From the NCBI RefSeq assembly GCF_021172045.1, contig NZ_CP087164.1, positions 4,154,001 through 4,218,000 on the forward strand: DNA of 64,000 bases, given 5' to 3'. The translations under genes and the position numbers were made by a program. Within the stretch, counting starts at the first letter, position 1. The number at the start of each line of letters is the position of its first letter. This stretch comes from Capillimicrobium parvum. Its GTDB lineage: Bacteria > Actinomycetota > Thermoleophilia > Solirubrobacterales > Solirubrobacteraceae. The notes below the pieces were generated by a model that made no database searches, had not been told where the DNA came from, and saw only the letters and a program-made list of their open reading frames with translations. This document shows, piece by piece, positions 1 through 64,000 of the stretch.

Positions 1-246
1 CACCGGTCGGGGGCCGCGACGTCGCCGTGCTCGCCGGCGTTGACCGTGACCATCGCGGAAAACAGGCGGGCGAGGATGACCGCCTCGAGGTCCTCGCGGC
101 TCATCGCCTGCACGGCCATGAGCGCCTGCGCGATGTTCGGCCGCTCACGCAGGCCGGCCCACAACAGGTCACCGTCGTGCAGAGCGCGATGCCACGGGCC
201 GGCGTAGCGCGGCCCGTCGAACGGATCGGCGGGGATCGTCGGTCAT
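1..246 (-). pseudogene. Phage-type small protein, frameshifted, cut by left window edge
   Basis: A good coding frame runs to the left edge and is rich in amphipathic helix-like sequence (ALHDGDLLWAGL, then QALMAVQAMSREDLEAVI), but it has no start codon of its own. The ATG at 246 has a strong purine-rich GGAGGAGAGG upstream and gives MTDDP before hitting a stop after 25 codons. Removing one C from the CCCC run just after MTDDP would join start and body in one frame. I therefore read it as one gene with a one-base insertion. Product unknown. It follows the zinc-ribbon gene in the same direction and shares its odd frameshift, so either decay or sequence error is possible. Confidence 0.45.
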
Positions 247-283
247 TGGTCGTGTGTCCTCTCCTCCGGGGTGGTGGGGTTGG

Positions 284-533
284 TCAGGCGGCGTCCTGGC
301 CGGGCCGCTGCGGGCTCGTCGTGACGTGCCACAGGTGGCAGTGCGGGCACCGGTAGACGACGAACGGACCGCCCGCGAACTGGGGCAGGCTGCCGCCGCG
401 CAATAGCGCGGGCCGCTCGCTTCGCCGCGCCGGGCGATCGGTAGGCGACCTTCGCTCGCCCAGTGTGCGGATCCACGCACCGCTCGCGCTTGTCGTACGT
501 GTTGCGCGGCGGCCGCCAACTGGCGCCGGTCAT
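284..533 (-). pseudogene. Phage-type CxxC...CPHCHxWH zinc-ribbon protein, frameshifted
   Basis: The ATG at 533 overlaps the stop of the upstream gene (ATGA). Its frame starts MTGASWRPPRNTY and carries RCVDPHTGRAKVAYRSPGAA; a second frame, one base later, carries YRCPHCHLWHVTTSPQ and stops at 284. Together these match the arrangement of small actinophage zinc-ribbon proteins (Cys-x-TG-K, then AAxRA, then YRCxxCxxWHxT). A single extra C in the GGCCC run near the middle would explain the break. If left uncorrected the first frame runs on to 243 as 96 residues of unconvincing sequence. Role unknown; such proteins sit among early or head-completion genes of phages. Confidence 0.5.
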
Positions 534-817
534 TGGTCGTGCGTGGTGTCGGGGCCGACGATCAGCGAGCGCGGCACGGTCACGAGGCCGATCGTCTTCG
601 TCGGGTCGTCGACGTCGGCGCTACGCCAGTAGCCGACGAACACCTCGAAGCGGCCGTCGCCGATCGGCCGCACGAACCGCCAGGCGCCGGCGGCATACAT
701 CGCGTCGATCTCAGCGCGCCGCGGATGGTTGATCGTCGCGGCCTCCGCGATGTCGTCCAAGCGCTGCGGAACCGCCGGCCGGCCTCCTCTCTTCCGCTGC
801 CCGCCGCTTGTCGTCAT
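530..817 (-). CDS. Hypothetical phage-type protein, 95 aa
   Basis: No family recognised. The body has ordinary soluble-protein composition (QRLDDIAEAATINHPRR, then RFVRPIGDGRFEVFVGYWRS). Its stop overlaps the next ATG by ATGA, indicating coupling. The start is uncertain: the ATG at 817 has no ribosome-binding site, whereas an ATG at 842 in the frame one base away has GGGAGGT four bases upstream and encodes MSDEYQPTDDDKRRAAEERRPA. A one-base insertion near 780 would fuse the 842 start to this body, as in the two genes downstream. It is the first of three small co-directional genes beside tRNA-His and probably belongs to an integrated element. Confidence 0.5.
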   Translation of the reverse strand: MTTSGGQRKRGGRPAVPQRLDDIAEAATINHPRRAEIDAMYAAGAWRFVRPIGDGRFEVFVGYWRSADVDDPTKTIGLVTVPRSLIVGPDTTHDQ

Positions 818-999
818 CGGTGGGCTGGTACTCGTCGCTCATGCGACCTCCCATCTCGTACTCGTCAAGGCATAGCACCTTACGCACCGGATATGTGTGC
901 TTAGCCGTCCTAGGCATGGTCAGACGGATGACCTTCGCCAACGAACGATTTGGCCCCGATTGGGCCCCGGGCGGTCCGTGTAGTCGGCGCCTGAAGGCG

Positions 1000-1025
1000 A
1001 GAAGCCCCGCCGGAGCGGGGCTTCT
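1000..1025 (-). terminator. Terminator after tRNA-His
   Basis: Perfect 11-bp inverted repeat AGAAGCCCCGC / GCGGGGCTTCT with a 4-base loop, lying five bases past the 3' end of tRNA-His in its direction of transcription. Confidence 0.75.
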
Positions 1026-1030
1026 GCGAG

Positions 1031-1104
1031 GGTGAGCGAGGGGACTCGAACCCCCGACCGCCTGGACCACAACCAGGAGCTCTACCAGCTGAGCTACGCC
1101 CACC
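1031..1104 (-). tRNA. tRNA-His (GTG)
   Basis: Cloverleaf is complete: acceptor GTGGGCG pairs with CGCTCAC (one G-T pair), D arm GCTCAGCTGGTAGAGC, anticodon loop TTGTGGT with anticodon GTG, T loop GTTCGAGTC. Position 1104 gives G-1 and 1031 gives C73, the extra pair typical of histidine tRNA. The 3' half faces the phage-type genes at 1-842, the usual orientation for an element integrated at a tRNA 3' end. No CCA is encoded, in keeping with the CCA-adding enzyme gene at the right edge. Confidence 0.95.
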
Positions 1105-1187
1105 AGGGTTCCCGCAAGAACCTAGCAACAGCGGGCGGCCGGGGTGCGCGGGCGCGAAGACGAAATCGCCTGAGCAGGCGGCTGCGC

Positions 1188-1193
1188 TAGGTT
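1188..1193 (+). promoter_or_regulatory. -10 element, leaderless start of the gene at 1201
   Basis: TAGGTT followed by seven bases and the GTG at 1201; no ribosome-binding site is present, so transcription should begin at or next to the start codon. Confidence 0.45.
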
Positions 1194-1200
1194 CGCGCCG

Positions 1201-1953
1201 GTGGGACGCGCCGTGGAAGCGGTTGCGCCCGGGGTCCACCGCCTCGGGTCGCCGCTGGTCAACTTCTACCTCGTCGAGGAGGCTGGCTGCTACACGCTCG
1301 TCGACACGGGGCTGCCCAAGCAGTTCGAGACGCTGATCGCCGCGCTGGACGAAGCGGGCGCGGACCTGCACGAAATCGAGGCGGTCGTGCTGACCCACGC
1401 GCACGTCGACCACGTCGGCATCGCCGAGCGGGTGCGCACCGAGGCGCAGGCGACGGTCCACGTGCACGCCGCCGACGCGCAGCTCGCCCGAGGGGGCAGG
1501 TACCTGCGTCGGCGCGGCGACGGCACGCTGCTGCCCTACCTGCGCCACCCGGCGGCATGGCAGCTCCTCCTGCAGATGGCGAGCCAGGGCGCGACGAGCA
1601 TCCCGCGCATCGAAGACGTCACGACGTTCATGGAGAGCGAGCCGCTCGACGTGCCCGGCCGCCCGGTCCCGATCCCGACGCCCGGCCACTCCCACGGCCA
1701 CTGCGCGCTGCTGCTCGCCGACCGCGGCATCCTGTTCGCCGGCGACGCGCTGTGCTCGCGCAACCCGCTCACCGGCCGGCAGGGCCCGCAGCTCATGCCG
1801 AGCCCGTTCAACGTCTCGACCGAGCAGGCCCTCGCGAGCCTCGACCGCCTCGAGCCGCTCGAGGCCGACACGGTCCTCTTCGGCCACGGCGAGCCGTGGA
1901 CGGGGACGCCGAAGGCGGCCGTCGAGCGCGCGCGGGAGCTCGGACCGCGCTAG
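1201..1953 (+). CDS. MBL-fold metallo-hydrolase
   Basis: 250-aa soluble metallo-beta-lactamase-fold hydrolase. The metal-binding signature THAHVDH lies at residues 65-71, preceded by the VDTG motif near 34, and followed by PGHSHGH near 161-167, FAGDAL near 180 and a final GHGEPW histidine near the C-terminus. This is the full set of ligands for a dinuclear metal site. The substrate cannot be read from sequence; glyoxalase II-like or lactonase-like members share this layout. The GTG start is supported by a TAGGTT element seven bases upstream. It is a single gene, followed closely by a separately promoted secreted-protein gene. Confidence 0.85.
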   Translation: MGRAVEAVAPGVHRLGSPLVNFYLVEEAGCYTLVDTGLPKQFETLIAALDEAGADLHEIEAVVLTHAHVDHVGIAERVRTEAQATVHVHAADAQLARGGRYLRRRGDGTLLPYLRHPAAWQLLLQMASQGATSIPRIEDVTTFMESEPLDVPGRPVPIPTPGHSHGHCALLLADRGILFAGDALCSRNPLTGRQGPQLMPSPFNVSTEQALASLDRLEPLEADTVLFGHGEPWTGTPKAAVERARELGPR

Positions 1954-1957
1954 CGGA

Positions 1958-1963
1958 TACCGT
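1958..1963 (+). promoter_or_regulatory. -10 element, leaderless start of the gene at 1971
   Basis: TACCGT followed by seven bases and the ATG at 1971, in the 17-base gap after the previous stop. Confidence 0.45.
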
Positions 1964-1970
1964 CTCCGGC

Positions 1971-2444
1971 ATGGCACGGAGTCCGGTCCCCGGACGCGGG
2001 CTCGCGGTGGCGCTGGCCGCGGCGGCGCTCCTCGTCGCGGCGGCATCCGCCACCGGCGCCGCCCGCCGCTCGGACGTGTCGATCTGGGGTCACGCCATCC
2101 CCCAGCCCATCAAGCACGGCGAGCGCAGCACGCTGAAGTTCACCGTCAAGAACAACGGGCCCGACGGCGCGGTCGGCGTCTACCTCCATGCGAACGTGCC
2201 CGACGGCCTGCGCATCAAGCGGTGGCACCTGTACGGCGGGCGCGGCTGCCGGGTCAAGGGCACCTACGTCAGCTGCGACTTCGGGGACTTCGCCATGGAG
2301 CAGACGGGCACGGTGGTGCTGCGCGTCAAGGGCGTCAAGGACGGCACGTGGATCTCCGACGCCGCGGTCTACGAGCGCGGCAACGGCGACTACAACGAGG
2401 GCAACGGGCAGGTCCGCGCGACGCTGCTCGTGCAGCCCCGCTGA
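1971..2444 (+). CDS. Secreted protein with a DUF11/CARDB-like beta domain
   Basis: 157 aa. Residues 1-30 form a signal peptide (charged start, then a long Ala/Val/Leu run ending near ATGAARR). The mature part looks like one immunoglobulin-like beta domain of the DUF11/CARDB type: LKFTVKNNGPDGAVGVYL followed by alternating hydrophobic strands, with two cysteines (GCRV and SCDF) placed to form a disulphide. No enzyme motif. Such domains usually occur in extracellular adhesive or wall-associated proteins. The start is fixed by the TACCGT element and by the signal peptide; longer in-frame extensions overlap the upstream gene. It ends four bases before the convergent desaturase stop. Confidence 0.6.
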   Translation: MARSPVPGRGLAVALAAAALLVAAASATGAARRSDVSIWGHAIPQPIKHGERSTLKFTVKNNGPDGAVGVYLHANVPDGLRIKRWHLYGGRGCRVKGTYVSCDFGDFAMEQTGTVVLRVKGVKDGTWISDAAVYERGNGDYNEGNGQVRATLLVQPR

Positions 2445-2448
2445 CCGG

Positions 2449-3375
2449 TCACGCGGCCTGACGGGTCTCCTCGGCCTGCGCCTCGGCCGGCCGGGCGAGC
2501 TTCTGCGCCTGGCGCTCGGGCGAGATCCGCACGACGTTCCACACGAGCCCCAGCTTCTCGAGCGTCCAGATCAGCCCGGCGCTCAGGTCGACCTGCCGGC
2601 CGCGCAGGCCGTGCACCGCCGAGCGCGGGAACGCGTGATGGTTGTGGTGGTAGGCCTCGCCGAAGGACGGCAGCGCCAGCCACGCCACGTTGCCGGAGTG
2701 GTCGTCGACCTCGAACGGGCGCCGGCCGAGGAAGTGGCAGACCGAGTTGATGCTCCACGTGACGTGGTGCAGGAAGAACACGCGGACGAAGCCGCCCCAC
2801 AGCAGGCCGGTCAGCGCGCCCCACCACGACCAGGTGATCAGGCCGCCGAGCAGCGCCGGGATCGCGAAGGTCGCCAGCGCGGCCCAGGGAAACAAGCGGC
2901 TGATGCGGCGCATGCCCGGATCCTCCAGGAGGTCCGGTGCGTACTTGCGGGCCCCCGCGCGGCCCTCGTTGACCCACAGCCAGCCGACGTGGGCGTGGAA
3001 CAGCCCCCGGACGGCGCTCGAGATGCTGCCGCCCGAGAACCCGGCGTGCGGGCTGTGCGGGTCGCCCTCCTGGTCGGTGTGCGCGTGGTGCTTGCGATGG
3101 TCGGCCACCCACGAGATGACCGGGCCCTGCAGCGCCATCGAGCCGAGGATCGCGAACGTGTACTCGACCGGCTTGGACGTCTGGAACGCCCGGTGGGTGA
3201 GCATCCGGTGATACCCGACGGTGATGCCGAAGCCGGTGAGGAGGTACATCCCCGCGAGCAGCGCGAGGTCCACCCACGTCACGCCGCGGTTCCAGAACAC
3301 GATGATCGCCGCGATCACCGCGATGAACGGCAGGAAGACGGCGACGATGTTGATGTTTCGGTGCAGGCGGGTCAT
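2449..3375 (-). CDS. Membrane fatty acyl-CoA/acyl-lipid delta-9-type desaturase
   Basis: 308 aa. It has the three histidine boxes of the membrane di-iron desaturase family: HRMLTH at 56-61, HRKHHAHTD at 93-101 and HHNHH near 240. Hydrophobic stretches at 10-30, 40-58, 75-92 and 150-190 match the four-helix topology. The reaction is introduction of a double bond into saturated acyl chains using O2 and electrons from a separate donor, adjusting membrane fluidity. The ATG at 3375 is chosen because GCAGGGA lies just upstream and the family starts shortly before the first helix; a GTG at 3450 directly after the previous stop would add 25 residues. Confidence 0.88.
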   Translation of the reverse strand: MTRLHRNINIVAVFLPFIAVIAAIIVFWNRGVTWVDLALLAGMYLLTGFGITVGYHRMLTHRAFQTSKPVEYTFAILGSMALQGPVISWVADHRKHHAHTDQEGDPHSPHAGFSGGSISSAVRGLFHAHVGWLWVNEGRAGARKYAPDLLEDPGMRRISRLFPWAALATFAIPALLGGLITWSWWGALTGLLWGGFVRVFFLHHVTWSINSVCHFLGRRPFEVDDHSGNVAWLALPSFGEAYHHNHHAFPRSAVHGLRGRQVDLSAGLIWTLEKLGLVWNVVRISPERQAQKLARPAEAQAEETRQAA

Positions 3376-3450
3376 GTTCCCTGCACCATAGGGCGAATTC
3401 AGCTGCCGTTCTTCGCCCTCGGACCACGCGAACGGCGCGTGGTTTATCAC

Positions 3451-5856
3451 CTAGCTCACAACGCGGCGGCGCATCCGCACCGTCGTGCCGTTCGGCAGCG
3501 CGTCGATCTCGACCTCGTCCATGAGGGCGCGCATGAGCGGCAGCCCCCGCCCGCGGTCGTCGCTCGAGCCCTCGTGCCAGCGGCCCCGGTCGCGCACGCT
3601 GACCACGACGTCGTCGCCGTCGCGCTCGAGCTGCACCTCGAACGGCGCGCGGGTCAGGCCGTGCGCATGCTCGATCGCGTTCTGGACCGCCTCGTTCGTC
3701 GCCATCGTCACCGCGTGCACCTCCTGCTCGCCGGCGTCCTGCTCGACGAGCCAGCGGCGCAGCATCGTGCGCAGGCTCGCCAGCCCGCCGGCCTCGCCAG
3801 GCAGTGCGAGCGCCACGCTCGAACCGAGCGTCACGGGGCTGTTGGCGACGACGAACGTCACGTCGTCCGACGACGTCGCCGCACCGAGGGCGCCGCCGAG
3901 GATCGCCTCGCACAGCTCCTCCGGCTCATGGCCGCCGGCGGCGAGCACGTCGCGCAGCCGGGCGAACCCCTCGTCGAGGGTCGAGCCGCGCCGCTCCACC
4001 AGCCCGTCCGTGTAGAGCACGACGGTGGTCCCCGGCCCCAGCTCGGCCGTCGCCTCGGTGTAGAGGGCGTCGTCGAGCGCGCCGAGCGGCGTGCTGCGCG
4101 CGCCGTCCAGGAAGACCGGCTCGTGGTCGCCGTCGAGCAGGATCGGCGGCGGGTGGCCGGCGTTCGCGTAGCGCACGGTGCCGGACTGGGGGTCGAGCAC
4201 CAGCAGCACGACGGTCGCCATCGAGTCCTCGGCGAGGAGCATCTGGAAGCGGTTCAGGCGCGTGAGCACCTCGGCCGGTCCAACGTCCTCGAGGGCATAC
4301 GCGCGCAGCGCGCTGCGCAGCTGGCCCATCGTCGCCGCGGCGATCACGCCGCGGCCCGCGACGTCGCCCATGACGAGCGCCAGGCGCCCGCCGGGCAGGG
4401 CGAGCGCGTCGTACCAGTCGCCCCCGACCTTGGTCCCCGCGCCACCCGGCAGGTAGCGCGCCGCGAGCCGCAGGCCCGGCACGCTCGGCAGCCGCTCGGG
4501 CAGCAGTGCGCGCTGCAGCTGCTGGGCGATCTGGTGCTCGCGCTCGAACAGCCGGGCACGCTCGATCGCCAGCGTGGCGCGGTCGGCCGCGACCTGCAGC
4601 AGGCTCACGTCGGACGGGCTGAAGGAGCGGCCGAACAGCGTGCCGACGATGAGCGTCCCCATGACCGACTCCTCGAGCAGCAGCGGGACGGCGAGCACGG
4701 AGGTCACGGCCTGACCGCCGAGGTCGGCGCCCAGCTCCACGGCCTGCGCGACGTCGTCGATGACGACCGGCTCGCGATGGTGCACCACGCGCTGGACCAG
4801 TCCGCCCGGCGCGGGGTCGAACTCCACCCGCCGCACGGCGACGTCGACGCCCTCGGCGGCCTGGACGATCACGTGGCGGTCGTCCTCCTCGCAGAGCACC
4901 ATCGCCGCCGTGTCGACCCCGAGCACCTCGGTCATGCGCCGCAGCAGCTCGGCCAGCAGCCGGTCGAGCGGCAGCGGCGCCAGCGCGGCGTCCACGATCC
5001 GCTGGATCGCCCGCAGCCGCTGCGAGACCGCCTCGGCCTGCACGCGCGCCGCCTGCTCGCGGATGAGCAGCTCGCGCTGGCGCTCGGCCCGCTTGCGCTC
5101 GGCGAGGTCCTGGACCTGGACCAGCAGCGCGGGCTCCGCGTCCGCCGTCGACACGACCGAGTGGCTCAGCAGCGCCGGCGTCGGCCGCCCGTCGCCGCGC
5201 AGCAGCCGCTTCTCCACGTCGTACCGGCCCCGCCCGCCATCCAGCAGCTCCGCGCGCCGGCCGGCGTCGAGCCCGCGGTCCTCCGGATGGGTGAGCTCGT
5301 CGAGCGTCCGGCCGATCAGGTCGGCCTCGTCGCGCCCCAGCGTGTCGCGCAGCGCGCGGTTGACCGCGGCGATCCGGCCCCCCGCGTCGAGCCGGGCCAT
5401 GCCGATCGGCGCCGAGTCGAACATGGCCCGCTGCAGCGCCTCGCTCTCGCGCAGGCGCCGTCCCGCGCGCCACAGCTCGACGAACACCGCCACCTTCGAG
5501 CGCAGCAGCTCGGGGTCGTACGGCTTGAACACGTAGTCGACCGCGCCCGCCTCGTAGCCGCGGAAGACGTGCTCGCGCTCCTTGGAGATCGCGGTCACGA
5601 AGATGATCGGGATGTCGCGCGTGCGCTCGCGCTGCTTGATGTAGCGGGCGGTCTCGAAGCCGTCGAGCTCCGGCATCTGGACGTCCAGCAGGATCGCGGC
5701 GAAGTCGGCGTCGAGGAGGTGGCGCAGCGCCTCCGCCCCGGACGAGGCGGTCACGAGGTCGCAGTCCAGCGGCGAGAGCGTCGCCTGCAGCGCGACGAGG
5801 TTCTCCGGCCGGTCGTCGACGAGCAGGACGCTCGGCCGCGGCAGCGCGTCGCTCAT
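3451..5856 (-). CDS. Response regulator - PAS - GAF - SpoIIE/RsbU phosphatase - HATPase protein
   Basis: 801 aa. Order: receiver domain 1-125 (VLLVDD, phospho-acceptor in LLDVQMPELDG, conserved VTA and FKPYD), a PAS domain about 135-260, a short coiled coil, GAF about 290-445, PP2C-type SpoIIE phosphatase about 460-665 (GGDWYD, MGDVAGRG, NAGHPPP, YTDGLVE), then an HATPase anti-sigma kinase domain about 690-800 (N-box NEAVQNAIEHAH, DRGRG). Such proteins reset the partner-switching pathway: the phosphatase acts on a STAS anti-anti-sigma factor and the RsbW-like domain can oppose it. A STAS gene lies at 13227. The ATG overlaps the cheB stop (ATGA), so it is translated with the chemotaxis-like genes upstream. 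Confidence 0.9.
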   Translation of the reverse strand: MSDALPRPSVLLVDDRPENLVALQATLSPLDCDLVTASSGAEALRHLLDADFAAILLDVQMPELDGFETARYIKQRERTRDIPIIFVTAISKEREHVFRGYEAGAVDYVFKPYDPELLRSKVAVFVELWRAGRRLRESEALQRAMFDSAPIGMARLDAGGRIAAVNRALRDTLGRDEADLIGRTLDELTHPEDRGLDAGRRAELLDGGRGRYDVEKRLLRGDGRPTPALLSHSVVSTADAEPALLVQVQDLAERKRAERQRELLIREQAARVQAEAVSQRLRAIQRIVDAALAPLPLDRLLAELLRRMTEVLGVDTAAMVLCEEDDRHVIVQAAEGVDVAVRRVEFDPAPGGLVQRVVHHREPVVIDDVAQAVELGADLGGQAVTSVLAVPLLLEESVMGTLIVGTLFGRSFSPSDVSLLQVAADRATLAIERARLFEREHQIAQQLQRALLPERLPSVPGLRLAARYLPGGAGTKVGGDWYDALALPGGRLALVMGDVAGRGVIAAATMGQLRSALRAYALEDVGPAEVLTRLNRFQMLLAEDSMATVVLLVLDPQSGTVRYANAGHPPPILLDGDHEPVFLDGARSTPLGALDDALYTEATAELGPGTTVVLYTDGLVERRGSTLDEGFARLRDVLAAGGHEPEELCEAILGGALGAATSSDDVTFVVANSPVTLGSSVALALPGEAGGLASLRTMLRRWLVEQDAGEQEVHAVTMATNEAVQNAIEHAHGLTRAPFEVQLERDGDDVVVSVRDRGRWHEGSSDDRGRGLPLMRALMDEVEIDALPNGTTVRMRRRVVS

Positions 5857-6431
5857 GCCGCACCCGGCCGCGCCGTCGAGGGCGCGCAGATGCGCATGAG
5901 CTCCGGGCCGATCTGCTCGAGCGGGCGAACCTGCGCGTCCGGGACCGCGGCGAGGGCCGCCCGCGGCATCTGCGGGCGCTCGGCGGACTGGGGGTCCTGA
6001 ACGATCGCGATGCCGCCGCGGCGGCGGATCGCCGCCAGGCCCGCCGCCCCGTCGGCGTTCGCCCCCGTGAGCACGACCCCGACCGCCCGGTCGCCGTGCT
6101 CGGCCGCGCTCTCGAGGAGCACGTCGATCGACGGCCGGCTGAAGCGCACCGGGTCGTCGACGCTGAGGATGGCCTCGTCGCCCTCGACGAGCAGGTGGTA
6201 GCCGTGCGGCGCAAGCAGGACGGTGCCGGCCTGCAGCCGGTCCTTGTCCTCGGCCTCCCGCACGGTCAGCGCGCACGTGCGGGCGAGGAGCTCGGCCAGC
6301 GCGCTCTCCTCATCGCTGCGGTGCTGGACGATGAGGATCGGCGCGGGGAAGTCCGGCGTGAGCGGGGCGAGCACGGCCCGCAGGGCGCGCAGCCCACCCC
6401 ACGACGCGCCGATGACGACGAGGTCGACCAT
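5853..6431 (-). CDS. cheB: CheB-type protein-glutamate methylesterase, catalytic domain only
   Basis: 192 aa, the CheB C-terminal domain without the usual receiver domain. Catalytic elements are visible: GASWGG near residue 9-14 (Ser), a histidine in IVQHRS near 42, and VLTGANADGA (Asp region) near 140. CheB removes methyl groups from glutamates on chemoreceptors. Missing the receiver, it cannot be switched on by CheA directly. It overlaps cheR upstream (TGATG) and the RsbU-type gene downstream (ATGA). No chemoreceptor is encoded in the window; the likely substrate is discussed under the giant kinase. Confidence 0.88.
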   Translation of the reverse strand: MVDLVVIGASWGGLRALRAVLAPLTPDFPAPILIVQHRSDEESALAELLARTCALTVREAEDKDRLQAGTVLLAPHGYHLLVEGDEAILSVDDPVRFSRPSIDVLLESAAEHGDRAVGVVLTGANADGAAGLAAIRRRGGIAIVQDPQSAERPQMPRAALAAVPDAQVRPLEQIGPELMRICAPSTARPGAA

Positions 6432-7284
6432 CACGTCCGCCGCCGGAACAGCTTCTCGGACGCGACGAGCGGCTGGTAGCACGCGGCGATCTCAGGCGGC
6501 TGGATCGCCTCCTTGCGGCCCAGGCCCAGCAGGCCGAGGGGAACCAGGCTGTCGAGGAACAGCTCGTGCACGTGGCGTTGGAGCTCCCGTCCGAAGTAGA
6601 TCATGACGTTCCGGCACACGATCAGGTGGAACTCGTTGAACGACCGGTCCGAGACGAGGTTGTGGTGGGCGAAGACCATGTTGCGCGCGAGCATCGGATC
6701 GAACACGGCCGAGGCCCCGCGCGCGACGTAGTACTCCGAGAGCGAGCGCGCCCCGCCCGCGCGCTGGTAGTTCTCGGTGTAGACCTGCATGCGCTCGAGC
6801 GGGAAGCTGCCGGTGCGGGCCTGGGCCAGGGCGCCCTCGTTCATGTCCGTCGCGTAGATGCGCGAGCGTTCGAGCAGGCCGGCCTCGTGCAGGGCGATCG
6901 CCAGCGAATAGGCCTCCTCGCCGGTGGAGCATCCGGCGTTCCAGACGCGCACGAACGGATACGTGCGCAGCAGCGGGATCGCCGCCTCGCGCAGCGCGCC
7001 GTGGAACGACGGGTCGCGGAACATCTCGGTGACGTTGATCGACAGGTCCTTCAGCAGCCGCTCGAGCACGCGCGGGTCGTGCAGGATGCGGTCGGTCAGA
7101 CCCGTCACCGTCTGCAGGCCCTCGAGCGTGACCCGCCGCCACACGCGCCGGCGCAGCGACGCCGTGGCGTAGCCGCGGAAGTCGAGCCCGTAGCGCCGGT
7201 GGACGGCCTCGAGCAGCAGCTCGAGCTCGAGCCCGTCCGGATCGTCGGCGGTGGAGGGCACCGCGCCGCTCGCGGGTGGATGCA

Positions 7285-7300
<16 letters not shown>
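6431..7300 (-). CDS. cheR: CheR-type protein-glutamate O-methyltransferase
   Basis: 289 aa. N-terminal helical CheR_N domain (about 25-80), then the SAM-dependent methyltransferase fold with [14 protein letters not shown] around 120-133 (motif I), ATDMNEGAL (motif II) and CRNVMIYF near 230 (the family's conserved CRN-hydrophobic stretch). It transfers methyl from SAM to receptor glutamates. The GTG at 7300 lies inside the end of the kinase gene; a GTG at 7285 overlapping the kinase stop as TAGTG is an equally good start. The overlaps on both sides place kinase, cheR, cheB and the phosphatase in one operon. Confidence 0.9.
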
Positions 7301-13122
<5,822 letters not shown>

Positions 13123-13214
13123 CGTCCCCTCCGTCGTATCCCGGCTCCTGGCTGCACCCTACTTTCCGCGTCAGCAGCGCGGCGCCGCCGCGTGTGCCCT
13201 CCCGGGGCAGCGGG

Positions 13215-13220
13215 TAGGCG
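13215..13220 (+). promoter_or_regulatory. -10 element, leaderless start of the STAS gene
   Basis: TAGGCG followed by six bases and the ATG at 13227; lies in the 104-base gap shared with the divergent kinase gene. Confidence 0.4.
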
Positions 13221-13226
13221 AGACGT

Positions 13227-13559
13227 ATGCGATCAGCGACCGACACCTTCGAGGTGGATCTCGAGGCGCGCACGGGCGAGGTCTGGGTCCTGCCGCGCGG
13301 CGAGCTCGACATCGACACGGCCGACGAGATGGATCACAGCCTGAGCATCGCGCTGGCCAGCGAGGCCGAGCGCGTGGTCATCGACCTGCGTGGGCTCGAC
13401 TTCCTCGACTCCACCGGACTGCGGTCCATCGTGAGCGCCTGCATGGGCCCCGACGGCCCGCGCATCGAGCTGATGCCCGGCTCGCGCAGCGTTCAGGGCG
13501 TCTTCAACGTCAGCGGCCTGGCGGCGGAGCTGAGCTGGCGTCCCGACGACGGACGATGA
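13227..13559 (+). CDS. STAS-domain anti-sigma factor antagonist (RsbV/SpoIIAA type)
   Basis: 110 aa, one STAS domain. Typical features: [15 protein letters not shown] near 31-45 and [19 protein letters not shown] near 69-87, where the serine of DSTG is the residue phosphorylated by RsbW-like kinases in this family. When dephosphorylated the protein sequesters the anti-sigma factor and frees an alternative sigma factor. It is transcribed away from the kinase operon from the same short gap and is the obvious candidate substrate for the RsbU-type phosphatase at 3451. Its last 50 bases overlap the end of the convergent gene at 13510. Confidence 0.9.
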
Positions 13560-13827
13560 TCTCGATGCGCCCCTGATGGAGGTGCAGGGCACCGTCGTCG
13601 GCCACGCGGGCTGAGACGAACGCGTCTCGGAACAGCGCGATCGCGATGCCGGTCGGGCGGGCGTCCGGGTCGCGGGGATCGGCGACGGCGAACAGCGCCC
13701 CGTCGATGCCGGCCGAGTCGATCTCGTGCAGGACGCCCGGCATGACGCTGTGGTCGGGCTCGAGGACGACGACGACCGGCTGGGTGCACCAACCCCGCAC
13801 GTGTGCGACGACCGCGTCGAAGTCCAT
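13510..13827 (-). CDS. Hypothetical protein, paralogue of the divergent neighbour
   Basis: 105 aa, no recognised family and no membrane segment. It has alternating strands ([31 protein letters not shown]) ending in a basic tail. It aligns end to end with the protein at 13863: here [21 protein letters not shown] then IEIIVR, there DSFERAFWTDAGALTIAQGG then VFVVRM. The two genes start 35 bases apart and point away from each other. The location between the partner-switching genes suggests a signalling-related role, but this is guilt by association only. It overlaps the end of the STAS gene by 50 bases in convergent orientation. Confidence 0.65.
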
Positions 13828-13862
13828 GCCGCAGGAGCTTGCCAGCTAGCCTGCCCGGCCTG

Positions 13863-14216
13863 ATGGCCGACCTGAGCTTCGTCGAGGTGCTGAGCGCCAT
13901 GCAGGGGTCGATCGGCGAGCCGGTCGACATCCTCGTGTGCTCCGGGCAGGGGCGCCCGCGCGGCGCCACCGCGATGCTCACCGGCGCGTTGAGCGCCGGC
14001 CCGGGCGCCCGCGACGTCTTCGGCGACCAGGCGCCCGCCGACGCGGTCGTGTTCGTCGTCGGCGTCGACGGCCACGGCGTCACCGGCTACGTCGTCCTCG
14101 ACCCCGACTCCTTCGAGCGCGCCTTCTGGACGGATGCCGGCGCGCTGACGATCGCCCAGGGCGGCATCGTGTTCGTCGTGCGCATGCCGGAGGTCGCCGG
14201 GCCCGGCGAGGGCTGA
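13863..14216 (+). CDS. Hypothetical protein, paralogue of the divergent neighbour
   Basis: 117 aa, soluble, unrecognised. Shares with the 13510 gene the C-terminal pattern Asp-x-Phe, then DAGAL-hydrophobic-xQG, then hydrophobic-VVRM, and a similar strand order before it. It is slightly longer, with an N-terminal helix (MADLSFVEVLSAMQG). The ATG at 13863 is chosen over upstream in-frame codons because those lie inside the divergent gene and because TAGCCT sits ten bases upstream. A strong hairpin begins at its stop codon. Function unknown. Confidence 0.65.
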   Translation: MADLSFVEVLSAMQGSIGEPVDILVCSGQGRPRGATAMLTGALSAGPGARDVFGDQAPADAVVFVVGVDGHGVTGYVVLDPDSFERAFWTDAGALTIAQGGIVFVVRMPEVAGPGEG

Positions 14217-14236
14217 GCCCTACGTCGCGTAGGGCT
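14216..14236 (+). terminator. Hairpin terminator
   Basis: Perfect 9-bp stem AGCCCTACG / CGTAGGGCT with a 3-base loop starting at the last base of the stop codon. The sequence GAGCCCTMCGTCGCG is directly repeated across it. There is no T tract. Confidence 0.6.
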
Positions 14237-14320
14237 GAGCCCTCCGTCGCGCGGAAGAGCGGCCCGAGCGCGGCGCGGACCGCGGCCGGGGGGTCGATCG
14301 TCCAGTCGACGGCGTTCTCG
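14221..14320 (-). pseudogene. Possible relic of a second GT61 glycosyltransferase
   Basis: In the gap after the GT61 gene, one minus-strand frame reads ENAVDWTIDPPAAV then RAALGPLF. The intact GT61 protein contains AAVEDWSIDPEIVGGALEDLF at the corresponding spot just past its catalytic domain. The match covers about 22 residues and has no start or stop of its own. It may be the remainder of a tandem duplicate, now mostly deleted. The short length keeps confidence low. Confidence 0.35.
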
Positions 14321-14371
14321 CGTGATGCGGTCGAGGGCGGCGGGCTCGAGAGAGGTCGATCAGGCCGGCGC

Positions 14372-16060
14372 TCACGCGGCCTGCACGCGCTCGCGCGCCT
14401 GCGCGATGAAGCTGTGCACGACGCGGTTCAGGCTCGGCGCGGCGTAGCGGCGGGCGGCGCGGCGCACCCCGCGGTCCAGCGGCGCGACGGCGGCGATGCC
14501 GGCCAGCTGCACCGACGCCCTGGCGCGCACGACGTGGCCGGACCCAGCCGCCGTCACATCGATCTGCACGCCCGCGTGCGCGACCGGCGCCTCCACGCCC
14601 AGGCACAGCCGCGAGGGCCGCTCGACCTCCTCCACGACGACCGTCGCCTCGGGACGCCCGATCAACGGGGCGAGCCCGAGGACCCAGGCGACGCTCGTCT
14701 CGAGATGGGCCCGCGCGCCCGGCTGAACGCCGGCGTCGGGCTCCCAGGCCGTCTCCTGCAGCCGCGGCTCCGCGCGCGTGAACGCCCGCAGGTCGTCGAG
14801 CAGGGCGAACAGCGCCTCCGGCGGGACGTCCGTCGGCACCGCGACCTCGACCTCGATCGGCGAGGCCGCCGCCCGCGCCTCGCGCCCGCGGCGCAGGCGC
14901 TCCAGCGCGCGGCCGCGCCAGCGGCGCGATCCGCCGCGGTCGTCCTCGGCGGGGACGACCGCCGCGCCCCGCCGCTCGCCGCCGAACAGATCCTCGAGCG
15001 CCCCGCCGACGATCTCCGGGTCGATGCTCCAGTCCTCGACGGCGGCCGCCTTCGGCACCGTCGCCAGCGAGCGTCCGTACAGGTGCAGCGGCCCGTGCTC
15101 GACGCCGAGCAGCGTCTCGAGCGGCGTGTCGTACAGGTCGGGCGCGAGGACGATCCGTCGCACGCCGAGCGGGGCGAACGCGGTGCCCACGCCCGCGCCG
15201 ACCGGCGCGGCGATCCACTCGGCCGCGCCGACGCGCCGCACCAGCTCCGCGCCGTGCAGCTCGCGGTCGGCGACGACGTCGAAGTCGTGACCGCGGAAGA
15301 GCTCCTCGACCTCGGGCTCGTTGAGCAGCACGCGCTCCTCGGCCGCCGCGCGCGACAGGTAGACGCGCCGGGGGGCGTCCGGTGGCGGCGGATAGGCGTC
15401 GCGCAGGCGCCCCATGACGTCCCAGAAGCGCGGCGACAGCCGTCGCGGCAGCACGACCGCGGGCGTGGCGAGCAGCAGCTCCTCGCACAGCACCGGCGCG
15501 CTCGTCAGCTCGACGATCCGCTCGGGGGCGATGCCGAACGGCGCGAGCAGGTCGTCGAGGCCCGGCATCGGGTTGACCGCGACGTGCATCTGCGACATGT
15601 CGAGCTCGGCCGCCGGCCACAGCTGGCTCAGCCCCTCCAGCAGCAGGAAGGGCTGGCGCGTCGTGCGCACGGCGAGGCAGAACGTCTGCCCGGGGAGGCG
15701 CACGAGCCGGTCGCTGTCGAGCTGGCGGTCGAGCGCGAGGGGGTGCAGCCGCTCGCGCGTGCGGGCGTCGAGCTGGTCCCCGGAGCGCACCGGCTCGCGC
15801 AGCGCGTCGTAGAGCAGCCGGTCGTTGGCGGTGTTGACGATCAGGCGCCCGGGCAGCACGAGCGCGTTGCGCACCTTGACGAGCCGCAGGCGCGTCGCCG
15901 CCCGGTCGGTGCGCAGCTCGAGCCGCGACTCGCCGCCCAGAACGCGGCCCGCGGGCGGGGCGAGCGACGGCTCCGGATCGGCCTCGAACCAGCGGTTCCC
16001 GGGGCCGGTCACCTCGGCGACGGAGCCGACCTGCAGATAGTCGTCGTAGGCGTCGATCAT
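14372..16060 (-). CDS. GT61-family glycosyltransferase fused to a START-like (SRPBCC) domain
   Basis: 562 aa. Residues about 1-360 match the GT61/DUF563 layout: RVYLSRAAAEERVLLNEPEV followed by a short GHDFDVV and the AEWIAAPVGAGVGTAFAPLG stretch that marks the donor-binding fold. Residues about 400-562 form a separate SRPBCC/START-type domain (IEVEVAVPTDVPPEALFALLDDL start, long C-terminal helix with FIAQARERV). GT61 enzymes add xylose, GlcNAc or similar sugars to cell-surface glycans. I know of no common fusion of these two domains; the second could bind a lipid carrier. No signal peptide. TAGGGT lies nine bases before the ATG. It is divergent from the sulfotransferase gene. Confidence 0.75.
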   Translation of the reverse strand: MIDAYDDYLQVGSVAEVTGPGNRWFEADPEPSLAPPAGRVLGGESRLELRTDRAATRLRLVKVRNALVLPGRLIVNTANDRLLYDALREPVRSGDQLDARTRERLHPLALDRQLDSDRLVRLPGQTFCLAVRTTRQPFLLLEGLSQLWPAAELDMSQMHVAVNPMPGLDDLLAPFGIAPERIVELTSAPVLCEELLLATPAVVLPRRLSPRFWDVMGRLRDAYPPPPDAPRRVYLSRAAAEERVLLNEPEVEELFRGHDFDVVADRELHGAELVRRVGAAEWIAAPVGAGVGTAFAPLGVRRIVLAPDLYDTPLETLLGVEHGPLHLYGRSLATVPKAAAVEDWSIDPEIVGGALEDLFGGERRGAAVVPAEDDRGGSRRWRGRALERLRRGREARAAASPIEVEVAVPTDVPPEALFALLDDLRAFTRAEPRLQETAWEPDAGVQPGARAHLETSVAWVLGLAPLIGRPEATVVVEEVERPSRLCLGVEAPVAHAGVQIDVTAAGSGHVVRARASVQLAGIAAVAPLDRGVRRAARRYAAPSLNRVVHSFIAQARERVQAA

Positions 16061-16069
16061 CGGTCCGCG

Positions 16070-16075
16070 ACCCTA
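16070..16075 (-). promoter_or_regulatory. -10 element, leaderless start of the GT61 gene
   Basis: TAGGGT on the minus strand, nine bases before the ATG at 16060. Confidence 0.4.
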
Positions 16076-16164
16076 TCGGCCAGTCCTCGGGGCCGTGGTA
16101 CGGTCCGCCGTCCTCGCGGACCAGGACGCGGTTCGCGATCGGACAACGGCAAGGGACGTACGGA

Positions 16165-16896
16165 GTGCTCGCCTCCTACTCGCGCAACTTCATCTTCCTC
16201 AAGACGCTCAAGACGGCCAGCACGTCGCTCGAGCTCGTGTTCTCGCAGCTCTGCGGGCCGCGGGACATCATCAGCCCGATCGGCGCGCGGTGGGAGCTCG
16301 AGCGCGCCAAGCTCGGCGTCATGCCCCGGAACTTCTCGCGCAGCCGCGAGCTGGAGAAGGAGTACCGGCGTGCGCTGCGCAAGGGCAAGAAGGGCGCGCT
16401 GCGCCGGGTGTCGAAGGCGAACCGCGACCAGCACGGATGCACGGGCCACATGCACGCCGCGAACGTGCGTAACTGGGTCGACGCGGAGTTCTGGGAGGGC
16501 GCGGTGAAGATCACGTCCGAGCGCCACCCCTACGAGAAGGCGCTGTCGCTGGCGCGCTTCAGCTTCTCGGGAGACGCGGACCAGGACCCGCAGGCCTGGG
16601 AGGAGCACGTCAACGAGACGGTCCGCAAGGGCCGCATCCGCGGCTTCCCCGTCTACTCGATCGAGGGTCAGGCGGTGGTGCAGCCCGAGAACGTCATCCG
16701 CTACGAGAACCTCGCGGAGGACACCCAGCGCATCGTCACCCAGCTCGGCGGCGCCGACGGGATCGAGCTCCCGCAGACGCGGACCACCCAGGCGGAGGAC
16801 CGCCTGCCCGCCGCGGAGGTCCTGACGCCGTGGCAGCGGCGCCGGGTGCGCCGCCGCTGCGCCGACGAGTTCGAGTTCCTCGGCTGGGAGGACTAG
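16165..16896 (+). CDS. Sulfotransferase family 2-like protein
   Basis: 243 aa. The N-terminal FLKTLKTASTSLE at about 11-23 matches the PAPS 5'-phosphosulfate loop of the Golgi-type sulfotransferase fold (K-x-x-KTASTS), and TSERHPYEKALSLARF at about 117-132 matches the 3'-phosphate-binding region. The middle is Lys/Arg-rich. The reaction would be sulfate transfer from PAPS to a sugar hydroxyl. The GTG start has AAGGGA eight bases upstream. The divergent GT61 gene 104 bases away suggests a joint role in a sulfated surface glycan. Confidence 0.75.
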   Translation: MLASYSRNFIFLKTLKTASTSLELVFSQLCGPRDIISPIGARWELERAKLGVMPRNFSRSRELEKEYRRALRKGKKGALRRVSKANRDQHGCTGHMHAANVRNWVDAEFWEGAVKITSERHPYEKALSLARFSFSGDADQDPQAWEEHVNETVRKGRIRGFPVYSIEGQAVVQPENVIRYENLAEDTQRIVTQLGGADGIELPQTRTTQAEDRLPAAEVLTPWQRRRVRRRCADEFEFLGWED

Positions 16897-16914
16897 GAGC
16901 CTCTTGAACTTTCC

Positions 16915-16944
16915 CCGCCGCGCGAGAGAACGCGTCCGCGGCGG
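16915..16944 (+). terminator. Candidate hairpin terminator
   Basis: 8-bp stem CCGCCGCG / CGCGGCGG with a 14-base loop, 19 bases past the sulfotransferase stop and before the convergent gene end at 16975. It could serve both strands; no T tract. Confidence 0.4.
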
Positions 16945-16974
16945 CGGCTGGACGGCCGCGACGGGGCGGGACGG

Positions 16975-17253
16975 TCAGGGCTGCCGCCCGACCCAGTCCA
17001 GGATGGCCTTCGAGTGCGTGAGCACCGTGCCGTCGGCGAGCTTGAGCGCCGGCAGCTTCGTGTCGCCGGTCGCCGCACGCAGCTCCTCGCGGGACCCCTT
17101 GCGCAGGAACGGGATCGGGTGGCCGGCGGCGGCGATCACCTTCTCGTAGGCGATGCTCTTGCCGCGCAGCGCCTCCTGGACGCGGCGGCACGGATGAAAG
17201 CGAGGACCGGCCTCGTCGCCGTGGCAGACGAACAGCGTGGGGGTGTCGGGCAT
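16975..17253 (-). CDS. Glutaredoxin/GST N-terminal-like thioredoxin-fold protein
   Basis: 92 aa, one thioredoxin-fold domain. It starts TPTLFVCHGDEAG, has HPCRRVQEAL near 20-29 where glutaredoxins and GSTs place the active site, and the cis-proline region TKLPALKLADG followed by LTHSKAILDWVG, the glutathione-contact pattern of GST N-domains. Only one cysteine lies at the active site, so a monothiol or non-catalytic role is more likely than disulphide exchange. GGAGG precedes the ATG at 17253. The all-alpha GST C-terminal domain is absent. Confidence 0.75.
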   Translation of the reverse strand: MPDTPTLFVCHGDEAGPRFHPCRRVQEALRGKSIAYEKVIAAAGHPIPFLRKGSREELRAATGDTKLPALKLADGTVLTHSKAILDWVGRQP

Positions 17254-17376
17254 GGTGGGCCTCCGGGCGGGCGTTTCGGGGCGCGGATCGCCGCCGTCAC
17301 AGGTGGAGACCGCGCGGGCGCGCCGGACTCATCGGTGCGCGGTCGCCACCGGCAGCCCTCGCAGTGAGGACCGTGG

Positions 17377-18891
17377 TCAGGGCGAGACGCCGTAGGTCAG
17401 GCTCGAGGCGTTCGTCAGCCCGGCGCCGTTCGTCGCCCTGGCCACGATCGAGTGCGTCCCGATCGACGTGCTGTAGCCGGCGATCGCGCAGGAGGCGCCC
17501 GACGTCCTGTCGCTCGAGGTGCAGGCGACCGCCGACGCCGGCGGCACCGTGGCCCGCGTGTACGTCTTGGGGGCGATGCCCTTGAACTGCGGCGTGGTCG
17601 GCGGCGACGCGTCGCGCTTGATGGTCACGACGCGGTCGGTCGTGCCTCCGGCGCTGCGGACCAGGCAGCGGAAGGACGTCCCGGCCGTGTCGGCGGTCAC
17701 CCGCCCCGGGGCGCAGCCGCGCCGGGTGACGATGTTCGACCGCGTGTCGTTGATCTTCCAGTCGAGCTCGACGACCGGCGCGGTGAACCAGCCGTTGCGC
17801 CCGTCGGGCCTGTCCGGCGTGAGGAGCGGCCGCACGACCGGCGGGGTCTCGTCGGGCTTGACGACGAAGACGAGCTGGCTCGTCGAGGTCGCACCGGCGC
17901 CGTTGACCGCGGTGGCCGTGACGGTGTGCGTGCCGACCGCGCGGCCGTAGCCGGTGATCGTGCAGGTGGCGCCGGAGGTCGAGTCCACGCTGGTGCAGCG
18001 GATCTGTTCCCTGGGCGGCAGCGGCGCGTTCGGGTAGTACACGCCCGGCGCGATGCCGACGATGGCCGGCACGGATGGCGGCGTGCCGTCGTGCTTGAGC
18101 GTGAACGTCTTCGTGGTCGTGCCGCCACGGCTGGTCGCACGGCAGGCGACCGTCGCCTGCGGCGCGTCCTGGCTGATCGTCGTCGTGTCGCACCCCTGCC
18201 GCGACGTGACCGCGGACTCTGCGTCCTGCACCGTCCACGAGACGGTCGGCGCGGCGCGGTACCAGCCGTCCTGGCCGTCGGGCGCGGGCGGTGACACGAC
18301 GGGGGTGACGACCGGCGGCGTGCCGTCGCCGCCCACCACCGTGTAGGGCACGGTCGTGGTGGTCGTCAGACCGGCGCGGTTCTTCGCGAAGCCGCTCAGG
18401 ACGTGGTCGCCCGGCTCGGCCGAGTAGCCGGACAGCACGCAGCCCTCGAGGATCCCGGACACGCGATCGGCGGCGACGCACCCGACGTCGTCGAGCGCCG
18501 GCAGCGTGGAGGTCGTGTACGTGCGCGGCTTGAGGTTGCGGATCTGGACGCTGGGCGGCTTCTGGTCGAGGCCGACGTGCGTCAACGCCTCGGTCCTGCC
18601 GCCGGCGCTCGTGGCCACGCACCAGAAGTCGACGTTGCCGTCCTCGAAGACCCATTCATCCTCGCAACCCACGACGACGTCCGGCGTCGACTCCGGGTCG
18701 GTCACCGACCACGTCACGTGCACCGGCGTGATCCACCAGTGGTTGAGCCCGTCGGGGAACGGCGGGTCCTTGATCGCCTTGACGACCGGCGGTGTGGTGT
18801 CCGCGGCGTCGGCCGCGGCCTCTGTACCCGCGAACACCGGCGCGCTCAGCGCCATCGCGGACAGCACGACGATCCGTGTCGCACGTCTCAT
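17377..18891 (-). CDS. Secreted protein of tandem PDG/Ig-like beta repeats
   Basis: 504 aa. Signal peptide at 1-32. The mature chain is three copies of a unit of about 155 residues, each beginning with TPPVV, then PDGxNGWY or a variant, then SWTVxDxES, a cysteine pair, and ending with a second beta subdomain containing PP-x-P then GIAPxxY and CTxxDxxSGxxC. There are roughly a dozen paired cysteines, fitting an extracellular disulphide-rich protein. No catalytic motif; likely surface or adhesive. TAGGCT lies eight bases before the ATG. It sits alone between a thioredoxin-fold gene and tRNA-Arg. Confidence 0.75.
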   Translation of the reverse strand: MRRATRIVVLSAMALSAPVFAGTEAAADAADTTPPVVKAIKDPPFPDGLNHWWITPVHVTWSVTDPESTPDVVVGCEDEWVFEDGNVDFWCVATSAGGRTEALTHVGLDQKPPSVQIRNLKPRTYTTSTLPALDDVGCVAADRVSGILEGCVLSGYSAEPGDHVLSGFAKNRAGLTTTTTVPYTVVGGDGTPPVVTPVVSPPAPDGQDGWYRAAPTVSWTVQDAESAVTSRQGCDTTTISQDAPQATVACRATSRGGTTTKTFTLKHDGTPPSVPAIVGIAPGVYYPNAPLPPREQIRCTSVDSTSGATCTITGYGRAVGTHTVTATAVNGAGATSTSQLVFVVKPDETPPVVRPLLTPDRPDGRNGWFTAPVVELDWKINDTRSNIVTRRGCAPGRVTADTAGTSFRCLVRSAGGTTDRVVTIKRDASPPTTPQFKGIAPKTYTRATVPPASAVACTSSDRTSGASCAIAGYSTSIGTHSIVARATNGAGLTNASSLTYGVSP

Positions 18892-18899
18892 GTGCGGCG

Positions 18900-18905
18900 A
18901 GCCTA
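18900..18905 (-). promoter_or_regulatory. -10 element, leaderless start of the secreted repeat protein
   Basis: TAGGCT on the minus strand, eight bases before the ATG at 18891. Confidence 0.4.
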
Positions 18906-18950
18906 ACCGATCGGACGGCGCCGCCCTGCTGGGGGTCCCTCGGTCGGCGA

Positions 18951-19024
18951 TGCCCCGGGCAGGACTCGAACCTGCGACCCGCGGCTTAGAAGGCCGCCGC
19001 TCTATCCAGCTGAGCTACCGGGGC
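18951..19024 (-). tRNA. tRNA-Arg (TCT)
   Basis: Acceptor GCCCCGG / CCGGGGC with A73, D arm AGCTCAGCTGGATAGAGC, anticodon loop CTTCTAA with anticodon TCT, T loop GTTCGAGTC. A TAGGCT element lies ten bases upstream of the 5' end. It reads rare AGA codons. Confidence 0.95.
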
Positions 19025-19055
19025 GTGCTCGCCAAGCCTAGATGGGCGCGGCGGG

Positions 19056-19163
19056 CTACTCGACGTCGTCGCGCGTCGCGCGACGGCGGCGGACGAAGCC
19101 GACGAAGAAGCCGGCCATGATGCCGAGCAGCGAGCCGATGATGACGCCGACCAGGATCGACAC
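19056..19163 (-). CDS. Small single-pass membrane protein, 35 aa
   Basis: GTG-started open frame encoding MSILVGVIIGSLLGIMAGFF followed by VGFVRRRRATRDDVE. One hydrophobic helix of about 23 residues, then RRRR and an acidic end, which predicts a periplasmic or extracellular N-terminus and a cytoplasmic tail. Glycine spacing (GxxxG-like) would favour helix packing. No family recognised. It sits alone between tRNA-Arg and tRNA-Pro; it shares the tRNA-Arg direction. The clean transmembrane-plus-charge pattern is the main support, together with the ordinary codon composition. Confidence 0.55.
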   Translation of the reverse strand: MSILVGVIIGSLLGIMAGFFVGFVRRRRATRDDVE

Positions 19164-19194
19164 GGTCTGAGCGTACCCCTATCGTCCGGAGCAT

Positions 19195-19268
19195 CGGGGC
19201 GTGGCTCAGCCTGGTAGAGCGCCGCGTTTGGGACGCGGAGGTCGCCGGTTCGAATCCGGCCGCCCCGA
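19195..19268 (+). tRNA. tRNA-Pro (TGG)
   Basis: Acceptor CGGGGCG / CGCCCCG with the C1-G72 pair typical of bacterial proline tRNA and A73; anticodon loop TTTGGGA with anticodon TGG; T loop GTTCGAATC. TATCGT lies nine bases upstream. Confidence 0.95.
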
Positions 19269-19290
19269 CTGACTGACTGACTGACTGACT
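19267..19290 (+). repeat. (GACT)6 microsatellite
   Basis: Six perfect tandem copies of GACT that begin in the last two bases of tRNA-Pro and run into its 3' flank. The reading frame of the flank is not coding, so copy-number change would alter only the tRNA trailer. Confidence 0.9.
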
Positions 19291-19374
19291 ACTGACCTAC
19301 CTCCGGCTCCGCGCCGACGATCGCGCGCGACCGGGCCATGGACGGATGTTGCCCATGCGGCCCCGGGCGACGGG

Positions 19375-19380
19375 TAGCGT
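19375..19380 (+). promoter_or_regulatory. -10 element, leaderless start of the broken secreted-protein gene
   Basis: TAGCGT followed by seven bases and the ATG at 19388; decides the start of the gene below. Confidence 0.45.
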
Positions 19381-19387
19381 CGCGCAC

Positions 19388-20075
19388 ATGCGCAAGGGCA
19401 TCCTCGCGGCCGCGGCCGGCTGTCTGCTCGCGGCGCTGGTCCCGGCGGGCGCGGACGCGCGCTGGTTCGGCAGCACGCTGCGCGCCCCCGCGAACGCGCC
19501 CTACGGGTGCGAGTCAGCGCTCACCCTCGGGCCGATGGGCGGCGTGCAGGTCGCGCCGACGAACCAGACGTCGTGCACGTACCGGCACGGCGGCTACCTG
19601 GGCAGCGACCGGCTCGGCTCGATCGTGCCGGACAACGGGCGCATCAGGCGCATCCGCGTCGTGTCCGGGCCGAACCCGGCGCCCCTGCGCCTGACCATCC
19701 TCACCGGCTCCGCGCGGATCGACACGACGTCCGGCACCGACATCCCGGGCACGTACACGTGCTGCACCGCGCGCTATCTCGGCCCGGCGTTTCGCCCGCG
19801 GCCACCCGTCGAGTGAACGTGCCCGTGTTGACACGCGCTCCGACCGGGTCGACAACCGCACCCACGCGACCGACGTCGTCGCGGTGAGCGCGTTCGGCCC
19901 CGGGACGCTGCCCCTGAGCGTCGGCAACGACGTCGGCGGTCAGAACCCGGGCGAGCCGATCGCCATCGGCTACTGGTCGGCCACGGGACGCGGCGAGCCG
20001 CGCGTCGACGGGTACGCGATGACGGGCATCGACGTGCTGCTGGCCTGGGACTTCCGGCCCGCTCGTGGCCGGTAG
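19388..20075 (+). pseudogene. Secreted protein gene with two one-base deletions
   Basis: The first frame gives a signal peptide (MRKGILAAAAGCLLAAL to about residue 24) and a cysteine-bearing beta-rich region up to TARYLGPAF, then stops at 19816. The next frame gives PAATRRVNVPV, and the third gives DTRSDRVDNRTHATDVVAVS followed by AFGPGTLPLSVG and stops at 20075. Adding one C near 19800 and one G near 19828 (GTGTTGAC to GTGGTTGAC) restores a continuous protein of about 228 residues. Both changes lie in short homopolymers. Layout resembles the secreted protein at 51934. Function unknown. Confidence 0.65.
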
Positions 20076-20637
20076 GGGCCGCCACCTCGCCCGCGCGTCC
20101 CTGGCCGCCGCCGCTGCGGCGGCCATGTCGCTCGCGCTCGCGTCCGGTCCGGCCTCCGCCCAATCGCCGTGCCGGGGGGCCGACGACATCCCGACCGCCG
20201 GCACCCTGCGCGCCGCCCGCGCGGCCACGTTGTGCCTGCTCAACCAGCAGCGCGCCCAGCACGGGCTGCGTCCGCTGCGCGCCAACCGCCGGCTGCGGAT
20301 CTCGGCGACCCGCCACTCGAAGGACATGGTGGCGCGGCACTACTTCGACCACGTCTCCCAGGACGGCTCGACGTTCGACCAGCGCATCCGGCGCTCCGGC
20401 TACATCCCCCGCCGTGGCGGCTGGCAGATCGGCGAGAACATCGCGTGGGGGGCGGGCGAACTCGCCTCGCCGTCCCACACGGTCGAGGCGTGGATGGGCT
20501 CGCCCGGCCACCGGCGCAACATCCTCACCCGCGGCTTCCGCGACATCGGCATCGGCATCGCCCCCGGCGCACCCGAGGACCTGCCGTCCGACATCGCCGG
20601 CGCGACCTACACGACCGACTTCGGGTCCCGTCATTAG
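20065..20637 (+). CDS. Secreted CAP-domain (SCP/PR-1/YkwD-like) protein
   Basis: 190 aa. Signal peptide at 1-32 (long Ala run, ending PASAQS). The CAP domain follows: [55 protein letters not shown] and a final YTTDFGSRH. The histidine and glutamate positions of the CAP cavity (RHSKDM, HYFDH, GEN, GHR) are present. Bacterial YkwD-like proteins of this type are extracellular, with roles in sporulation or wall contexts, but the activity is undefined. The GTG at 20065 overlaps the end of the broken gene upstream. Confidence 0.85.
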   Translation: MAGRGRHLARASLAAAAAAAMSLALASGPASAQSPCRGADDIPTAGTLRAARAATLCLLNQQRAQHGLRPLRANRRLRISATRHSKDMVARHYFDHVSQDGSTFDQRIRRSGYIPRRGGWQIGENIAWGAGELASPSHTVEAWMGSPGHRRNILTRGFRDIGIGIAPGAPEDLPSDIAGATYTTDFGSRH

Positions 20638-20640
20638 TCT
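20635..20640 (+). promoter_or_regulatory. -10 element, leaderless start of the DUF1015 gene
   Basis: TAGTCT followed by six bases and the ATG at 20647; its TAG is also the stop codon of the CAP gene. Confidence 0.45.
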
Positions 20641-20646
20641 CGGCGC

Positions 20647-21903
20647 ATGGCCGAGATCCAGCCGCTGCGCGCGCTGCGCTACGAGCCGTCCGTCGCCGGG
20701 CCGCTTCAGGACCTGATCGCTCCGCCGTACGACGTCATCGACGACGAGCAGCGCGCCGAGCTGCTCGCGCGCTCCCCCCACAACGTCGTCGCCGTCGATC
20801 TCCCCCAGGGCGACGACCCGTACGCGCAGGCCGCGGCGACCTTCGAGCGCTGGCGCGAGGAGGGCGCGGTCGTGGAGGACGAGGGCCCCGCGCTGTGGGC
20901 CCTGCGCCAGGACTACACCGGGCCCGACGGCCGCGCGCTGACCCGCCAGGGCTTCCTCTGCCGCGTCCGCGTCACCGACTACGGGCCCGGCCTGATCCGC
21001 CCGCACGAGCGCACGCACCCGGGCCCGAAGGAGGACCGCCTCCGGCTCACCCGCGCGACGAAGGCCAACCTCTCGCCGATCTTCAGCCTGTACTCCGACC
21101 CCGAGCAGGCCGCGTGGCGCGCACTCGAGCCGCACACCGCGGCCGCACCCTGGGGCGAGGCGACCGATGACGAGGGCACCGTCAACCGCCTCTGGCGGGT
21201 CGGCGACGAGGCGGCGATCGCGGCGGTCGCGCAGGCGCTGGAGGGCGTCGAGCTGCTCATCGCCGACGGCCACCATCGCTACGAGACCGCGCGCGCGTAC
21301 GCGCAGGAGATCGGCGGCGAGGGTCCGCACCGCTACGTGCTCATGTGCCTCGTCGCGCTGCAGGACCCGGGCCTCACCGTCTTCCCCACCCATCGCCTCG
21401 TCGCCGAGACGACGCCCGCCCAGCAGGAGGCGCTCGCCGCCACGCTGCGCGAGCACTTCACGATCGACCGCCGCGACGATCTCGACCCCGGGGTATCCGG
21501 CTCACCCACCCAGCCGCTCGCCCTCGGCTACATCGACGCCCACTTCAAGCAGCCGTTCCGCCTGACCCTGAACGACCAGGCCACCGCCGACGCCGCCCTC
21601 GCCGGCTTCCCCGAGCCCTACCGGCACCTCGACGCCGCCGTGCTCGAGGCGCTGCTGCTCAAGGGCCCGCTCGAGCTGACCGACGACGACATCTCCCACC
21701 TGCACCGCTTCGGCTACGCGCGCACCGCCGAGCAGGCACGCGAGCTGGTCGAGAGCGGGGTCTTCGACCTCGCCTTCATCCTGCGCCCGCCGCCCGTCGA
21801 GCAGGTCCGCGCGGTGGCCGAGGCGGGCGTCTCCATGCCGCCCAAGAGCACCTACTTCTTCCCGAAGCTCCCGACCGGGCTGGTCTTCAACCCGCTGGCG
21901 TAG
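20647..21903 (+). CDS. DUF1015 family protein (SerK-like fold)
   Basis: 418 aa, the usual family length. Recognised by PLRALRYEPSVAG, IAPPYDVIDDEQR at 25-37, the VDLPQGDDPY turn near 55, RHERTHPGPKEDRL near 118, and the IADGHHRYETARAY motif near 205. ParB/Srx-like folds of this group include ADP-dependent serine kinases and SbnI, but many members have no known activity, so I do not assign a reaction. Soluble. Commonly found next to serine or NAD metabolism genes; here it stands between a secreted protein and OsmC. Confidence 0.85.
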   Translation: MAEIQPLRALRYEPSVAGPLQDLIAPPYDVIDDEQRAELLARSPHNVVAVDLPQGDDPYAQAAATFERWREEGAVVEDEGPALWALRQDYTGPDGRALTRQGFLCRVRVTDYGPGLIRPHERTHPGPKEDRLRLTRATKANLSPIFSLYSDPEQAAWRALEPHTAAAPWGEATDDEGTVNRLWRVGDEAAIAAVAQALEGVELLIADGHHRYETARAYAQEIGGEGPHRYVLMCLVALQDPGLTVFPTHRLVAETTPAQQEALAATLREHFTIDRRDDLDPGVSGSPTQPLALGYIDAHFKQPFRLTLNDQATADAALAGFPEPYRHLDAAVLEALLLKGPLELTDDDISHLHRFGYARTAEQARELVESGVFDLAFILRPPPVEQVRAVAEAGVSMPPKSTYFFPKLPTGLVFNPLA

Positions 21904-21906
21904 CAT
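21901..21906 (+). promoter_or_regulatory. -10 element overlapping a stop codon, leaderless start of osmC-like gene
   Basis: TAGCAT followed by seven bases and the ATG at 21914; the first three bases are the stop codon of the DUF1015 gene. Confidence 0.45.
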
Positions 21907-21913
21907 CAGATGC

Positions 21914-22318
21914 ATGAAGGCCACCGCTCGACGCACCGACCACTTCCGGCATTCCGTCCGGGTCCGTGATCACCACCTGACGGTCGACGAGCCGCGCGAG
22001 ATGGGGGGCGGTGACGACGGCCCGAGCCCGCAGGAGCTCCTGGCCGCCTCGCTCGCATCGTGCACGGCCGTGACGATGGAGATGTACGCCAATCGCAAGG
22101 GCTGGGACATCGGCGACATCGAGGTCGCCTGCGAGTACCAGCCGGCCGAGCGTGGCACGCCGACCCGCTTCGAGCTGGTCCTGCGGTTCCCGGACACGCT
22201 GCCGGCGGAGAAGGTCGAGAAGCTGAGGGTCATCGCCGCCAAGTGCCCCGTGCACCGGACGCTCGACGGCGAGGTCATGTTCACCGAACGCGTCGAGACC
22301 GGCTCGCTCGCCGTCTGA
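21914..22318 (+). CDS. OsmC/Ohr-family peroxiredoxin-like protein
   Basis: 134 aa, one OsmC domain. The two catalytic cysteines are in place: LASCTAVTM near 50 and AAKCPVHRTL near 114. GPSPQELLAASLASC matches the family's first helix. OsmC proteins reduce organic hydroperoxides using the two cysteines; the subgroup with KCPVHR is usually classed as YhfA/OsmC-like with less defined substrates. Transcription looks leaderless. The stop overlaps the start of the Nudix gene, so the two are probably co-translated. Confidence 0.88.
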   Translation: MKATARRTDHFRHSVRVRDHHLTVDEPREMGGGDDGPSPQELLAASLASCTAVTMEMYANRKGWDIGDIEVACEYQPAERGTPTRFELVLRFPDTLPAEKVEKLRVIAAKCPVHRTLDGEVMFTERVETGSLAV

Positions 22319-22902
22319 CCGCGCTCGCCCACAAGCTCGCGGAGGTCCTGCTCGACCCCGCCGACGCCGCGGCGCTCGACGTCCACGGGCGCATCGACGC
22401 CGCGGTGCTCGTCCCGCTCTACGTGCAGGACGGGCGGCTGCACGCGGTCTTCACCAAGCGCGGCGAGGACCTGCGCCGCCACCCGGGCGAGATCTCGTTC
22501 CCCGGCGGGCGCCAGGACGACGACGAGAGCGACCTGCGACTCACGGCTCTGCGCGAGGCCGAGGAGGAGATCGGGCTCCCGCGCGAGGCGGTCCAGCTCG
22601 TCGGCGCGCTGCAGCCGACCCCGACGATCGCGACGAACTACGCGGTCTATCCCTTCGTCGGGCTGATCGACCCGGGCCGGCAGTGGACGCTGTCGGCGCG
22701 TGAGGTGGCCGCGGTGCTCGAGCTCTCGCTGCACGACCTGCGCGCCGGCTACCAGCGCAAGCGGCTGCTGCGCCGCGGCGTGCCGTTTCGCACCGACGTC
22801 TACATCGTCGGCGACCACCTGATCTGGGGCGCGACCGCGCGGATGCTCTCGGACCTCCTGGAGCGCATCCATCCGCTCCTCGATGACGAGGGCGCAGGCT
22901 AG
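22315..22902 (+). CDS. CoA pyrophosphatase-type Nudix hydrolase (NudL-like)
   Basis: 195 aa. The CoAse signature is present: FTKRGEDLRRHPGEISFPGG near 48-67, and the Nudix box GGRQDDDES...LREAEEEIGL near 66-90. The reaction is cleavage of CoA or acyl-CoA to 3',5'-ADP and phosphopantetheine. The start is unusual: no ATG, GTG or TTG lies in frame upstream of residue 31. The CTG at 22315 overlaps the previous stop as CTGA and yields the N-terminal helix expected for the family (LTALAHKLAEVLLDP); the next option, GTG at 22405, would trim it off. An imperfect stem-loop follows the stop. Confidence 0.85.
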   Translation: MTALAHKLAEVLLDPADAAALDVHGRIDAAVLVPLYVQDGRLHAVFTKRGEDLRRHPGEISFPGGRQDDDESDLRLTALREAEEEIGLPREAVQLVGALQPTPTIATNYAVYPFVGLIDPGRQWTLSAREVAAVLELSLHDLRAGYQRKRLLRRGVPFRTDVYIVGDHLIWGATARMLSDLLERIHPLLDDEGAG

Positions 22903-22933
22903 TGGCCCGCCCGCAACCATCGAGACGAACCAC
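22898..22933 (+). repeat. Dispersed 36-bp repeat, copy A
   Basis: Runs from the last base of the penultimate codon through the TAG stop of the Nudix gene. Apart from one inserted T in the other copy it is identical to 47475-47511; the core CCGCAACCATCGAGACGAAC plus CAC is unbroken. Here the core forms the loop of a 7-bp stem. Confidence 0.8.
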
Positions 22934-22940
22934 CGGGCGG
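22907..22940 (+). terminator. Bidirectional hairpin between convergent genes
   Basis: 7-bp stem CCGCCCG / CGGGCGG enclosing a 20-base loop, placed between two convergent stop codons (22902 and 22942). The loop is the conserved repeat core. Confidence 0.45.
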
Positions 22941-22941
22941 C

Positions 22942-23388
22942 TCAGGCCCGTAGGAGGCCGTCGATCGCGGTCTGCGCAGAGGCCTGCCACTCGGGATCGG
23001 CCGCGTCGATGACCGAGTACGGGATGCCGTTGTACTCGGCCAGCTGCTGCGTGAGCTGCGCCCCGCCGTCGGTGCCGCGCTCGTAGACGACGCCGCGGAC
23101 CGTCGTGTCGATCGTGCGCTCGAGCATCATCTTCCAGCGCGACCCGTGCAGCGGCTCCTGGTCGACGTTGCCGACCAGCCACATCAGGATCGTCACGTTG
23201 TCGAGCGCGTACCGCAGGCTGCCGACGACGTCCGGGTCGGCGATGACGCACTCGCCTCCGGCGCCCTCGATGGCCTCGCGCCGCGCCGGGTTGCGGGTCG
23301 TCATCCGGGGCGCATGCCCCTCGGCCGCGAGGGAGCGGGCGAGCTGCAGCGCGCGGCAGCCGCCGCCGACGATCAGGAACCGAGCCAT
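22942..23388 (-). CDS. Small NAD(P)-binding Rossmann-like protein
   Basis: 148 aa. The N-terminus FLIVGGGCRALQLARSLAAEGH is a dinucleotide-binding beta-alpha-beta with GxGxxA-like spacing, followed by TTRNPARREAIEGAGGECV, the second strand region that in NADP-dependent members carries Arg. The rest (VTILMWLVGNVDQE, then VVYERGTDGG) fits an atypical short-chain or epimerase-like fold too short for a full catalytic domain. No YxxxK. It may be a nucleotide sensor or a small reductase. Divergent from the Nudix gene at 23409, with overlapping promoter region. Confidence 0.65.
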   Translation of the reverse strand: MARFLIVGGGCRALQLARSLAAEGHAPRMTTRNPARREAIEGAGGECVIADPDVVGSLRYALDNVTILMWLVGNVDQEPLHGSRWKMMLERTIDTTVRGVVYERGTDGGAQLTQQLAEYNGIPYSVIDAADPEWQASAQTAIDGLLRA

Positions 23389-23393
23389 CCGCC

Positions 23394-23399
23394 TAGGAT
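23394..23399 (+). promoter_or_regulatory. -10 element for the Nudix gene at 23409
   Basis: TAGGAT followed by nine bases and GTG 23409. It sits in the 20-base gap to the divergent start at 23388. Confidence 0.45.
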
Positions 23400-23408
23400 C
23401 GCAGCCCC

Positions 23409-23939
23409 GTGCCCGAGTTCCGCTTCTGCCCCCTCTGCGCCGCAGCGCTGCGGCCGGTGCCCGCCGGCCCCGATTCCGGCCGCCCCAGCTGCCCCGAGGG
23501 GCATTTCGTGCACTACGAGAACCCGGCGGTCACCGCGTTCGCGTTCGTCCGCGACGAGGGCGGGCGCTACCTCACGCTGCGGCGCGCGCGCGAGCCCTAC
23601 GCGGGGTCGTGGGACCTGCCCGGCGGCTTCGTCGAGCCGGGCGAGACGCCGGCGGACGCGATCCGGCGAGAGGTGCGCGAGGAGACCGGCCTCGACGTGG
23701 GCCCCGAGCGGATTCTCGGCGCCTTCGCCTCGCAGTACGGCGACGACGGCCGCTGGACCGTCGACATCGGCTTCGAGTGCGCGGTGACCGGCGGCCGCTG
23801 GCGGCTCGACCCCGAGAGCACGGACGCCGCGTGGCACGCGGTGGACGAGCTGCCGCGTCTCGCGTTCGCCGGCGAGCGGGCGGGGCTGCTGGCGCTACGC
23901 GCCGGCGGCGCTCGCCGCGGCGTGAAGGACCGCGTGTGA
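23409..23939 (+). CDS. Zinc-ribbon Nudix hydrolase
   Basis: 176 aa. N-terminal four-cysteine-type ribbon (RFCPLCAAAL near 5-14, then SCPEGHFVHYENP near 27-39), then a Nudix domain with box GGFVEPGETPADAIRREVRE followed by ETGL at about 77-100. This layout is shared with NudC/YjaD-like and NUDT zinc-ribbon hydrolases that act on NAD(H) or ADP-ribose, but it lacks the NADH-specific SQPWPFPxS motif, so the substrate stays open. GTG start; leaderless promoter. Not in an operon with its neighbours. Confidence 0.85.
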   Translation: MPEFRFCPLCAAALRPVPAGPDSGRPSCPEGHFVHYENPAVTAFAFVRDEGGRYLTLRRAREPYAGSWDLPGGFVEPGETPADAIRREVREETGLDVGPERILGAFASQYGDDGRWTVDIGFECAVTGGRWRLDPESTDAAWHAVDELPRLAFAGERAGLLALRAGGARRGVKDRV

Positions 23940-23986
23940 GTCCCCGGCGGACGGATCTCGCCGCGGCGCGTTACGGTCCCGGGCCC

Positions 23987-24031
23987 ATGGATCTCGCCCT
24001 CACCCACATGGACGCGCTGGTGCCCGCGTGA
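23987..24031 (+). CDS. Candidate 14-codon leader ORF
   Basis: ATG at 23987 follows TACGGT by nine bases, the pattern seen at real starts here, and encodes MDLALTHMDALVPA. Its TGA overlaps the GTG of the downstream dehydrogenase gene (GTGA at 24028-24031), so translation of the leader would feed directly into that gene. It could be a coupling leader or simply chance. No attenuator hairpin is visible. Confidence 0.3.
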   Translation: MDLALTHMDALVPA

Positions 24032-25551
24032 TCGTCGGCATCTGCGGAGCGGGAACGATGGGCGCCGGCATCGCGCAGCTCGCCTGCCAGGCGGGCGCGC
24101 GGACGCTGCTCTACGACCCGGACCCGGCGGCGCTCGAGCGCGGCGTCGAGCGGATCGCGAAGCGGCTGAAGGGCGGCGCTCCGGCGAGCCTGCTGGAGGC
24201 CGCGGGGTCGCTCGAGCTGTTCGCCGACTGCGACGTCGTCATCGAGGCCGCCCCCGAGCGCCTCGAAATCAAGCACGACCTGTTCACCCGCGTCGCCGCG
24301 ATCGTCCGCGACGACTGCGTGCTGGCCACGAACACCTCGTCGATCCCGGTGACCGCGGTGGCGGCCGGAGTGCCGGGGCCCGAGCGGGTCGTCGGCATGC
24401 ACTTCTTCAACCCGCCGCCGCTGATGCGGCTCGTCGAGGTCGTCGCCGGCGAGCAGAGCGGCGAGCCCGCGGTCGCCCGCGCGGCCGAGCTCGGCACGGC
24501 GATGGACCGGCGCGTCATCCGCGCCGCCGACGTCACCGGCTTCCTCGTCAACCGCTGCAACCGCCCGTTCAACCTCGAGGCCCTCGGCGCGCTGACCGAG
24601 CGCATGGCCGACGTCGAGACGATCGACCGCATCCTCCGGCTCGGCGGCGGCTTCCGGATGGGGCCGTTCGAGCTGATGGACCTCGTCGGCATCGACGTCG
24701 GCTTCGAGGTGTCGCGCTCCTTCCACGAGCAGAGCTTCGGCGAGCCGCGCTGGCGGCCGAGCCCGTTCATGGCCCGGATGGTCGCCTCGGGCAACCACGG
24801 CCGCAAGACCGGCCGCGGCTGGTACGACCACACCGACGGCCCGTACAAGCCGGCCGACCCGCCGGTGCCGGGGGCGGAGGCGGGCGGCCTCGTCGTCATC
24901 AGCGGCGACGTCGCGATCGCCCACGAGCTGCGCCTCCTCGGCGACGACGCGGGCTGGGACGTGCGGGTGCCCGAGGACGTCAACGGCGAGGTGCCGGACC
25001 TGATCCTCGACTGCGGCGCGAACGAGGAGGAGCCGCTGCAGGGCGGCCCGCAGGCGCTGCTGCTGACCGAGGGCTCGCTGGCGATGCTCGACGGCGGCGG
25101 CGGGTCGGTCGGCTTTCACGCGCTGCCGCCGCTGGCCCCCGGAGCACTCGTCGAGCTGACCCGCGGCCGCGACTCCACGGATCTCGCCGTGAGCGCGACC
25201 GAGCGCTTCCTGCATTCGTGCGGGCTGCACACCGCGTGGGTCGGCGACGCCCCCGGCCTCGTGCTCGGACGGGTCGTGTGCCAGCTCGTCAACGAGGCGG
25301 CGTTCGCGCTCGAGCAGGGCGTCGCGAGCGCCGAGGAGATCGACGACGGCATGGTGCTCGGCCTCAACCACCCGCACGGGCCGCTGACGTGGGGCGACCT
25401 CATCGGCCTCGACCACGTGCTCGCGGTGCTCGACGCCCTCGCCGCCGAGCACAGCCCGGAGCGCTACCGCGCCGCGCCGCTGCTGCGCCGGCTGGTCGCC
25501 GAGGGGCGCACGGGTCTGCTGGCCGGCGAGGGCTTCCACCGGCACGAGTAG
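24028..25551 (+). CDS. 3-hydroxyacyl-CoA dehydrogenase, two-domain (PaaH-like)
   Basis: 507 aa. NAD-binding domain 1-180 starts VGICGAGTMGAGIAQLA (GxGxMGxG), with ATNTSS near 98 and GMHFFNPPPLMRLVEVV near 124-140, the catalytic histidine segment. The dimerisation domain follows (TGFLVNRCNRPFN, GPFELMDLVGIDVG), and a second C-terminal copy of it lies about 400-500 (LVNEAAFALEQGVAS, GPLTWGDLIGLD). The reaction is NAD-dependent oxidation of 3-hydroxyacyl-CoA in beta-oxidation; two C-domains are typical of PaaH/PaaC-type enzymes of phenylacetate catabolism. An enoyl-CoA hydratase gene is far away at 61020. GTG start overlaps a short leader. Confidence 0.9.
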   Translation: MIVGICGAGTMGAGIAQLACQAGARTLLYDPDPAALERGVERIAKRLKGGAPASLLEAAGSLELFADCDVVIEAAPERLEIKHDLFTRVAAIVRDDCVLATNTSSIPVTAVAAGVPGPERVVGMHFFNPPPLMRLVEVVAGEQSGEPAVARAAELGTAMDRRVIRAADVTGFLVNRCNRPFNLEALGALTERMADVETIDRILRLGGGFRMGPFELMDLVGIDVGFEVSRSFHEQSFGEPRWRPSPFMARMVASGNHGRKTGRGWYDHTDGPYKPADPPVPGAEAGGLVVISGDVAIAHELRLLGDDAGWDVRVPEDVNGEVPDLILDCGANEEEPLQGGPQALLLTEGSLAMLDGGGGSVGFHALPPLAPGALVELTRGRDSTDLAVSATERFLHSCGLHTAWVGDAPGLVLGRVVCQLVNEAAFALEQGVASAEEIDDGMVLGLNHPHGPLTWGDLIGLDHVLAVLDALAAEHSPERYRAAPLLRRLVAEGRTGLLAGEGFHRHE

Positions 25552-25587
25552 GGCGCGCCTCACGATCGGGCGCCTGCGAGCGTCTCC

Positions 25588-26055
25588 ATGGCGATGACCC
25601 CGTTCCAACAGGTCCTCGACGCCCACCGCGACCTGGTGTGGCGCGTGTGCGTGGCCGCGGCCGGGCGCAACGACGCCGATGACTGCTTCCAGGAGACGTG
25701 GCTGGCCGCGCTGCGGGCGTACCCGCGCCTCGACGACGGCGCCAACGTGCGCGCCTGGCTGGTGACGATCGCCCAGCGCAAGGCGATCGACGCCCACCGC
25801 GGCCGGGCCCGCCGGCCCGTCGCCGCGGGCGAGCTGCCCGACGCGCCGGCTCCCGCGCGTCCCGAGTCCGACGACGGGCTCTGGGACGCCGTGCGCGCTC
25901 TGCCGCCCGGCCAGCGCGCCGCGATCACCCTGCGCTACGCCGGCGACCTGCGCCCCCGCGAGGTGGCGCAGGCGCTCGGCATCTCCGACGAGGCCGCCCG
26001 CCGCCGCATCGCCGACGGCCTCAAGTCCCTGCGCCTGGAGGTGCAGCCCACATGA
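25588..26055 (+). CDS. ECF-type RNA polymerase sigma factor
   Basis: 155 aa. Region 2 at about 5-65 (LDAHRDLVWRVCVAAAGRND, then CFQETWLAALRAY with the DDCFQETW core-binding motif) and region 4 at about 95-150 (LPPGQRAAITLRYAGDLRPR followed by VAQALGISDEAARRRI). No extracytoplasmic anti-sigma gene is adjacent. It overlaps the DNA methyltransferase gene by ATGA, so the sigma factor and repair enzyme are made together; a link to alkylation stress is inferred from this. No clear ribosome-binding site. Confidence 0.88.
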   Translation: MAMTPFQQVLDAHRDLVWRVCVAAAGRNDADDCFQETWLAALRAYPRLDDGANVRAWLVTIAQRKAIDAHRGRARRPVAAGELPDAPAPARPESDDGLWDAVRALPPGQRAAITLRYAGDLRPREVAQALGISDEAARRRIADGLKSLRLEVQPT

Positions 26056-26645
26056 CCCCGCTCACGCCCCCGTCCGGTTCCCCGCCCCCCGAGCTGCTCG
26101 ACCGCCTCGTGGCCCGCGCCGCGCAGGAGGGCCTGCTCGACGTCGCCTACACCACCGTCGACTCGCCCCTCGGCCCGCTCGTCGCCGCGGCCACCCCGCG
26201 CGGCCTCGCGACGCTGTCCTACAGCGAGTTCCGCGGCGGCATCGACGCCGTCCTCGAGGATCTCGCGCAACGGCTGTCGCCGCGGATCCTGGAGGCTCCG
26301 GCCCGCCTCGACGCCGTGCGCCGTGAGCTCGACGAGTACTTCGCGGGCCGCCGCCGCAGCTTCGACATCCCCGTCGACCTCGTCCTCACCCGCGGGTTCG
26401 GCCGCCGGATCCTCGAGGCGACCGCCGCGATCCCGTTCGGCGAGACGCGCTCCTACCGCGAGGTGGCGGCCGGCGCCGGCAACGTGAAGGCGACCCGCGC
26501 GGCCGGCAACGCGCTCGGCCACAACCCCGTGCCCATCGTCGTGCCGTGCCATCGCGTCCTGCGGACGGGCGGCTCGCTCGGCGGCTACACCGGCGGCCTG
26601 GAGAAGAAGGAGACGCTGCTGCGGCTGGAGGGCGTGCTGCTCTAG
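26052..26645 (+). CDS. ogt: Methylated-DNA-[protein]-cysteine S-methyltransferase
   Basis: 197 aa. The suicide-acceptor motif IVVPCHRVL lies near 162-170, with the DNA-binding helix-turn-helix before it (IPFGETRSYREVAAGAG and RAAGNALGHNPVP) and the YTGG substrate loop after it (GGYTGGLEKKETLL). It transfers the methyl group from O6-methylguanine to its own cysteine. The N-terminal 35 residues are an extra Pro-rich and helical lead-in. Start is set by the ATGA overlap with the sigma-factor gene. Confidence 0.92.
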   Translation: MTPLTPPSGSPPPELLDRLVARAAQEGLLDVAYTTVDSPLGPLVAAATPRGLATLSYSEFRGGIDAVLEDLAQRLSPRILEAPARLDAVRRELDEYFAGRRRSFDIPVDLVLTRGFGRRILEATAAIPFGETRSYREVAAGAGNVKATRAAGNALGHNPVPIVVPCHRVLRTGGSLGGYTGGLEKKETLLRLEGVLL

Positions 26646-26816
26646 CACCCAGCCTCGAGCACAACCATCGACCGGTCGCGCACGAACGGCAGCCGCTCGA
26701 ACACCGGGTAGCCGACGGGAGCGTCCGCCGCCGCGGCCCGGGCTTCGTCAGCGCCCGCCGGACCGCGATCGTCTCCACAGCAGCGTCTCCGGCACGCCGC
26801 TGAGGGCGATTCTCAT
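26642..26816 (-). pseudogene. Internally deleted class I SAM methyltransferase (LCMT/TcmP-like)
   Basis: The ATG at 26816 overlaps the stop of the DUF3891 gene (ATGA) and encodes MRIALSGVPETLLW, the N-terminus typical of leucine-carboxyl-methyltransferase-like SAM enzymes (TGVPETLLWTL). After that the frame fails. A second frame then reads ADEARAAAADAPVGYPVFER and LPFVRDRSMVVLEAGC before a TAG at 26642, which fits the C-terminus of the same family. About 230 central codons appear missing. This is a clean relic: both ends, no middle. Confidence 0.6.
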
Positions 26817-27511
26817 CTCGGGCGCAGGACGAGCTCGAGGTCGACGCGCTCGGCCTCGTCGAGCGCCACGTGCAGCTGCTGCTCGTCGTCGAACGTCCCG
26901 TGCAGCCGCCGGCCCTCGCAGCGGACCGTCAGCTCGGCGGGCTCGAACGGCCACGGGTCGAGCGTCAGGCCGCGCACGGTGATCCCGCCGATCTCGAACG
27001 GGTCCCACGGCGCCAGCACCGCGAGCGACAGGCCGTCGAGCGTGAACATGAGCTCCTGCAGCTCGTGCAGGAGCTCGGGCCCGATACCGAGCTCGCCCGC
27101 GAGCTGGTGCTGGAAGACCCGCTGCGTGCCGAGGTAGTCGCGGATCTGCTCCGCCTCGACCACGGGCATCGCGGCGAGGTCGCGCAGGCTGTACAGCTTC
27201 GAGCCGTGCAGCGACACCAGCAGGGCGGCGTACCGGCTCTGGCTCAGCAGCCGGGCCGGCGCCGCGTGCCAGAGGCCGAGATGGACGCCGAGGTCCATCT
27301 CCACGAACGACTGCGGCAGCCCCGTCCTCGGGTTGAGGGCGGGCGCCAGGTCCCACATCGCCATCCCGACGTCGTGCTGCTCGGCGGCGAGGCAGATCTC
27401 CTCGTACGGCTCCAGGCGCGGGTGCCAGGCCCGCGCCATCTGGCCCGAGACCCAGGCGTGCGAGGCCTGCCCGATCGCGATCACGGAGTCGCCGTCCCTG
27501 CGCAGCAGCAT
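26813..27511 (-). CDS. DUF3891 family protein
   Basis: 232 aa. Recognised by an N-terminal MLLRRDGDSVIAIGQASHAW, the ARAWHPRLEPYEEICLAAEQ stretch and HDVGMAMWD, which carries the conserved histidine-aspartate pair of an HD-like fold, and LLVSLHGSKLY further on. The function of the family is unknown; the HD-like residues suggest a metal-bound hydrolase. TAAGTT lies seven bases before the ATG. It formerly headed an operon with the methyltransferase relic downstream (ATGA overlap). Confidence 0.8.
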   Translation of the reverse strand: MLLRRDGDSVIAIGQASHAWVSGQMARAWHPRLEPYEEICLAAEQHDVGMAMWDLAPALNPRTGLPQSFVEMDLGVHLGLWHAAPARLLSQSRYAALLVSLHGSKLYSLRDLAAMPVVEAEQIRDYLGTQRVFQHQLAGELGIGPELLHELQELMFTLDGLSLAVLAPWDPFEIGGITVRGLTLDPWPFEPAELTVRCEGRRLHGTFDDEQQLHVALDEAERVDLELVLRPR

Positions 27512-27518
27512 GCGCGGG

Positions 27519-27524
27519 AACTTA
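27519..27524 (-). promoter_or_regulatory. -10 element, leaderless start of the DUF3891 gene
   Basis: TAAGTT on the minus strand, seven bases before the ATG at 27511. Confidence 0.45.
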
Positions 27525-27595
27525 ACGGTCCGGGCCGTTCCGACCCGGCGTGCGGCACGAACCGCTTCGGTGGGCGCTAACGTCTGCAGGCAGAG

Positions 27596-27874
27596 ATGAC
27601 CTCCGAACGGGCACAGGCATATGGGCGGGTGACGGCGATGCTGGCCGACGTCGGCCCGACGAAGCTGCAGGCTGATGAGCAGGACATCGTCCGCGACGCG
27701 GCCGACACGCTCCTGTTCTGCGAGGACGTCCACGCCGACCCCGCCGCCCAGGAGGCGCTCGACGCCATCGACGAGCTCGTCGAGCGGCTCGTCTCCTCCG
27801 AGCGCTGGACCGCCGAGCGCGCCGAGGAGCTGCGCAGCCACATCGAGGCCTGCGGGCCCGCCGTCCACCGCTGA
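27596..27874 (+). CDS. Hypothetical small helical protein, 92 aa
   Basis: Unrecognised. Almost entirely helical and acidic: DEQDIVRDAADTLLFCEDVH, then AQEALDAIDELVERLVSSER and ERAEELRSHIEACG. Two cysteines, no metal motif, no membrane segment. Size and pattern resemble small cytoplasmic regulators or toxin-antidote partners, but no partner gene is next to it. It is divergent from the DUF3891 gene; TAACGT lies 12 bases upstream of the ATG. Confidence 0.6.
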   Translation: MTSERAQAYGRVTAMLADVGPTKLQADEQDIVRDAADTLLFCEDVHADPAAQEALDAIDELVERLVSSERWTAERAEELRSHIEACGPAVHR

Positions 27875-27898
27875 GCGCAGCGCCGGCACCGCCGCAGA

Positions 27899-28807
27899 TC
27901 AGATCGGGCCGATGTCCTCCGGCGCCCAGAGGATCCGGTTCACCCGGCGCAGGACGCTGACCTCGAGCGGCCGGCGGCTGAGCTCGAGGCGGGCGAGCCG
28001 CTGGGCGCGGCGATGGTCGCCGAGGCTCACCGTCGCCGCCCCGCGCCGGCCGCGGTAGCCCTCGCCGACCATCGACGAGCGGGTACGCACGATGCGGCCC
28101 TCGAGCAGCGAGTAGATCTGGTGGGACAGGTCGTGGCGGCGCACGCGCGGCCACCGCGACAGCTCGACGTCGATCGTCGCCATGGTCCGGCCGTCCATGC
28201 TCAGGCGGGCCGTCCCGCCCTTGGCGCTGATGTCGACCGACGTGTCGCCGACGACCCGGGGCAGCCCGGCGAGCAGCGCCCCCACGATCGCGCTGCGTTC
28301 GCTGTCGACCGGCATCTCGGCGCAGTACATGCCGAGCGCCGGGTCGCGCCACAGCGCCGGAGGCAGCGGCGCCGGGACACGCTCGGCATCCAGCAGCACC
28401 GGCAGCGCGACCCCGAGCTCGTGGTACGGGCCGAGCCCGCCGCGCCGGACGGACGTCCCGTAGAAGGTGATCGCGGCGCGGCGCGGCGTGACGCGGACCG
28501 GCACGAGCCGCTCGGTCGCCGGCAGGAGCGCCCAGGCCTGCTCGAGCGGGATCGAGAACGTCGCCCCGAGCGTGCAGGCGCTGGTCACCGCGATCGGCAG
28601 GCGGACCGGGTCCTGGCCGTCCCCCAGCCCGCCGACCTCCAGCACGGGGCGGCCCTCGAGCCGGCCGAACAGAGCGGGATCGACGATGTCGTCAGTGCCC
28701 CCCTGGCCCGCCAGCAGCTCGGGCAGCGTCCCGCGCTCCCGGACCTGGCGACCCTCGAGCCCCAGGGGCAGGGCGGCGAGGTCGGAGGAGGCGGCGGGGC
28801 TCGACAT
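27899..28807 (-). CDS. Acetoacetate decarboxylase (ADC)-like family protein
   Basis: 302 aa. The centre resembles the ADC fold: a TSACTLGATFSIP strand pair, VRVTPRRAAITFYGTS, then GLGPYHELGVALPVLL (the GPYxE pattern of ADC-like proteins) and later YCAEMPVDSERS and RLSMDGRTMATIDVEL. The catalytic Schiff-base lysine of true acetoacetate decarboxylases is not obvious, so the reaction is uncertain; many such proteins are non-decarboxylating. TATCCT lies 12 bases before the ATG. Divergent from the ROK regulator. Confidence 0.55.
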   Translation of the reverse strand: MSSPAASSDLAALPLGLEGRQVRERGTLPELLAGQGGTDDIVDPALFGRLEGRPVLEVGGLGDGQDPVRLPIAVTSACTLGATFSIPLEQAWALLPATERLVPVRVTPRRAAITFYGTSVRRGGLGPYHELGVALPVLLDAERVPAPLPPALWRDPALGMYCAEMPVDSERSAIVGALLAGLPRVVGDTSVDISAKGGTARLSMDGRTMATIDVELSRWPRVRRHDLSHQIYSLLEGRIVRTRSSMVGEGYRGRRGAATVSLGDHRRAQRLARLELSRRPLEVSVLRRVNRILWAPEDIGPI

Positions 28808-28891
28808 CGGGTGGCCGTCAGGATACGACCACGTCGTTAGTTCGCAGTTCTGACATATTCAGCCACCTACGGTCGTCATAACGCAGGACTC

Positions 28892-28920
28892 TTGACAAAT
28901 ACCCACGGCTGGCCGAAGAT
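28892..28920 (+). promoter_or_regulatory. Promoter of the ROK-ABC transporter operon
   Basis: TTGACA (28892-28897), 17-base spacer, GAAGAT (28915-28920), then ten bases to the GTG at 28930. The upstream 60 bases are unusually AT-rich for this genome and hold inexact inverted repeats (CGTTAG...CATAACG) that could be a ROK operator. Confidence 0.45.
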
Positions 28921-28929
28921 GCGCTCGCC

Positions 28930-30153
28930 GTGGGTCTGTCCCCCCGCACCGGGTCGCTCGAGTCGCTCCGCGAGCACAACCTCCTGCGCGTCATCGACGT
29001 CCTGCTCGAGCGGGGTCTGGCGAGCCGCGCGGACATCGCGCGGCACACCGGGCTCTCGCGCACCACCGTCTCCAGCCTGGTCGCCGACCTCATCGACCGC
29101 GGGCTCGTCGCCGAGCGCACCGACGTCGAGCAGCAGCGCGACAGCGGCGGCGCCGGCCGCCCGCCCGTGCTGCTCGCGCTCGACCGCTCGGCCGGCGCGG
29201 CGATCGGCATCGACTTCGGCCACTCCCACGTGCGCGTGGCGGTGGCCGACCTCTCGCACGAGATCCTCGCCGAGTCCACGCGAACGATGGACGTCGACGG
29301 CTCGGCGGCCGAGGGCCTCGGCGCGGCCGCCGGCCTGGTCGACCAGCTCCTGGCCGAGGCCGGGGTGCCCCGCGACCGCGTGATCAATGTGGGCATGGGG
29401 GTCCCCGGGCCCATCAGCCACATCACCGGCAGCGTCGGCAACGGCGCGATCCTGCCCGGCTGGGTCGGCGTCAACCCGGGCGCGGAGATGGAGCGCCGCC
29501 TGGGCCTGCCGGTCTCGGTCGAGAACGACGCGAACCTGGGCGCGTTCGGCGAGGTGCTGTTCGGCGCCGGCCGCGGCGCCCAGGAGATCGTCTACCTGAA
29601 GGTCTCCTCCGGCATCGGCGCAGGGCTGATCGTCGGCGGCCGCATCCACCGCGGTGCGGGCGGTACGGCCGGGGAGATCGGCCACGTCCTCGTCGACGAG
29701 GAGGGCCACGTGTGCCGCTGCGGCAACCGCGGCTGCCTCGAGACCGTGGCCGCCGCGCCCGGGCTGCTCGAGCAGCTCGGCCGCACCCACGGGACCGGCA
29801 TCTCGATCGAGGACGTCGTCCGGCTGGCATCCGCGGGCGATCCCGGATGCCGGCGCGTCATCTCGGACTCCGGCCGGCACATCGGCCGCGCGGTGGCGAT
29901 GCTGTGCAACCTGCTCAACCCGGCGCGGGTGATCGTCGGCGGCGACCTGAGCGCCGCCGGCGACCTGCTGCTCGATCCACTGCGGGCCGCCCTACGGCGC
30001 TACGCGATCCCCTCGGCGGCGGAGGACGCCGAGGTCCTCACCGGCACGCTCGGAGAGCGCGCCGAAGTCCGCGGTGCGGTGGCGCTCGCCATCGGCGAGG
30101 CCGACCGCACCCTCATGCAAGCCACCGGCGGGATGACCGCCACAGGGTCCTGA
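28930..30153 (+). CDS. ROK-family transcriptional repressor
   Basis: 407 aa. Winged helix-turn-helix at about 12-70 (RVIDVLLERGLASRADIARH then TGLSRTTVSSLVADLIDRGL), then the ROK sugar-kinase fold: GIDFGHSHVRVAVAD (phosphate loop), MGVPGPIS, ENDANLGAFGE, and the ROK zinc motif CRCGNRGCLE near 265. Members of this XylR/NagC type repress sugar genes and release DNA when a sugar binds. The downstream gene for the sugar-binding lipoprotein follows 16 bases later, so it most likely regulates its own operon. GTG start with a promoter just upstream. Confidence 0.9.
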   Translation: MGLSPRTGSLESLREHNLLRVIDVLLERGLASRADIARHTGLSRTTVSSLVADLIDRGLVAERTDVEQQRDSGGAGRPPVLLALDRSAGAAIGIDFGHSHVRVAVADLSHEILAESTRTMDVDGSAAEGLGAAAGLVDQLLAEAGVPRDRVINVGMGVPGPISHITGSVGNGAILPGWVGVNPGAEMERRLGLPVSVENDANLGAFGEVLFGAGRGAQEIVYLKVSSGIGAGLIVGGRIHRGAGGTAGEIGHVLVDEEGHVCRCGNRGCLETVAAAPGLLEQLGRTHGTGISIEDVVRLASAGDPGCRRVISDSGRHIGRAVAMLCNLLNPARVIVGGDLSAAGDLLLDPLRAALRRYAIPSAAEDAEVLTGTLGERAEVRGAVALAIGEADRTLMQATGGMTATGS

Positions 30154-30169
30154 GGAGGAGCCCCTGATC

Positions 30170-31315
<1,146 letters not shown>

Positions 31316-31337
31316 GAGAAAGGCGGAACTGCCCGAC

Positions 31338-32093
31338 ATGACCGAAGCCAATCCCGTCCTCGAGCTCCGTGGCATCAGCAAGCGCTTCGGAGCCGTGCAG
31401 GCCCTCTCCGACGTCGACTTCCACGTCGCCGCCGGGGAGGTCGTCGCCCTCGTGGGCGACAACGGGGCCGGAAAATCGACCCTGGTGAAGGTCATGTCGG
31501 GCATCTACGCCCAGGACGAGGGCGAGTACCGCTTCGGCGGCTCGCCCGTCCACATCAACGGTCCCAAGGCGGTGGAGGCGCTCGGCGTCGCCACCGTCTA
31601 CCAGGACCTCGCGCTCGCCGACAACCTCGACGTGGTCGGCAACCTCTTCCTGGGCCACGAGCTGACGAGCCTGGGTGCGCAGCTCGACGAGACGGGGATG
31701 GAGCACCGGGCCAACGAGCTGCTCGGGACCCTGTCGACCACGATCCCGAGCGTGCGCACCGAGGTGGCGTCGCTGTCGGGCGGCCAGCGCCAGCAGGTCG
31801 CCATCGCGCGGTCGCTGCTCGGCGAGCCGAAGGTCGTGCTGCTCGACGAGCCGACCGCGGCCCTCGGCGTACCGCAGACGCGCCAGGTGCTCGACCTGAT
31901 CGGGCGACTGCGCGAACGCGGCCTGGGCGTCGTGGTGATCACCCACAACATGGCCGACGTGTTCGAGGTCGCCGACCGCATCCACGTGCTCTACCTCGGC
32001 CGGACCAACGGCGACTTCCGCGTCGCCGACGTGACCCGCGAGGACGTGGTCGCGGCCATCACCGGACTGTCCAACGGCAGAGAGGCGGCGTAG
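31338..32093 (+). CDS. Sugar ABC transporter ATP-binding protein, single domain
   Basis: 251 aa. Walker A GDNGAGKST near 41-49, Q-loop VYQDLAL, signature LSGGQRQQ near 150, Walker B VVLLDEPTAAL, H-loop ITHNM. XylG/RbsA have two such cassettes (about 500 aa); this one has only the first, as in FrcA-type transporters, so it must act as a homodimer. It sits between the binding protein and the permease, and its stop abuts the permease ATG. Confidence 0.92.
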   Translation: MTEANPVLELRGISKRFGAVQALSDVDFHVAAGEVVALVGDNGAGKSTLVKVMSGIYAQDEGEYRFGGSPVHINGPKAVEALGVATVYQDLALADNLDVVGNLFLGHELTSLGAQLDETGMEHRANELLGTLSTTIPSVRTEVASLSGGQRQQVAIARSLLGEPKVVLLDEPTAALGVPQTRQVLDLIGRLRERGLGVVVITHNMADVFEVADRIHVLYLGRTNGDFRVADVTREDVVAAITGLSNGREAA

Positions 32094-33302
32094 ATGAGCA
32101 CCTCGACCCCCACGGTCGAAGCCGAGGCGATGCCCCGCTCGCCGCGCGAGTTCCTCGCCCGCTTCACGCAGGGCGAGTTCGGCTCGCTGCGGGTGCTGAT
32201 CACCCTCGCGGTCATCTGGATCATCTTCGCGATCGCCAACGACCGGTTCCTGACGGCGATCAACCTGACGAACCTGACGCTGCAGATCGCCGGCATCGGC
32301 CTGATCTCGGTCGGCGTCGTGCTCGTCCTGCTGCTCGGAGAGATCGACCTGTCGGTCGGCATCGTGAGCGGCCTCTGTGCCGCGATCATGGCCGTGCTGA
32401 ACGTCAAGCACGGATGGCCGGCGGTGCCCGCGATCGCCGCGGGACTCGTCGCCGGCATCCTGATCGGCGCGTTCCAGGGATTCGTGCACACGCGCTTCGG
32501 CATACCGTCGTTCGTCGTCACGCTGGCCGGCCTGCTCGGCTGGCAGGGCGTGCTGCTGTGGGTGCTCGGCGACACCGGCACGATCAACCTCACCGCCCCG
32601 CTCATCGTCGATCTGGCCGGCACCTTCTTCTCCGACGTCGTCGGCTGGATCATCGCCGTGGCCCTCATCGTCGCCTACGCGGCGATCGCCCTGAGCGGCC
32701 GGATCGGCCGCGTGCGCGCCGGCCTCGAGGCGCCGCCGGTGGGCGCGATCGTCTTCCGCATCGTGCTGGTCGCGGTCCCCGTGCTGGTCACGGTGTGGAT
32801 CGTCAACCAGGACCGCGGGCTGCCGCTGGCGCTCGTGATCCTCGTCGGCTTCGTCATCGCCTTCGACTACCTGACGCGCCGCACGCGGTTCGGCCGCCAC
32901 ATCTACGCGGTCGGCGGCAACGAGGAGGCGGCGCGGCGGGCCGGCATCAACACGGCGGCCGTGCGCACCGTGGTGTTCTCGCTCGCCTCGCTGATGGCGG
33001 CGTGCGGCGGCATCATGCTCGCCTCGCGCCTGCTGGCCGTCAACCAGTCCTCGGGCGGCAGCGACCTGCTGCTGCTGGCGATCGCCGGCCCGGTGATCGC
33101 CGGCACCTCGCTGTTCGGGGGCCGCGGCACGGTGTGGTCGGCGCTGCTGGGCGCCCTCGTCATCGGGTCGATCTCGAACGGCATGGACCTGCTGGCCCTG
33201 AGCTCGGACGTGAAGTTCATGGTGACCGGCGCGGTGCTGCTGCTCGCGGTGATCGTCGACTCGCTCACGTCCTCTCGCCGGCGGCGCGCGGGCCGGGTGT
33301 AG
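32094..33302 (+). CDS. Sugar ABC transporter permease (XylH-like)
   Basis: 402 aa with about ten hydrophobic segments, beginning after a 36-residue polar start. Family landmarks: LLGEIDLSVGIVSGL near 78-92 (the BPD-type EIDLSVG motif), FVHTRFGIPSFVVTLAGLLG, and NEEAARRAGINTAAVRTVVF near 280. It forms the membrane channel of the transporter with two copies of the ATPase. ATG follows the previous stop without a gap. Last gene of the operon. Confidence 0.92.
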   Translation: MSTSTPTVEAEAMPRSPREFLARFTQGEFGSLRVLITLAVIWIIFAIANDRFLTAINLTNLTLQIAGIGLISVGVVLVLLLGEIDLSVGIVSGLCAAIMAVLNVKHGWPAVPAIAAGLVAGILIGAFQGFVHTRFGIPSFVVTLAGLLGWQGVLLWVLGDTGTINLTAPLIVDLAGTFFSDVVGWIIAVALIVAYAAIALSGRIGRVRAGLEAPPVGAIVFRIVLVAVPVLVTVWIVNQDRGLPLALVILVGFVIAFDYLTRRTRFGRHIYAVGGNEEAARRAGINTAAVRTVVFSLASLMAACGGIMLASRLLAVNQSSGGSDLLLLAIAGPVIAGTSLFGGRGTVWSALLGALVIGSISNGMDLLALSSDVKFMVTGAVLLLAVIVDSLTSSRRRRAGRV

Positions 33303-33393
33303 CGGCCTCCCAGACGTAGGACGGCCGGCGCGGCCTCGTTCCTCTCCTCGGGGCGCTCGCCGGCCCCTTGCCTTGCCGCGGGCGGCCCGCGAG

Positions 33394-33399
33394 TACCGT
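33394..33399 (+). promoter_or_regulatory. -10 element, leaderless start of the PHP gene
   Basis: TACCGT followed by nine bases and the GTG at 33409; fixes the start over an in-frame upstream ATG. Confidence 0.4.
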
Positions 33400-33408
33400 G
33401 GTCGCGGA

Positions 33409-34455
33409 GTGACCACCAGCGAGCTCACCTGCGTCGTGCACGTGCACTCGGTGTACTCCGACGGCACGGGCACGATCTCCGAGATCGCCGCCGCCGCCGC
33501 CCGCGCCGGCGCCGACGCGGTGCTGGTCACCGACCACGACCGGATGGGCGGCCTGGCGCACGCGGGCTGGCACGGCGACGTTCTCGTCGCGGTCGGGGTC
33601 GAGGTCTCCCCCAGCCACGGCAGCCACCTGCTCGCGTTCGGCACGCCGGCCCCCGTGCGCCACAACGGCCGCGCGCTCGCCCAGATCCTCGACGCGGTGC
33701 ACGAGGCCGGCGGCGTCGGCTTCGCCGCGCACCCGTTCTCCCGCGGCGGATGGGTGCTCGGCCGGGCCGGACGCGCCGCGCCCTGGGGGGACCTGCGCGT
33801 CCCCTACGACGGCCTGGAGGTGTGGAGCCTCGTCACCGACACGCTCGAGTACCTGCGCTCGCCGCGTGCGCTGCTGCGCTTCCGGCGGCGCCCGGACGAG
33901 GTGCTGGCCGACCCGCCGGCAGAGAACCTCGCCGCCTGGGACGCGCTGGGCGCCCGGCGGCGCGTGCCGGCGATCGGCGGGCTGGACGCCCACCAGTTCG
34001 GCCTCCGCCGCCGGGGCCGGGTCCTCGTGAGGACGATGGCCTACGAGCGGACCTTCGCGCTGCTGCGCACGCACGTCCTCCTCGACGCGCCGCCCACCGG
34101 GGACGCCGCGGGCGACACGGCCCGGGTGTACGCGGCGATGGCCGCCGGCCGCGCGTTCATCGCGCGCGACTCGCTGGCCGACGCGACCGGCTTTCGCTTC
34201 GCCGGCGCGGGCGGCACGGTGGCGATGGGCGACGAGGCGCCGCTTCCGGCCGGCGGGCTGGAGCTCGTGGCGCAGACCCCGACGGCCTGCGAGCTGCGGC
34301 TGCTGCGCGACGGCGAGGTGATCGCGGCGGACGACGGCGTCGCGGATCTGCGCGCGCACGTGGACCGGCCCGGCGTCTACCGGGTCTCGGCGCACCTCGT
34401 GCGCCACGGACGCCGGCGCACATGGATCCTCGGCAACCCGATCTACCTGCGCTGA
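33409..34455 (+). CDS. PHP-domain metallophosphoesterase-like protein
   Basis: 348 aa. PHP motif I HVHSVYSDG near 10-18, motif II VTDHDRMGG near 40-48, EVSPSHGSHLLAFG with histidines near 65-77, AHPF near 108 and GLDAHQFG near 192: the metal-binding residues of a PHP phosphoesterase are all present. The C-terminal 120 residues form a beta-rich extra domain (AMAAGRAFIARDSLADATGF onward), as in PHP proteins predicted to act on sugar phosphates or nucleotides. The substrate is not identifiable. GTG start chosen by the promoter. Confidence 0.8.
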   Translation: MTTSELTCVVHVHSVYSDGTGTISEIAAAAARAGADAVLVTDHDRMGGLAHAGWHGDVLVAVGVEVSPSHGSHLLAFGTPAPVRHNGRALAQILDAVHEAGGVGFAAHPFSRGGWVLGRAGRAAPWGDLRVPYDGLEVWSLVTDTLEYLRSPRALLRFRRRPDEVLADPPAENLAAWDALGARRRVPAIGGLDAHQFGLRRRGRVLVRTMAYERTFALLRTHVLLDAPPTGDAAGDTARVYAAMAAGRAFIARDSLADATGFRFAGAGGTVAMGDEAPLPAGGLELVAQTPTACELRLLRDGEVIAADDGVADLRAHVDRPGVYRVSAHLVRHGRRRTWILGNPIYLR

Positions 34456-34468
34456 TGCGCGGCGGCGC

Positions 34469-35485
34469 TCAGGCGGCGGGCGGCGCCCACTGCGCCTCGG
34501 CCAGATCGCCCTCGGGCATGCCCTCCGGCGTGGGGACCTGCGGCGTGTCGCGCAGGTACCACTCGGCGTCGAGCGCGGCCTGACAGCCGGACCCGGCCGC
34601 GGTGATCGCCTGGCGGTACGTGTGGTCGACGAGGTCGCCGGCGGCGAACACGCCGGGACGGTTGGTCCGCGTCGAGCGGCCCTGGGTGATCACGTAGCCC
34701 TCGTCGTCGACGTCGATCTGGTCCTCGATGATGTCCGACTGCGGCTCGTGGCCGATCGCGATGAAGGTGCCGACGTTCGGCAGCAGCTCCTCCTCGCCCG
34801 TCTCGGCGTTGCGCAGCCGCGCGGTCGGCAGCTTGTCGCCTTCGACCGGCTCGAAGCCCTCGACGACGAACGGCGTCTTGAAGACGATGTTGTCGATGCT
34901 CCGAGCGCGCTCGAGCATGATCTTCGAGGCGCGGAACTCGTCGCGCCGGTGGACGACGTCGACGCGGTTGGCGAACTTCGACAGGAAGATCGCCTCCTCC
35001 ATCGCCGAGTCGCCGCCGCCGACGATGACCGTGTCGGCGTCCCTGAAGAACGCCGCATCGCAGGTCGCGCAGTAGCTGACGCCGCGGCCGCCGAGCTCCT
35101 CCTCGCCGGGCACGCCCAGCTTCTTGTGCTCGGCGCCCATCGCCAGGACGACGGTGCGCGCGTGATGCAGCTCGTCCTCGTCGACCCACACCTTGTGGAC
35201 GCCGCCGGGCTCGTCGGCGAGCTCGACCTTCGTCGCGAGGTCCGTGATGAAGCGCGTGCCGAAGCGCTCGGCCTGGTCGCGCATCTCCTGCATCAGCGCC
35301 GGGCCCATGATGCCCTCGCGGAACCCCGGGTAGTTCTCGACCTCGGTGGTCTGCTGGAGCAGCCCGCCCCAGGCGAAGCCCTCGATGACGAGCGGCTTGA
35401 GGTTCGCGCGCGCGGTGTACAGCGCGGCCGTGTAGCCGGCCGGACCGCTGCCGATGATGATGACGTTCTCGATGGTCTCAGTCAC
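34469..35485 (-). CDS. trxB: Thioredoxin reductase (NADPH)
   Basis: 338 aa. FAD-binding [16 protein letters not shown] near 11-26, redox-active CATC near 146-149 ([11 protein letters not shown]), NADPH-binding [13 protein letters not shown] near 163, HRRDEFRAS, and the C-terminal FAD motif [10 protein letters not shown]. It reduces thioredoxin with NADPH. No thioredoxin gene is adjacent; the usual C-terminal extension of TrxB-TrxA fusions is absent, but a short 20-residue tail ([16 protein letters not shown]) is extra. GTG start seven bases after TATACA. The gene downstream is convergent. Confidence 0.95.
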
Positions 35486-35492
35486 TTCACTT

Positions 35493-35498
35493 TGTATA
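35493..35498 (-). promoter_or_regulatory. -10 element, leaderless start of trxB
   Basis: TATACA on the minus strand, seven bases before the GTG at 35485; a second overlapping TACTAT lies just upstream. Confidence 0.5.
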
Positions 35499-35505
35499 GT
35501 AGCAA

Positions 35506-36657
35506 TCACCCGGTGGTCGTCTGCGGCAGCGGCTCCGCCCTCCAGCGGTTGACCGTGCGCCGCAGCTGGAAGTAGGCCACGATGCCCGGCAGGGTGGGCA
35601 GCCAGAACGCGAACGCGCGGTATGTGAGCACCGCGACGACCGCCAGCGAGCTCGGCACGCCGAACGCGATGCACGCGCCGATCATGCCGCCGTCGACGCC
35701 GCCGACGCCGCCGGGCAGCGGCAGCAGGTTGCCGAGCATCCCGACGAAGTACGACATGACGAGCACCGCCAGCGACGGCGAGTCGCCGAACGCGCGGAAC
35801 GACGCCCACAGCACCGCGATGTTGAAGCCCCAGTAGGCGACCGCGCCGGCCAGGGACGGGTCGCGCCCGCGCACGTGCTTGATCGCGTCGCGCACGCCCT
35901 GCGACATCGTCGCCGGCACGGTCGCCAGCTTCTGCGCCAGGCGCGCGAGCCTGCCGCCGTGCCGCGCAAAGCCCTCCAGGCGGCGCTGCAGGTCGGTCGG
36001 CGTCAGCGCGAGGAGCAACGAGATCGCGATCGCCACGGCGGCGAAGATCGCGGGCACGACCGTGATCGCGAACGGCGCCGGCCCGCTGAAGAGGCCGACG
36101 TACAGGCCCACGCCGAAGATGACCATGCAGGCCATGTAGACCGCGTACTGCAGGACGAGGAACGTGATCGTGCGGTCGGCGACCATCTTGCGCGACATGC
36201 CCGACCGCCGCATCGCCCAGGCCTGCAGCGCCAGGCCGCCGGCGCCGGCCGCGGCGAACAGCCGGGTCGCGGCCAGCGCGGCCATCGTCACCTGGTAGGC
36301 CTCCGCCGCCGTCAGCTGGCGCGGGGCGCCGGGCGCGAAGATCCCGTGGAACAGCAGGACGTAGCCGCCGAACGACAGGACCGTGAACACCGCGGCCACG
36401 CCGAGCCACCACGGACTGCCCTGTTCGATGCGGTGCCACGTGTCGTTGAGGCCCTCGATCTGCGGCAGGACGAAGTACAGGAACGCGACGATCGAGAGGA
36501 TGAACAGCACGCCCAGGGCCAGCGCCTTGCCCGAGAACTGGACGCGCGGCATCTCCTCGTCGTTGAGGGCCTCCCGCTCCAGCTCGGCGATGGATTCCGC
36601 CGACCACGGCCGAAGCGCATGCTTGCGAGCCTCCTCCAGGCGGACGTCGTCAGACAT
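35506..36657 (-). CDS. Lysylphosphatidylglycerol synthase TM region/UPF0104-like membrane protein
   Basis: 383 aa, about eight hydrophobic helices after a 45-residue cytoplasmic start. The family hallmark [22 protein letters not shown] lies near 316-337 (in shorter form: PLPGGVGG, then GGM), and [20 protein letters not shown] near 140 matches the N-terminal half. The C-terminal aminoacyltransferase domain of MprF is missing, so it is a stand-alone flippase-like member that may move lipids or lipid-linked sugars. ATG 36657 sits one base after the PAP2 stop, so the two genes form an operon. Confidence 0.8.
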
Positions 36658-36658
36658 G

Positions 36659-37588
36659 TCAGCTCCCGGCTGCCCGCATCTCGAGCGCCGCAACCGTACG
36701 GCCGATCGTCCGGAATGCCGGCGTGAGCGGCGCCTCCAGGCGGCGGATCCCGAGGACGAGCGCCAGGCCGGCGATGAGATCGACGACGTAGTGCTCGCCG
36801 AGGTAGACGAGCGCGAAGCCCAGCGTGAGCGCGTACGTCCACGCCACGGCGCCCTCGACCGGCCCGGCGTCGGCCAGCACGAAGGCGGCCATGACGGAGG
36901 TGGCGAAGTGCAGGGACGGCATGGCGGCCAGCGGGTTGCCGGCCAGCAGCCCGTAGAGCGGCTCCCAGCGCTCGCGCCAGAACGCCTCGCCCTGCTCGAC
37001 CATGAGGCGGCGCAGGGCGGGCTCGGCCTCGATGACCCCCTGGCGCGACGCGTACCACGGCGGCGCGGTCGGCAGGACCCAGTAGACGAGCACGCCGAGG
37101 TCGAAGACGGCGTAGACGAGCACGGCGCTGCGCTCGAAGCGCTTGCGCCGGAAGACGAGCAGGTACAGCAGCGCGCTGTGCGGCACGAGGAACCAGATCC
37201 AGTGCGCCCAGACGAGCAGCGCGTCGAGCCGGCGCAGCCCGCCCACGCGCGCGAGCGCCCGCTGGAGGCGGACGCCGGGCAGCTGGCCGAGGCCGAGCGT
37301 GCGGTCGATGACGACGGGGTAGCGGATGCGCACGCGCCGCTCGAGCGCCTCGGGGTCGTCGTTGGGCATCTCGTACAGCGAGAGGTACGCCCACATCTGC
37401 AGCACGCAGACCGCCACGTCGCGCCGGCGCGATCGCGGGACGGCGACGCACAGGGCGAACGGTGCGGCGGCGGCGAGGCCCGCCACCACCGGGGGACGCA
37501 GGCGGACCCTGCGCCTGGCGAGCGGGGCAGCCACCCCGACGGCGACGATGCCCCAGGCGACGCCCTTCATAGCAGTCGACAGGCGCAC
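36659..37588 (-). CDS. PAP2-superfamily membrane phosphatase
   Basis: 309 aa, about six helices. The phosphatase signature is split as usual: the KxxxxxxRP-equivalent is poorly preserved, but MPSLHFATSVMAAF (PSxH) and LGEHYVVDLIAG (SRxxxxxHxxxD-like) are clear near 220-235 and 270-281. These enzymes dephosphorylate lipid phosphates or attach inositol phosphate to lipids on the outer membrane face. TATGCT lies nine bases before GTG 37588; an ATG at 37570 is the alternative start. With the flippase-like gene downstream, a lipid-processing role is likely. Confidence 0.78.
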   Translation of the reverse strand: MRLSTAMKGVAWGIVAVGVAAPLARRRVRLRPPVVAGLAAAAPFALCVAVPRSRRRDVAVCVLQMWAYLSLYEMPNDDPEALERRVRIRYPVVIDRTLGLGQLPGVRLQRALARVGGLRRLDALLVWAHWIWFLVPHSALLYLLVFRRKRFERSAVLVYAVFDLGVLVYWVLPTAPPWYASRQGVIEAEPALRRLMVEQGEAFWRERWEPLYGLLAGNPLAAMPSLHFATSVMAAFVLADAGPVEGAVAWTYALTLGFALVYLGEHYVVDLIAGLALVLGIRRLEAPLTPAFRTIGRTVAALEMRAAGS

Positions 37589-37597
37589 GGCCGGTGC

Positions 37598-37603
37598 AGC
37601 ATA
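37598..37603 (-). promoter_or_regulatory. -10 element for the PAP2-flippase operon
   Basis: TATGCT on the minus strand, nine bases before the GTG at 37588. Confidence 0.4.
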
Positions 37604-37708
37604 AACGGCGGTCCTGACGGCTGCGGGGCGGAACCTTGCGGGTCCGGACGGTTCGGGGGACCCGGCAGCCGGAACGCCGTGTCTCACCGGCTCCCGGGCC
37701 GAGCGCGC

Positions 37709-38443
37709 TCAGCGGGCCGCGCGGGCCGCGGCGGCCTCCTCGACGAGCGCCCCGATGAGCCGGCTGGTCTCATCGGCCTCCGGATGCCACTGGACGCCGA
37801 GCGCGAAGCGCAGGCCGGGCCGCTCGAGCGCCTCGGGCAGGTCGTCGAGCGTCGACCACCCGCTGACGACGAGGCCCTCCCCCACCTCGCCGACGCCCTG
37901 GTGGTGGTGGCTCTTCGTCGCGTGCAGCCGCTCGCCCGCCGCCCGCGCCGCGAGCGAGCCGGGCTCGAGGCGGACGTCGTGGTCGGCCCCGTCGAAGGTG
38001 CCCTTGACGCGCCGGTGGTCCTCGTGGCCGTGGCTGTCGGGGAGGTGCTGGATGAGCGTGCCGCCGGCCGCGACGTTCATCAGCTGCATCCCGCGGCAGA
38101 TGCCGAGATACGGCATGTCGAGCTCGAAGGCCCGCCGGGTCAGCGCGAGCTCGAACGCGTCGCGTTCAGGAACGGTTCCGATCGTGTTCGGGTCGCGCTC
38201 GGCGCCGTAGGCCGCCGGATCGATGTCGGAGCCGCCCGCGAGCATGAGCCCGTCGATGCGGTCGAGCAGCTCGTCGGGATCCTCGACCCACACGGGGTCG
38301 GCCGGCAGCAGGACCGCACCGCCCCCCGCCCGCTGGACGGCGTCGACGTACATGCGCGGCAGCAGGTGGGCCTGGAGGTCCCAGACGCTCCAGGTCGCTC
38401 GCTCGAGCGCGGCGCAGATACCGATCAGTGGGCGCATGGGCAT
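37709..38443 (-). CDS. Class I glutamine amidotransferase, peptidase C26 (PuuD-like)
   Basis: 244 aa. LAGGSDIDPAAYG near 68-80, nucleophile elbow YLGICRGMQLMNVAAGG near 107-123 (Cys 111), and the catalytic histidine-glutamate in GVQWHPEAD near 215. This is the gamma-glutamyl-GABA hydrolase type, which frees glutamate from gamma-glutamyl amines in putrescine breakdown. No other polyamine gene is near. Two in-frame ATGs (38443, 38437) are possible starts. Confidence 0.9.
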   Translation of the reverse strand: MPMRPLIGICAALERATWSVWDLQAHLLPRMYVDAVQRAGGGAVLLPADPVWVEDPDELLDRIDGLMLAGGSDIDPAAYGAERDPNTIGTVPERDAFELALTRRAFELDMPYLGICRGMQLMNVAAGGTLIQHLPDSHGHEDHRRVKGTFDGADHDVRLEPGSLAARAAGERLHATKSHHHQGVGEVGEGLVVSGWSTLDDLPEALERPGLRFALGVQWHPEADETSRLIGALVEEAAAARAAR

Positions 38444-38544
38444 AGAGTGCCGGACCCGCAGGCGTCGTGCCGTCCTCCGCAGGACTCGCGCGCCCGACGT
38501 GACGCCTCGTCAACCTAAGCCTCCACTAACATCCCCGCCGCTTC

Positions 38545-39426
38545 ATGGGCCTCCTTCCTCGCCGATACATCTTCTCGCTGGCCGCCGTAGCCGCCACCGC
38601 CGCCAGCCTTCTCGTGACTCCCGCCGCAATGGCGGACTTCTTCTCGCCGGAGAGCGGCGGGTCCCCCAACGCGAACCGCATCGACACGCTCTACTGGATC
38701 ACCTTCGCGATCGCGATGGTGATCTTCGCCGCGGTCATCGGCACGCTGGGGTACTGCCTGGTCAAGTTCCGAGCGCGCAAGGGCGCGGTCGCCGCGCAGA
38801 TCCACGGCAACACGCGCCTGGAGATCGCCTGGACCGTCGGCGCCGCGCTCATCCTCGTCGTCCTGGCCGTCGTCACCTTCGCCGCGCTGCCCGGCATCCG
38901 CGACCCCGAGAACTCCGATGCCGCGGCCGCCGCCGGCATCGTGCAGCCGGTCGCCGCCCACGGCAACAAGAAGGTGCCGGCCGACGGCAAGGCGCTGAAC
39001 ATCGACGTCAACGGCCAGCAGTACATCTGGCGCTACACGTATCCCGACGGCGACGACAACAACCTGAACAACCCGTTCTCGTACACCGAGATGGTCGTGC
39101 CGGTGGGCGTCACCGTCACGCTGGACATCCGCGCGCAGGACGTCGCGCACTCCTGGTGGATCCCCAAGCTCGGCGGCAAGATGGACGCCGTCCCCGGCTA
39201 CACGAACTACACCTGGTTCAAGGTCATCAAGCCGGGCGTCTACCACGGGCAGTGCGCGGAGCTCTGCGGCCGCAACCACGCGAACATGATCGCGACGGTG
39301 CGGGCCGTCTCGCCAGCCGAGTACAAGCAGTACATCGAGCGTCTGAAGAACGACACCAAGTCCGCGGACGCCGCGGCCGCGGTGTCGCGCAAGAAGCTGG
39401 ACGCCAACCCGCAGGCCAACCCCTGA
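38545..39426 (+). CDS. ctaC: Cytochrome c oxidase subunit II (A1-type cluster)
   Basis: 293 aa. Signal or first helix at 10-30, second helix about 50-75 and third about 95-115, then the CuA domain: HSWWIP near 200 (first histidine) and CAELCGRNHANM near 235-246, giving the two cysteines, histidine and methionine of the dinuclear copper site. QQYIWRYTY is the aromatic electron-entry region. Without a fused cytochrome c it accepts electrons from a separate donor. Followed 11 bases later by subunit I. Confidence 0.95.
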   Translation: MGLLPRRYIFSLAAVAATAASLLVTPAAMADFFSPESGGSPNANRIDTLYWITFAIAMVIFAAVIGTLGYCLVKFRARKGAVAAQIHGNTRLEIAWTVGAALILVVLAVVTFAALPGIRDPENSDAAAAAGIVQPVAAHGNKKVPADGKALNIDVNGQQYIWRYTYPDGDDNNLNNPFSYTEMVVPVGVTVTLDIRAQDVAHSWWIPKLGGKMDAVPGYTNYTWFKVIKPGVYHGQCAELCGRNHANMIATVRAVSPAEYKQYIERLKNDTKSADAAAAVSRKKLDANPQANP

Positions 39427-39437
39427 TCTGAGATCCA

Positions 39438-41159
39438 ATGGCGTCCGACACCCTCACCGAAACCCCCACCGCGGCCCTCAAGCCGGTCCCCGAGATCACC
39501 GCCCACGGCGTGCAGCGCCAGCGCAGCGGTCTGATGGACTGGCTGACGACCACCGATCACAAGAAGATCGGGATCCTCTACCTCGTCACCACCTTCGTCT
39601 TCTTCATCCTGGGTGGCGTCGAGGCGCTGATGATCCGCCTCCAGCTGGGCACGGCGCAGAACACGCTGCTGACGCCGGAGACGTACAACCAGCTGTTCAC
39701 GATGCACGGCACGACGATGATCTTCCTCTTCGTCGTGCCGATCATGGCCGGCTTCGGCAACTACTTCGTGCCGCTGATGATCGGTGCGCGCGACATGGCG
39801 TTCCCGCGCCTGAACGCGCTGAGCTTCTGGCTGCTGCTGTCCGGCGGCCTCGTCTTCTACGCGTCGATCTTCTTCACGCCGCCCGAGGCGGGCTGGACGA
39901 GCTACACGCCGCTGTCGCTGGAGGCGTTCAGCCCTTCCGGCGGCCAGGACGCCTGGATCTTCCTCGTCCACCTCACGGGCCTTTCGTCGCTCGTCGGCGC
40001 GGTGAACTTCTACGTGACGATCGCGAACATGCGCGCGCCCGGCATGGGCTGGGGACGCCTGCCGCTGTTCGTGTGGACCATCCTCGTCTACGCGATCCTG
40101 CTGATCCTGGCGCTGCCGGTCATCGCCGGCGCGGTGACGCTGCTGCTCACCGACCGCCACTTCGGCACCGGGTTCTTCGACCCGACCCAGGGGGGCTCGC
40201 CGCTGTTGTGGCAGCACCTGTTCTGGTTCTTCGGCCACCCGGAGGTCTACATCATGGTCCTGCCGGGCTTCGGGATCATCTCCGAGGTCCTGCCGGTCTT
40301 CGCCCGCAAGCCGATCTTCGGCTACAAGGCGGTCGCGGCGTCCTCGGTGGTCATCGCGTTCCTCGGCCTGCTCGTGTGGGCGCACCACATGTTCACGACG
40401 CCGAGCCCGACGGTGGTGCTCGTCTTCTTCATGATGAGCTCGTTCCTCATCGCGATCCCGACGGGCGTGAAGATCTTCAACTGGGTGGCGACGCTCTGGC
40501 GCGGCACGATCGAGTTCAAGACGCCGCTGATCTTCTGCATCGGCTTCCTGTCGCAGTTCCTCATCGGCGGCATCACCGGGATCATGGTCGCGATCTTCCC
40601 CGTCGACTGGCAGGTGCACGACACGTACTTCGTCGTCGCGCACTTCCACTACGTGCTGATGGGCGGCGCGGTCTTCGCGATCTTCGCCGGGATCTACTAC
40701 TGGTTCCCGAAGATCACGGGCCGGATGCTCAACGAGCCGCTCGGCAAGTGGTCGTTCGCGCTCATGTTCATCGGCTTCAACGTCACGTTCCTGATCCAGC
40801 ACACGATCGGGATGGACGGCATGCCGCGGCGCGTGTACGAGTACCCGGACGTCGGCCACCTCCAGCTCTACAACCAGATCTCGACGGTCGGCGCGTTCAT
40901 CCTCGGCCTCGGCATCCTGCTGACGATCATCAACGTGCTGCGCTCGGTCAAGAAGGGCCCGGTCGCCGGTCCCGACCCGTGGAAGGGCAACACGCTCGAG
41001 TGGTTCACGGAGTCGCCGCCGCCGCTCAACAACTTCGACCTCGTGCCGCGGATCCGCTCGGTGGAGCCGATGAAGGACATCCGCCGCGAGGTCGAGCGCC
41101 AGAGCGAGCCGGCGCTCGCCGCCGCCTCCCCCTCCGCCGAATCGACCCTGCGCGGGTAG
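39438..41159 (+). CDS. ctaD: Cytochrome c oxidase subunit I, A1-type
   Basis: 573 aa, 12 helices. Haem and CuB ligands: MHGTTMIF near 95, FGHPEVYIMVLPGFG near 265-279 (CuB histidine with the Tyr crosslink partner, and the Glu of the D-channel), WAHHMF near 315 and HFHYVLMGGAVF near 405. The GHPE motif marks the A1 subgroup. It reduces O2 to water and pumps protons. ATG 11 bases after subunit II; the next gene starts at the base after its stop. Confidence 0.96.
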   Translation: MASDTLTETPTAALKPVPEITAHGVQRQRSGLMDWLTTTDHKKIGILYLVTTFVFFILGGVEALMIRLQLGTAQNTLLTPETYNQLFTMHGTTMIFLFVVPIMAGFGNYFVPLMIGARDMAFPRLNALSFWLLLSGGLVFYASIFFTPPEAGWTSYTPLSLEAFSPSGGQDAWIFLVHLTGLSSLVGAVNFYVTIANMRAPGMGWGRLPLFVWTILVYAILLILALPVIAGAVTLLLTDRHFGTGFFDPTQGGSPLLWQHLFWFFGHPEVYIMVLPGFGIISEVLPVFARKPIFGYKAVAASSVVIAFLGLLVWAHHMFTTPSPTVVLVFFMMSSFLIAIPTGVKIFNWVATLWRGTIEFKTPLIFCIGFLSQFLIGGITGIMVAIFPVDWQVHDTYFVVAHFHYVLMGGAVFAIFAGIYYWFPKITGRMLNEPLGKWSFALMFIGFNVTFLIQHTIGMDGMPRRVYEYPDVGHLQLYNQISTVGAFILGLGILLTIINVLRSVKKGPVAGPDPWKGNTLEWFTESPPPLNNFDLVPRIRSVEPMKDIRREVERQSEPALAAASPSAESTLRG

Positions 41160-42080
41160 ATGGCCCGTCTCGCGACCCGAGACGAGCCGGTGGTGGTCGC
41201 CGAGGCGTCGGCCGTCGCCGCGCGGCGGCCGAGCGTCCTCAGCGACTACGTCGCGCTGACGAAGCCGAAGGTCCAGTCGCTGCTGCTGCTGACCACGGTG
41301 GCGGCGATGGAGGTCGCCGGTGAGCCGTCGATCGGGCTCATCCTGGCGACCTGCCTCGGCGGCTACCTGTCGGCCGGCGGCGCCGGCGCGGTCAACCACT
41401 GGTACGACCGCGACCTCGACCGCGCGATGGCCCGGACCGCCCACCGCCCGGTCGCGTCGGGACGGGTGTCGCCGCGCGCGGCGCTGACGTTCGGGCTGAC
41501 GCTCGCCGCGCTGTCGGTCGTCTGGCTGGCGCTCGTCGTCAACCCGCTCGCCGCGGGGCTGTCGTTCTGCGGCTTCCTGGGCTACACGGCCGTCTACACC
41601 TTCTGGCTCAAGCGCCGCACGGCGCAGAACATCGTGATCGGCGGGGCGGCGGGTGCCGTGCCTCCGCTCGTCGGCTGGGCCGCGGTCACCGGCGGCCTCG
41701 ACGGCACCGCGCTGTACCTCTTCGCGATCGTCTTCTTCTGGACGCCGCCGCACTTCTGGGCGCTGGCGCTGCTGATGAAGGAGGAGTACGCGGCGGTGAA
41801 GGTCCCGATGCTCCCGGTCGTCCGCGGAGAGCGCGAGACCCGCAAGCAGATCCTCCTGTACTCGGTCCTCCTGTACGCGGTCAGCCAGCTCCCGTTCTGC
41901 GCCGGCGGGTTCGGGGCGACGTACCTCGCCGCCTCTCTCATCCTCGGCGCCGCGTTCATCTACCTCGCCGTGCGCCTGCTGCGCCGCGGCGACCGCCGCT
42001 CCGCCCTCGTCCTGTACCTCTTCTCCCTCGCCTACCTGGCCCTGCTCTTCGTGGCCATGGTGGCGGACGTCAAGCTCTGA
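41160..42080 (+). CDS. ctaB: Protoheme IX farnesyltransferase
   Basis: 306 aa, about nine helices. UbiA-superfamily aspartate motifs: NHWYDRDLDRAMARTAHRP near 79-97 and the second in AVKVPMLPVVRGERETRK near 215-230. It makes haem O from haem B for the aa3 oxidase. It begins on the base after the subunit I stop, so it is translated in the same operon. The ABC gene order coxII-coxI-ctaB is common in Actinobacteria. Confidence 0.94.
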   Translation: MARLATRDEPVVVAEASAVAARRPSVLSDYVALTKPKVQSLLLLTTVAAMEVAGEPSIGLILATCLGGYLSAGGAGAVNHWYDRDLDRAMARTAHRPVASGRVSPRAALTFGLTLAALSVVWLALVVNPLAAGLSFCGFLGYTAVYTFWLKRRTAQNIVIGGAAGAVPPLVGWAAVTGGLDGTALYLFAIVFFWTPPHFWALALLMKEEYAAVKVPMLPVVRGERETRKQILLYSVLLYAVSQLPFCAGGFGATYLAASLILGAAFIYLAVRLLRRGDRRSALVLYLFSLAYLALLFVAMVADVKL

Positions 42081-42091
42081 GTCGCCCCAGA

Positions 42092-42097
42092 TAGGAT
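42092..42097 (+). promoter_or_regulatory. -10 element, leaderless start of small oxidase-linked gene
   Basis: TAGGAT followed by seven bases and the ATG at 42105; gives this gene pair its own promoter inside the cluster. Confidence 0.45.
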
Positions 42098-42104
42098 CTT
42101 CGTC

Positions 42105-42215
42105 ATGGATCGTCGTCTCGCCCGCAAGAACATCCGTACCGGCCTCATCGCCGGCGCCGTGTGCGCCTTCATGTTCGGCATGACCTTCGTCGCCGCCTGG
42201 CTCTACAACGCGTGA
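42105..42215 (+). CDS. Small single-helix oxidase-associated protein, 36 aa
   Basis: Encodes MDRRLARKNIRTGLIAGAVC followed by AFMFGMTFVAAWLYNA: a basic start then one membrane helix of about 23 residues with aromatic ends. It overlaps the next gene by GTGA, and both lie in the aa3 cluster, so it is probably a small accessory subunit. No family recognised. Confidence 0.6.
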   Translation: MDRRLARKNIRTGLIAGAVCAFMFGMTFVAAWLYNA

Positions 42216-42451
42216 GCCAGCTCGATCCCAAGGTCCCGCCCGCCGGTGAGGAGATCCACCTCCCCGGCCCGACCATCAAGCCGCTGCTGCTGACGGTGGG
42301 CATCACCGCCGCGCTGATCGGCGTCACGACCTTCTGGATCCTCTGGGTCCTCGGCGGGCTGCTGACGATCGCCGTGATCGTGACGTGGATCATGGACACG
42401 CGCCGCGACATGGCCGAGCTGCCGCTCGACCACGAGGCCGGGCACCACTAG
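42212..42451 (+). CDS. Small cytochrome c oxidase subunit IV-like protein, 79 aa
   Basis: Starts at a GTG overlapping the previous stop (GTGA). A soluble N-terminal PPAGEEIHLPGP segment is followed by two helices (LLTVGITAALIGVTTFWIL and LLTIAVIVTWIMD) and an acidic/His tail. Length and helix count match small actinobacterial subunit IV proteins, which stabilise the aa3 complex, though no sequence signature confirms it. It is last in the A1 cluster. Confidence 0.6.
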   Translation: MSQLDPKVPPAGEEIHLPGPTIKPLLLTVGITAALIGVTTFWILWVLGGLLTIAVIVTWIMDTRRDMAELPLDHEAGHH

Positions 42452-42516
42452 CCGGGACCGGAGCCCGCCGCGACGCGCATTCGCCGCGCGCCGGCCCCTC
42501 GAGCGGAGCCGAGGTC

Positions 42517-42939
42517 TCAGGCTGTCCGCAGGAAGCGCGCGCCCTCGGGCACGTCGCAGATCGAGCCGTCCTCGGTCCAGCAGCGCACGATGTCGCGCAT
42601 GGACAGCAGCCCGCACACTGACCCGCCGTCGATGACGATGAGGTGGCGGAACTGGCCGCGGACCATCGCGGCGGCGGCCTCCTCGAGCGACCAGTTCGGC
42701 GCGGCGTAGACGACGTCGGAGGTGAGGTGGCGCCCGACGCGCTCGGCGTCCGGGTCCTCCCCGGCCGCCAGTGAGAGCAGGAGGTCGCGCTCGGTGATGA
42801 TCGCGGGCCCGGCGCCGTCCGGATCCAGGACGACCGCGGCGCCCACGCGCCGGTTGGTCATCTGCCGGGCCGCATCGCGCAGCGTATGGTCGGGTCCCAC
42901 CGTGAGGACGACGCTGCTCATGCCGTTGCGCACCTGCAT
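42517..42939 (-). CDS. Tandem CBS-domain protein
   Basis: 140 aa, two CBS motifs: 5-60 (VGPDHTLRDAARQMTNRRVG followed by AAVVLDPDGAGPAIITERDL) and 70-122 (APNWSLEEAAAAMVRGQFRH then LIVIDGGSVCGLLSMRDIV). Such pairs bind AMP, ATP or other adenosine ligands and regulate other proteins. The ATG is preceded by GAGGAGG 11 bases upstream. It faces the aa3 cluster and shares a gap with the AraC-type gene on the other side; no target is evident. Confidence 0.88.
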   Translation of the reverse strand: MQVRNGMSSVVLTVGPDHTLRDAARQMTNRRVGAAVVLDPDGAGPAIITERDLLLSLAAGEDPDAERVGRHLTSDVVYAAPNWSLEEAAAAMVRGQFRHLIVIDGGSVCGLLSMRDIVRCWTEDGSICDVPEGARFLRTA

Positions 42940-43111
42940 CAGACCTTCGGCCTCCTCGTATCGTTCGTCACAACCTTGGCCAAAGGTAGCAGAGCATGAC
43001 CCCGGAATGGGTTCCCTTTTCACGAGCGTTCGACGAGCGTCCCTGCGCCAGGTTGCGTCCCGGACAGATGGCACTGTCATCCATCGGTGACGATCTCCCG
43101 TAGGAAACGTG

Positions 43112-43492
43112 ATGCAGCGCTCCTCGACCGTGACCCTCCGCACGAGCCTGTACGACGACGCCGTCGCGATCGTCGAGCAGGAGTACGCCGACGACCTGTC
43201 GCTCGATGACATCGCCCGCCGGGTGGCGTCGTCGCGGCGCCAGCTCCAACGGGCGTACAGCGAGATCGGCGAGACCACGTTCCGCGAGCACCTCACCGGC
43301 GTGCGCATGGATCGCGCCGCGGAGCTCCTCGCCTCTTCGTCGCTGACCGTGCGCGAGGTGGCCCACCGGGTGGGTTACCGCCAGCCCGCGCAGTTCGCCA
43401 AGGCCTTCCGCCGCCGCCATGGCGTCGCGCCGTCGGCCTTCCGCAGCCGGCCCGGCGGGGCGCCGGCGCTGCACGCCTCGCTCGCCGCCTGA
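43112..43492 (+). CDS. AraC/XylS-type helix-turn-helix regulator, DNA-binding domain only
   Basis: 126 aa containing only the two helix-turn-helix elements: about 32-56 (LSLDDIARRVASSRRQLQRA) and 80-105 (LTVREVAHRVGYRQPAQFAK followed by AFRRRHGVAPSAFR), which is the family's C-terminal signature. The usual ligand-binding N-domain is missing (family normally 250-300 aa), so it may act without a co-effector. The start could be the GTG at 43109; a GGAAA lies just upstream. It is next to the caa3 promoter. Confidence 0.8.
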   Translation: MQRSSTVTLRTSLYDDAVAIVEQEYADDLSLDDIARRVASSRRQLQRAYSEIGETTFREHLTGVRMDRAAELLASSSLTVREVAHRVGYRQPAQFAKAFRRRHGVAPSAFRSRPGGAPALHASLAA

Positions 43493-43497
43493 CCGCC

Positions 43498-43519
43498 GCC
43501 GGTCCGCGCGCGGACCGGC
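43498..43519 (+). terminator. Perfect palindrome terminator
   Basis: 22-base perfect palindrome GCCGGTCCGCG/CGCGGACCGGC just after the AraC-type stop at 43492. It could serve as a terminator or, since the next gene starts 190 bases on, an operator. Confidence 0.5.
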
Positions 43520-43645
43520 GACGCGCCATACCTGCCCCGGGGGCGGCTCTTCATCCCGCGCGCGCGAGGCGGCCGCCGGCCCCTGCCTGCGGCACCTGCG
43601 GCACCCCGTTCCGCGCCCCTTCGCAGGCGGCACGGGAAGTCTTAC

Positions 43646-43675
43646 TTGGCGTCCATCGCCGGGGCGCGCTAGGGT
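43646..43675 (+). promoter_or_regulatory. Promoter of the caa3 oxidase operon
   Basis: TTGGCG (43646-43651), 18-base spacer, TAGGGT (43670-43675). The leader of about 25 bases contains GAGGGGAGAAGG ending 8 bases before the ATG, so unlike many genes here this operon is leadered. Confidence 0.5.
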
Positions 43676-43706
43676 CCGCTTTCCGATGAGGGGAGAAGGG
43701 GTCTAG

Positions 43707-44747
43707 ATGCGAGGCCGGCCGGTTCTGGTGATGGTCATCGCTGGCGTGGTCGCCAGCGCGATCGGCATCGCGCTCGGGTTGACCATCCATTGGTTTCCGA
43801 CCGAGGCGTCGACCCAGCTGGGCGACATCAAGACGCTCTACGACGTCATCATCATCGTCTCGGTTCCGGTGTTCGTGCTGGTGATGACCGTGGTCATCGG
43901 CGCCGTCGTGCGCTTCCGCATGCGGCCCGGCCAGGAGGACCAGGACGGTCCGCCGATCCACGGCAACACGAAGCTCGAGGTCCTCTGGACCGCGGTGCCC
44001 GCCGCCCTCATCCTCGGCCTCTGCGCCTACTCGTACGTCGTCCTGCGCGACGCCGAGCGCGCGCCGGCCGCGACCGCGCCCAAGGAGATCAACATCGCGG
44101 TCAAGGGCCAGCAGTTCGCCTGGACCTTCACGTACCCGAAGGACGTCGCCGGCGGCAAGGCGCTGTCGACCACGGAGCTCGTCCTCCCCGAGGGCCGCTC
44201 GGTCAAGTTCGACATCAACTCCGAGGACGTCCTCCACGACTTCTGGGTGCCGGAGTTCGGGATGAAGATCGACGCGGTCCCCGGCATCACGACCCACTAC
44301 CGCATCACGCCGAACCGGCTCGGCACCTATCCGGTCGTCTGCGCCGAGCTCTGCGGCCTGGGCCACAGCGTCATGCGCTCGACCGTGCACGTCGTCACCG
44401 AGCCCCAGTTCAAGAAGTGGCTGGGCGGGCAGAACAAGCCCGCCGCCCCGCAGGGCGCCAGCCCCGCCCAGCTGGCGGCCGCGGGCAAGCAGATCTTCAC
44501 GGGCGCCTCCGGTTGCAGCGGCTGCCACACCCTCTCGGATGCCGGCGCGACCGGCCAGATCGGGCCGAACCTCGATCAGGTCCTCAAGGGCCAGAGCGAT
44601 GCCATGCTCCACCAGGACATCGTCGATCCGAACGCGGCGATCGCCAAGGGCTACGGTCCGAACATCATGCCCCAGAACTTCGGGCAAACTCTGTCGGAGA
44701 GTGACTTGAACGCTCTCGTCGCCTACCTGAAGGAGGCCACGCAGTGA
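43707..44747 (+). CDS. Cytochrome caa3 oxidase subunit II with fused cytochrome c
   Basis: 346 aa. Two helices at about 8-28 and 48-68, a CuA domain (LHDFWVPEFGMK near 173, CAELCGLGHSVM near 213-224), a Pro/Ala linker, then a cytochrome c domain with CSGCH near 271-275 and a distal methionine (NIMPQNF near 320). The fusion defines caa3-type enzymes, which carry their own electron-donor haem. The stop overlaps the next GTG (GTGA). Strong ribosome-binding site. Confidence 0.95.
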   Translation: MRGRPVLVMVIAGVVASAIGIALGLTIHWFPTEASTQLGDIKTLYDVIIIVSVPVFVLVMTVVIGAVVRFRMRPGQEDQDGPPIHGNTKLEVLWTAVPAALILGLCAYSYVVLRDAERAPAATAPKEINIAVKGQQFAWTFTYPKDVAGGKALSTTELVLPEGRSVKFDINSEDVLHDFWVPEFGMKIDAVPGITTHYRITPNRLGTYPVVCAELCGLGHSVMRSTVHVVTEPQFKKWLGGQNKPAAPQGASPAQLAAAGKQIFTGASGCSGCHTLSDAGATGQIGPNLDQVLKGQSDAMLHQDIVDPNAAIAKGYGPNIMPQNFGQTLSESDLNALVAYLKEATQ

Positions 44748-46633
44748 GCTTGCGCGCGCCTGGATTGCCTCGTGCCGGCCTCGGTGCGCTCATCGGCGTC
44801 GGCCTCGCCTACGCCATCACGGTCGTCGCGCGGGCGTTGTATGGCTGGGACCCCGTCGTCGACGGCGAGGCCGTGCTCCAGGTCGCGCTGATCGGCGCCC
44901 CATTCGGATTCCTGATCGGCCTCGGCGCCTTCGACTATTGGTTCTACTGGGCGGCCGGCCGCAAGACGCGGCCGGAGGACCACTCCAGTCACGGCGCCCA
45001 CTCCTGGAAGGACTACTTCCGGGTCAACACCGACCACAAGGTCATCGGGATCCAGTACACGGTCCACTCGTTCTTCTTCCTGCTGGTGGGCGGCATGTTC
45101 GCGATGCTCGTGCGGGCCGAGCTCGCCGAGCCGGGGATGCAGTTCGTGAACCCGAACGCCTACAACGGGCTGTTCAGCGTCCACGCCTCGATCCTGATCT
45201 TCCTGTTCATCATCCCGGTGTTCGCCGGGCTGGCGAACTACGTCCTGCCGCTGATGATCGGCGCGCCGGACATGGCGTTCCCGCGCCTGAACGCACTGTC
45301 GTTCTGGATGCTGCCGATGGCCGGCATCATGTTCCTGCTGAGCTTCCTGGCGCCGGGCGGCTCGTTCGCGACGGGCTGGACGGCGTACGCGCCGCTGTCG
45401 GTGGATGCGCCGATAGGCCAGGTGTTCTTCACCATCGGCGTGCAGTTCGCGGGTGCCTCGTCGATCGCCACGGCGCTGAACTTCCTCGTGACGATCATCA
45501 CCATGCGCGCGCCGGGCATGTCGTTCTTCCGGATGCCGCTGCTGGTGTGGGCCAACTTCTCCACGTCGCTGCTGGTCGTCATCGCGACGCCGTTCATCGC
45601 CGCGTCGCAGTTCATGGTCCTGCTGGACCGCGCACTCGGCTTCAGCTTCTTCGACGCGGCCAAGGGCGGCGACGTGCTGATGTACCAGCACGTCTTCTGG
45701 TTCTACTCGCACCCGGCCGTCTACATCATGATGTTGCCGGGCTTCGGGATCATCAGCGAGATCCTCGCCGTCAAGGCGCGCAAGCCGATCTTCGGCTACC
45801 GGATGATGGCCTTCTCGCTGCTCGCGATCGTGGTGCTCGGCTTCACGGTGTGGGCGCACCACATGTTCGTCTCGGGCATGCAGGAGTGGATCCGCGTGCC
45901 GATGATGATCACGACCGCGGTCATCGCGGTGCCGACCGGCATCAAGATCTTCTCGTGGCTGGCGACGCTGTGGCGAGGGGTGCTGCACCTCGACACGCCG
46001 ATGCTGTTCGCCCTCGGCTTCCTGACGATGTTCACGCTGGGCGGGATCTCGGGCGTGTCGCTCGCGCTGATCCCGTTCGACATCCACGTGAGCGACACGT
46101 ACTACATCGTCGCCCACATCCACTACGTGCTCTTCGGCGGGTCGCTGTTCACGATCTTCGCGGGCGTCTACTACTGGTTCCCGAAGATGACCGGGCGGAT
46201 GTTCGACGAACGCCTGGGCAAGTGGCACTTCTGGACGACGTTCATCGGCTTCAACCTGACGTTCGGGCCGATGCATCTGATCGGCATCCAGGGCATGCCG
46301 CGCCGCGTCGCCGACTACTCCCAGCAGTTCGCGACCTGGAACCTGTTCATCTCGTGCGCCTCGTTCGTCGTCGGGCTGAGCACGCTGCTCTTCGTCTACA
46401 ACATGGTCGTCTCCTGGCGGGCGGGCGCGCGGGCGCCGGCGAACCCGTGGCGGGCCATGACGCTGGAATGGCAGGTCTCCTCGCCGCCGCCGATCTTCAA
46501 CTTCGACACGATCCCGACGGTCGTGGGCGGACCCTACGAGTACGGGGTGCCAGGGGCCGTGCACGGCGTCTTCAAGGGCGCCGAAGTGAAAACGACCGCG
46601 GCGCCCGCCGGTGCCGCACCAGCGGGGGACTGA
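44744..46633 (+). CDS. Cytochrome caa3 oxidase subunit I, A2-type
   Basis: 629 aa: 14 predicted helices, the first two forming an N-terminal addition before the usual 12. Ligands: VHASILIFLFIIP near 145, FYSHPAVYIMMLPGFG near 320-335, WAHHMF near 370 and HIHYVLFGGSLF near 460. The YSHP in place of GHPE is the diagnostic motif of the A2 subgroup, in which Tyr-Ser substitutes for the D-channel glutamate. GTG start overlaps subunit II. The N-terminal addition has no clear counterpart in the A1 gene of this window. Confidence 0.95.
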   Translation: MSLRAPGLPRAGLGALIGVGLAYAITVVARALYGWDPVVDGEAVLQVALIGAPFGFLIGLGAFDYWFYWAAGRKTRPEDHSSHGAHSWKDYFRVNTDHKVIGIQYTVHSFFFLLVGGMFAMLVRAELAEPGMQFVNPNAYNGLFSVHASILIFLFIIPVFAGLANYVLPLMIGAPDMAFPRLNALSFWMLPMAGIMFLLSFLAPGGSFATGWTAYAPLSVDAPIGQVFFTIGVQFAGASSIATALNFLVTIITMRAPGMSFFRMPLLVWANFSTSLLVVIATPFIAASQFMVLLDRALGFSFFDAAKGGDVLMYQHVFWFYSHPAVYIMMLPGFGIISEILAVKARKPIFGYRMMAFSLLAIVVLGFTVWAHHMFVSGMQEWIRVPMMITTAVIAVPTGIKIFSWLATLWRGVLHLDTPMLFALGFLTMFTLGGISGVSLALIPFDIHVSDTYYIVAHIHYVLFGGSLFTIFAGVYYWFPKMTGRMFDERLGKWHFWTTFIGFNLTFGPMHLIGIQGMPRRVADYSQQFATWNLFISCASFVVGLSTLLFVYNMVVSWRAGARAPANPWRAMTLEWQVSSPPPIFNFDTIPTVVGGPYEYGVPGAVHGVFKGAEVKTTAAPAGAAPAGD

Positions 46634-46636
46634 CCC

Positions 46637-47479
46637 ATGGCGCGCATTCTGGTCGTCGGCAACGAGACGCTCGGCGGGACGAACCTCATCGAGGCCATCC
46701 GCAAGCGGTCCGAGCAGGGTGACGCCGACTTCGTGGTCACGGTGCCGCGCACGCGGCCCCAGCACGGCTCGATCATCTACGACGACTTCGTCTACCAGGC
46801 GGCGCAGGTGCGCATCGACCTGGCGCGCAAGTTCCTGCGCGACCAGATGGGCCTCGAGGTCGTCGGCGAGGTCGGTGACCCGGACCCGTACACCGCGACG
46901 ATGGACGCCATCGGCTGGTACCAGCCGGACGAGATCATCATCTCGACGAAGCCGGCGACGACGTCGGGCTGGCTGCGGCGCGACCTCGTCGACCGCATCA
47001 CGGAGGCTTCGGGCCTGCCCGTCGAGCACGTGGTCACGGACGTCGACCGCGAGGGCTTGGGCGTCGACGTCACGCTGGTGGTGGCCGCGAAGACGGCGAG
47101 CAGCGACCAGCTCCTCGAGCACCTGAAGGAACGCGCGGCGAACGTCGACCGTCCGCCGCTGTTCATCGTGCTGATCCCGCAGGAGGGCGGCGAGGGCCAC
47201 CACTCCAACCGGGCGCGCGGCCAGCTCAACCAGTTCCTGGACCGGGCGCGCGCCGCCGGCCTGCTGGCGGCGGGGATGATCGGTGACCCTGATCCGTACA
47301 TCGCGACGAAGAACGCCCTGCAGCTGTTCCGCGTCGACGACGTGGTGATCTCGACGCTCGGGCCCGAGCGCTCGGGCTGGCTGCGCGCCGACCTCGTCGA
47401 GCGGGTGCGCAAGGCGACGAACGCCCCGGTCGAACACGTGATGGCGTCCGCCGAGCGATCCGAGGCAGGCGTGAGCTAG
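46637..47479 (+). CDS. Tandem universal-stress-protein-like (Rossmann) protein
   Basis: 280 aa made of two copies of one alpha/beta unit: residues 1-140 with GEVGDPDPYTATMDAI and DEIIISTKPATTSGWLRRDL, and 160-275 with GMIGDPDPYIATKNAL and DDVVISTLGPERSGWLRADL. Both halves keep the ST(K/L)xxxxSGWLRxDLVxRV pattern. Structure resembles USP folds, with a SGWLR loop at the nucleotide site. No enzyme motif. It lies between subunits I and III in the caa3 operon, where no assembly factor of this kind is known to me. Confidence 0.6.
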   Translation: MARILVVGNETLGGTNLIEAIRKRSEQGDADFVVTVPRTRPQHGSIIYDDFVYQAAQVRIDLARKFLRDQMGLEVVGEVGDPDPYTATMDAIGWYQPDEIIISTKPATTSGWLRRDLVDRITEASGLPVEHVVTDVDREGLGVDVTLVVAAKTASSDQLLEHLKERAANVDRPPLFIVLIPQEGGEGHHSNRARGQLNQFLDRARAAGLLAAGMIGDPDPYIATKNALQLFRVDDVVISTLGPERSGWLRADLVERVRKATNAPVEHVMASAERSEAGVS

Positions 47480-47511
47480 TGGCCCGTCCCGCAACCATCG
47501 AGACGAACCAC
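47475..47511 (+). repeat. Dispersed 37-bp repeat, copy B
   Basis: Starts two bases before the TAG stop of the stress-protein-like gene and ends three bases before the subunit III ATG. Identical to 22898-22933 except for one inserted T. No stem is possible here, unlike copy A. Confidence 0.8.
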
Positions 47512-47513
47512 TG

Positions 47514-48125
47514 ATGGAAGCCTCCGCCCTCCCCCTCCACGACGCTCACGACCACCACGGTCCGCCGCCGGCGAACCGATCCTCGCGCGTGGACCCGCAG
47601 ACCCTCGGGATGCTGCTTTTCATCATCTCGGAGGTCATGGTCTTCGGGGCGTTCTTCACCGCCTACTTCTTCATCAGGGTGGTGGCCGGCGACCACTGGC
47701 CGGCGCAGGGTGACGAGCTTCCGAAGCTCATCGCCGGCGTCAACACCGCCATCCTGCTGTCGTCCTCGCTGACGATGCACTGGACGCTCGAGGCGGCCAA
47801 GCGCGGCAACCGCTTCGCGATGAAGGCCGGGATCCTGACGACGTTCCTCCTCGGCCTGACGTTCCTGCTGATCCAGGTCAACGAGTACGTCCACATCGGC
47901 TTCGCCCCGAGCGACTCGGCCCAGGCGAGCATCTTCTACGGCCTCACCGGCCTGCACGGGTGCCACGTCTTCATCGGCCTGATGCTGCTGGGCTTCATGC
48001 TCATCCGGATCTTCCGCGGCCACTTCACGCCGCACGAGCACCGCGGCATCGAGGTGCCGGGCATCTACTGGCACTTCGTGGACGCGATGTGGGTGATCGT
48101 CTACACGACGGTCTACATCATCTGA
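47514..48125 (+). CDS. ctaE: Cytochrome c oxidase subunit III
   Basis: 203 aa, five helices. Hallmarks: GMLLFIISEVMVFGAFFTAY near 32-51 with the conserved glutamate, GLTGLHGCHVFIGLMLL near 143-159 and IYWHFVDAMWVIVYTTVY at the end. It is the only subunit III gene in the window, so it may serve both oxidases or only the caa3. Short five-helix form as in other bacterial caa3 systems. Directly downstream of the 37-bp repeat. Confidence 0.94.
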   Translation: MEASALPLHDAHDHHGPPPANRSSRVDPQTLGMLLFIISEVMVFGAFFTAYFFIRVVAGDHWPAQGDELPKLIAGVNTAILLSSSLTMHWTLEAAKRGNRFAMKAGILTTFLLGLTFLLIQVNEYVHIGFAPSDSAQASIFYGLTGLHGCHVFIGLMLLGFMLIRIFRGHFTPHEHRGIEVPGIYWHFVDAMWVIVYTTVYII

Positions 48126-48130
48126 GAGCC

Positions 48131-48241
48131 ATGCTGAACCCGCTGCGTTCGGAGGGCGAGGCCTTCCGGTTCCTCATCTGGGTCGCCGCGATCTTCGGCG
48201 CGATCGCGGTCATCGTGGTCGTGCTGCGGGCGATCCTCTAG
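48131..48241 (+). CDS. Small single-helix protein, probable oxidase subunit IV, 36 aa
   Basis: ATG five bases after the subunit III stop. Encodes MLNPLRSEGEAFRFLIWVAA followed by IFGAIAVIVVVLRAIL: short soluble start with one hydrophobic helix. Position and size suit the small fourth subunit found at the end of many caa3 operons. No other family signal. Confidence 0.6.
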   Translation: MLNPLRSEGEAFRFLIWVAAIFGAIAVIVVVLRAIL

Positions 48242-48455
48242 CGCGTCCGGCCCGCCGCCGCGCGTCCGGCCCGCCGCCGCGCGTCCGACCCACAGCCGCC
48301 CGTCCGGCCGTCCGGCCCGCAGCCGCGCGTCCGGCCGTCCGGCCCGCAGCCGCGCGTCCGGCCGTCCGGCCCGCAGCCGCGCGTCCGGCCGTCCGGCCCG
48401 CCGCCGCGCGTCCGAGCCGCAGCCGCCCCTCCAGCCCCCAGCCGCGCGTCCGGCC
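48242..48455. repeat. GC-rich 27-bp tandem repeat
   Basis: Three perfect copies of a 27-bp unit (CGTCCGGCCGTCCGGCCCGC followed by AGCCGCG) at 48301-48381, a fourth with one mismatch to 48408, flanked by 19-bp partial units on both sides. The unit is a multiple of three, so an antisense frame stays open, but its translation is low-complexity Arg/Gly. It fills the convergent gap between the caa3 operon and the cytochrome-cupredoxin gene. Confidence 0.9.
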
Positions 48456-48523
48456 TTTGGTCCTGTCGCGTCGACGGCGTCAGGCGCCGGAACCGCGCCA
48501 CGCCGGCGGGCGCGGCCGCCGGC

Positions 48524-49261
48524 TCACTTGACGGTGAGCGTGCCCTGCATGCCCGCGGCGCGGTGGCCCTGCACGGTGCAGAAGTACTGGTAGGTGCCGG
48601 GCGGGATGTTGTCGACCGTGAACTGGGAGGTCCCGCCCTTGCCGACGATCTCGCCCTTGGCGTTCACGCCGCCGTTGTCGATCGCGATGTCGTGCTCGAC
48701 GGTGGACTCGTTGCCCATCTTGACCGTGAGGCGCCCGGGCGGCGCGCTGGCCTTGTTCGTGACGTAGGCGAGCTGGCCGCTGGGATCGGCGTTGATCTGC
48801 AGGACGCCGTTCTTCGCGACCGCCGGCTTGCCCTGCCCCGGGGCCTTGACCGCGGTGGCCAGCAGGCCGGTGTCCTGGCCCTTCCTGTCGACCGACTCGG
48901 CGACGTAGGCCGCGACGTCGGTCACGTGGTCGCCGGTGACGAGGTCGGCCGGCATCTTGCCGCCGCGCAGCGGGATCTTGATCTGCTCGGCGACGACGCC
49001 GCGGACGACGCTGCGCTCGAAGCCGTCGGAGAGCGACTGACGGAACGCCGCGTCGAGGTTCGGGCCGACCGTGCCCTTCGTGCCGGCCCGGCTCAAGGTG
49101 TGGCAGGAGCCGCACCGCTCGACGAACATCTGCTTGCCCGCGACGAGGTTGTCGTCCGAGCTGGACGGGGCCTGGCTGCCGCACGCACCGAGCAGCACGG
49201 CCGTCGCGGCCGCACCGGCCACGATCGCCAACACCCTCCCCCTCGGCAGGACCCTCTCCAT
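48524..49261 (-). CDS. Lipoprotein with cytochrome c and cupredoxin domains
   Basis: 245 aa. Lipobox LLGAC near 22-26, cytochrome c domain about 40-140 with CGSCH near 49-53 and a candidate methionine (GGKMPADL), then a cupredoxin at about 150-245 with histidine in VEHDIAIDN and the HCHM cluster in YFCTVQGHRAAGM: both metal sites look intact. It would shuttle electrons outside the membrane, probably to the oxidases upstream (convergent caa3 operon). ATG follows TAGGAT by ten bases. The haem-copper fusion in a lipoprotein is uncommon. Confidence 0.85.
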   Translation of the reverse strand: MERVLPRGRVLAIVAGAAATAVLLGACGSQAPSSSDDNLVAGKQMFVERCGSCHTLSRAGTKGTVGPNLDAAFRQSLSDGFERSVVRGVVAEQIKIPLRGGKMPADLVTGDHVTDVAAYVAESVDRKGQDTGLLATAVKAPGQGKPAVAKNGVLQINADPSGQLAYVTNKASAPPGRLTVKMGNESTVEHDIAIDNGGVNAKGEIVGKGGTSQFTVDNIPPGTYQYFCTVQGHRAAGMQGTLTVK

Positions 49262-49271
49262 CGCCCGCGGG

Positions 49272-49277
49272 ATCCTA
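49272..49277 (-). promoter_or_regulatory. -10 element for the cytochrome-cupredoxin gene
   Basis: TAGGAT on the minus strand, ten bases before the ATG at 49261. Confidence 0.4.
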
Positions 49278-49323
49278 ACCAAGCCGGCGGCGATTTGGCG
49301 AGCCGGAAACGAGATCTCGTTGC

Positions 49324-50922
49324 TCAGGACGGCAACGGCAGCTCGTCCAGCCGGCCCAGACCCGCCGCGACGACCCCCGCGGCCACGCCGTCCCACGAGA
49401 AGCGCTCGCGGGCGGTGGCCACGAGCGCCGCGCGCGTGCGGTCCCGTCCATCCCCGCAGACCCGCAGCCACCCGGTGATCCGGTCGGCCAGATCGTCGAC
49501 GGCCCGCGGCCCGACGCCGAACGACAGCAGCGGCGCGAACTCGTCGCCGACCGCCGCCGCCAGCGTCCGCGTGACCTCGGCCAGCCCGGAATGGGCCGCC
49601 GAGATCGGCAGCGCCCCGCACGCCGCGGCCTCCGCGGCCACCATGCCGAACGCCTCCGGAAACGTGCTCGGCACGACCTGCGCCTCGCAGGCCGGCAGCA
49701 CGTGCGCGAGCTCGGCGTGCTCGAGGCGCCCGCACCAGACCACGCGGTCGTCGAGCCGCGCGGCCGCCCGCCGGTAGGCCTCGCCCGCCGCCGCCTCCGA
49801 GTCGAGGAACGTCAGGAGATGGTGCAAAGGCGCCCGCGGGCCCCCCTCGAGCGCCCGGCCCGCCCGCGCGATGTCCCGGGCTCCTTCGAGGTCGCCGGCC
49901 GCGAGCGCGCGCTGCAGGGCCATCAGGCCGTCCCGGTACGCGCCGAACCCGACCACGACGAGCCGCGCGTCCGGGGCCGCGTCGAGCACGAGCGGCCAGG
50001 CGGCGAGCAGCAGGTCCACGCCCTTGGAGACGATCAGCTTGCCGGTGTAGGCGACGAGCCGGTCGCGCCCGAGGTCGAGGCGCTGGAGCGCGCGGCCCGC
50101 AGCGGCGTGGTCCATGGCGAACGCGTCGGCGCCGCCGGCCTCCTGAGCGGCCTCGCCCGCCTCGTCGAGGTGACCGCCGGCGCCGGCCGCGAGCGCCTCG
50201 GCCAGCGCCTGCAGCTCGCGTGCCGCGGCCTGCGGCGCGCGCGGCGCGAACTGCTCGATGTCGACCCCGGGAGGGCCCAGGCGGGTCCGTTCCTGCAATT
50301 CCGCGCCCAGCGCGTCCCACAGCGACTGCCCGGTGTGCAGCGAGCCGACGAGGATCGTGCGCGCGGCGGAGAGCCCCTCGCGCGCCCACGGCATGAAACG
50401 CTCTGGGTGCGGCTTGACGACGTACTCGAGGGCGCTGCCGTGGATCTTCACCGCCGTCCGCAGGCCCGCCCGCGCGAGGATCGCCGGCCCCATGACGAGG
50501 TGATTGGCCAGCGAGACGTCGGGCCGCGCACGCTCGGCGACCGCGCGCACCGCCTCGACGTTTCGCGCGACGTACTCGGCGATCTCGGCATCCGAGCAGG
50601 CCGGAAAAGGGCGGGCATCGAACCCCTCGTACCGGTCGGCGACGTACACCGGCAGCAGCGTTCCGATGTCCGGCCGGTAGATCGTCGCCCGCACGGGCTC
50701 GCGCAGGACCTCGACCTCCCACCCGCTCCCGGCCCAGGTGCCGATGGCATCGACCCACGGCAGATCGCGCGGGTCGCGATCCTGGCACAGGACATGGACC
50801 TCGTGCCCGAGGTGGCGCAGGGCCTCCGCGAGCTTGGAGGTGTAGACGTTGGAGCCGGTGCCTCGCAGGAGGTAGCCGTGGAAGATCAGGACGCGCACTC
50901 CGGTATCGTGCCCGTTCGTCAT
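49324..50922 (-). CDS. GT4-family glycosyltransferase
   Basis: 532 aa. N-domain with GYLLRGTGSNVYTSKLAEAL near 16-35 (GT4 glycine-rich loop) and HVLCQDRD; C-domain with YTGKLIVSKGVDLLLAAWPL near 305 and the EX7E region in VPSTFPEAFGMVAAEAAACG near 440-459. A long Ala-rich insert separates the domains. It transfers a sugar from a nucleotide donor, probably to a surface glycan or glycolipid. Start overlaps the divergent zinc-ribbon gene at the same base pair region. Confidence 0.88.
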   Translation of the reverse strand: MTNGHDTGVRVLIFHGYLLRGTGSNVYTSKLAEALRHLGHEVHVLCQDRDPRDLPWVDAIGTWAGSGWEVEVLREPVRATIYRPDIGTLLPVYVADRYEGFDARPFPACSDAEIAEYVARNVEAVRAVAERARPDVSLANHLVMGPAILARAGLRTAVKIHGSALEYVVKPHPERFMPWAREGLSAARTILVGSLHTGQSLWDALGAELQERTRLGPPGVDIEQFAPRAPQAAARELQALAEALAAGAGGHLDEAGEAAQEAGGADAFAMDHAAAGRALQRLDLGRDRLVAYTGKLIVSKGVDLLLAAWPLVLDAAPDARLVVVGFGAYRDGLMALQRALAAGDLEGARDIARAGRALEGGPRAPLHHLLTFLDSEAAAGEAYRRAAARLDDRVVWCGRLEHAELAHVLPACEAQVVPSTFPEAFGMVAAEAAACGALPISAAHSGLAEVTRTLAAAVGDEFAPLLSFGVGPRAVDDLADRITGWLRVCGDGRDRTRAALVATARERFSWDGVAAGVVAAGLGRLDELPLPS

Positions 50923-51190
50923 GAGTTTTCCGCGCTACCGCATGCGCACCCCGTCGACGGGCCGCGAGATCATCATCGAAGGCGATCCCGACGAGGTCTA
51001 CGTCGACCGCGACACGGGCGAGGAGCTCGACGTCGTCGGAATGGTGCTGCCGCTGCCCCCGAGCAAGTCGAAGCTGCCCTGGGCGGTCGAGAACCTGCGT
51101 TTCTGCAACTGGTGCGACCAGCTCGCCCAGCGGGACCTGAACGACTGCCCGACCTGCGGGCGGCGCATGGCGCCGCTGGGCGCCGCCTGA
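50921..51190 (+). CDS. Small zinc-ribbon protein, 89 aa
   Basis: Encodes a mixed beta N-terminus (EIIIEGDPDEVYVDRDTGEE) and a C-terminal four-cysteine ribbon: CNWCDQ near 62-67 and CPTCGRR near 75-81. Soluble; no wider family recognised. Proteins of this size with a lone CxxC...CxxC pair often bind zinc and act as adaptors. Its ATG shares two bases with the divergent glycosyltransferase ATG. TATCGT lies 11 bases upstream. Confidence 0.7.
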   Translation: MSFPRYRMRTPSTGREIIIEGDPDEVYVDRDTGEELDVVGMVLPLPPSKSKLPWAVENLRFCNWCDQLAQRDLNDCPTCGRRMAPLGAA

Positions 51191-51204
51191 CCCATCCCTT
51201 CGCC

Positions 51205-51777
51205 ATGAGCGCTCGTCCCCTCGCCGCTGCCGTCATCGCGCTGGCCCTTGGGGCCGGCGTCGCGGCGTGCGGCGGAACGCAGGTCAGCGAGGACAAGCCG
51301 GCCACGACCCCGCCGATCACGGTCTCCGAGGCGGAGCTCGCCGGCCTGAACGGCACCGAGACGGCCGCCTCAGCCGGCACGACCACGGGCACGGGCACGA
51401 CCTCGACCACGGGCACCACGTCGACGCAGTCGAGCTCCACCGGTTCCACGGGCGCGACCGGCTCGACGTCGAGCGGCACGTCCTCGGGCACCAGCGGCTC
51501 GAGCGGCACCGCGAGCAGCGGCACGTCGGGCGGCACCACCGGCTCGAGCGGCACCACCGGCGGAGGGACCACCGGCGGAGGGACCACCGGCGGAGGGACC
51601 ACCGGCGGCGGCACGACCGGCGGAGGGACCACCGGCGGCGGCACGACCGGCGGCGGCACGAGTGCCGGCGGCACCACGGGCGGCGGGACGACCGGCGGCG
51701 GCGCCGGCACCGGCGGAGGCGGAACCGGCGGCGCCGGCTTCCAGGACTTCTGCGCGCAGAACCCGGGCGCCTGCTAG
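51205..51777 (+). CDS. Lipoprotein with Thr/Ser/Gly low-complexity body
   Basis: 190 aa. Lipobox VAACGG near 20-24, then a Thr/Ser-rich stretch and a (TGGG)n region with GGGTTGGG repeats at about 118-160, typical of an extended, possibly glycosylated wall anchor. The end is GAGFQDFCAQNPGAC, a short cysteine-bearing tail found again twice downstream in other frames. No catalytic domain. Starts 14 bases after the zinc-ribbon gene and is probably co-transcribed. Confidence 0.7.
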   Translation: MSARPLAAAVIALALGAGVAACGGTQVSEDKPATTPPITVSEAELAGLNGTETAASAGTTTGTGTTSTTGTTSTQSSSTGSTGATGSTSSGTSSGTSGSSGTASSGTSGGTTGSSGTTGGGTTGGGTTGGGTTGGGTTGGGTTGGGTTGGGTSAGGTTGGGTTGGGAGTGGGGTGGAGFQDFCAQNPGAC

Positions 51778-51913
51778 CGCCCCTCGGCCCCGCCGGCCTC
51801 CAGAACTTCTGCGCGCAGAACCCGGGCGCCTGCTGGTGCCCCTGAGCGGCGCCGGCTTCCAGAACTTCTGCGCGCTCCAGGACTTCTGCACGCAGAACCC
51901 GGGCGCCTGCTAG
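51731..51913 (+). repeat. Tandem copies of a lipoprotein C-terminal segment
   Basis: Three near-identical blocks (51731-51777, 51791-51833, 51849-51913), each reading FQxFC-x-QNPGAC and a stop when translated. The stop codons fall in three different frames, and the stop of the second copy is changed from TAG to TGG. Also repeated is the flanking TAGCGCCCCTCGGCCC. Confidence 0.8.
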
Positions 51914-51933
51914 CGCCCCTCGGCCCCTCGGCC

Positions 51934-52620
51934 CTACTGGTCCTCAGCCGGCGTCGTCGGGTTCGTTACGAGTGTCGCGGAGTACGTCAGCCGCGCCGTC
52001 GTGTACTTGCACAGGTACTGCTTGAGGTCCCCGATGGTGGTCTGGGCGGTCTGTGTCTGCGTCGTCGCCTGGGCCTTGCAGGCGGAGTCGCGGCTCGCGC
52101 GCCAGGCCGTGTCGGCGGGCAGGCCCACCGCCAGCGCCGGGGCCCACGTGGGCACCGTCAGCGCGATCACCTCGTCCTTCTTGACCGCCAGCGTCGTCTC
52201 GAGCGGGAACTGGACCGTCTTGCCGAAGAACGGCGTCAGCTTCATCACCGGGCTCTGGGCGACCAGGCGCGCCCGCGCCTTCGTCCCGGTCGTGAGCACC
52301 GCCAGGCCCGCCTGGGCCTCGCCGCCGTAGTTGTCGTTGAAGAACTTGACCTGCTTCTTGCCGGGGAGGCCGAGCTGAACGCTCCAGGCGACGATCCGGC
52401 CATCGGCCGGCACGCGGAACACGCCGTTCGTCCCGCCGACGCTCTGCTGGTAGCCGGTCGTGCGGGTCACCGCGATGCAGTTCGTCGGGCACGACGGCGT
52501 GCCCGTGGCCGCAGCGCCTGTGGGCCCGACCTCCTTGATCTCGGCATTCGCGGCCGGGGCAAGCGCCAGCGCGCCGAGGACGGCCGTCAGGGCGGGGATC
52601 GTGAAATTTGGACGCAGCAT
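51934..52620 (-). CDS. Secreted hypothetical protein
   Basis: 228 aa. Signal peptide 1-26 (LTAVLGALALAPAANA). Mature part is beta-rich with paired cysteines (PSCPTNCIAV near 41-50), then FRVPADGRIVAWSVQLGLPG and FFGKTVQFPLETTLAVKKDE followed by VIALTVPTWAPALAVG: a jelly-roll-like pattern. Its order of elements resembles the broken gene at 19388, suggesting a family of surface proteins in this genome. No family name recognised. No catalytic residues. Confidence 0.6.
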   Translation of the reverse strand: MLRPNFTIPALTAVLGALALAPAANAEIKEVGPTGAAATGTPSCPTNCIAVTRTTGYQQSVGGTNGVFRVPADGRIVAWSVQLGLPGKKQVKFFNDNYGGEAQAGLAVLTTGTKARARLVAQSPVMKLTPFFGKTVQFPLETTLAVKKDEVIALTVPTWAPALAVGLPADTAWRASRDSACKAQATTQTQTAQTTIGDLKQYLCKYTTARLTYSATLVTNPTTPAEDQ

Positions 52621-52678
52621 CGGGGAGATTCAACACGACCACGGCCGCGAGGTTGCGCTGCATCGACTCCCGGGCCGC

Positions 52679-52762
52679 ATGGCAGCGGTCGAGACGGTCG
52701 CCTTGGAACGCCGGTTCAAGGGTGCCCTGAAGGCGGTTGACGGCATGGACCTCGACCGCGAG
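52679..52762 (+). pseudogene. N-terminal relic of a DrrA-type ABC transporter ATPase
   Basis: Reads MAAVETVALERRFKGALKAV followed by DGMDLD, the characteristic first strands of drug-export ABC ATPases (IETxxLxKRFGxxxAVDGxDLxVxxGE). Similarity stops abruptly near 52760, before the Walker A loop, and the frame continues as unrelated low-complexity sequence to a stop near 52958. It is divergent from the gene at 51934, in the usual position for such an operon. See the permease relic at 57268. Confidence 0.6.
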
Positions 52763-52925
52763 CGAGCAGCGCCCGCCCAGCGCGACGGAACCGCCCCGCC
52801 CACGCGCACGCTTTCCCGAACCGTGGGCCCCTGGGTCCTCGCCGGTCATCGTCGCCCCCTGCACGATTCGTTGCAGCCGCCCACCCGCCCGCGAGAAACC
52901 CGCGACAGGAGTCCTACGTATCGCC

Positions 52926-53192
52926 CTAGGCGTGCGCCACGACCTCGCACACGCTGACGTTGTCCACCGTGACCGCCTCGGGGACGTTCGTGCGGACCTG
53001 TTGGGCCATCGCGTTTGCCGCCTCCTCGGACTCGAGGACGACAACCGAGTGGCCCTTGCCCGGCCCGACCTGCATCCAAGAGCCGGAGACGAACCCCGGC
53101 GCTCCCGAGACCGCCGGGACGGTGCGGTCCAGTAGTTCGCGCCTGGCGTCGGAGAAATCGCTGATAGAGACGTCGACGATGACGGCATGCAT
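52926..53192 (-). CDS. Small dimeric alpha/beta-barrel (ABM-like) protein
   Basis: 88 aa. Starts MHAVIVDVSISDFSDARREL and has GFVSGSWMQVGPGKGHSVVV in the centre, then a helix EEAANAMAQQV and a last strand VSVCEVVAHA: the layout of antibiotic biosynthesis monooxygenase/dimeric alpha-beta barrel proteins. Catalytic residues are not defined for this group. GAGGAG precedes the ATG at 53192. Downstream, the segment joins the ATPase relic. Confidence 0.65.
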   Translation of the reverse strand: MHAVIVDVSISDFSDARRELLDRTVPAVSGAPGFVSGSWMQVGPGKGHSVVVLESEEAANAMAQQVRTNVPEAVTVDNVSVCEVVAHA

Positions 53193-54293
53193 CGTTCCGG
53201 CTCCTCGTTTCGTTGGTGGCCGAGGTGATCGTCTCCGACAAGCCTCGTCCGATGCAAGGGGGACCGCGTCGTTCATCCGTGCGCGGCCGGGCGCGGGCCG
53301 CTGTGCCTGCGGCACGGCGGCGGCACCGTCGCGGTAGCGGCGCAGCGCGTCGACCGGCGGTAGCTCGCTCGTGGCGATATCGCCATCGTGCGCGACACCG
53401 GCCGCTGAACGCTCGCCGCCCCGATCTCGCGGGACGGCGAGCGCATTTCGCGCGAGCGCCAACTGCCACCAGGTGCCCGTGGGGCAAAGTGCGCGCTCGA
53501 ACCCCGCGCGGGGTGCGCTCATCTGTAGCGGCGGGATCCGCCGTGCCCATCGCCCGGGGAACCGAATACCCGTCATCCAGCAACAGAAGCGGGCGCCGTC
53601 AGTCCAATGACCCAACGCAACGCGCCCGTCGAGCGTCACGAAGAACGCTCAGTGCCCTTTGCGTTGTTCTATAGAGATTGATAGGCACCTGAATAGATGA
53701 GCGCGCCCGACCTGCTGAGCATCTCGAGCGTCTCGTCTGCGCTGTGATGGACCAGGAGCGGACGTGCGATGTTCACTATTAAAGGAAATCTTCCGCGCTT
53801 CTCGCCGGATCTCGAACCGCTGACGGTTTCATTTCTAGCGCGAGTCACCCGACAGTTGCGCCGTCGATACTCCGTGGTGTCGTTTCGCGATCTCAGCAGA
53901 GGAGCGCCTTGACATCGGCTTTTCGCAGTGGGACGCTCGCTCCTGGACGAAGGGCCACAAGTGCTTCCTGTATTGCAGCGTCGTGACGCCTGCAGGGGGT
54001 TGAGGCCATCGCGCGTCGGTTCTGACGCCAACGCTCGTGCGCCCCCCGTGCGCATCACCACTGAGCATGAGGCGGAGTGAAGACACTCCGGCTCCACCCC
54101 GGCACCGATTGAGCGAGCGCCGGGAATGAGCCGCAATCCTGAAAGTTAACGCGTCACCATTGTGCCGTTACTCCAACGGGGGATGTGACGCGCGAGCTGA
54201 AAAAGCCTATCCAGGAAAGCACCGACTCCGGGCTCGGGGATTCACTGTGCGCTTCGCGCGTGCGCCTTCGAGCCAGAGAGGAGACAATCGGCA
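53193..54293. other. Gene-poor, lower-GC stretch of 1.1 kb
   Basis: No convincing gene. Open frames on both strands are short, overlap one another and have arginine-rich or biased translations. The part from 53640 to 54290 is clearly less GC-rich than the rest of the window and has ordinary stop codon density. One fragment ending at 53669 reads SADETLEMLSRSGALIYSGA and looks protein-like, perhaps the end of a decayed gene. Position suggests foreign, degenerating DNA. Confidence 0.5.
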
Positions 54294-54845
54294 ATGAGCA
54301 GACATCGACGGCTTTTGGCTCTTGGGACGGTCCTTGTGGCGGCAATCGCGTTCCCCGCGGCGGCTTCGGCGGCTGTCGCGCCGGGAACATATTTCCCAAC
54401 GGCCGATAGCTTCAACTCCGCAAACGCTCCGGGCAGCTCGCACCTGACATCGGGCACGCCGTCGTGCACGGTCACGACAACGCTCGACGTCAACTGCTCG
54501 GCGTATGTGCTCGGGGGCGTCGGCCACACGAATGCGACCGTGAGCCTCGCGGCCAACTACACGGCGATCGTTGACTGCTTCAACCCCGGAACGAACCGGA
54601 ACAACCCGATCGAGTCGCACACCACGTCGTTCGCGGCCACCAGTACGGCCACCGTGCCCTCGACCAGGAACGGACAGCTGTCTGTCCCGGCGCAGTCGGT
54701 GAGCGCTGGGCAAGTGGGGCAGGTGTGCCCGAATCCCAACTGGACGCCGGTCATCCGTCAGGGATCTCTCACGCTGGTGAGCTTCACGTACACGCTCACG
54801 TTCGCAGGGTTCACGTCACCGTACATCACGATCACCGCCAGCTAG
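54294..54845 (+). CDS. Secreted hypothetical protein, 183 aa
   Basis: Signal peptide at 1-26 (LLALGTVLVAAIAFPAAASA). Mature chain is Ser/Thr/Asn-rich with several cysteines (TPSCTVTTTLDVNCSAYVLG near 56-75, then VDCFNP and VCPNPNW), all consistent with a small disulphide-stabilised beta protein. AGAGAGGAGA precedes the ATG. Codon use is less GC3-biased than neighbours (codons such as GCG mixed with TTT, CTT), fitting its place in the foreign-looking segment. A hairpin terminator follows. Confidence 0.6.
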   Translation: MSRHRRLLALGTVLVAAIAFPAAASAAVAPGTYFPTADSFNSANAPGSSHLTSGTPSCTVTTTLDVNCSAYVLGGVGHTNATVSLAANYTAIVDCFNPGTNRNNPIESHTTSFAATSTATVPSTRNGQLSVPAQSVSAGQVGQVCPNPNWTPVIRQGSLTLVSFTYTLTFAGFTSPYITITAS

Positions 54846-54887
54846 CGGCGAGTGATGCGGTCGTGAATCGCGAGAGGTAGGCACGAG

Positions 54888-54922
54888 CGGAAGGGCCGGG
54901 CCATCGGGCACCGGCCCTTCCG
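54888..54922 (+). terminator. Hairpin terminator after the secreted-protein gene
   Basis: Perfect 12-bp stem CGGAAGGGCCGG / CCGGCCCTTCCG with an 11-base loop and a short TCCTTG tail, 43 bases after the stop. Confidence 0.7.
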
Positions 54923-55104
54923 TCCTTGTGCATGCCGATGTTGGCAACTCATTGCCGGGCCAGATCTCGTGGCGCCGCCGGTCGGGACAGAAGGTTCTCC
55001 GGACCTTCTCGGTAGTTCGGAACGAGACGGTGACCGGTTCGGTGGCCTCTGCCGCCGCCGCCGTGTGAACCGCCGTGGCAACGCATGGAAGGCAGCGGCC
55101 GCGT

Positions 55105-57198
55105 TCAGTCGGGCTGTCCGGGCTGCCGCGGTCCGATCCGGTAGGGCCGCATCATCTCGTTGTCCTCGTGCTCGACGATGTGGCAGTGCCAGACGAACTG
55201 GCCGGCTGTGTCGAACTGGGCTCTGACTCGGGTGACTTGGCCTGGGTAGGCGATAACGGTGTCCTTGAAGCCGGTCTCCCCCGGTTCGGGCAGCAACGGG
55301 TCGCCGTCGAGCTGGATCGGCTGGACGACCTGTTCTTGACTCTCGTCGAGAAGGAGGCGCTGCCGGTTGACGACCTCGAAGGTGATCTCGTGAATGTGCA
55401 TGGGGTGGGCGTCGGCCGTCGTGTTGTAGATCTCCCAGACCTCGGTGTCACCGACGCCGGGGTTCTCCGTCACCGGATCCGTCCACTCGCGCTCCGTCCA
55501 CACCCCGTCGGTCACCGTGCCCAGGAGCGCCTCGACCGGCCCCTCGATCGCTTCGCCTTGTTCGTCAAGACCCTCGTCGGCCTTCTCGATCAGCGCCACC
55601 TGCCGCGTGTGCGTCTGGGCGGGCAGCGGCGTGATCGCGGGCAGCTGGAGGAACCGCGGCGGGGTCGAGTCGTCGATCTCGACCGCGGGCACGACGCGGA
55701 ACTGCATGATCTGCCCCGTCGTGTCGGCGTCGGCGTGATCGAAGTCCTCATCGGGTTCTCCGCCCCCGAACGGCTCGTCGGGCCCGATGTTGGCGAGTAT
55801 GTGGTTCCCGAGCGGCACATTCGTGAAGTCGGCGATCACGTCGGCCCGCTCGGCGGGTCCCATCAGCAGCCGGTTCTCGTGGTTGGCGGTGAGGTTCACC
55901 GGGGCGGCGAGGAAGCCGCCCTCGTTGCCGATCTGCCACACCTCGACGTCGGGGATCCGGTTGAAGTCGAGCATGAGGAAACGGGACTGGCAGCCGTTGA
56001 GGAACCGCAGCCGGTAGCGGCGCTGCTCAACGGTCTGAAACGGCCACGTGTTGCCGTTGACCATGATCGTGTTCCCGAAGAACTCGGGATTCCAGATCGG
56101 CGAGAACTCCCCGTCCGGGATGTAGTCGTGCACGATCCCATCGAAGAACGCCCGGCTGTCCGGATAGAACAGCGACCCGTCCGTGTTGAAGGACCGATCC
56201 TGGATCGCGATCGCGATCTCGCGGTAGCGCTTGTTGGACGGAAACCTGTCGTTCTCGCGCGGCGCCGGGCCGGGCAAGCTCGCCGCGAGCCCGGTCCGCG
56301 AGTCGAGCACGACATCGTCGGGGCCGCCCCGGATGAGGTAGAAGCCAGCCGGGCCCGCGTACACGTTCAGGCGTGTCATGCCGAGCGCGTGGTCGTGGTA
56401 CCAGATCGTCGCCGCCCGGTTGTCGTTCGGGTATTGGAACGTGGCGAACCCAGGTCCCCACTCGACGCCGTAGGCCCGGGCGGCCTGGCCGGCGAAGAAC
56501 TCGTACCACGTCCCTTCCGTGGCGTAGCCAGCCGGAATGTCGGTCGCGGCAGGCAGGTACCACGCTTCCGCGTAGCCGTCGCTGTCGTCATTCACGCCCA
56601 CAGCGCCGTGCACGTGGGTGACCATCGGGACCGGGCCCGTGTACCGACCGGGCGTCTCCGTGAACCTCGGCCGGCTGTCGCGACCGCCGGTCCCGCCGGG
56701 CGGGTTGGCCCAGTGCAGGGTCTGGTCGACCGCGAACAGGTGGGGCAAGTAGCTCCCGTCGGCGCTCACGAGCTCATTGATCCACCTGACCCGGACCGGC
56801 CTGCTCTGGCGGGCCTCGATCGTCAGCGACGGGGCGTGGTGGACGAGCAGCCCGCGGTTGCTGCGCGCCGCCTTCGCACCGTAGCCCCACACCGTCGTCG
56901 CCGGCAGTCCCGCCGGAAGGATCTGCTGCTCGAACTGCCGCATCGAGATCTCGTAGTAGTCAACCGGCTTGTCGCCCCGCTGCCTGATCGTGGCGGCCCT
57001 GGGCATCACCGGCGGGATCAGCATCGGCGTCTGGAACTTCGCGATCGTGGTCGGATCGAGCGTGCCGCCCGCGACCAAAGCCAACGCCTCCGATGCGCGG
57101 CGGCCCGGAAGCCGCCCGAACAGGTAGTAGCCGGCGCTTGCTCCCCCGACCCAGGCGACGAACGTACGCCGGGAAAACCGAAGTGACGTCTCCACCAT
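55105..57198 (-). CDS. Multicopper oxidase (CotA/bilirubin-oxidase-like)
   Basis: 697 aa. Tat-type signal with SRRTF near 9-13. The four copper motifs are present: THVHG near 205, WYHDHALG near 268, HPMHIHEITF near 610 and WHCHIVEHEDNEMM near 675 (type 1 methionine ligand). Length and the HPMHIH pattern suit three-domain CotA/bilirubin oxidase-type enzymes that oxidise phenolics, metals or pigments. GAGGAG precedes the ATG. Lies inside the segment between ABC relics and was probably acquired with it. Confidence 0.93.
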   Translation of the reverse strand: MVETSLRFSRRTFVAWVGGASAGYYLFGRLPGRRASEALALVAGGTLDPTTIAKFQTPMLIPPVMPRAATIRQRGDKPVDYYEISMRQFEQQILPAGLPATTVWGYGAKAARSNRGLLVHHAPSLTIEARQSRPVRVRWINELVSADGSYLPHLFAVDQTLHWANPPGGTGGRDSRPRFTETPGRYTGPVPMVTHVHGAVGVNDDSDGYAEAWYLPAATDIPAGYATEGTWYEFFAGQAARAYGVEWGPGFATFQYPNDNRAATIWYHDHALGMTRLNVYAGPAGFYLIRGGPDDVVLDSRTGLAASLPGPAPRENDRFPSNKRYREIAIAIQDRSFNTDGSLFYPDSRAFFDGIVHDYIPDGEFSPIWNPEFFGNTIMVNGNTWPFQTVEQRRYRLRFLNGCQSRFLMLDFNRIPDVEVWQIGNEGGFLAAPVNLTANHENRLLMGPAERADVIADFTNVPLGNHILANIGPDEPFGGGEPDEDFDHADADTTGQIMQFRVVPAVEIDDSTPPRFLQLPAITPLPAQTHTRQVALIEKADEGLDEQGEAIEGPVEALLGTVTDGVWTEREWTDPVTENPGVGDTEVWEIYNTTADAHPMHIHEITFEVVNRQRLLLDESQEQVVQPIQLDGDPLLPEPGETGFKDTVIAYPGQVTRVRAQFDTAGQFVWHCHIVEHEDNEMMRPYRIGPRQPGQPD

Positions 57199-57267
57199 TG
57201 GGCTCCTCTCTCCAGCGTGCCCACCCTGCGCCTGACCGGATCCTGATCCTACCGGGGTCGGCCGGTT

Positions 57268-57435
57268 ATGGAGAATGGCCGATCCCGCTCATTCCCGGTC
57301 CTCGACGGCGTGCGCCAGGGCTACCTCGGACCGATCACCTGGGCCGAGACATGGCCGGCACTCGCGGCGACCACCGGGATGCTCGCCGTGCTCGGGTCGC
57401 TGGCGGCGTGGGGGATGCGGCGGACCGGGCGCTGA
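57268..57435 (+). pseudogene. C-terminal relic of an ABC-2 (DrrB-type) permease
   Basis: Reads VLDGVRQGYLGPITWAETWP followed by ALAATTGMLAVLGSLAAWGM and RRTGR, which is the last helix and tail typical of ABC-2 drug-export permeases. Residues before SFPVLDG are unrelated, so homology begins near 57290. It is on the same strand as the ATPase relic at 52679, 4.5 kb to the left, and in the order expected for the operon. Its end overlaps antisense with the SGNH hydrolase C-terminus. Confidence 0.6.
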
Positions 57436-58099
57436 GCTCGCGCAGCGCCTCCCGTGCGGCGATCGCGTGCCCGCGCGCGTTGAGGTGGATGGCGTCGGCG
57501 CTGTAGATGCGGTCGTCGGCCGCCGCGGGGTGGACCGTGTAGTCGAGGTGCCAGGCGCCGTGGCGCGCGGCCACCGCCGCCGTGCGCGCCGACAGCTCTC
57601 GCAGGCGCTCGCCCAGACCGGCCCGGAAGCGCTCGGGCACCCGCGACGAGCGGCTGATGTCGAACAGCCCGACCGTCAGCACGTCCGCGCCGCGGCCGCG
57701 CAGGGCGCTCACCATCGCGTCGAGCTCGTCCTCCACGCCGGGGCCGTCGAACGCCGGCCCGAACAGGTCGTTGCCGCCCGCCGCGAGGACCGCGAGGTCG
57801 GGGCGCCAGGCGACGGCGGCGTCGAGCTGCGTCTCGCGGATCTCGGCGGTCAGCAGCCCGCGGGCCCCGAGGTTTCGGTACTCGAGGCCGGGTCGGGCGC
57901 GCTCGAGCTCGGCGGCGACGCTGTCGAGCCAACCGCGGTGGGGGTAGCCGTCGACCGGGTCGCCGATCCCCTCGGCCACGCTGTCTCCGAGGACCGCGAG
58001 CCGGCGCCAGGGCGCACGGGCGAGCGGGTCGGCCCCGGGCGGCGCCGACGCCGGCGGCGGCGCCGCGGCGCGGCGCAGGCGATGCGGGACGATGGGCAT
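57335..58099 (-). CDS. SGNH/GDSL-family hydrolase
   Basis: 254 aa. Block I AVLGDSVAEG near 35-44 (Ser), block II GARGLL, block III AGGNDLFGP near 105-114 (Gly-Asn) and block V DAIHLNARGHAI near 205 (Asp, His). These are the four SGNH catalytic elements; the substrate class is lipid or carbohydrate esters. No signal peptide after the Pro/Ala-rich start. The last 33 codons extend into the permease relic in antisense and look non-conserved. Overlaps the MFS stop by TGATG, so the two are co-transcribed. Confidence 0.85.
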   Translation of the reverse strand: MPIVPHRLRRAAAPPPASAPPGADPLARAPWRRLAVLGDSVAEGIGDPVDGYPHRGWLDSVAAELERARPGLEYRNLGARGLLTAEIRETQLDAAVAWRPDLAVLAAGGNDLFGPAFDGPGVEDELDAMVSALRGRGADVLTVGLFDISRSSRVPERFRAGLGERLRELSARTAAVAARHGAWHLDYTVHPAAADDRIYSADAIHLNARGHAIAAREALRELSARSAASPTPPATRARRASRWSPRVPAMSRPR

Positions 58100-59484
58100 C
58101 AGAGGCTCCCTTCGGGGACGACGGTGGCGGCCGGCGCGGACGCGCGGGCCGAGGCGGGCCGGCCGTGGAGGGCCAGCCCCGCGAGCGCCGAGGCCAGCGC
58201 CGCGACGGTGCAGAACAGGTAGGCGCGCTCGAAGCCGTCGAAGCCGGCGGTGGCCGAGAGCACGAGCGCGAGGGCGGCGATGCCGAGCGCGCCGCCGACC
58301 TGGCGGGCGGTCGTGTTCATCCCGGTCGCGGCGGCGAAGCGCGTCGGGGCGACGGCGAGCGCCGCCGCGGTCGACGTGCCGGTGGTCAGCATCCCCATGC
58401 CGACGCCGATGACCGTGCCGACGGGCAGCCAGAAGCCGAGGAAGTCCGGCTCGTGCGGCAGCGCCAGCGCGGCCCACAGGCCCGCCGCGGCGAGGACCAG
58501 GCCGCCGCCCGCCACGACCGGGCGCACGCCGACGCGCGCCGTCAGCCGGCCGCTGACGACCGCCGCCGCGGCCGCGGCGACCGCCCCGGGGCTCATCGCC
58601 AGGCCCGCGTCGAGGACGCTGTAGCCCCAGCCCTGCGTGAGCACGAGGACGCCGAGCAGCAGCCAGGGGTACAGCGCGAGCCCGTAGAGCAGCGAGGCGA
58701 CGTTGGCGACGGCGAAGGTCCGCGAGCGCCAGAGGCTCGTCTCGACGGCGGGGGCCGGATGCCGGGTCGAGCGCCGGAGGGCGAACGCCACCGCGGCGGC
58801 GCCGCCGGCCAGCGCGACGACGGTGCGGGCGTCGCCCCAGCCCCACGTCCCGGCCTCGGTCAGGCCGAGCACCACCCCGCCCACTCCTGCGGCCAGCAGC
58901 GCGGTGCCGAGCAGATCGGGCAGGCGGCCGCCGGCGCCGCCGCCCGCGGGCAGGAGCGCCCGGGCGGCGACGACGAGTGCGATGCCGAGCGGGACGTTGC
59001 TGACGAAGACGGCGCGCCAGCCGAAGCCGTCGACGAGCAGGCCGCCGATGCTCGGCCCGGCCGCCGCCGCGAGCGCCGCGGACGCGCTCCACAGCCCGAT
59101 CGCCCCGGCCCGGCGCTCCGGCGGCGCGGCCAGCAGCAGGACGGCGAGCGACGCGGGGATCATCGCCGCGGCGCCCGCGCCCTGCAACGCCCGCGCGCCG
59201 ATGAGGAACCCGAGCCCCGGCGCCGCGGCGCACGCGAGGGACATCAGCGTGAACAGCGCCACGCCGCCCGCGAACAGCCGCCGCGGCCCCAGCACCCCGG
59301 CCAGGCGCCCCGCGGGCGTGAGGAGCGCGGCGAAGGCGATCGCGTAGGCGCTGACGACCCAGCTCAGGTCCGTGATCGAGGCGGAGGCGAAGTCGGCGCC
59401 GAGATCGGCCACCGCGAGGTTCGCGACCGTGGCGTCGAGCATGGCGAGGAACGTGGCACCGGCGGCGAGAAGGAGGACGCGCAT
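58099..59484 (-). CDS. MFS efflux transporter, DHA2-type
   Basis: 461 aa with 12-14 helices. MFS motifs: DATVANLAVADLGADF near 17-32 (motif D1), GRLAGVLGPRRLFAGGVALF near 57-76 (motif A) and RALQGAGAAAMIPASLAVLL near 95-114 (motif C-like). Drug or metabolite export by proton antiport is typical. The divergent TetR gene controls it. Start at ATG 59484; the SGNH gene follows with a one-base overlap, suggesting a shared function such as export plus hydrolysis. Confidence 0.9.
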   Translation of the reverse strand: MRVLLLAAGATFLAMLDATVANLAVADLGADFASASITDLSWVVSAYAIAFAALLTPAGRLAGVLGPRRLFAGGVALFTLMSLACAAAPGLGFLIGARALQGAGAAAMIPASLAVLLLAAPPERRAGAIGLWSASAALAAAAGPSIGGLLVDGFGWRAVFVSNVPLGIALVVAARALLPAGGGAGGRLPDLLGTALLAAGVGGVVLGLTEAGTWGWGDARTVVALAGGAAAVAFALRRSTRHPAPAVETSLWRSRTFAVANVASLLYGLALYPWLLLGVLVLTQGWGYSVLDAGLAMSPGAVAAAAAAVVSGRLTARVGVRPVVAGGGLVLAAAGLWAALALPHEPDFLGFWLPVGTVIGVGMGMLTTGTSTAAALAVAPTRFAAATGMNTTARQVGGALGIAALALVLSATAGFDGFERAYLFCTVAALASALAGLALHGRPASARASAPAATVVPEGSL

Positions 59485-59510
59485 GTCGTGAGGGCTCGCT
59501 TGAAGTAGAT

Positions 59511-59526
59511 GTACGAACGGTCGTAC
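59511..59526. promoter_or_regulatory. TetR operator between divergent genes
   Basis: Palindrome GTACGA-ACGG-TCGTAC between the MFS start (59484) and the TetR start (59539). It abuts the TetR -10 element, so binding would block both promoters. Confidence 0.7.
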
Positions 59527-59532
59527 TATTAT
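59527..59532 (+). promoter_or_regulatory. -10 element of the TetR gene
   Basis: TATTAT, six bases before ATG 59539, directly after the operator. Makes 59539 the likely leaderless start rather than upstream in-frame codons. Confidence 0.55.
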
Positions 59533-59538
59533 CTTCCG

Positions 59539-60198
59539 ATGCCCGACGTGTCAAGCTTCAGCGCCATGGCCACGACCTCCGACGGCCGGCTCCTGCGTGG
59601 CGAGCAGACCCGCCGCGCGATCCTGCAGCGCGCGGCCGACATCGCGTCGGTCGAGGGCCTCGAGGGGCTGTCCATCGGCCGCCTCGCCGCCGAGCTCGGC
59701 GCCAGCAAGAGCGGTGTGTTCGCCCACTTCGGCTCCAAGGAGGAGCTGCAGCTGGCCACCGTGGAGGCCGCCCGCGAGCGCTTCGTCGAGGCGGTCGTCG
59801 TCCCCGCGCTCAAGGCGCCCCGCGGCCTGCGCCGCCTGTCCGCGCTGTGCGACGGCTGGCTGGCCTACGCGCGTGAGCCGGTGTTCGCCGGCGGCTGCTT
59901 CTTCTGCGCCGTCGACGCGGAGTTCAATGCCCGGCCGGGCCGGGTGCGCGACGCGCTCGCCGTGGCCCGGCGCGACTGGATCGGCCTGTTCGTCACGACG
60001 ATCGAGGGCGCGCAGGGGCTCGGCGAGATCGATCCCGGCGTGGACGCGCGCCAGCTCACGTTCGAGCTCGACGCGTTCCTGCTGGCCGCGAACACCGACG
60101 CGCTGCTCTACGACGACCCCGTCGCCTACGAGCGCGCCAGCACGGCGATGCGCGCCCGCTTGCGGTCCGCGGCGAGCGACCCGGCGCTCGTCGGCTGA
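59539..60198 (+). CDS. TetR-family regulator
   Basis: 219 aa. HTH at about 20-60 (RRAILQRAADIASVEGLEGL, SIGRLAAELGASKSGVFAHF, GSKEELQLAT), a typical TetR N-terminus, then a helical ligand-binding domain with LDAFLLAANTDALLYDD near 180. It binds the palindrome in the gap and should repress itself and the MFS pump until a ligand is present. Start chosen by the -10 element; a second ATG at 59566 is possible. Confidence 0.9.
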   Translation: MPDVSSFSAMATTSDGRLLRGEQTRRAILQRAADIASVEGLEGLSIGRLAAELGASKSGVFAHFGSKEELQLATVEAARERFVEAVVVPALKAPRGLRRLSALCDGWLAYAREPVFAGGCFFCAVDAEFNARPGRVRDALAVARRDWIGLFVTTIEGAQGLGEIDPGVDARQLTFELDAFLLAANTDALLYDDPVAYERASTAMRARLRSAASDPALVG

Positions 60199-60201
60199 GG
60201 C

Positions 60202-61020
60202 CTACGCCGCGGCGGCCGGGAGCGCGCCCGCCCGCCCGAGGTGCTCGATGACCGCGGCCGCGGTCGGTTCCTCGGCATCCGTCGTGAGCATGTGTCCGCA
60301 CCCGGGCAGGCCCACCATCCGCGCCCCCGGGATCGCGTCGGCCAGCGCCACGCCCGCCTCGATCGGCACGAGCGCATCCTCCTCGCCGTGCAGGATCGTC
60401 ACCTCGAGCCCGCCGAGCTCGGCCAGCCGCCGCCGGGTGTCGTGGCGGGAGATCGCGGCGAGCTGGGCGATGCTCGTCCGGACGCTGGTCGCGTCCTGCA
60501 GGCGCAGCTGCAGATCGTCCTGGATGCGGTCGGGGTGCTCGCGCCGCGTCCGCTCGGCGTAGAGCGCGGGCGCGACGAGCCGGAACGTCCGCGCGGAGCC
60601 GACGAGCGGACGCAGCGCGGTCGCGCTCAGCAGCCGCCACGGCGGGGCGCCGTTGCGACCCACGGGCGTCGTGCACCCGAGGATGAGGGAGCGGACGCGG
60701 TCGCGATGCTCGAGGGCCACGTGCTGCGCGATCATCCCGCCCATCGATACCCCGATGACGTGCGCGCTGTCGTGGCCCGCCGCGTCCAGCACCGCGAGAG
60801 CGTCGGCGACCATGTCGTCCATGGACAGCAGACCGCGCACGCCGTCCGAGTCGCCGGTGCCCCGGTTGTCGAACGTGATGCACTCGACGCGGCCGCTGAG
60901 GTGCGGCAGAAGCCGGCCCCACGCCCGGCGGCTGCCCGACAGGCCCATGATCATCAGCAACGGCTCGCCCGGGCCCGCGACGTCGTAGGCGAGCTCGACG
61001 CTCCCGTTGCGGGCGACCAT
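60202..61020 (-). CDS. Alpha/beta hydrolase
   Basis: 272 aa. Oxyanion loop MIMGLSGSRRAW near 24-35, nucleophile elbow GVSMGGMIAQHVA near 93-105 (Ser), acid GEEDALVPIEAG near 213-224 and base GCGHMLTTD near 240. Together these are the triad of a serine hydrolase resembling 3-oxoadipate enol-lactonase and related esterases. Substrate unclear. Overlaps the enoyl-CoA hydratase stop (TGATG), so the two are translated together, suggesting acyl-CoA or lactone chemistry. Confidence 0.85.
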   Translation of the reverse strand: MVARNGSVELAYDVAGPGEPLLMIMGLSGSRRAWGRLLPHLSGRVECITFDNRGTGDSDGVRGLLSMDDMVADALAVLDAAGHDSAHVIGVSMGGMIAQHVALEHRDRVRSLILGCTTPVGRNGAPPWRLLSATALRPLVGSARTFRLVAPALYAERTRREHPDRIQDDLQLRLQDATSVRTSIAQLAAISRHDTRRRLAELGGLEVTILHGEEDALVPIEAGVALADAIPGARMVGLPGCGHMLTTDAEEPTAAAVIEHLGRAGALPAAAA

Positions 61021-61796
61021 CACCGGCCCTCGAAGGTCGCGTGGCCGGGGCCGCGGTCGATGAACGAGCGCACGGCGTCGCGCAGGTCTTCGGTGTCGAA
61101 GAGGTCGCCGGCGGCCTTCGGGACCGCGTAGTCGGCGCGCAGCACGCCGCCGTCGAGGTACGAGCGCACGATCCGCTTCGTCGCCGCGTGCGCGCGGGTG
61201 GGCCCGTCGACGATCTGCAGGGCGAAGCCGCGGGCGGCCTCGCCGAAGCCGTCGTCGTCGAAGACGCGGTTGACGACGTTCCAGCGCTCGAGCGTCTCGG
61301 CCGGGTACAGCTCGCCGGTCATCACGAGCTCGCGGGCCCGGGCGGCCCCCGCCCGGGCCGCCAGGCGCTGCGTGCCGCCCATCGCCGGCGTGAGCCCCAC
61401 GACCCGCTCGACGAGGCCGAAGCGGGCGCTGCGGGCCGCGACCAGCAGGTCGCAGGCCAGCGCCACCTCGAAGGCGGCCGTGAGCGTCAGGCCGTGCGCG
61501 GCGAAGACGGTCGGGCACGGCAGCTGCTCGAGGCGGTGGATGACCGCGAGCCACTGGGCCCACAGCGCGCTGGCCCGGGGCGCGTCGAGCCCGGCGAAGA
61601 CCTTGGCGACGTCGACGCCGGCGGAGACCACCTTGCCCTCCGCGCGCATGAGCAGGCCGCGCGGCGGCCCGGCGGTGAGCTCGTCGACGGCCGCAGCCAG
61701 ATCGGCCATCGTGTCGTGGTCGAACAGGTTCAGCGGCGGGTCGTCGAGCGTGAGCACGGCCAAGGGGCCGTCGTGCTCCAGGCGCAGGGAGCTCAT
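61020..61796 (-). CDS. Enoyl-CoA hydratase/isomerase family protein
   Basis: 258 aa. Crotonase fold: LTLDDPPLNLFDHDTM near 15-30, the first oxyanion region LMRAEGKVVSAGVDVAKVF near 49-67, GLTLTAAFEVALACDLLVAA near 103-122, and LTPAMGGTQRLAARAG near 137. Here the catalytic-Glu positions are partly altered (AAF-E-V in the first, GG-T in the second), so isomerase or hydrolase activity is as likely as hydration. TATAGC lies ten bases upstream of the ATG. Heads the operon with the hydrolase. Confidence 0.88.
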   Translation of the reverse strand: MSSLRLEHDGPLAVLTLDDPPLNLFDHDTMADLAAAVDELTAGPPRGLLMRAEGKVVSAGVDVAKVFAGLDAPRASALWAQWLAVIHRLEQLPCPTVFAAHGLTLTAAFEVALACDLLVAARSARFGLVERVVGLTPAMGGTQRLAARAGAARARELVMTGELYPAETLERWNVVNRVFDDDGFGEAARGFALQIVDGPTRAHAATKRIVRSYLDGGVLRADYAVPKAAGDLFDTEDLRDAVRSFIDRGPGHATFEGR

Positions 61797-61806
61797 GGCC
61801 CGCCAA

Positions 61807-61814
61807 GCTATACG
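61807..61814. promoter_or_regulatory. Overlapping divergent -10 elements
   Basis: TATAGC on the minus strand (61812-61807) and TATACG on the plus strand (61809-61814) share the same TATA, serving the hydratase operon to the left and the peptidase gene to the right. Polymerases at the two cannot bind together. Confidence 0.5.
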
Positions 61815-61826
61815 GTGAGGGCGCCC

Positions 61827-63044
61827 GTGGAACCCGATGCCGAGCTGATCGAATGGGCGATTCGCCATCTCGCCTCCTTCGAGCGCGGCTCCGGCTCCGA
61901 CGGCGAGCGCCGAGCCGCCGAGTGGATCGCCGAGCGCCTGCGGGAGGAGGGCCTCGATCCGGAGGTCACCGACCACCCGGCGCACGGCGGCTACTGGTGG
62001 CCGCTCGGGCTGGCCACCGCCGCGGCGGGCGTCGCCGGGCTGCTCGGGAGACGACGGCGTCCGCTGGCCGCGCTCGTCGGCGCCGCCGCCGCGGCGACCG
62101 TGTTCGACGACCTCGTCATCTGGCGCCACTGGAGCCGGCGGCTCGTCGGCCGCCGCCGCCGGACGTTCAACGTGGTCGCCGAGGCCGGCGACCGCAGCGC
62201 CCGGGAGACGCTCGTCGTCGTCGCCCACCACGACGCGGCCCACGCAGGCGCGATCTTCGACCCCCGCGTCCCCGAGACGATCGACCGCCTCGCGCCCTGG
62301 GTCTTCGAGAAGGCGGACACGTCGCCGCCGCTCATGTGGCTGGTGTTCGGCGGCCCCGTCCTCGTGGCCGCCGGTGGGCTGACCGGCTCCGAGCGCGCGC
62401 GCCGGGCCGGCACGCTGCTGTCGCTGGCGAGCGCGGCGACCTTCGCCGACATCGGCGCGCGGGCCGTCGTGCCGGGGGCCAACGACAACCTCACCGGCGT
62501 CGCCGTCGTGCTCGCCCTGGCCCGCATGCTGCGCCAACGGCCGGTGCCCGGGTTGCGCGTGCTGCTCGTCTCGACGGGCAGCGAGGAGTCCTTCGAGGAG
62601 GGCATGCAGGGCTTCGCCGAGCGCTGGTGGCCGCGCCTGCCGCGCGAGACGACCCGGGTCCTCGTCGTCGACACCGTCGGCTCGCCCGAGCTCACGCTGC
62701 CCGAGCGCGAGGGCATGCTCATCCCCTACCGCTACGACGAGGCGCTCAAGGACGCGGTCGAGGCAGCGGGGCGCGAGATGGGGGTCGAGGTGCGCCGCGG
62801 GCTGAAGTTCTCCTTCGGCAGCGACGCGCTCATCGCGGTGCGCGACGGCTACCGCGCCGCCCTGCTCGGCTCCGTCAACCACCGCAAGGAACCGGCCAAC
62901 TACCACTGGCCCAGCGATCACGCCGACAACGTCGTCTACGAGACGGTGGCCGACGCCGCGCGCGTCGTCGCCGCGACCGTCCGCCGGCTCGCTCAGCCGG
63001 CCGGCGGGTCGAGCAGCGCCCGCGCCGCGGCCAGCGCCTCCTGA
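61827..63044 (+). CDS. M28-family membrane-linked metallopeptidase
   Basis: 405 aa. N-terminal soluble part (AIRHLASFERGSGSDGERRA, a typical M28 substrate-recognition start) followed by two hydrophobic segments at about 57-72 and 170-200, then metal-site residues: VVAHHDAAHAG near 133, GANDNLTGVA near 218-227, STGSEESFEEG near 250 and VVDTVGS near 281, HRKEPANYHWPSDHADN near 355. Metal ligands look complete. GTG 61827 has GAGGG five bases upstream; a GTG at 61815 would be too close to the promoter. Aminopeptidase-like activity is assumed from the family. Confidence 0.75.
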   Translation: MEPDAELIEWAIRHLASFERGSGSDGERRAAEWIAERLREEGLDPEVTDHPAHGGYWWPLGLATAAAGVAGLLGRRRRPLAALVGAAAAATVFDDLVIWRHWSRRLVGRRRRTFNVVAEAGDRSARETLVVVAHHDAAHAGAIFDPRVPETIDRLAPWVFEKADTSPPLMWLVFGGPVLVAAGGLTGSERARRAGTLLSLASAATFADIGARAVVPGANDNLTGVAVVLALARMLRQRPVPGLRVLLVSTGSEESFEEGMQGFAERWWPRLPRETTRVLVVDTVGSPELTLPEREGMLIPYRYDEALKDAVEAAGREMGVEVRRGLKFSFGSDALIAVRDGYRAALLGSVNHRKEPANYHWPSDHADNVVYETVADAARVVAATVRRLAQPAGGSSSARAAASAS

Positions 63045-64000
63045 CGGTCGCGGATCTCGCCCGCGAACCGCGCCTCGGCCAGCTCGGCGAGCAGGCGCCC
63101 GAGCTCGGGGCCGGGGTCGATGCCCAGCTCGCGCGCGAGCTCGTCGCCGCGCAGCAGCGGCGCGGGCCGCGTCTCGCCCGCTCGCCAGCGCAGCGCCTCG
63201 CCGACCACCTCCCGCGCGAGCACCATGTGCCGGGCGATCGACTCGTCGGCCTTGTGGCCGCGCGTGGCGAGCCGGTCGGCGACCGACAGCAGCGTGACGT
63301 CGACCTCGACCGGCTCCGTGGTCGTGAGGTACCGGTACAGCGCCCGGCGCGGCAGGATGCCGTCGGCGTCGCGGTCGTGGAGGAGGAAGCCGAGGCGCAG
63401 GTGGTGGCGGGTGAGCGCGCCGACGTGCCCGCGCAGCCGCTCGCTCGCCTTCAGCCGGGTGAGGATGGACCGTACGAGCCGCTCGCCCTCGACGTCGTGG
63501 CGCGGGAATCCGAGCGTCTCCCCGTGCTCGCCGACCGCCCGCGTCTGCGGCTTGGCCGAGTCGTGCAGGAGGGCGCCGAGGCGCAGGCCGTCGCGGCGCG
63601 TGAGCCCGTCGGCGAGCGGCTCGGCCAGCAGCGCCCGGATGGCGTCGGCGTGCTCGAGGCCGAGCGCCGCACCGGGATCCGCCTCCAGCGCCAGCGCCGA
63701 GTCGAGCACCTCGAGCGTGTGGTCGAGGACGTCGGCGTGGTGGTAGCGGTTCTGCTCGACGCCGCGCAGGGCGCTGAGCTCGGGCAGGACGTGCGCCATC
63801 ACGTCGAGCTCGTCCATGAGCGCCAGGCCGGCGCGGATGCGCGGTGCGGCGATGACGCGCTTGAGCTCGGCGAAGATGCGCTCGCCGGCGATGCGGTCGA
63901 GCTCGGGCGCGTGCGCGCGGGCCAGCTGCGCGGTGTGCGGGTCGACGGCGAGCTCGAGCTCGCAGGCGAAGCGGGCGACCCGCAGGGTGCGCAGCGGGTC
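62993..64000 (-). CDS. cca: CCA tRNA nucleotidyltransferase, C-terminal part, cut by right window edge
   Basis: 335 codons visible; the N-terminus with the nucleotidyltransferase active site lies beyond 64000. The region from 64000 shows DPLRTLRVARFACELELAVD (the neck helix after the catalytic domain), then ERIFAELKRVI, and an HD domain: HHADVLDHTLEVLD and GALLHDSAKPQT, plus TRHHLR. Class II enzymes with an HD domain add CCA to tRNA 3' ends and may also have phosphatase activity. Stop codon overlaps the end of the M28 gene by 52 bases in convergent orientation. The tRNAs here lack encoded CCA, as expected. Confidence 0.88.
   Translation of the reverse strand, partial: DPLRTLRVARFACELELAVDPHTAQLARAHAPELDRIAGERIFAELKRVIAAPRIRAGLALMDELDVMAHVLPELSALRGVEQNRYHHADVLDHTLEVLDSALALEADPGAALGLEHADAIRALLAEPLADGLTRRDGLRLGALLHDSAKPQTRAVGEHGETLGFPRHDVEGERLVRSILTRLKASERLRGHVGALTRHHLRLGFLLHDRDADGILPRRALYRYLTTTEPVEVDVTLLSVADRLATRGHKADESIARHMVLAREVVGEALRWRAGETRPAPLLRGDELARELGIDPGPELGRLLAELAEARFAGEIRDRQEALAAARALLDPPAG

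Follow-up and report, generated by a model that had tools for sequence, protein, structure and literature searches.

A DrrA-type ABC export operon of Capillimicrobium parvum largely replaced by an acquired segment with a laccase gene

A DrrA-type ABC export operon of Capillimicrobium parvum has lost its middle, and a segment of 4,541 bases carrying a multicopper oxidase gene stands in its place (positions 52757 to 57297). Positions refer to the window, the whole stretch of 64,000 nt that was analysed (contig NZ_CP087164.1 of assembly GCF_021172045.1, positions 4,154,001 to 4,218,000 of the forward strand). Both ends of the operon persist beside the segment, and the locus is well supported as a clean gene-replacement scar, produced by a kind of event already known. 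To the whole scenario, in which the middle of the operon was lost in this lineage and horizontally acquired DNA (4.5 kb, including the laccase gene) came to lie there, most likely through end-joining capture, we assign a probability of about three in four. The initial annotation had described a rare scar of foreign DNA acquisition at this place. Its proposal that foreign DNA replaced the operon is borne out by relatives in which the same neighbours flank an intact operon and in which the segment was not found; the rarity of such a scar is not established.

Operon remnants and the locus in relatives

A gene on the reverse strand (51934 to 52620) served as left syntenic marker, a role that rests on its homologues and on synteny. 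It encodes a conserved secreted protein that matched no Pfam or NCBIfam family and of which 57 of 61 genomes, counting the window's own, hold a relative. We compared the loci around this gene from 37 other genomes. The ABC operon begins 59–357 bases from the marker in 11 of these loci, and the distance in the window is 59 bases. Two of the 11 come from the same genus (G001, locus L029, and G003, locus L031), while two others could not be read cleanly throughout: L033 reaches a contig end inside the second permease, and the ATPase and second permease of L047 match in two pieces. The remaining 26 loci have no ABC gene of the operon beside the marker. In G002, also of the same genus, an enoyl-CoA hydratase gene directly follows the marker, without the operon. 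Intact operons between the same neighbours were found in relatives, two of the same genus among them, and no relative was found that carried the segment without the transporter.

Across loci L029 to L066, the content between marker and enoyl-CoA hydratase varies among relatives (ABC operon, MFS/TetR genes, alpha/beta hydrolases), and this stretch has the appearance of a hotspot where genes are locally gained and lost. A separate observation concerns positions 51732 to 51913, which hold the 3′-terminal part of a Gly/Thr-rich lipoprotein-like gene and then about 2.4 tandem units of 59 bases; the unit encodes FCAQNPGAC, and the array extends beyond the stop codon.

The intact orthologous operon has three genes, encoding an ATPase, permease 1, and permease 2. 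Both permeases belong to PF01061, and the orthologous ATPase of G003 matches TIGR01188 (drrA) with 337 bits against a cut-off of 312. The left remnant (52679 to 52756, forward strand) encodes MAAVETVALERRFKGALKAVDGMDLD and aligns without gaps with the beginning of the relatives' ATPase. Its identity to the two intact ATPases from the same genus is 65% over 26 codons, and those two share 73% with each other. The right remnant (57298 to 57435, forward strand) encodes VLDGVRQGYLGPITWAETWPALAATTGMLAVLGSLAAWGMRRTGR and a stop, and aligns with the C-terminal end of the second permease in relatives; here the identity to the two same-genus orthologues is 70–72%, and that between the two is 70%. Both fragments therefore align as ABC sequence, in the strand and order first described, with the 26-codon ATPase N-terminus as annotated. 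The permease fragment had been given as 49 codons, but homology covers the last 45 codons and the stop.

The loss reported for the middle of both transporter genes is likewise real, though the operon had three genes and not two, and permease 1 is wholly missing from the window genome. The lost length is 2,286 bases relative to G003 and 2,293 bases relative to G001. The ATPase is reduced to codons 1–26, without Walker motifs. As no Walker motif and only the final stretch of one permease are left, the transporter cannot function. More distant ABC-2 permeases (28–32%) are present elsewhere in the genome.

The remnants show no sign of decay. Differences between the right remnant and the two intact orthologues number 9, 7, 17 and 7, 7, 20 by codon position, and the intact pair differs by 7, 8, 19; the codon-position differences of the left remnant are much like those of the right. 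This pattern indicates that the remnants may not yet have drifted as free sequence, and therefore that the event would be recent relative to the genus and to the separation of these genomes. As the numbers are small, this reading of age is an indication and not a date.

The acquired segment and its genes

The segment has a GC content of 66.8%, against 72.0% before it and 76.3% after it, which agrees with the lower GC described initially. Its limits had been placed at 52763 and 57290; the replaced stretch stands, with its ends moved to 52757 and 57297. GC falls to a minimum of about 60% near 53650–54150, and tetranucleotide usage at 53501–55000 (z of 3.1) is the most unusual of the 64 kb, level with 10001–11500. 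The latter lies in a second tetranucleotide outlier of the window (10001–12500, z up to 3.1).

The segment holds an intact gene on the reverse strand (55105 to 57198) for a multicopper oxidase of 697 aa, with only mildly unusual composition (GC3 of 0.90). The protein matches CotA laccase over residues 59–688 (E of 2.4e-70) as well as Cu-oxidase_2, and carries a Tat-like signal (SRRTF) and the copper-ligand motifs in order: HVHG at 195, HDHA at 268, HPMHIH at 598, and HCHIVEHED at 671. The acquired oxidase thus looks functional by its sequence, and, judging by its family, it likely acts outside the membrane, oxidising phenolics or metals. In 120 related genomes, no protein was found to exceed 59% over the length of the oxidase. 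The closest protein over nearly the full length, at 74%, comes from a MAG that carries the label Micromonosporaceae, and the next closest come from many phyla.

The initial annotation was right in naming the oxidase and a secreted protein. The latter (54294 to 54845, forward strand, 183 aa, family unassigned) was found in none of the 120 relatives, and among 349 genomes of the class it has matches in three other genomes, all from one other family (best 65%). The monooxygenase-like gene that had also been listed is less certain: the small conserved protein in question (52926 to 53192, reverse strand, 88 aa) gave no convincing Pfam or NCBIfam match, and possibly has a fold like that of antibiotic-biosynthesis monooxygenases. 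It is commoner in the class than the secreted protein, with matches in 27 of the 349 genomes (own included), the best other match, at 67%, lying in a different genus of the same family. Between these two genes lies a low-GC stretch of about 1.1 kb without a recognisable gene (53193 to 54293, GC 64.8%); its longer ORFs had no Pfam match, no Rfam match was obtained, and its frames had no tblastn match in the fetched loci.

We searched for a donor in the own genome, relatives, the class, the order, plasmids, and phages, with viral contigs added for the secreted protein. Only single genes were matched, each from a different place, and the nearest relatives of the three genes suggest a separate distant source for each. 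All multicopper oxidase loci examined lacked the other genes of the segment, and the loci of those other genes shared no further part of it. No full-length DNA match to the non-oxidase part (52757 to 55100) was found in 232 genomes of the order. Because the single genes match distantly and without a shared neighbourhood, the segment would be either from an unsampled donor or a composite. Its distribution gives good support to a foreign origin with respect to both genus and order.

Joints and routes of replacement

When aligned by eye with the orthologues, homology ends abruptly at 52756 and resumes abruptly at 57298. The left joint reads ...GGCATGGACCTCGAC up to the break and CGCGAGCG beyond it, where relatives such as L033, L036, and L046 read ...GGCATCGA(C/T)CT(C/G). 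At the right joint CATTCCCG is followed by GTCCTCGACGGCGTG, and L029 reads TACGTCCTCGAGGGCGCG. The word CCTCGAC(C/G)GCG occurs at both joints, as CCTCGACCGCG at 52750 to 52760 and as CCTCGACGGCG at 57300 to 57310 on the forward strand, forming a direct repeat with 10 of 11 bases matching. On both strands together, the genome holds 496 copies of CCTCGACNGCG, and CCTCGAC is found 48 times on the forward strand of the window. By sampling, 0.6% of random pairs of 20-base stretches share an 11-mer at 10 of 11 bases, and within intact operons 0.1–1.3% of such pairs match equally well. The shared word is a notable coincidence but not a compelling one, the less so because the search for it followed sight of the joints. 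As both copies sit in ABC-homologous sequence, the joint words tell of the host ends and not of the donor ends. The suggestion that the replacement was microhomology-driven is accordingly weak and not established.

The ancestor had the complete three-gene operon beside the marker gene. About 2.29 kb was lost in the lineage of the window genome, from ATPase codon 27 to the point where 45 codons of the second permease are left. A break in the operon was most probably repaired by illegitimate end joining through Ku and a LigD-type ligase, in which short stretches of matching bases may have helped, with the incoming fragment captured in one step or following an earlier deletion. Outside the window, the genome has Ku matches at three places (G000:C1:4391150, 4893380, and 4894159), two of them side by side (4893380–4893925 and 4894159–4894692), together with two NHEJ (LigD-type) ligases that pass the cut-off, and ComEC; their presence makes end-joining capture of incoming DNA plausible. 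Actinobacteria are among several bacterial clades for which PMC7719229 reports more than one copy of NHEJ components. Double illegitimate recombination has also been described (cited in PMC4437187). Taken alone, the end-joining mechanism, which like the number of steps is inferred, is tentative, at slightly under an even chance.

The strongest alternative separates loss from gain. A deletion between two CCTCGA repeats would have left an in-frame ATPase-permease fusion remnant, and a separate insertion of 4.5 kb would have followed at that junction. This history would leave a scar identical to that of one-step replacement, and it fits the presence of CCTCGAC at both joints in the same reading frame, the similar word CCTCGAG at one or both sites in some relatives, and the frequent absence of the operon from relatives' loci. 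A repeat-mediated deletion leaves a single copy of the word, however, and two are present, so the insertion must also have duplicated it; moreover, no sister genome is known with the deletion alone. We regard such a two-step history as a real possibility, if a doubtful one.

It is improbable that the segment is a mobile element or its remains, such as a transposon or integrated circle, with the 11-base direct repeat serving as its target duplication or as an attachment core. The repeat does flank the segment, but the word is frequent in the genome and belongs to the host genes. Scanning of the longer ORFs of the segment against Pfam and NCBIfam, a search for mobile-element genes that the initial annotation had proposed, returned no transposase, integrase, or relaxase. 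No terminal inverted repeats were found at the segment ends, no tRNA gene near the segment, and no Rfam match in it. A second copy was not found in the own genome, the plasmid matches listed are confined to the laccase part, and no phage match to the non-oxidase part was found. A bare insertion, furthermore, would not take away 2.29 kb. A non-autonomous mobile unit without its own recombinase, inserting at CCTCGACNGCG-like words and duplicating them, appears highly improbable.

An assembly artefact joining unrelated DNA is hardly credible: the estimated contamination of the genome is 4.45%, but the assembly is a single 5.95-Mb contig, the laccase frame is intact, and the two joints fall within a single ancestral operon, with order and strand correct. 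The fragments are short, yet the chance that they are not ABC remnants is practically negligible given their exact position, strand, and order and their identity to the operon termini at the same locus in same-genus genomes, and chance resemblance is ruled out by synteny with the relatives' operon.

Relation to known systems

The scar found here is a gene replacement whose two joints, two remnants, and ancestral state are all readable, in an actinobacterial host with Ku and LigD-type ligases. It is a useful case for the question of how genomes take in foreign DNA in the absence of mobile-element genes.

NHEJ-mediated capture of heterologous DNA was reportedly the subject of work by Dupuy et al. 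in 2019 (cited in PMC7719229 and PMC8627663). The window genome resembles such a system in having Ku and LigD-type ligases able to join such ends, and differs in that the event is read from genome sequence alone, the pattern of end trimming being unreadable without the donor. Hulter and Wackernagel (2008, cited in PMC4437187) are said to have described double illegitimate recombination in natural transformation. Recipient DNA can reportedly be replaced in such events. In that system, as here, non-homologous foreign DNA is joined at two illegitimate joints, whereas the present case is known only from its end product. The oxidase resembles the CotA-type bacterial laccases (1GSK) along most of its length and in all copper-ligand motifs. 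It differs from CotA in its 697 aa, its Tat-like signal, and its insertions, with no sign of a spore-coat role here. Finally, the intact orthologues of relatives carry the architecture of DrrA/DrrB-type ABC exporter operons (TIGR01188, PF01061), whereas in the window genome just the first 26 and the last 45 codons of such an operon survive.
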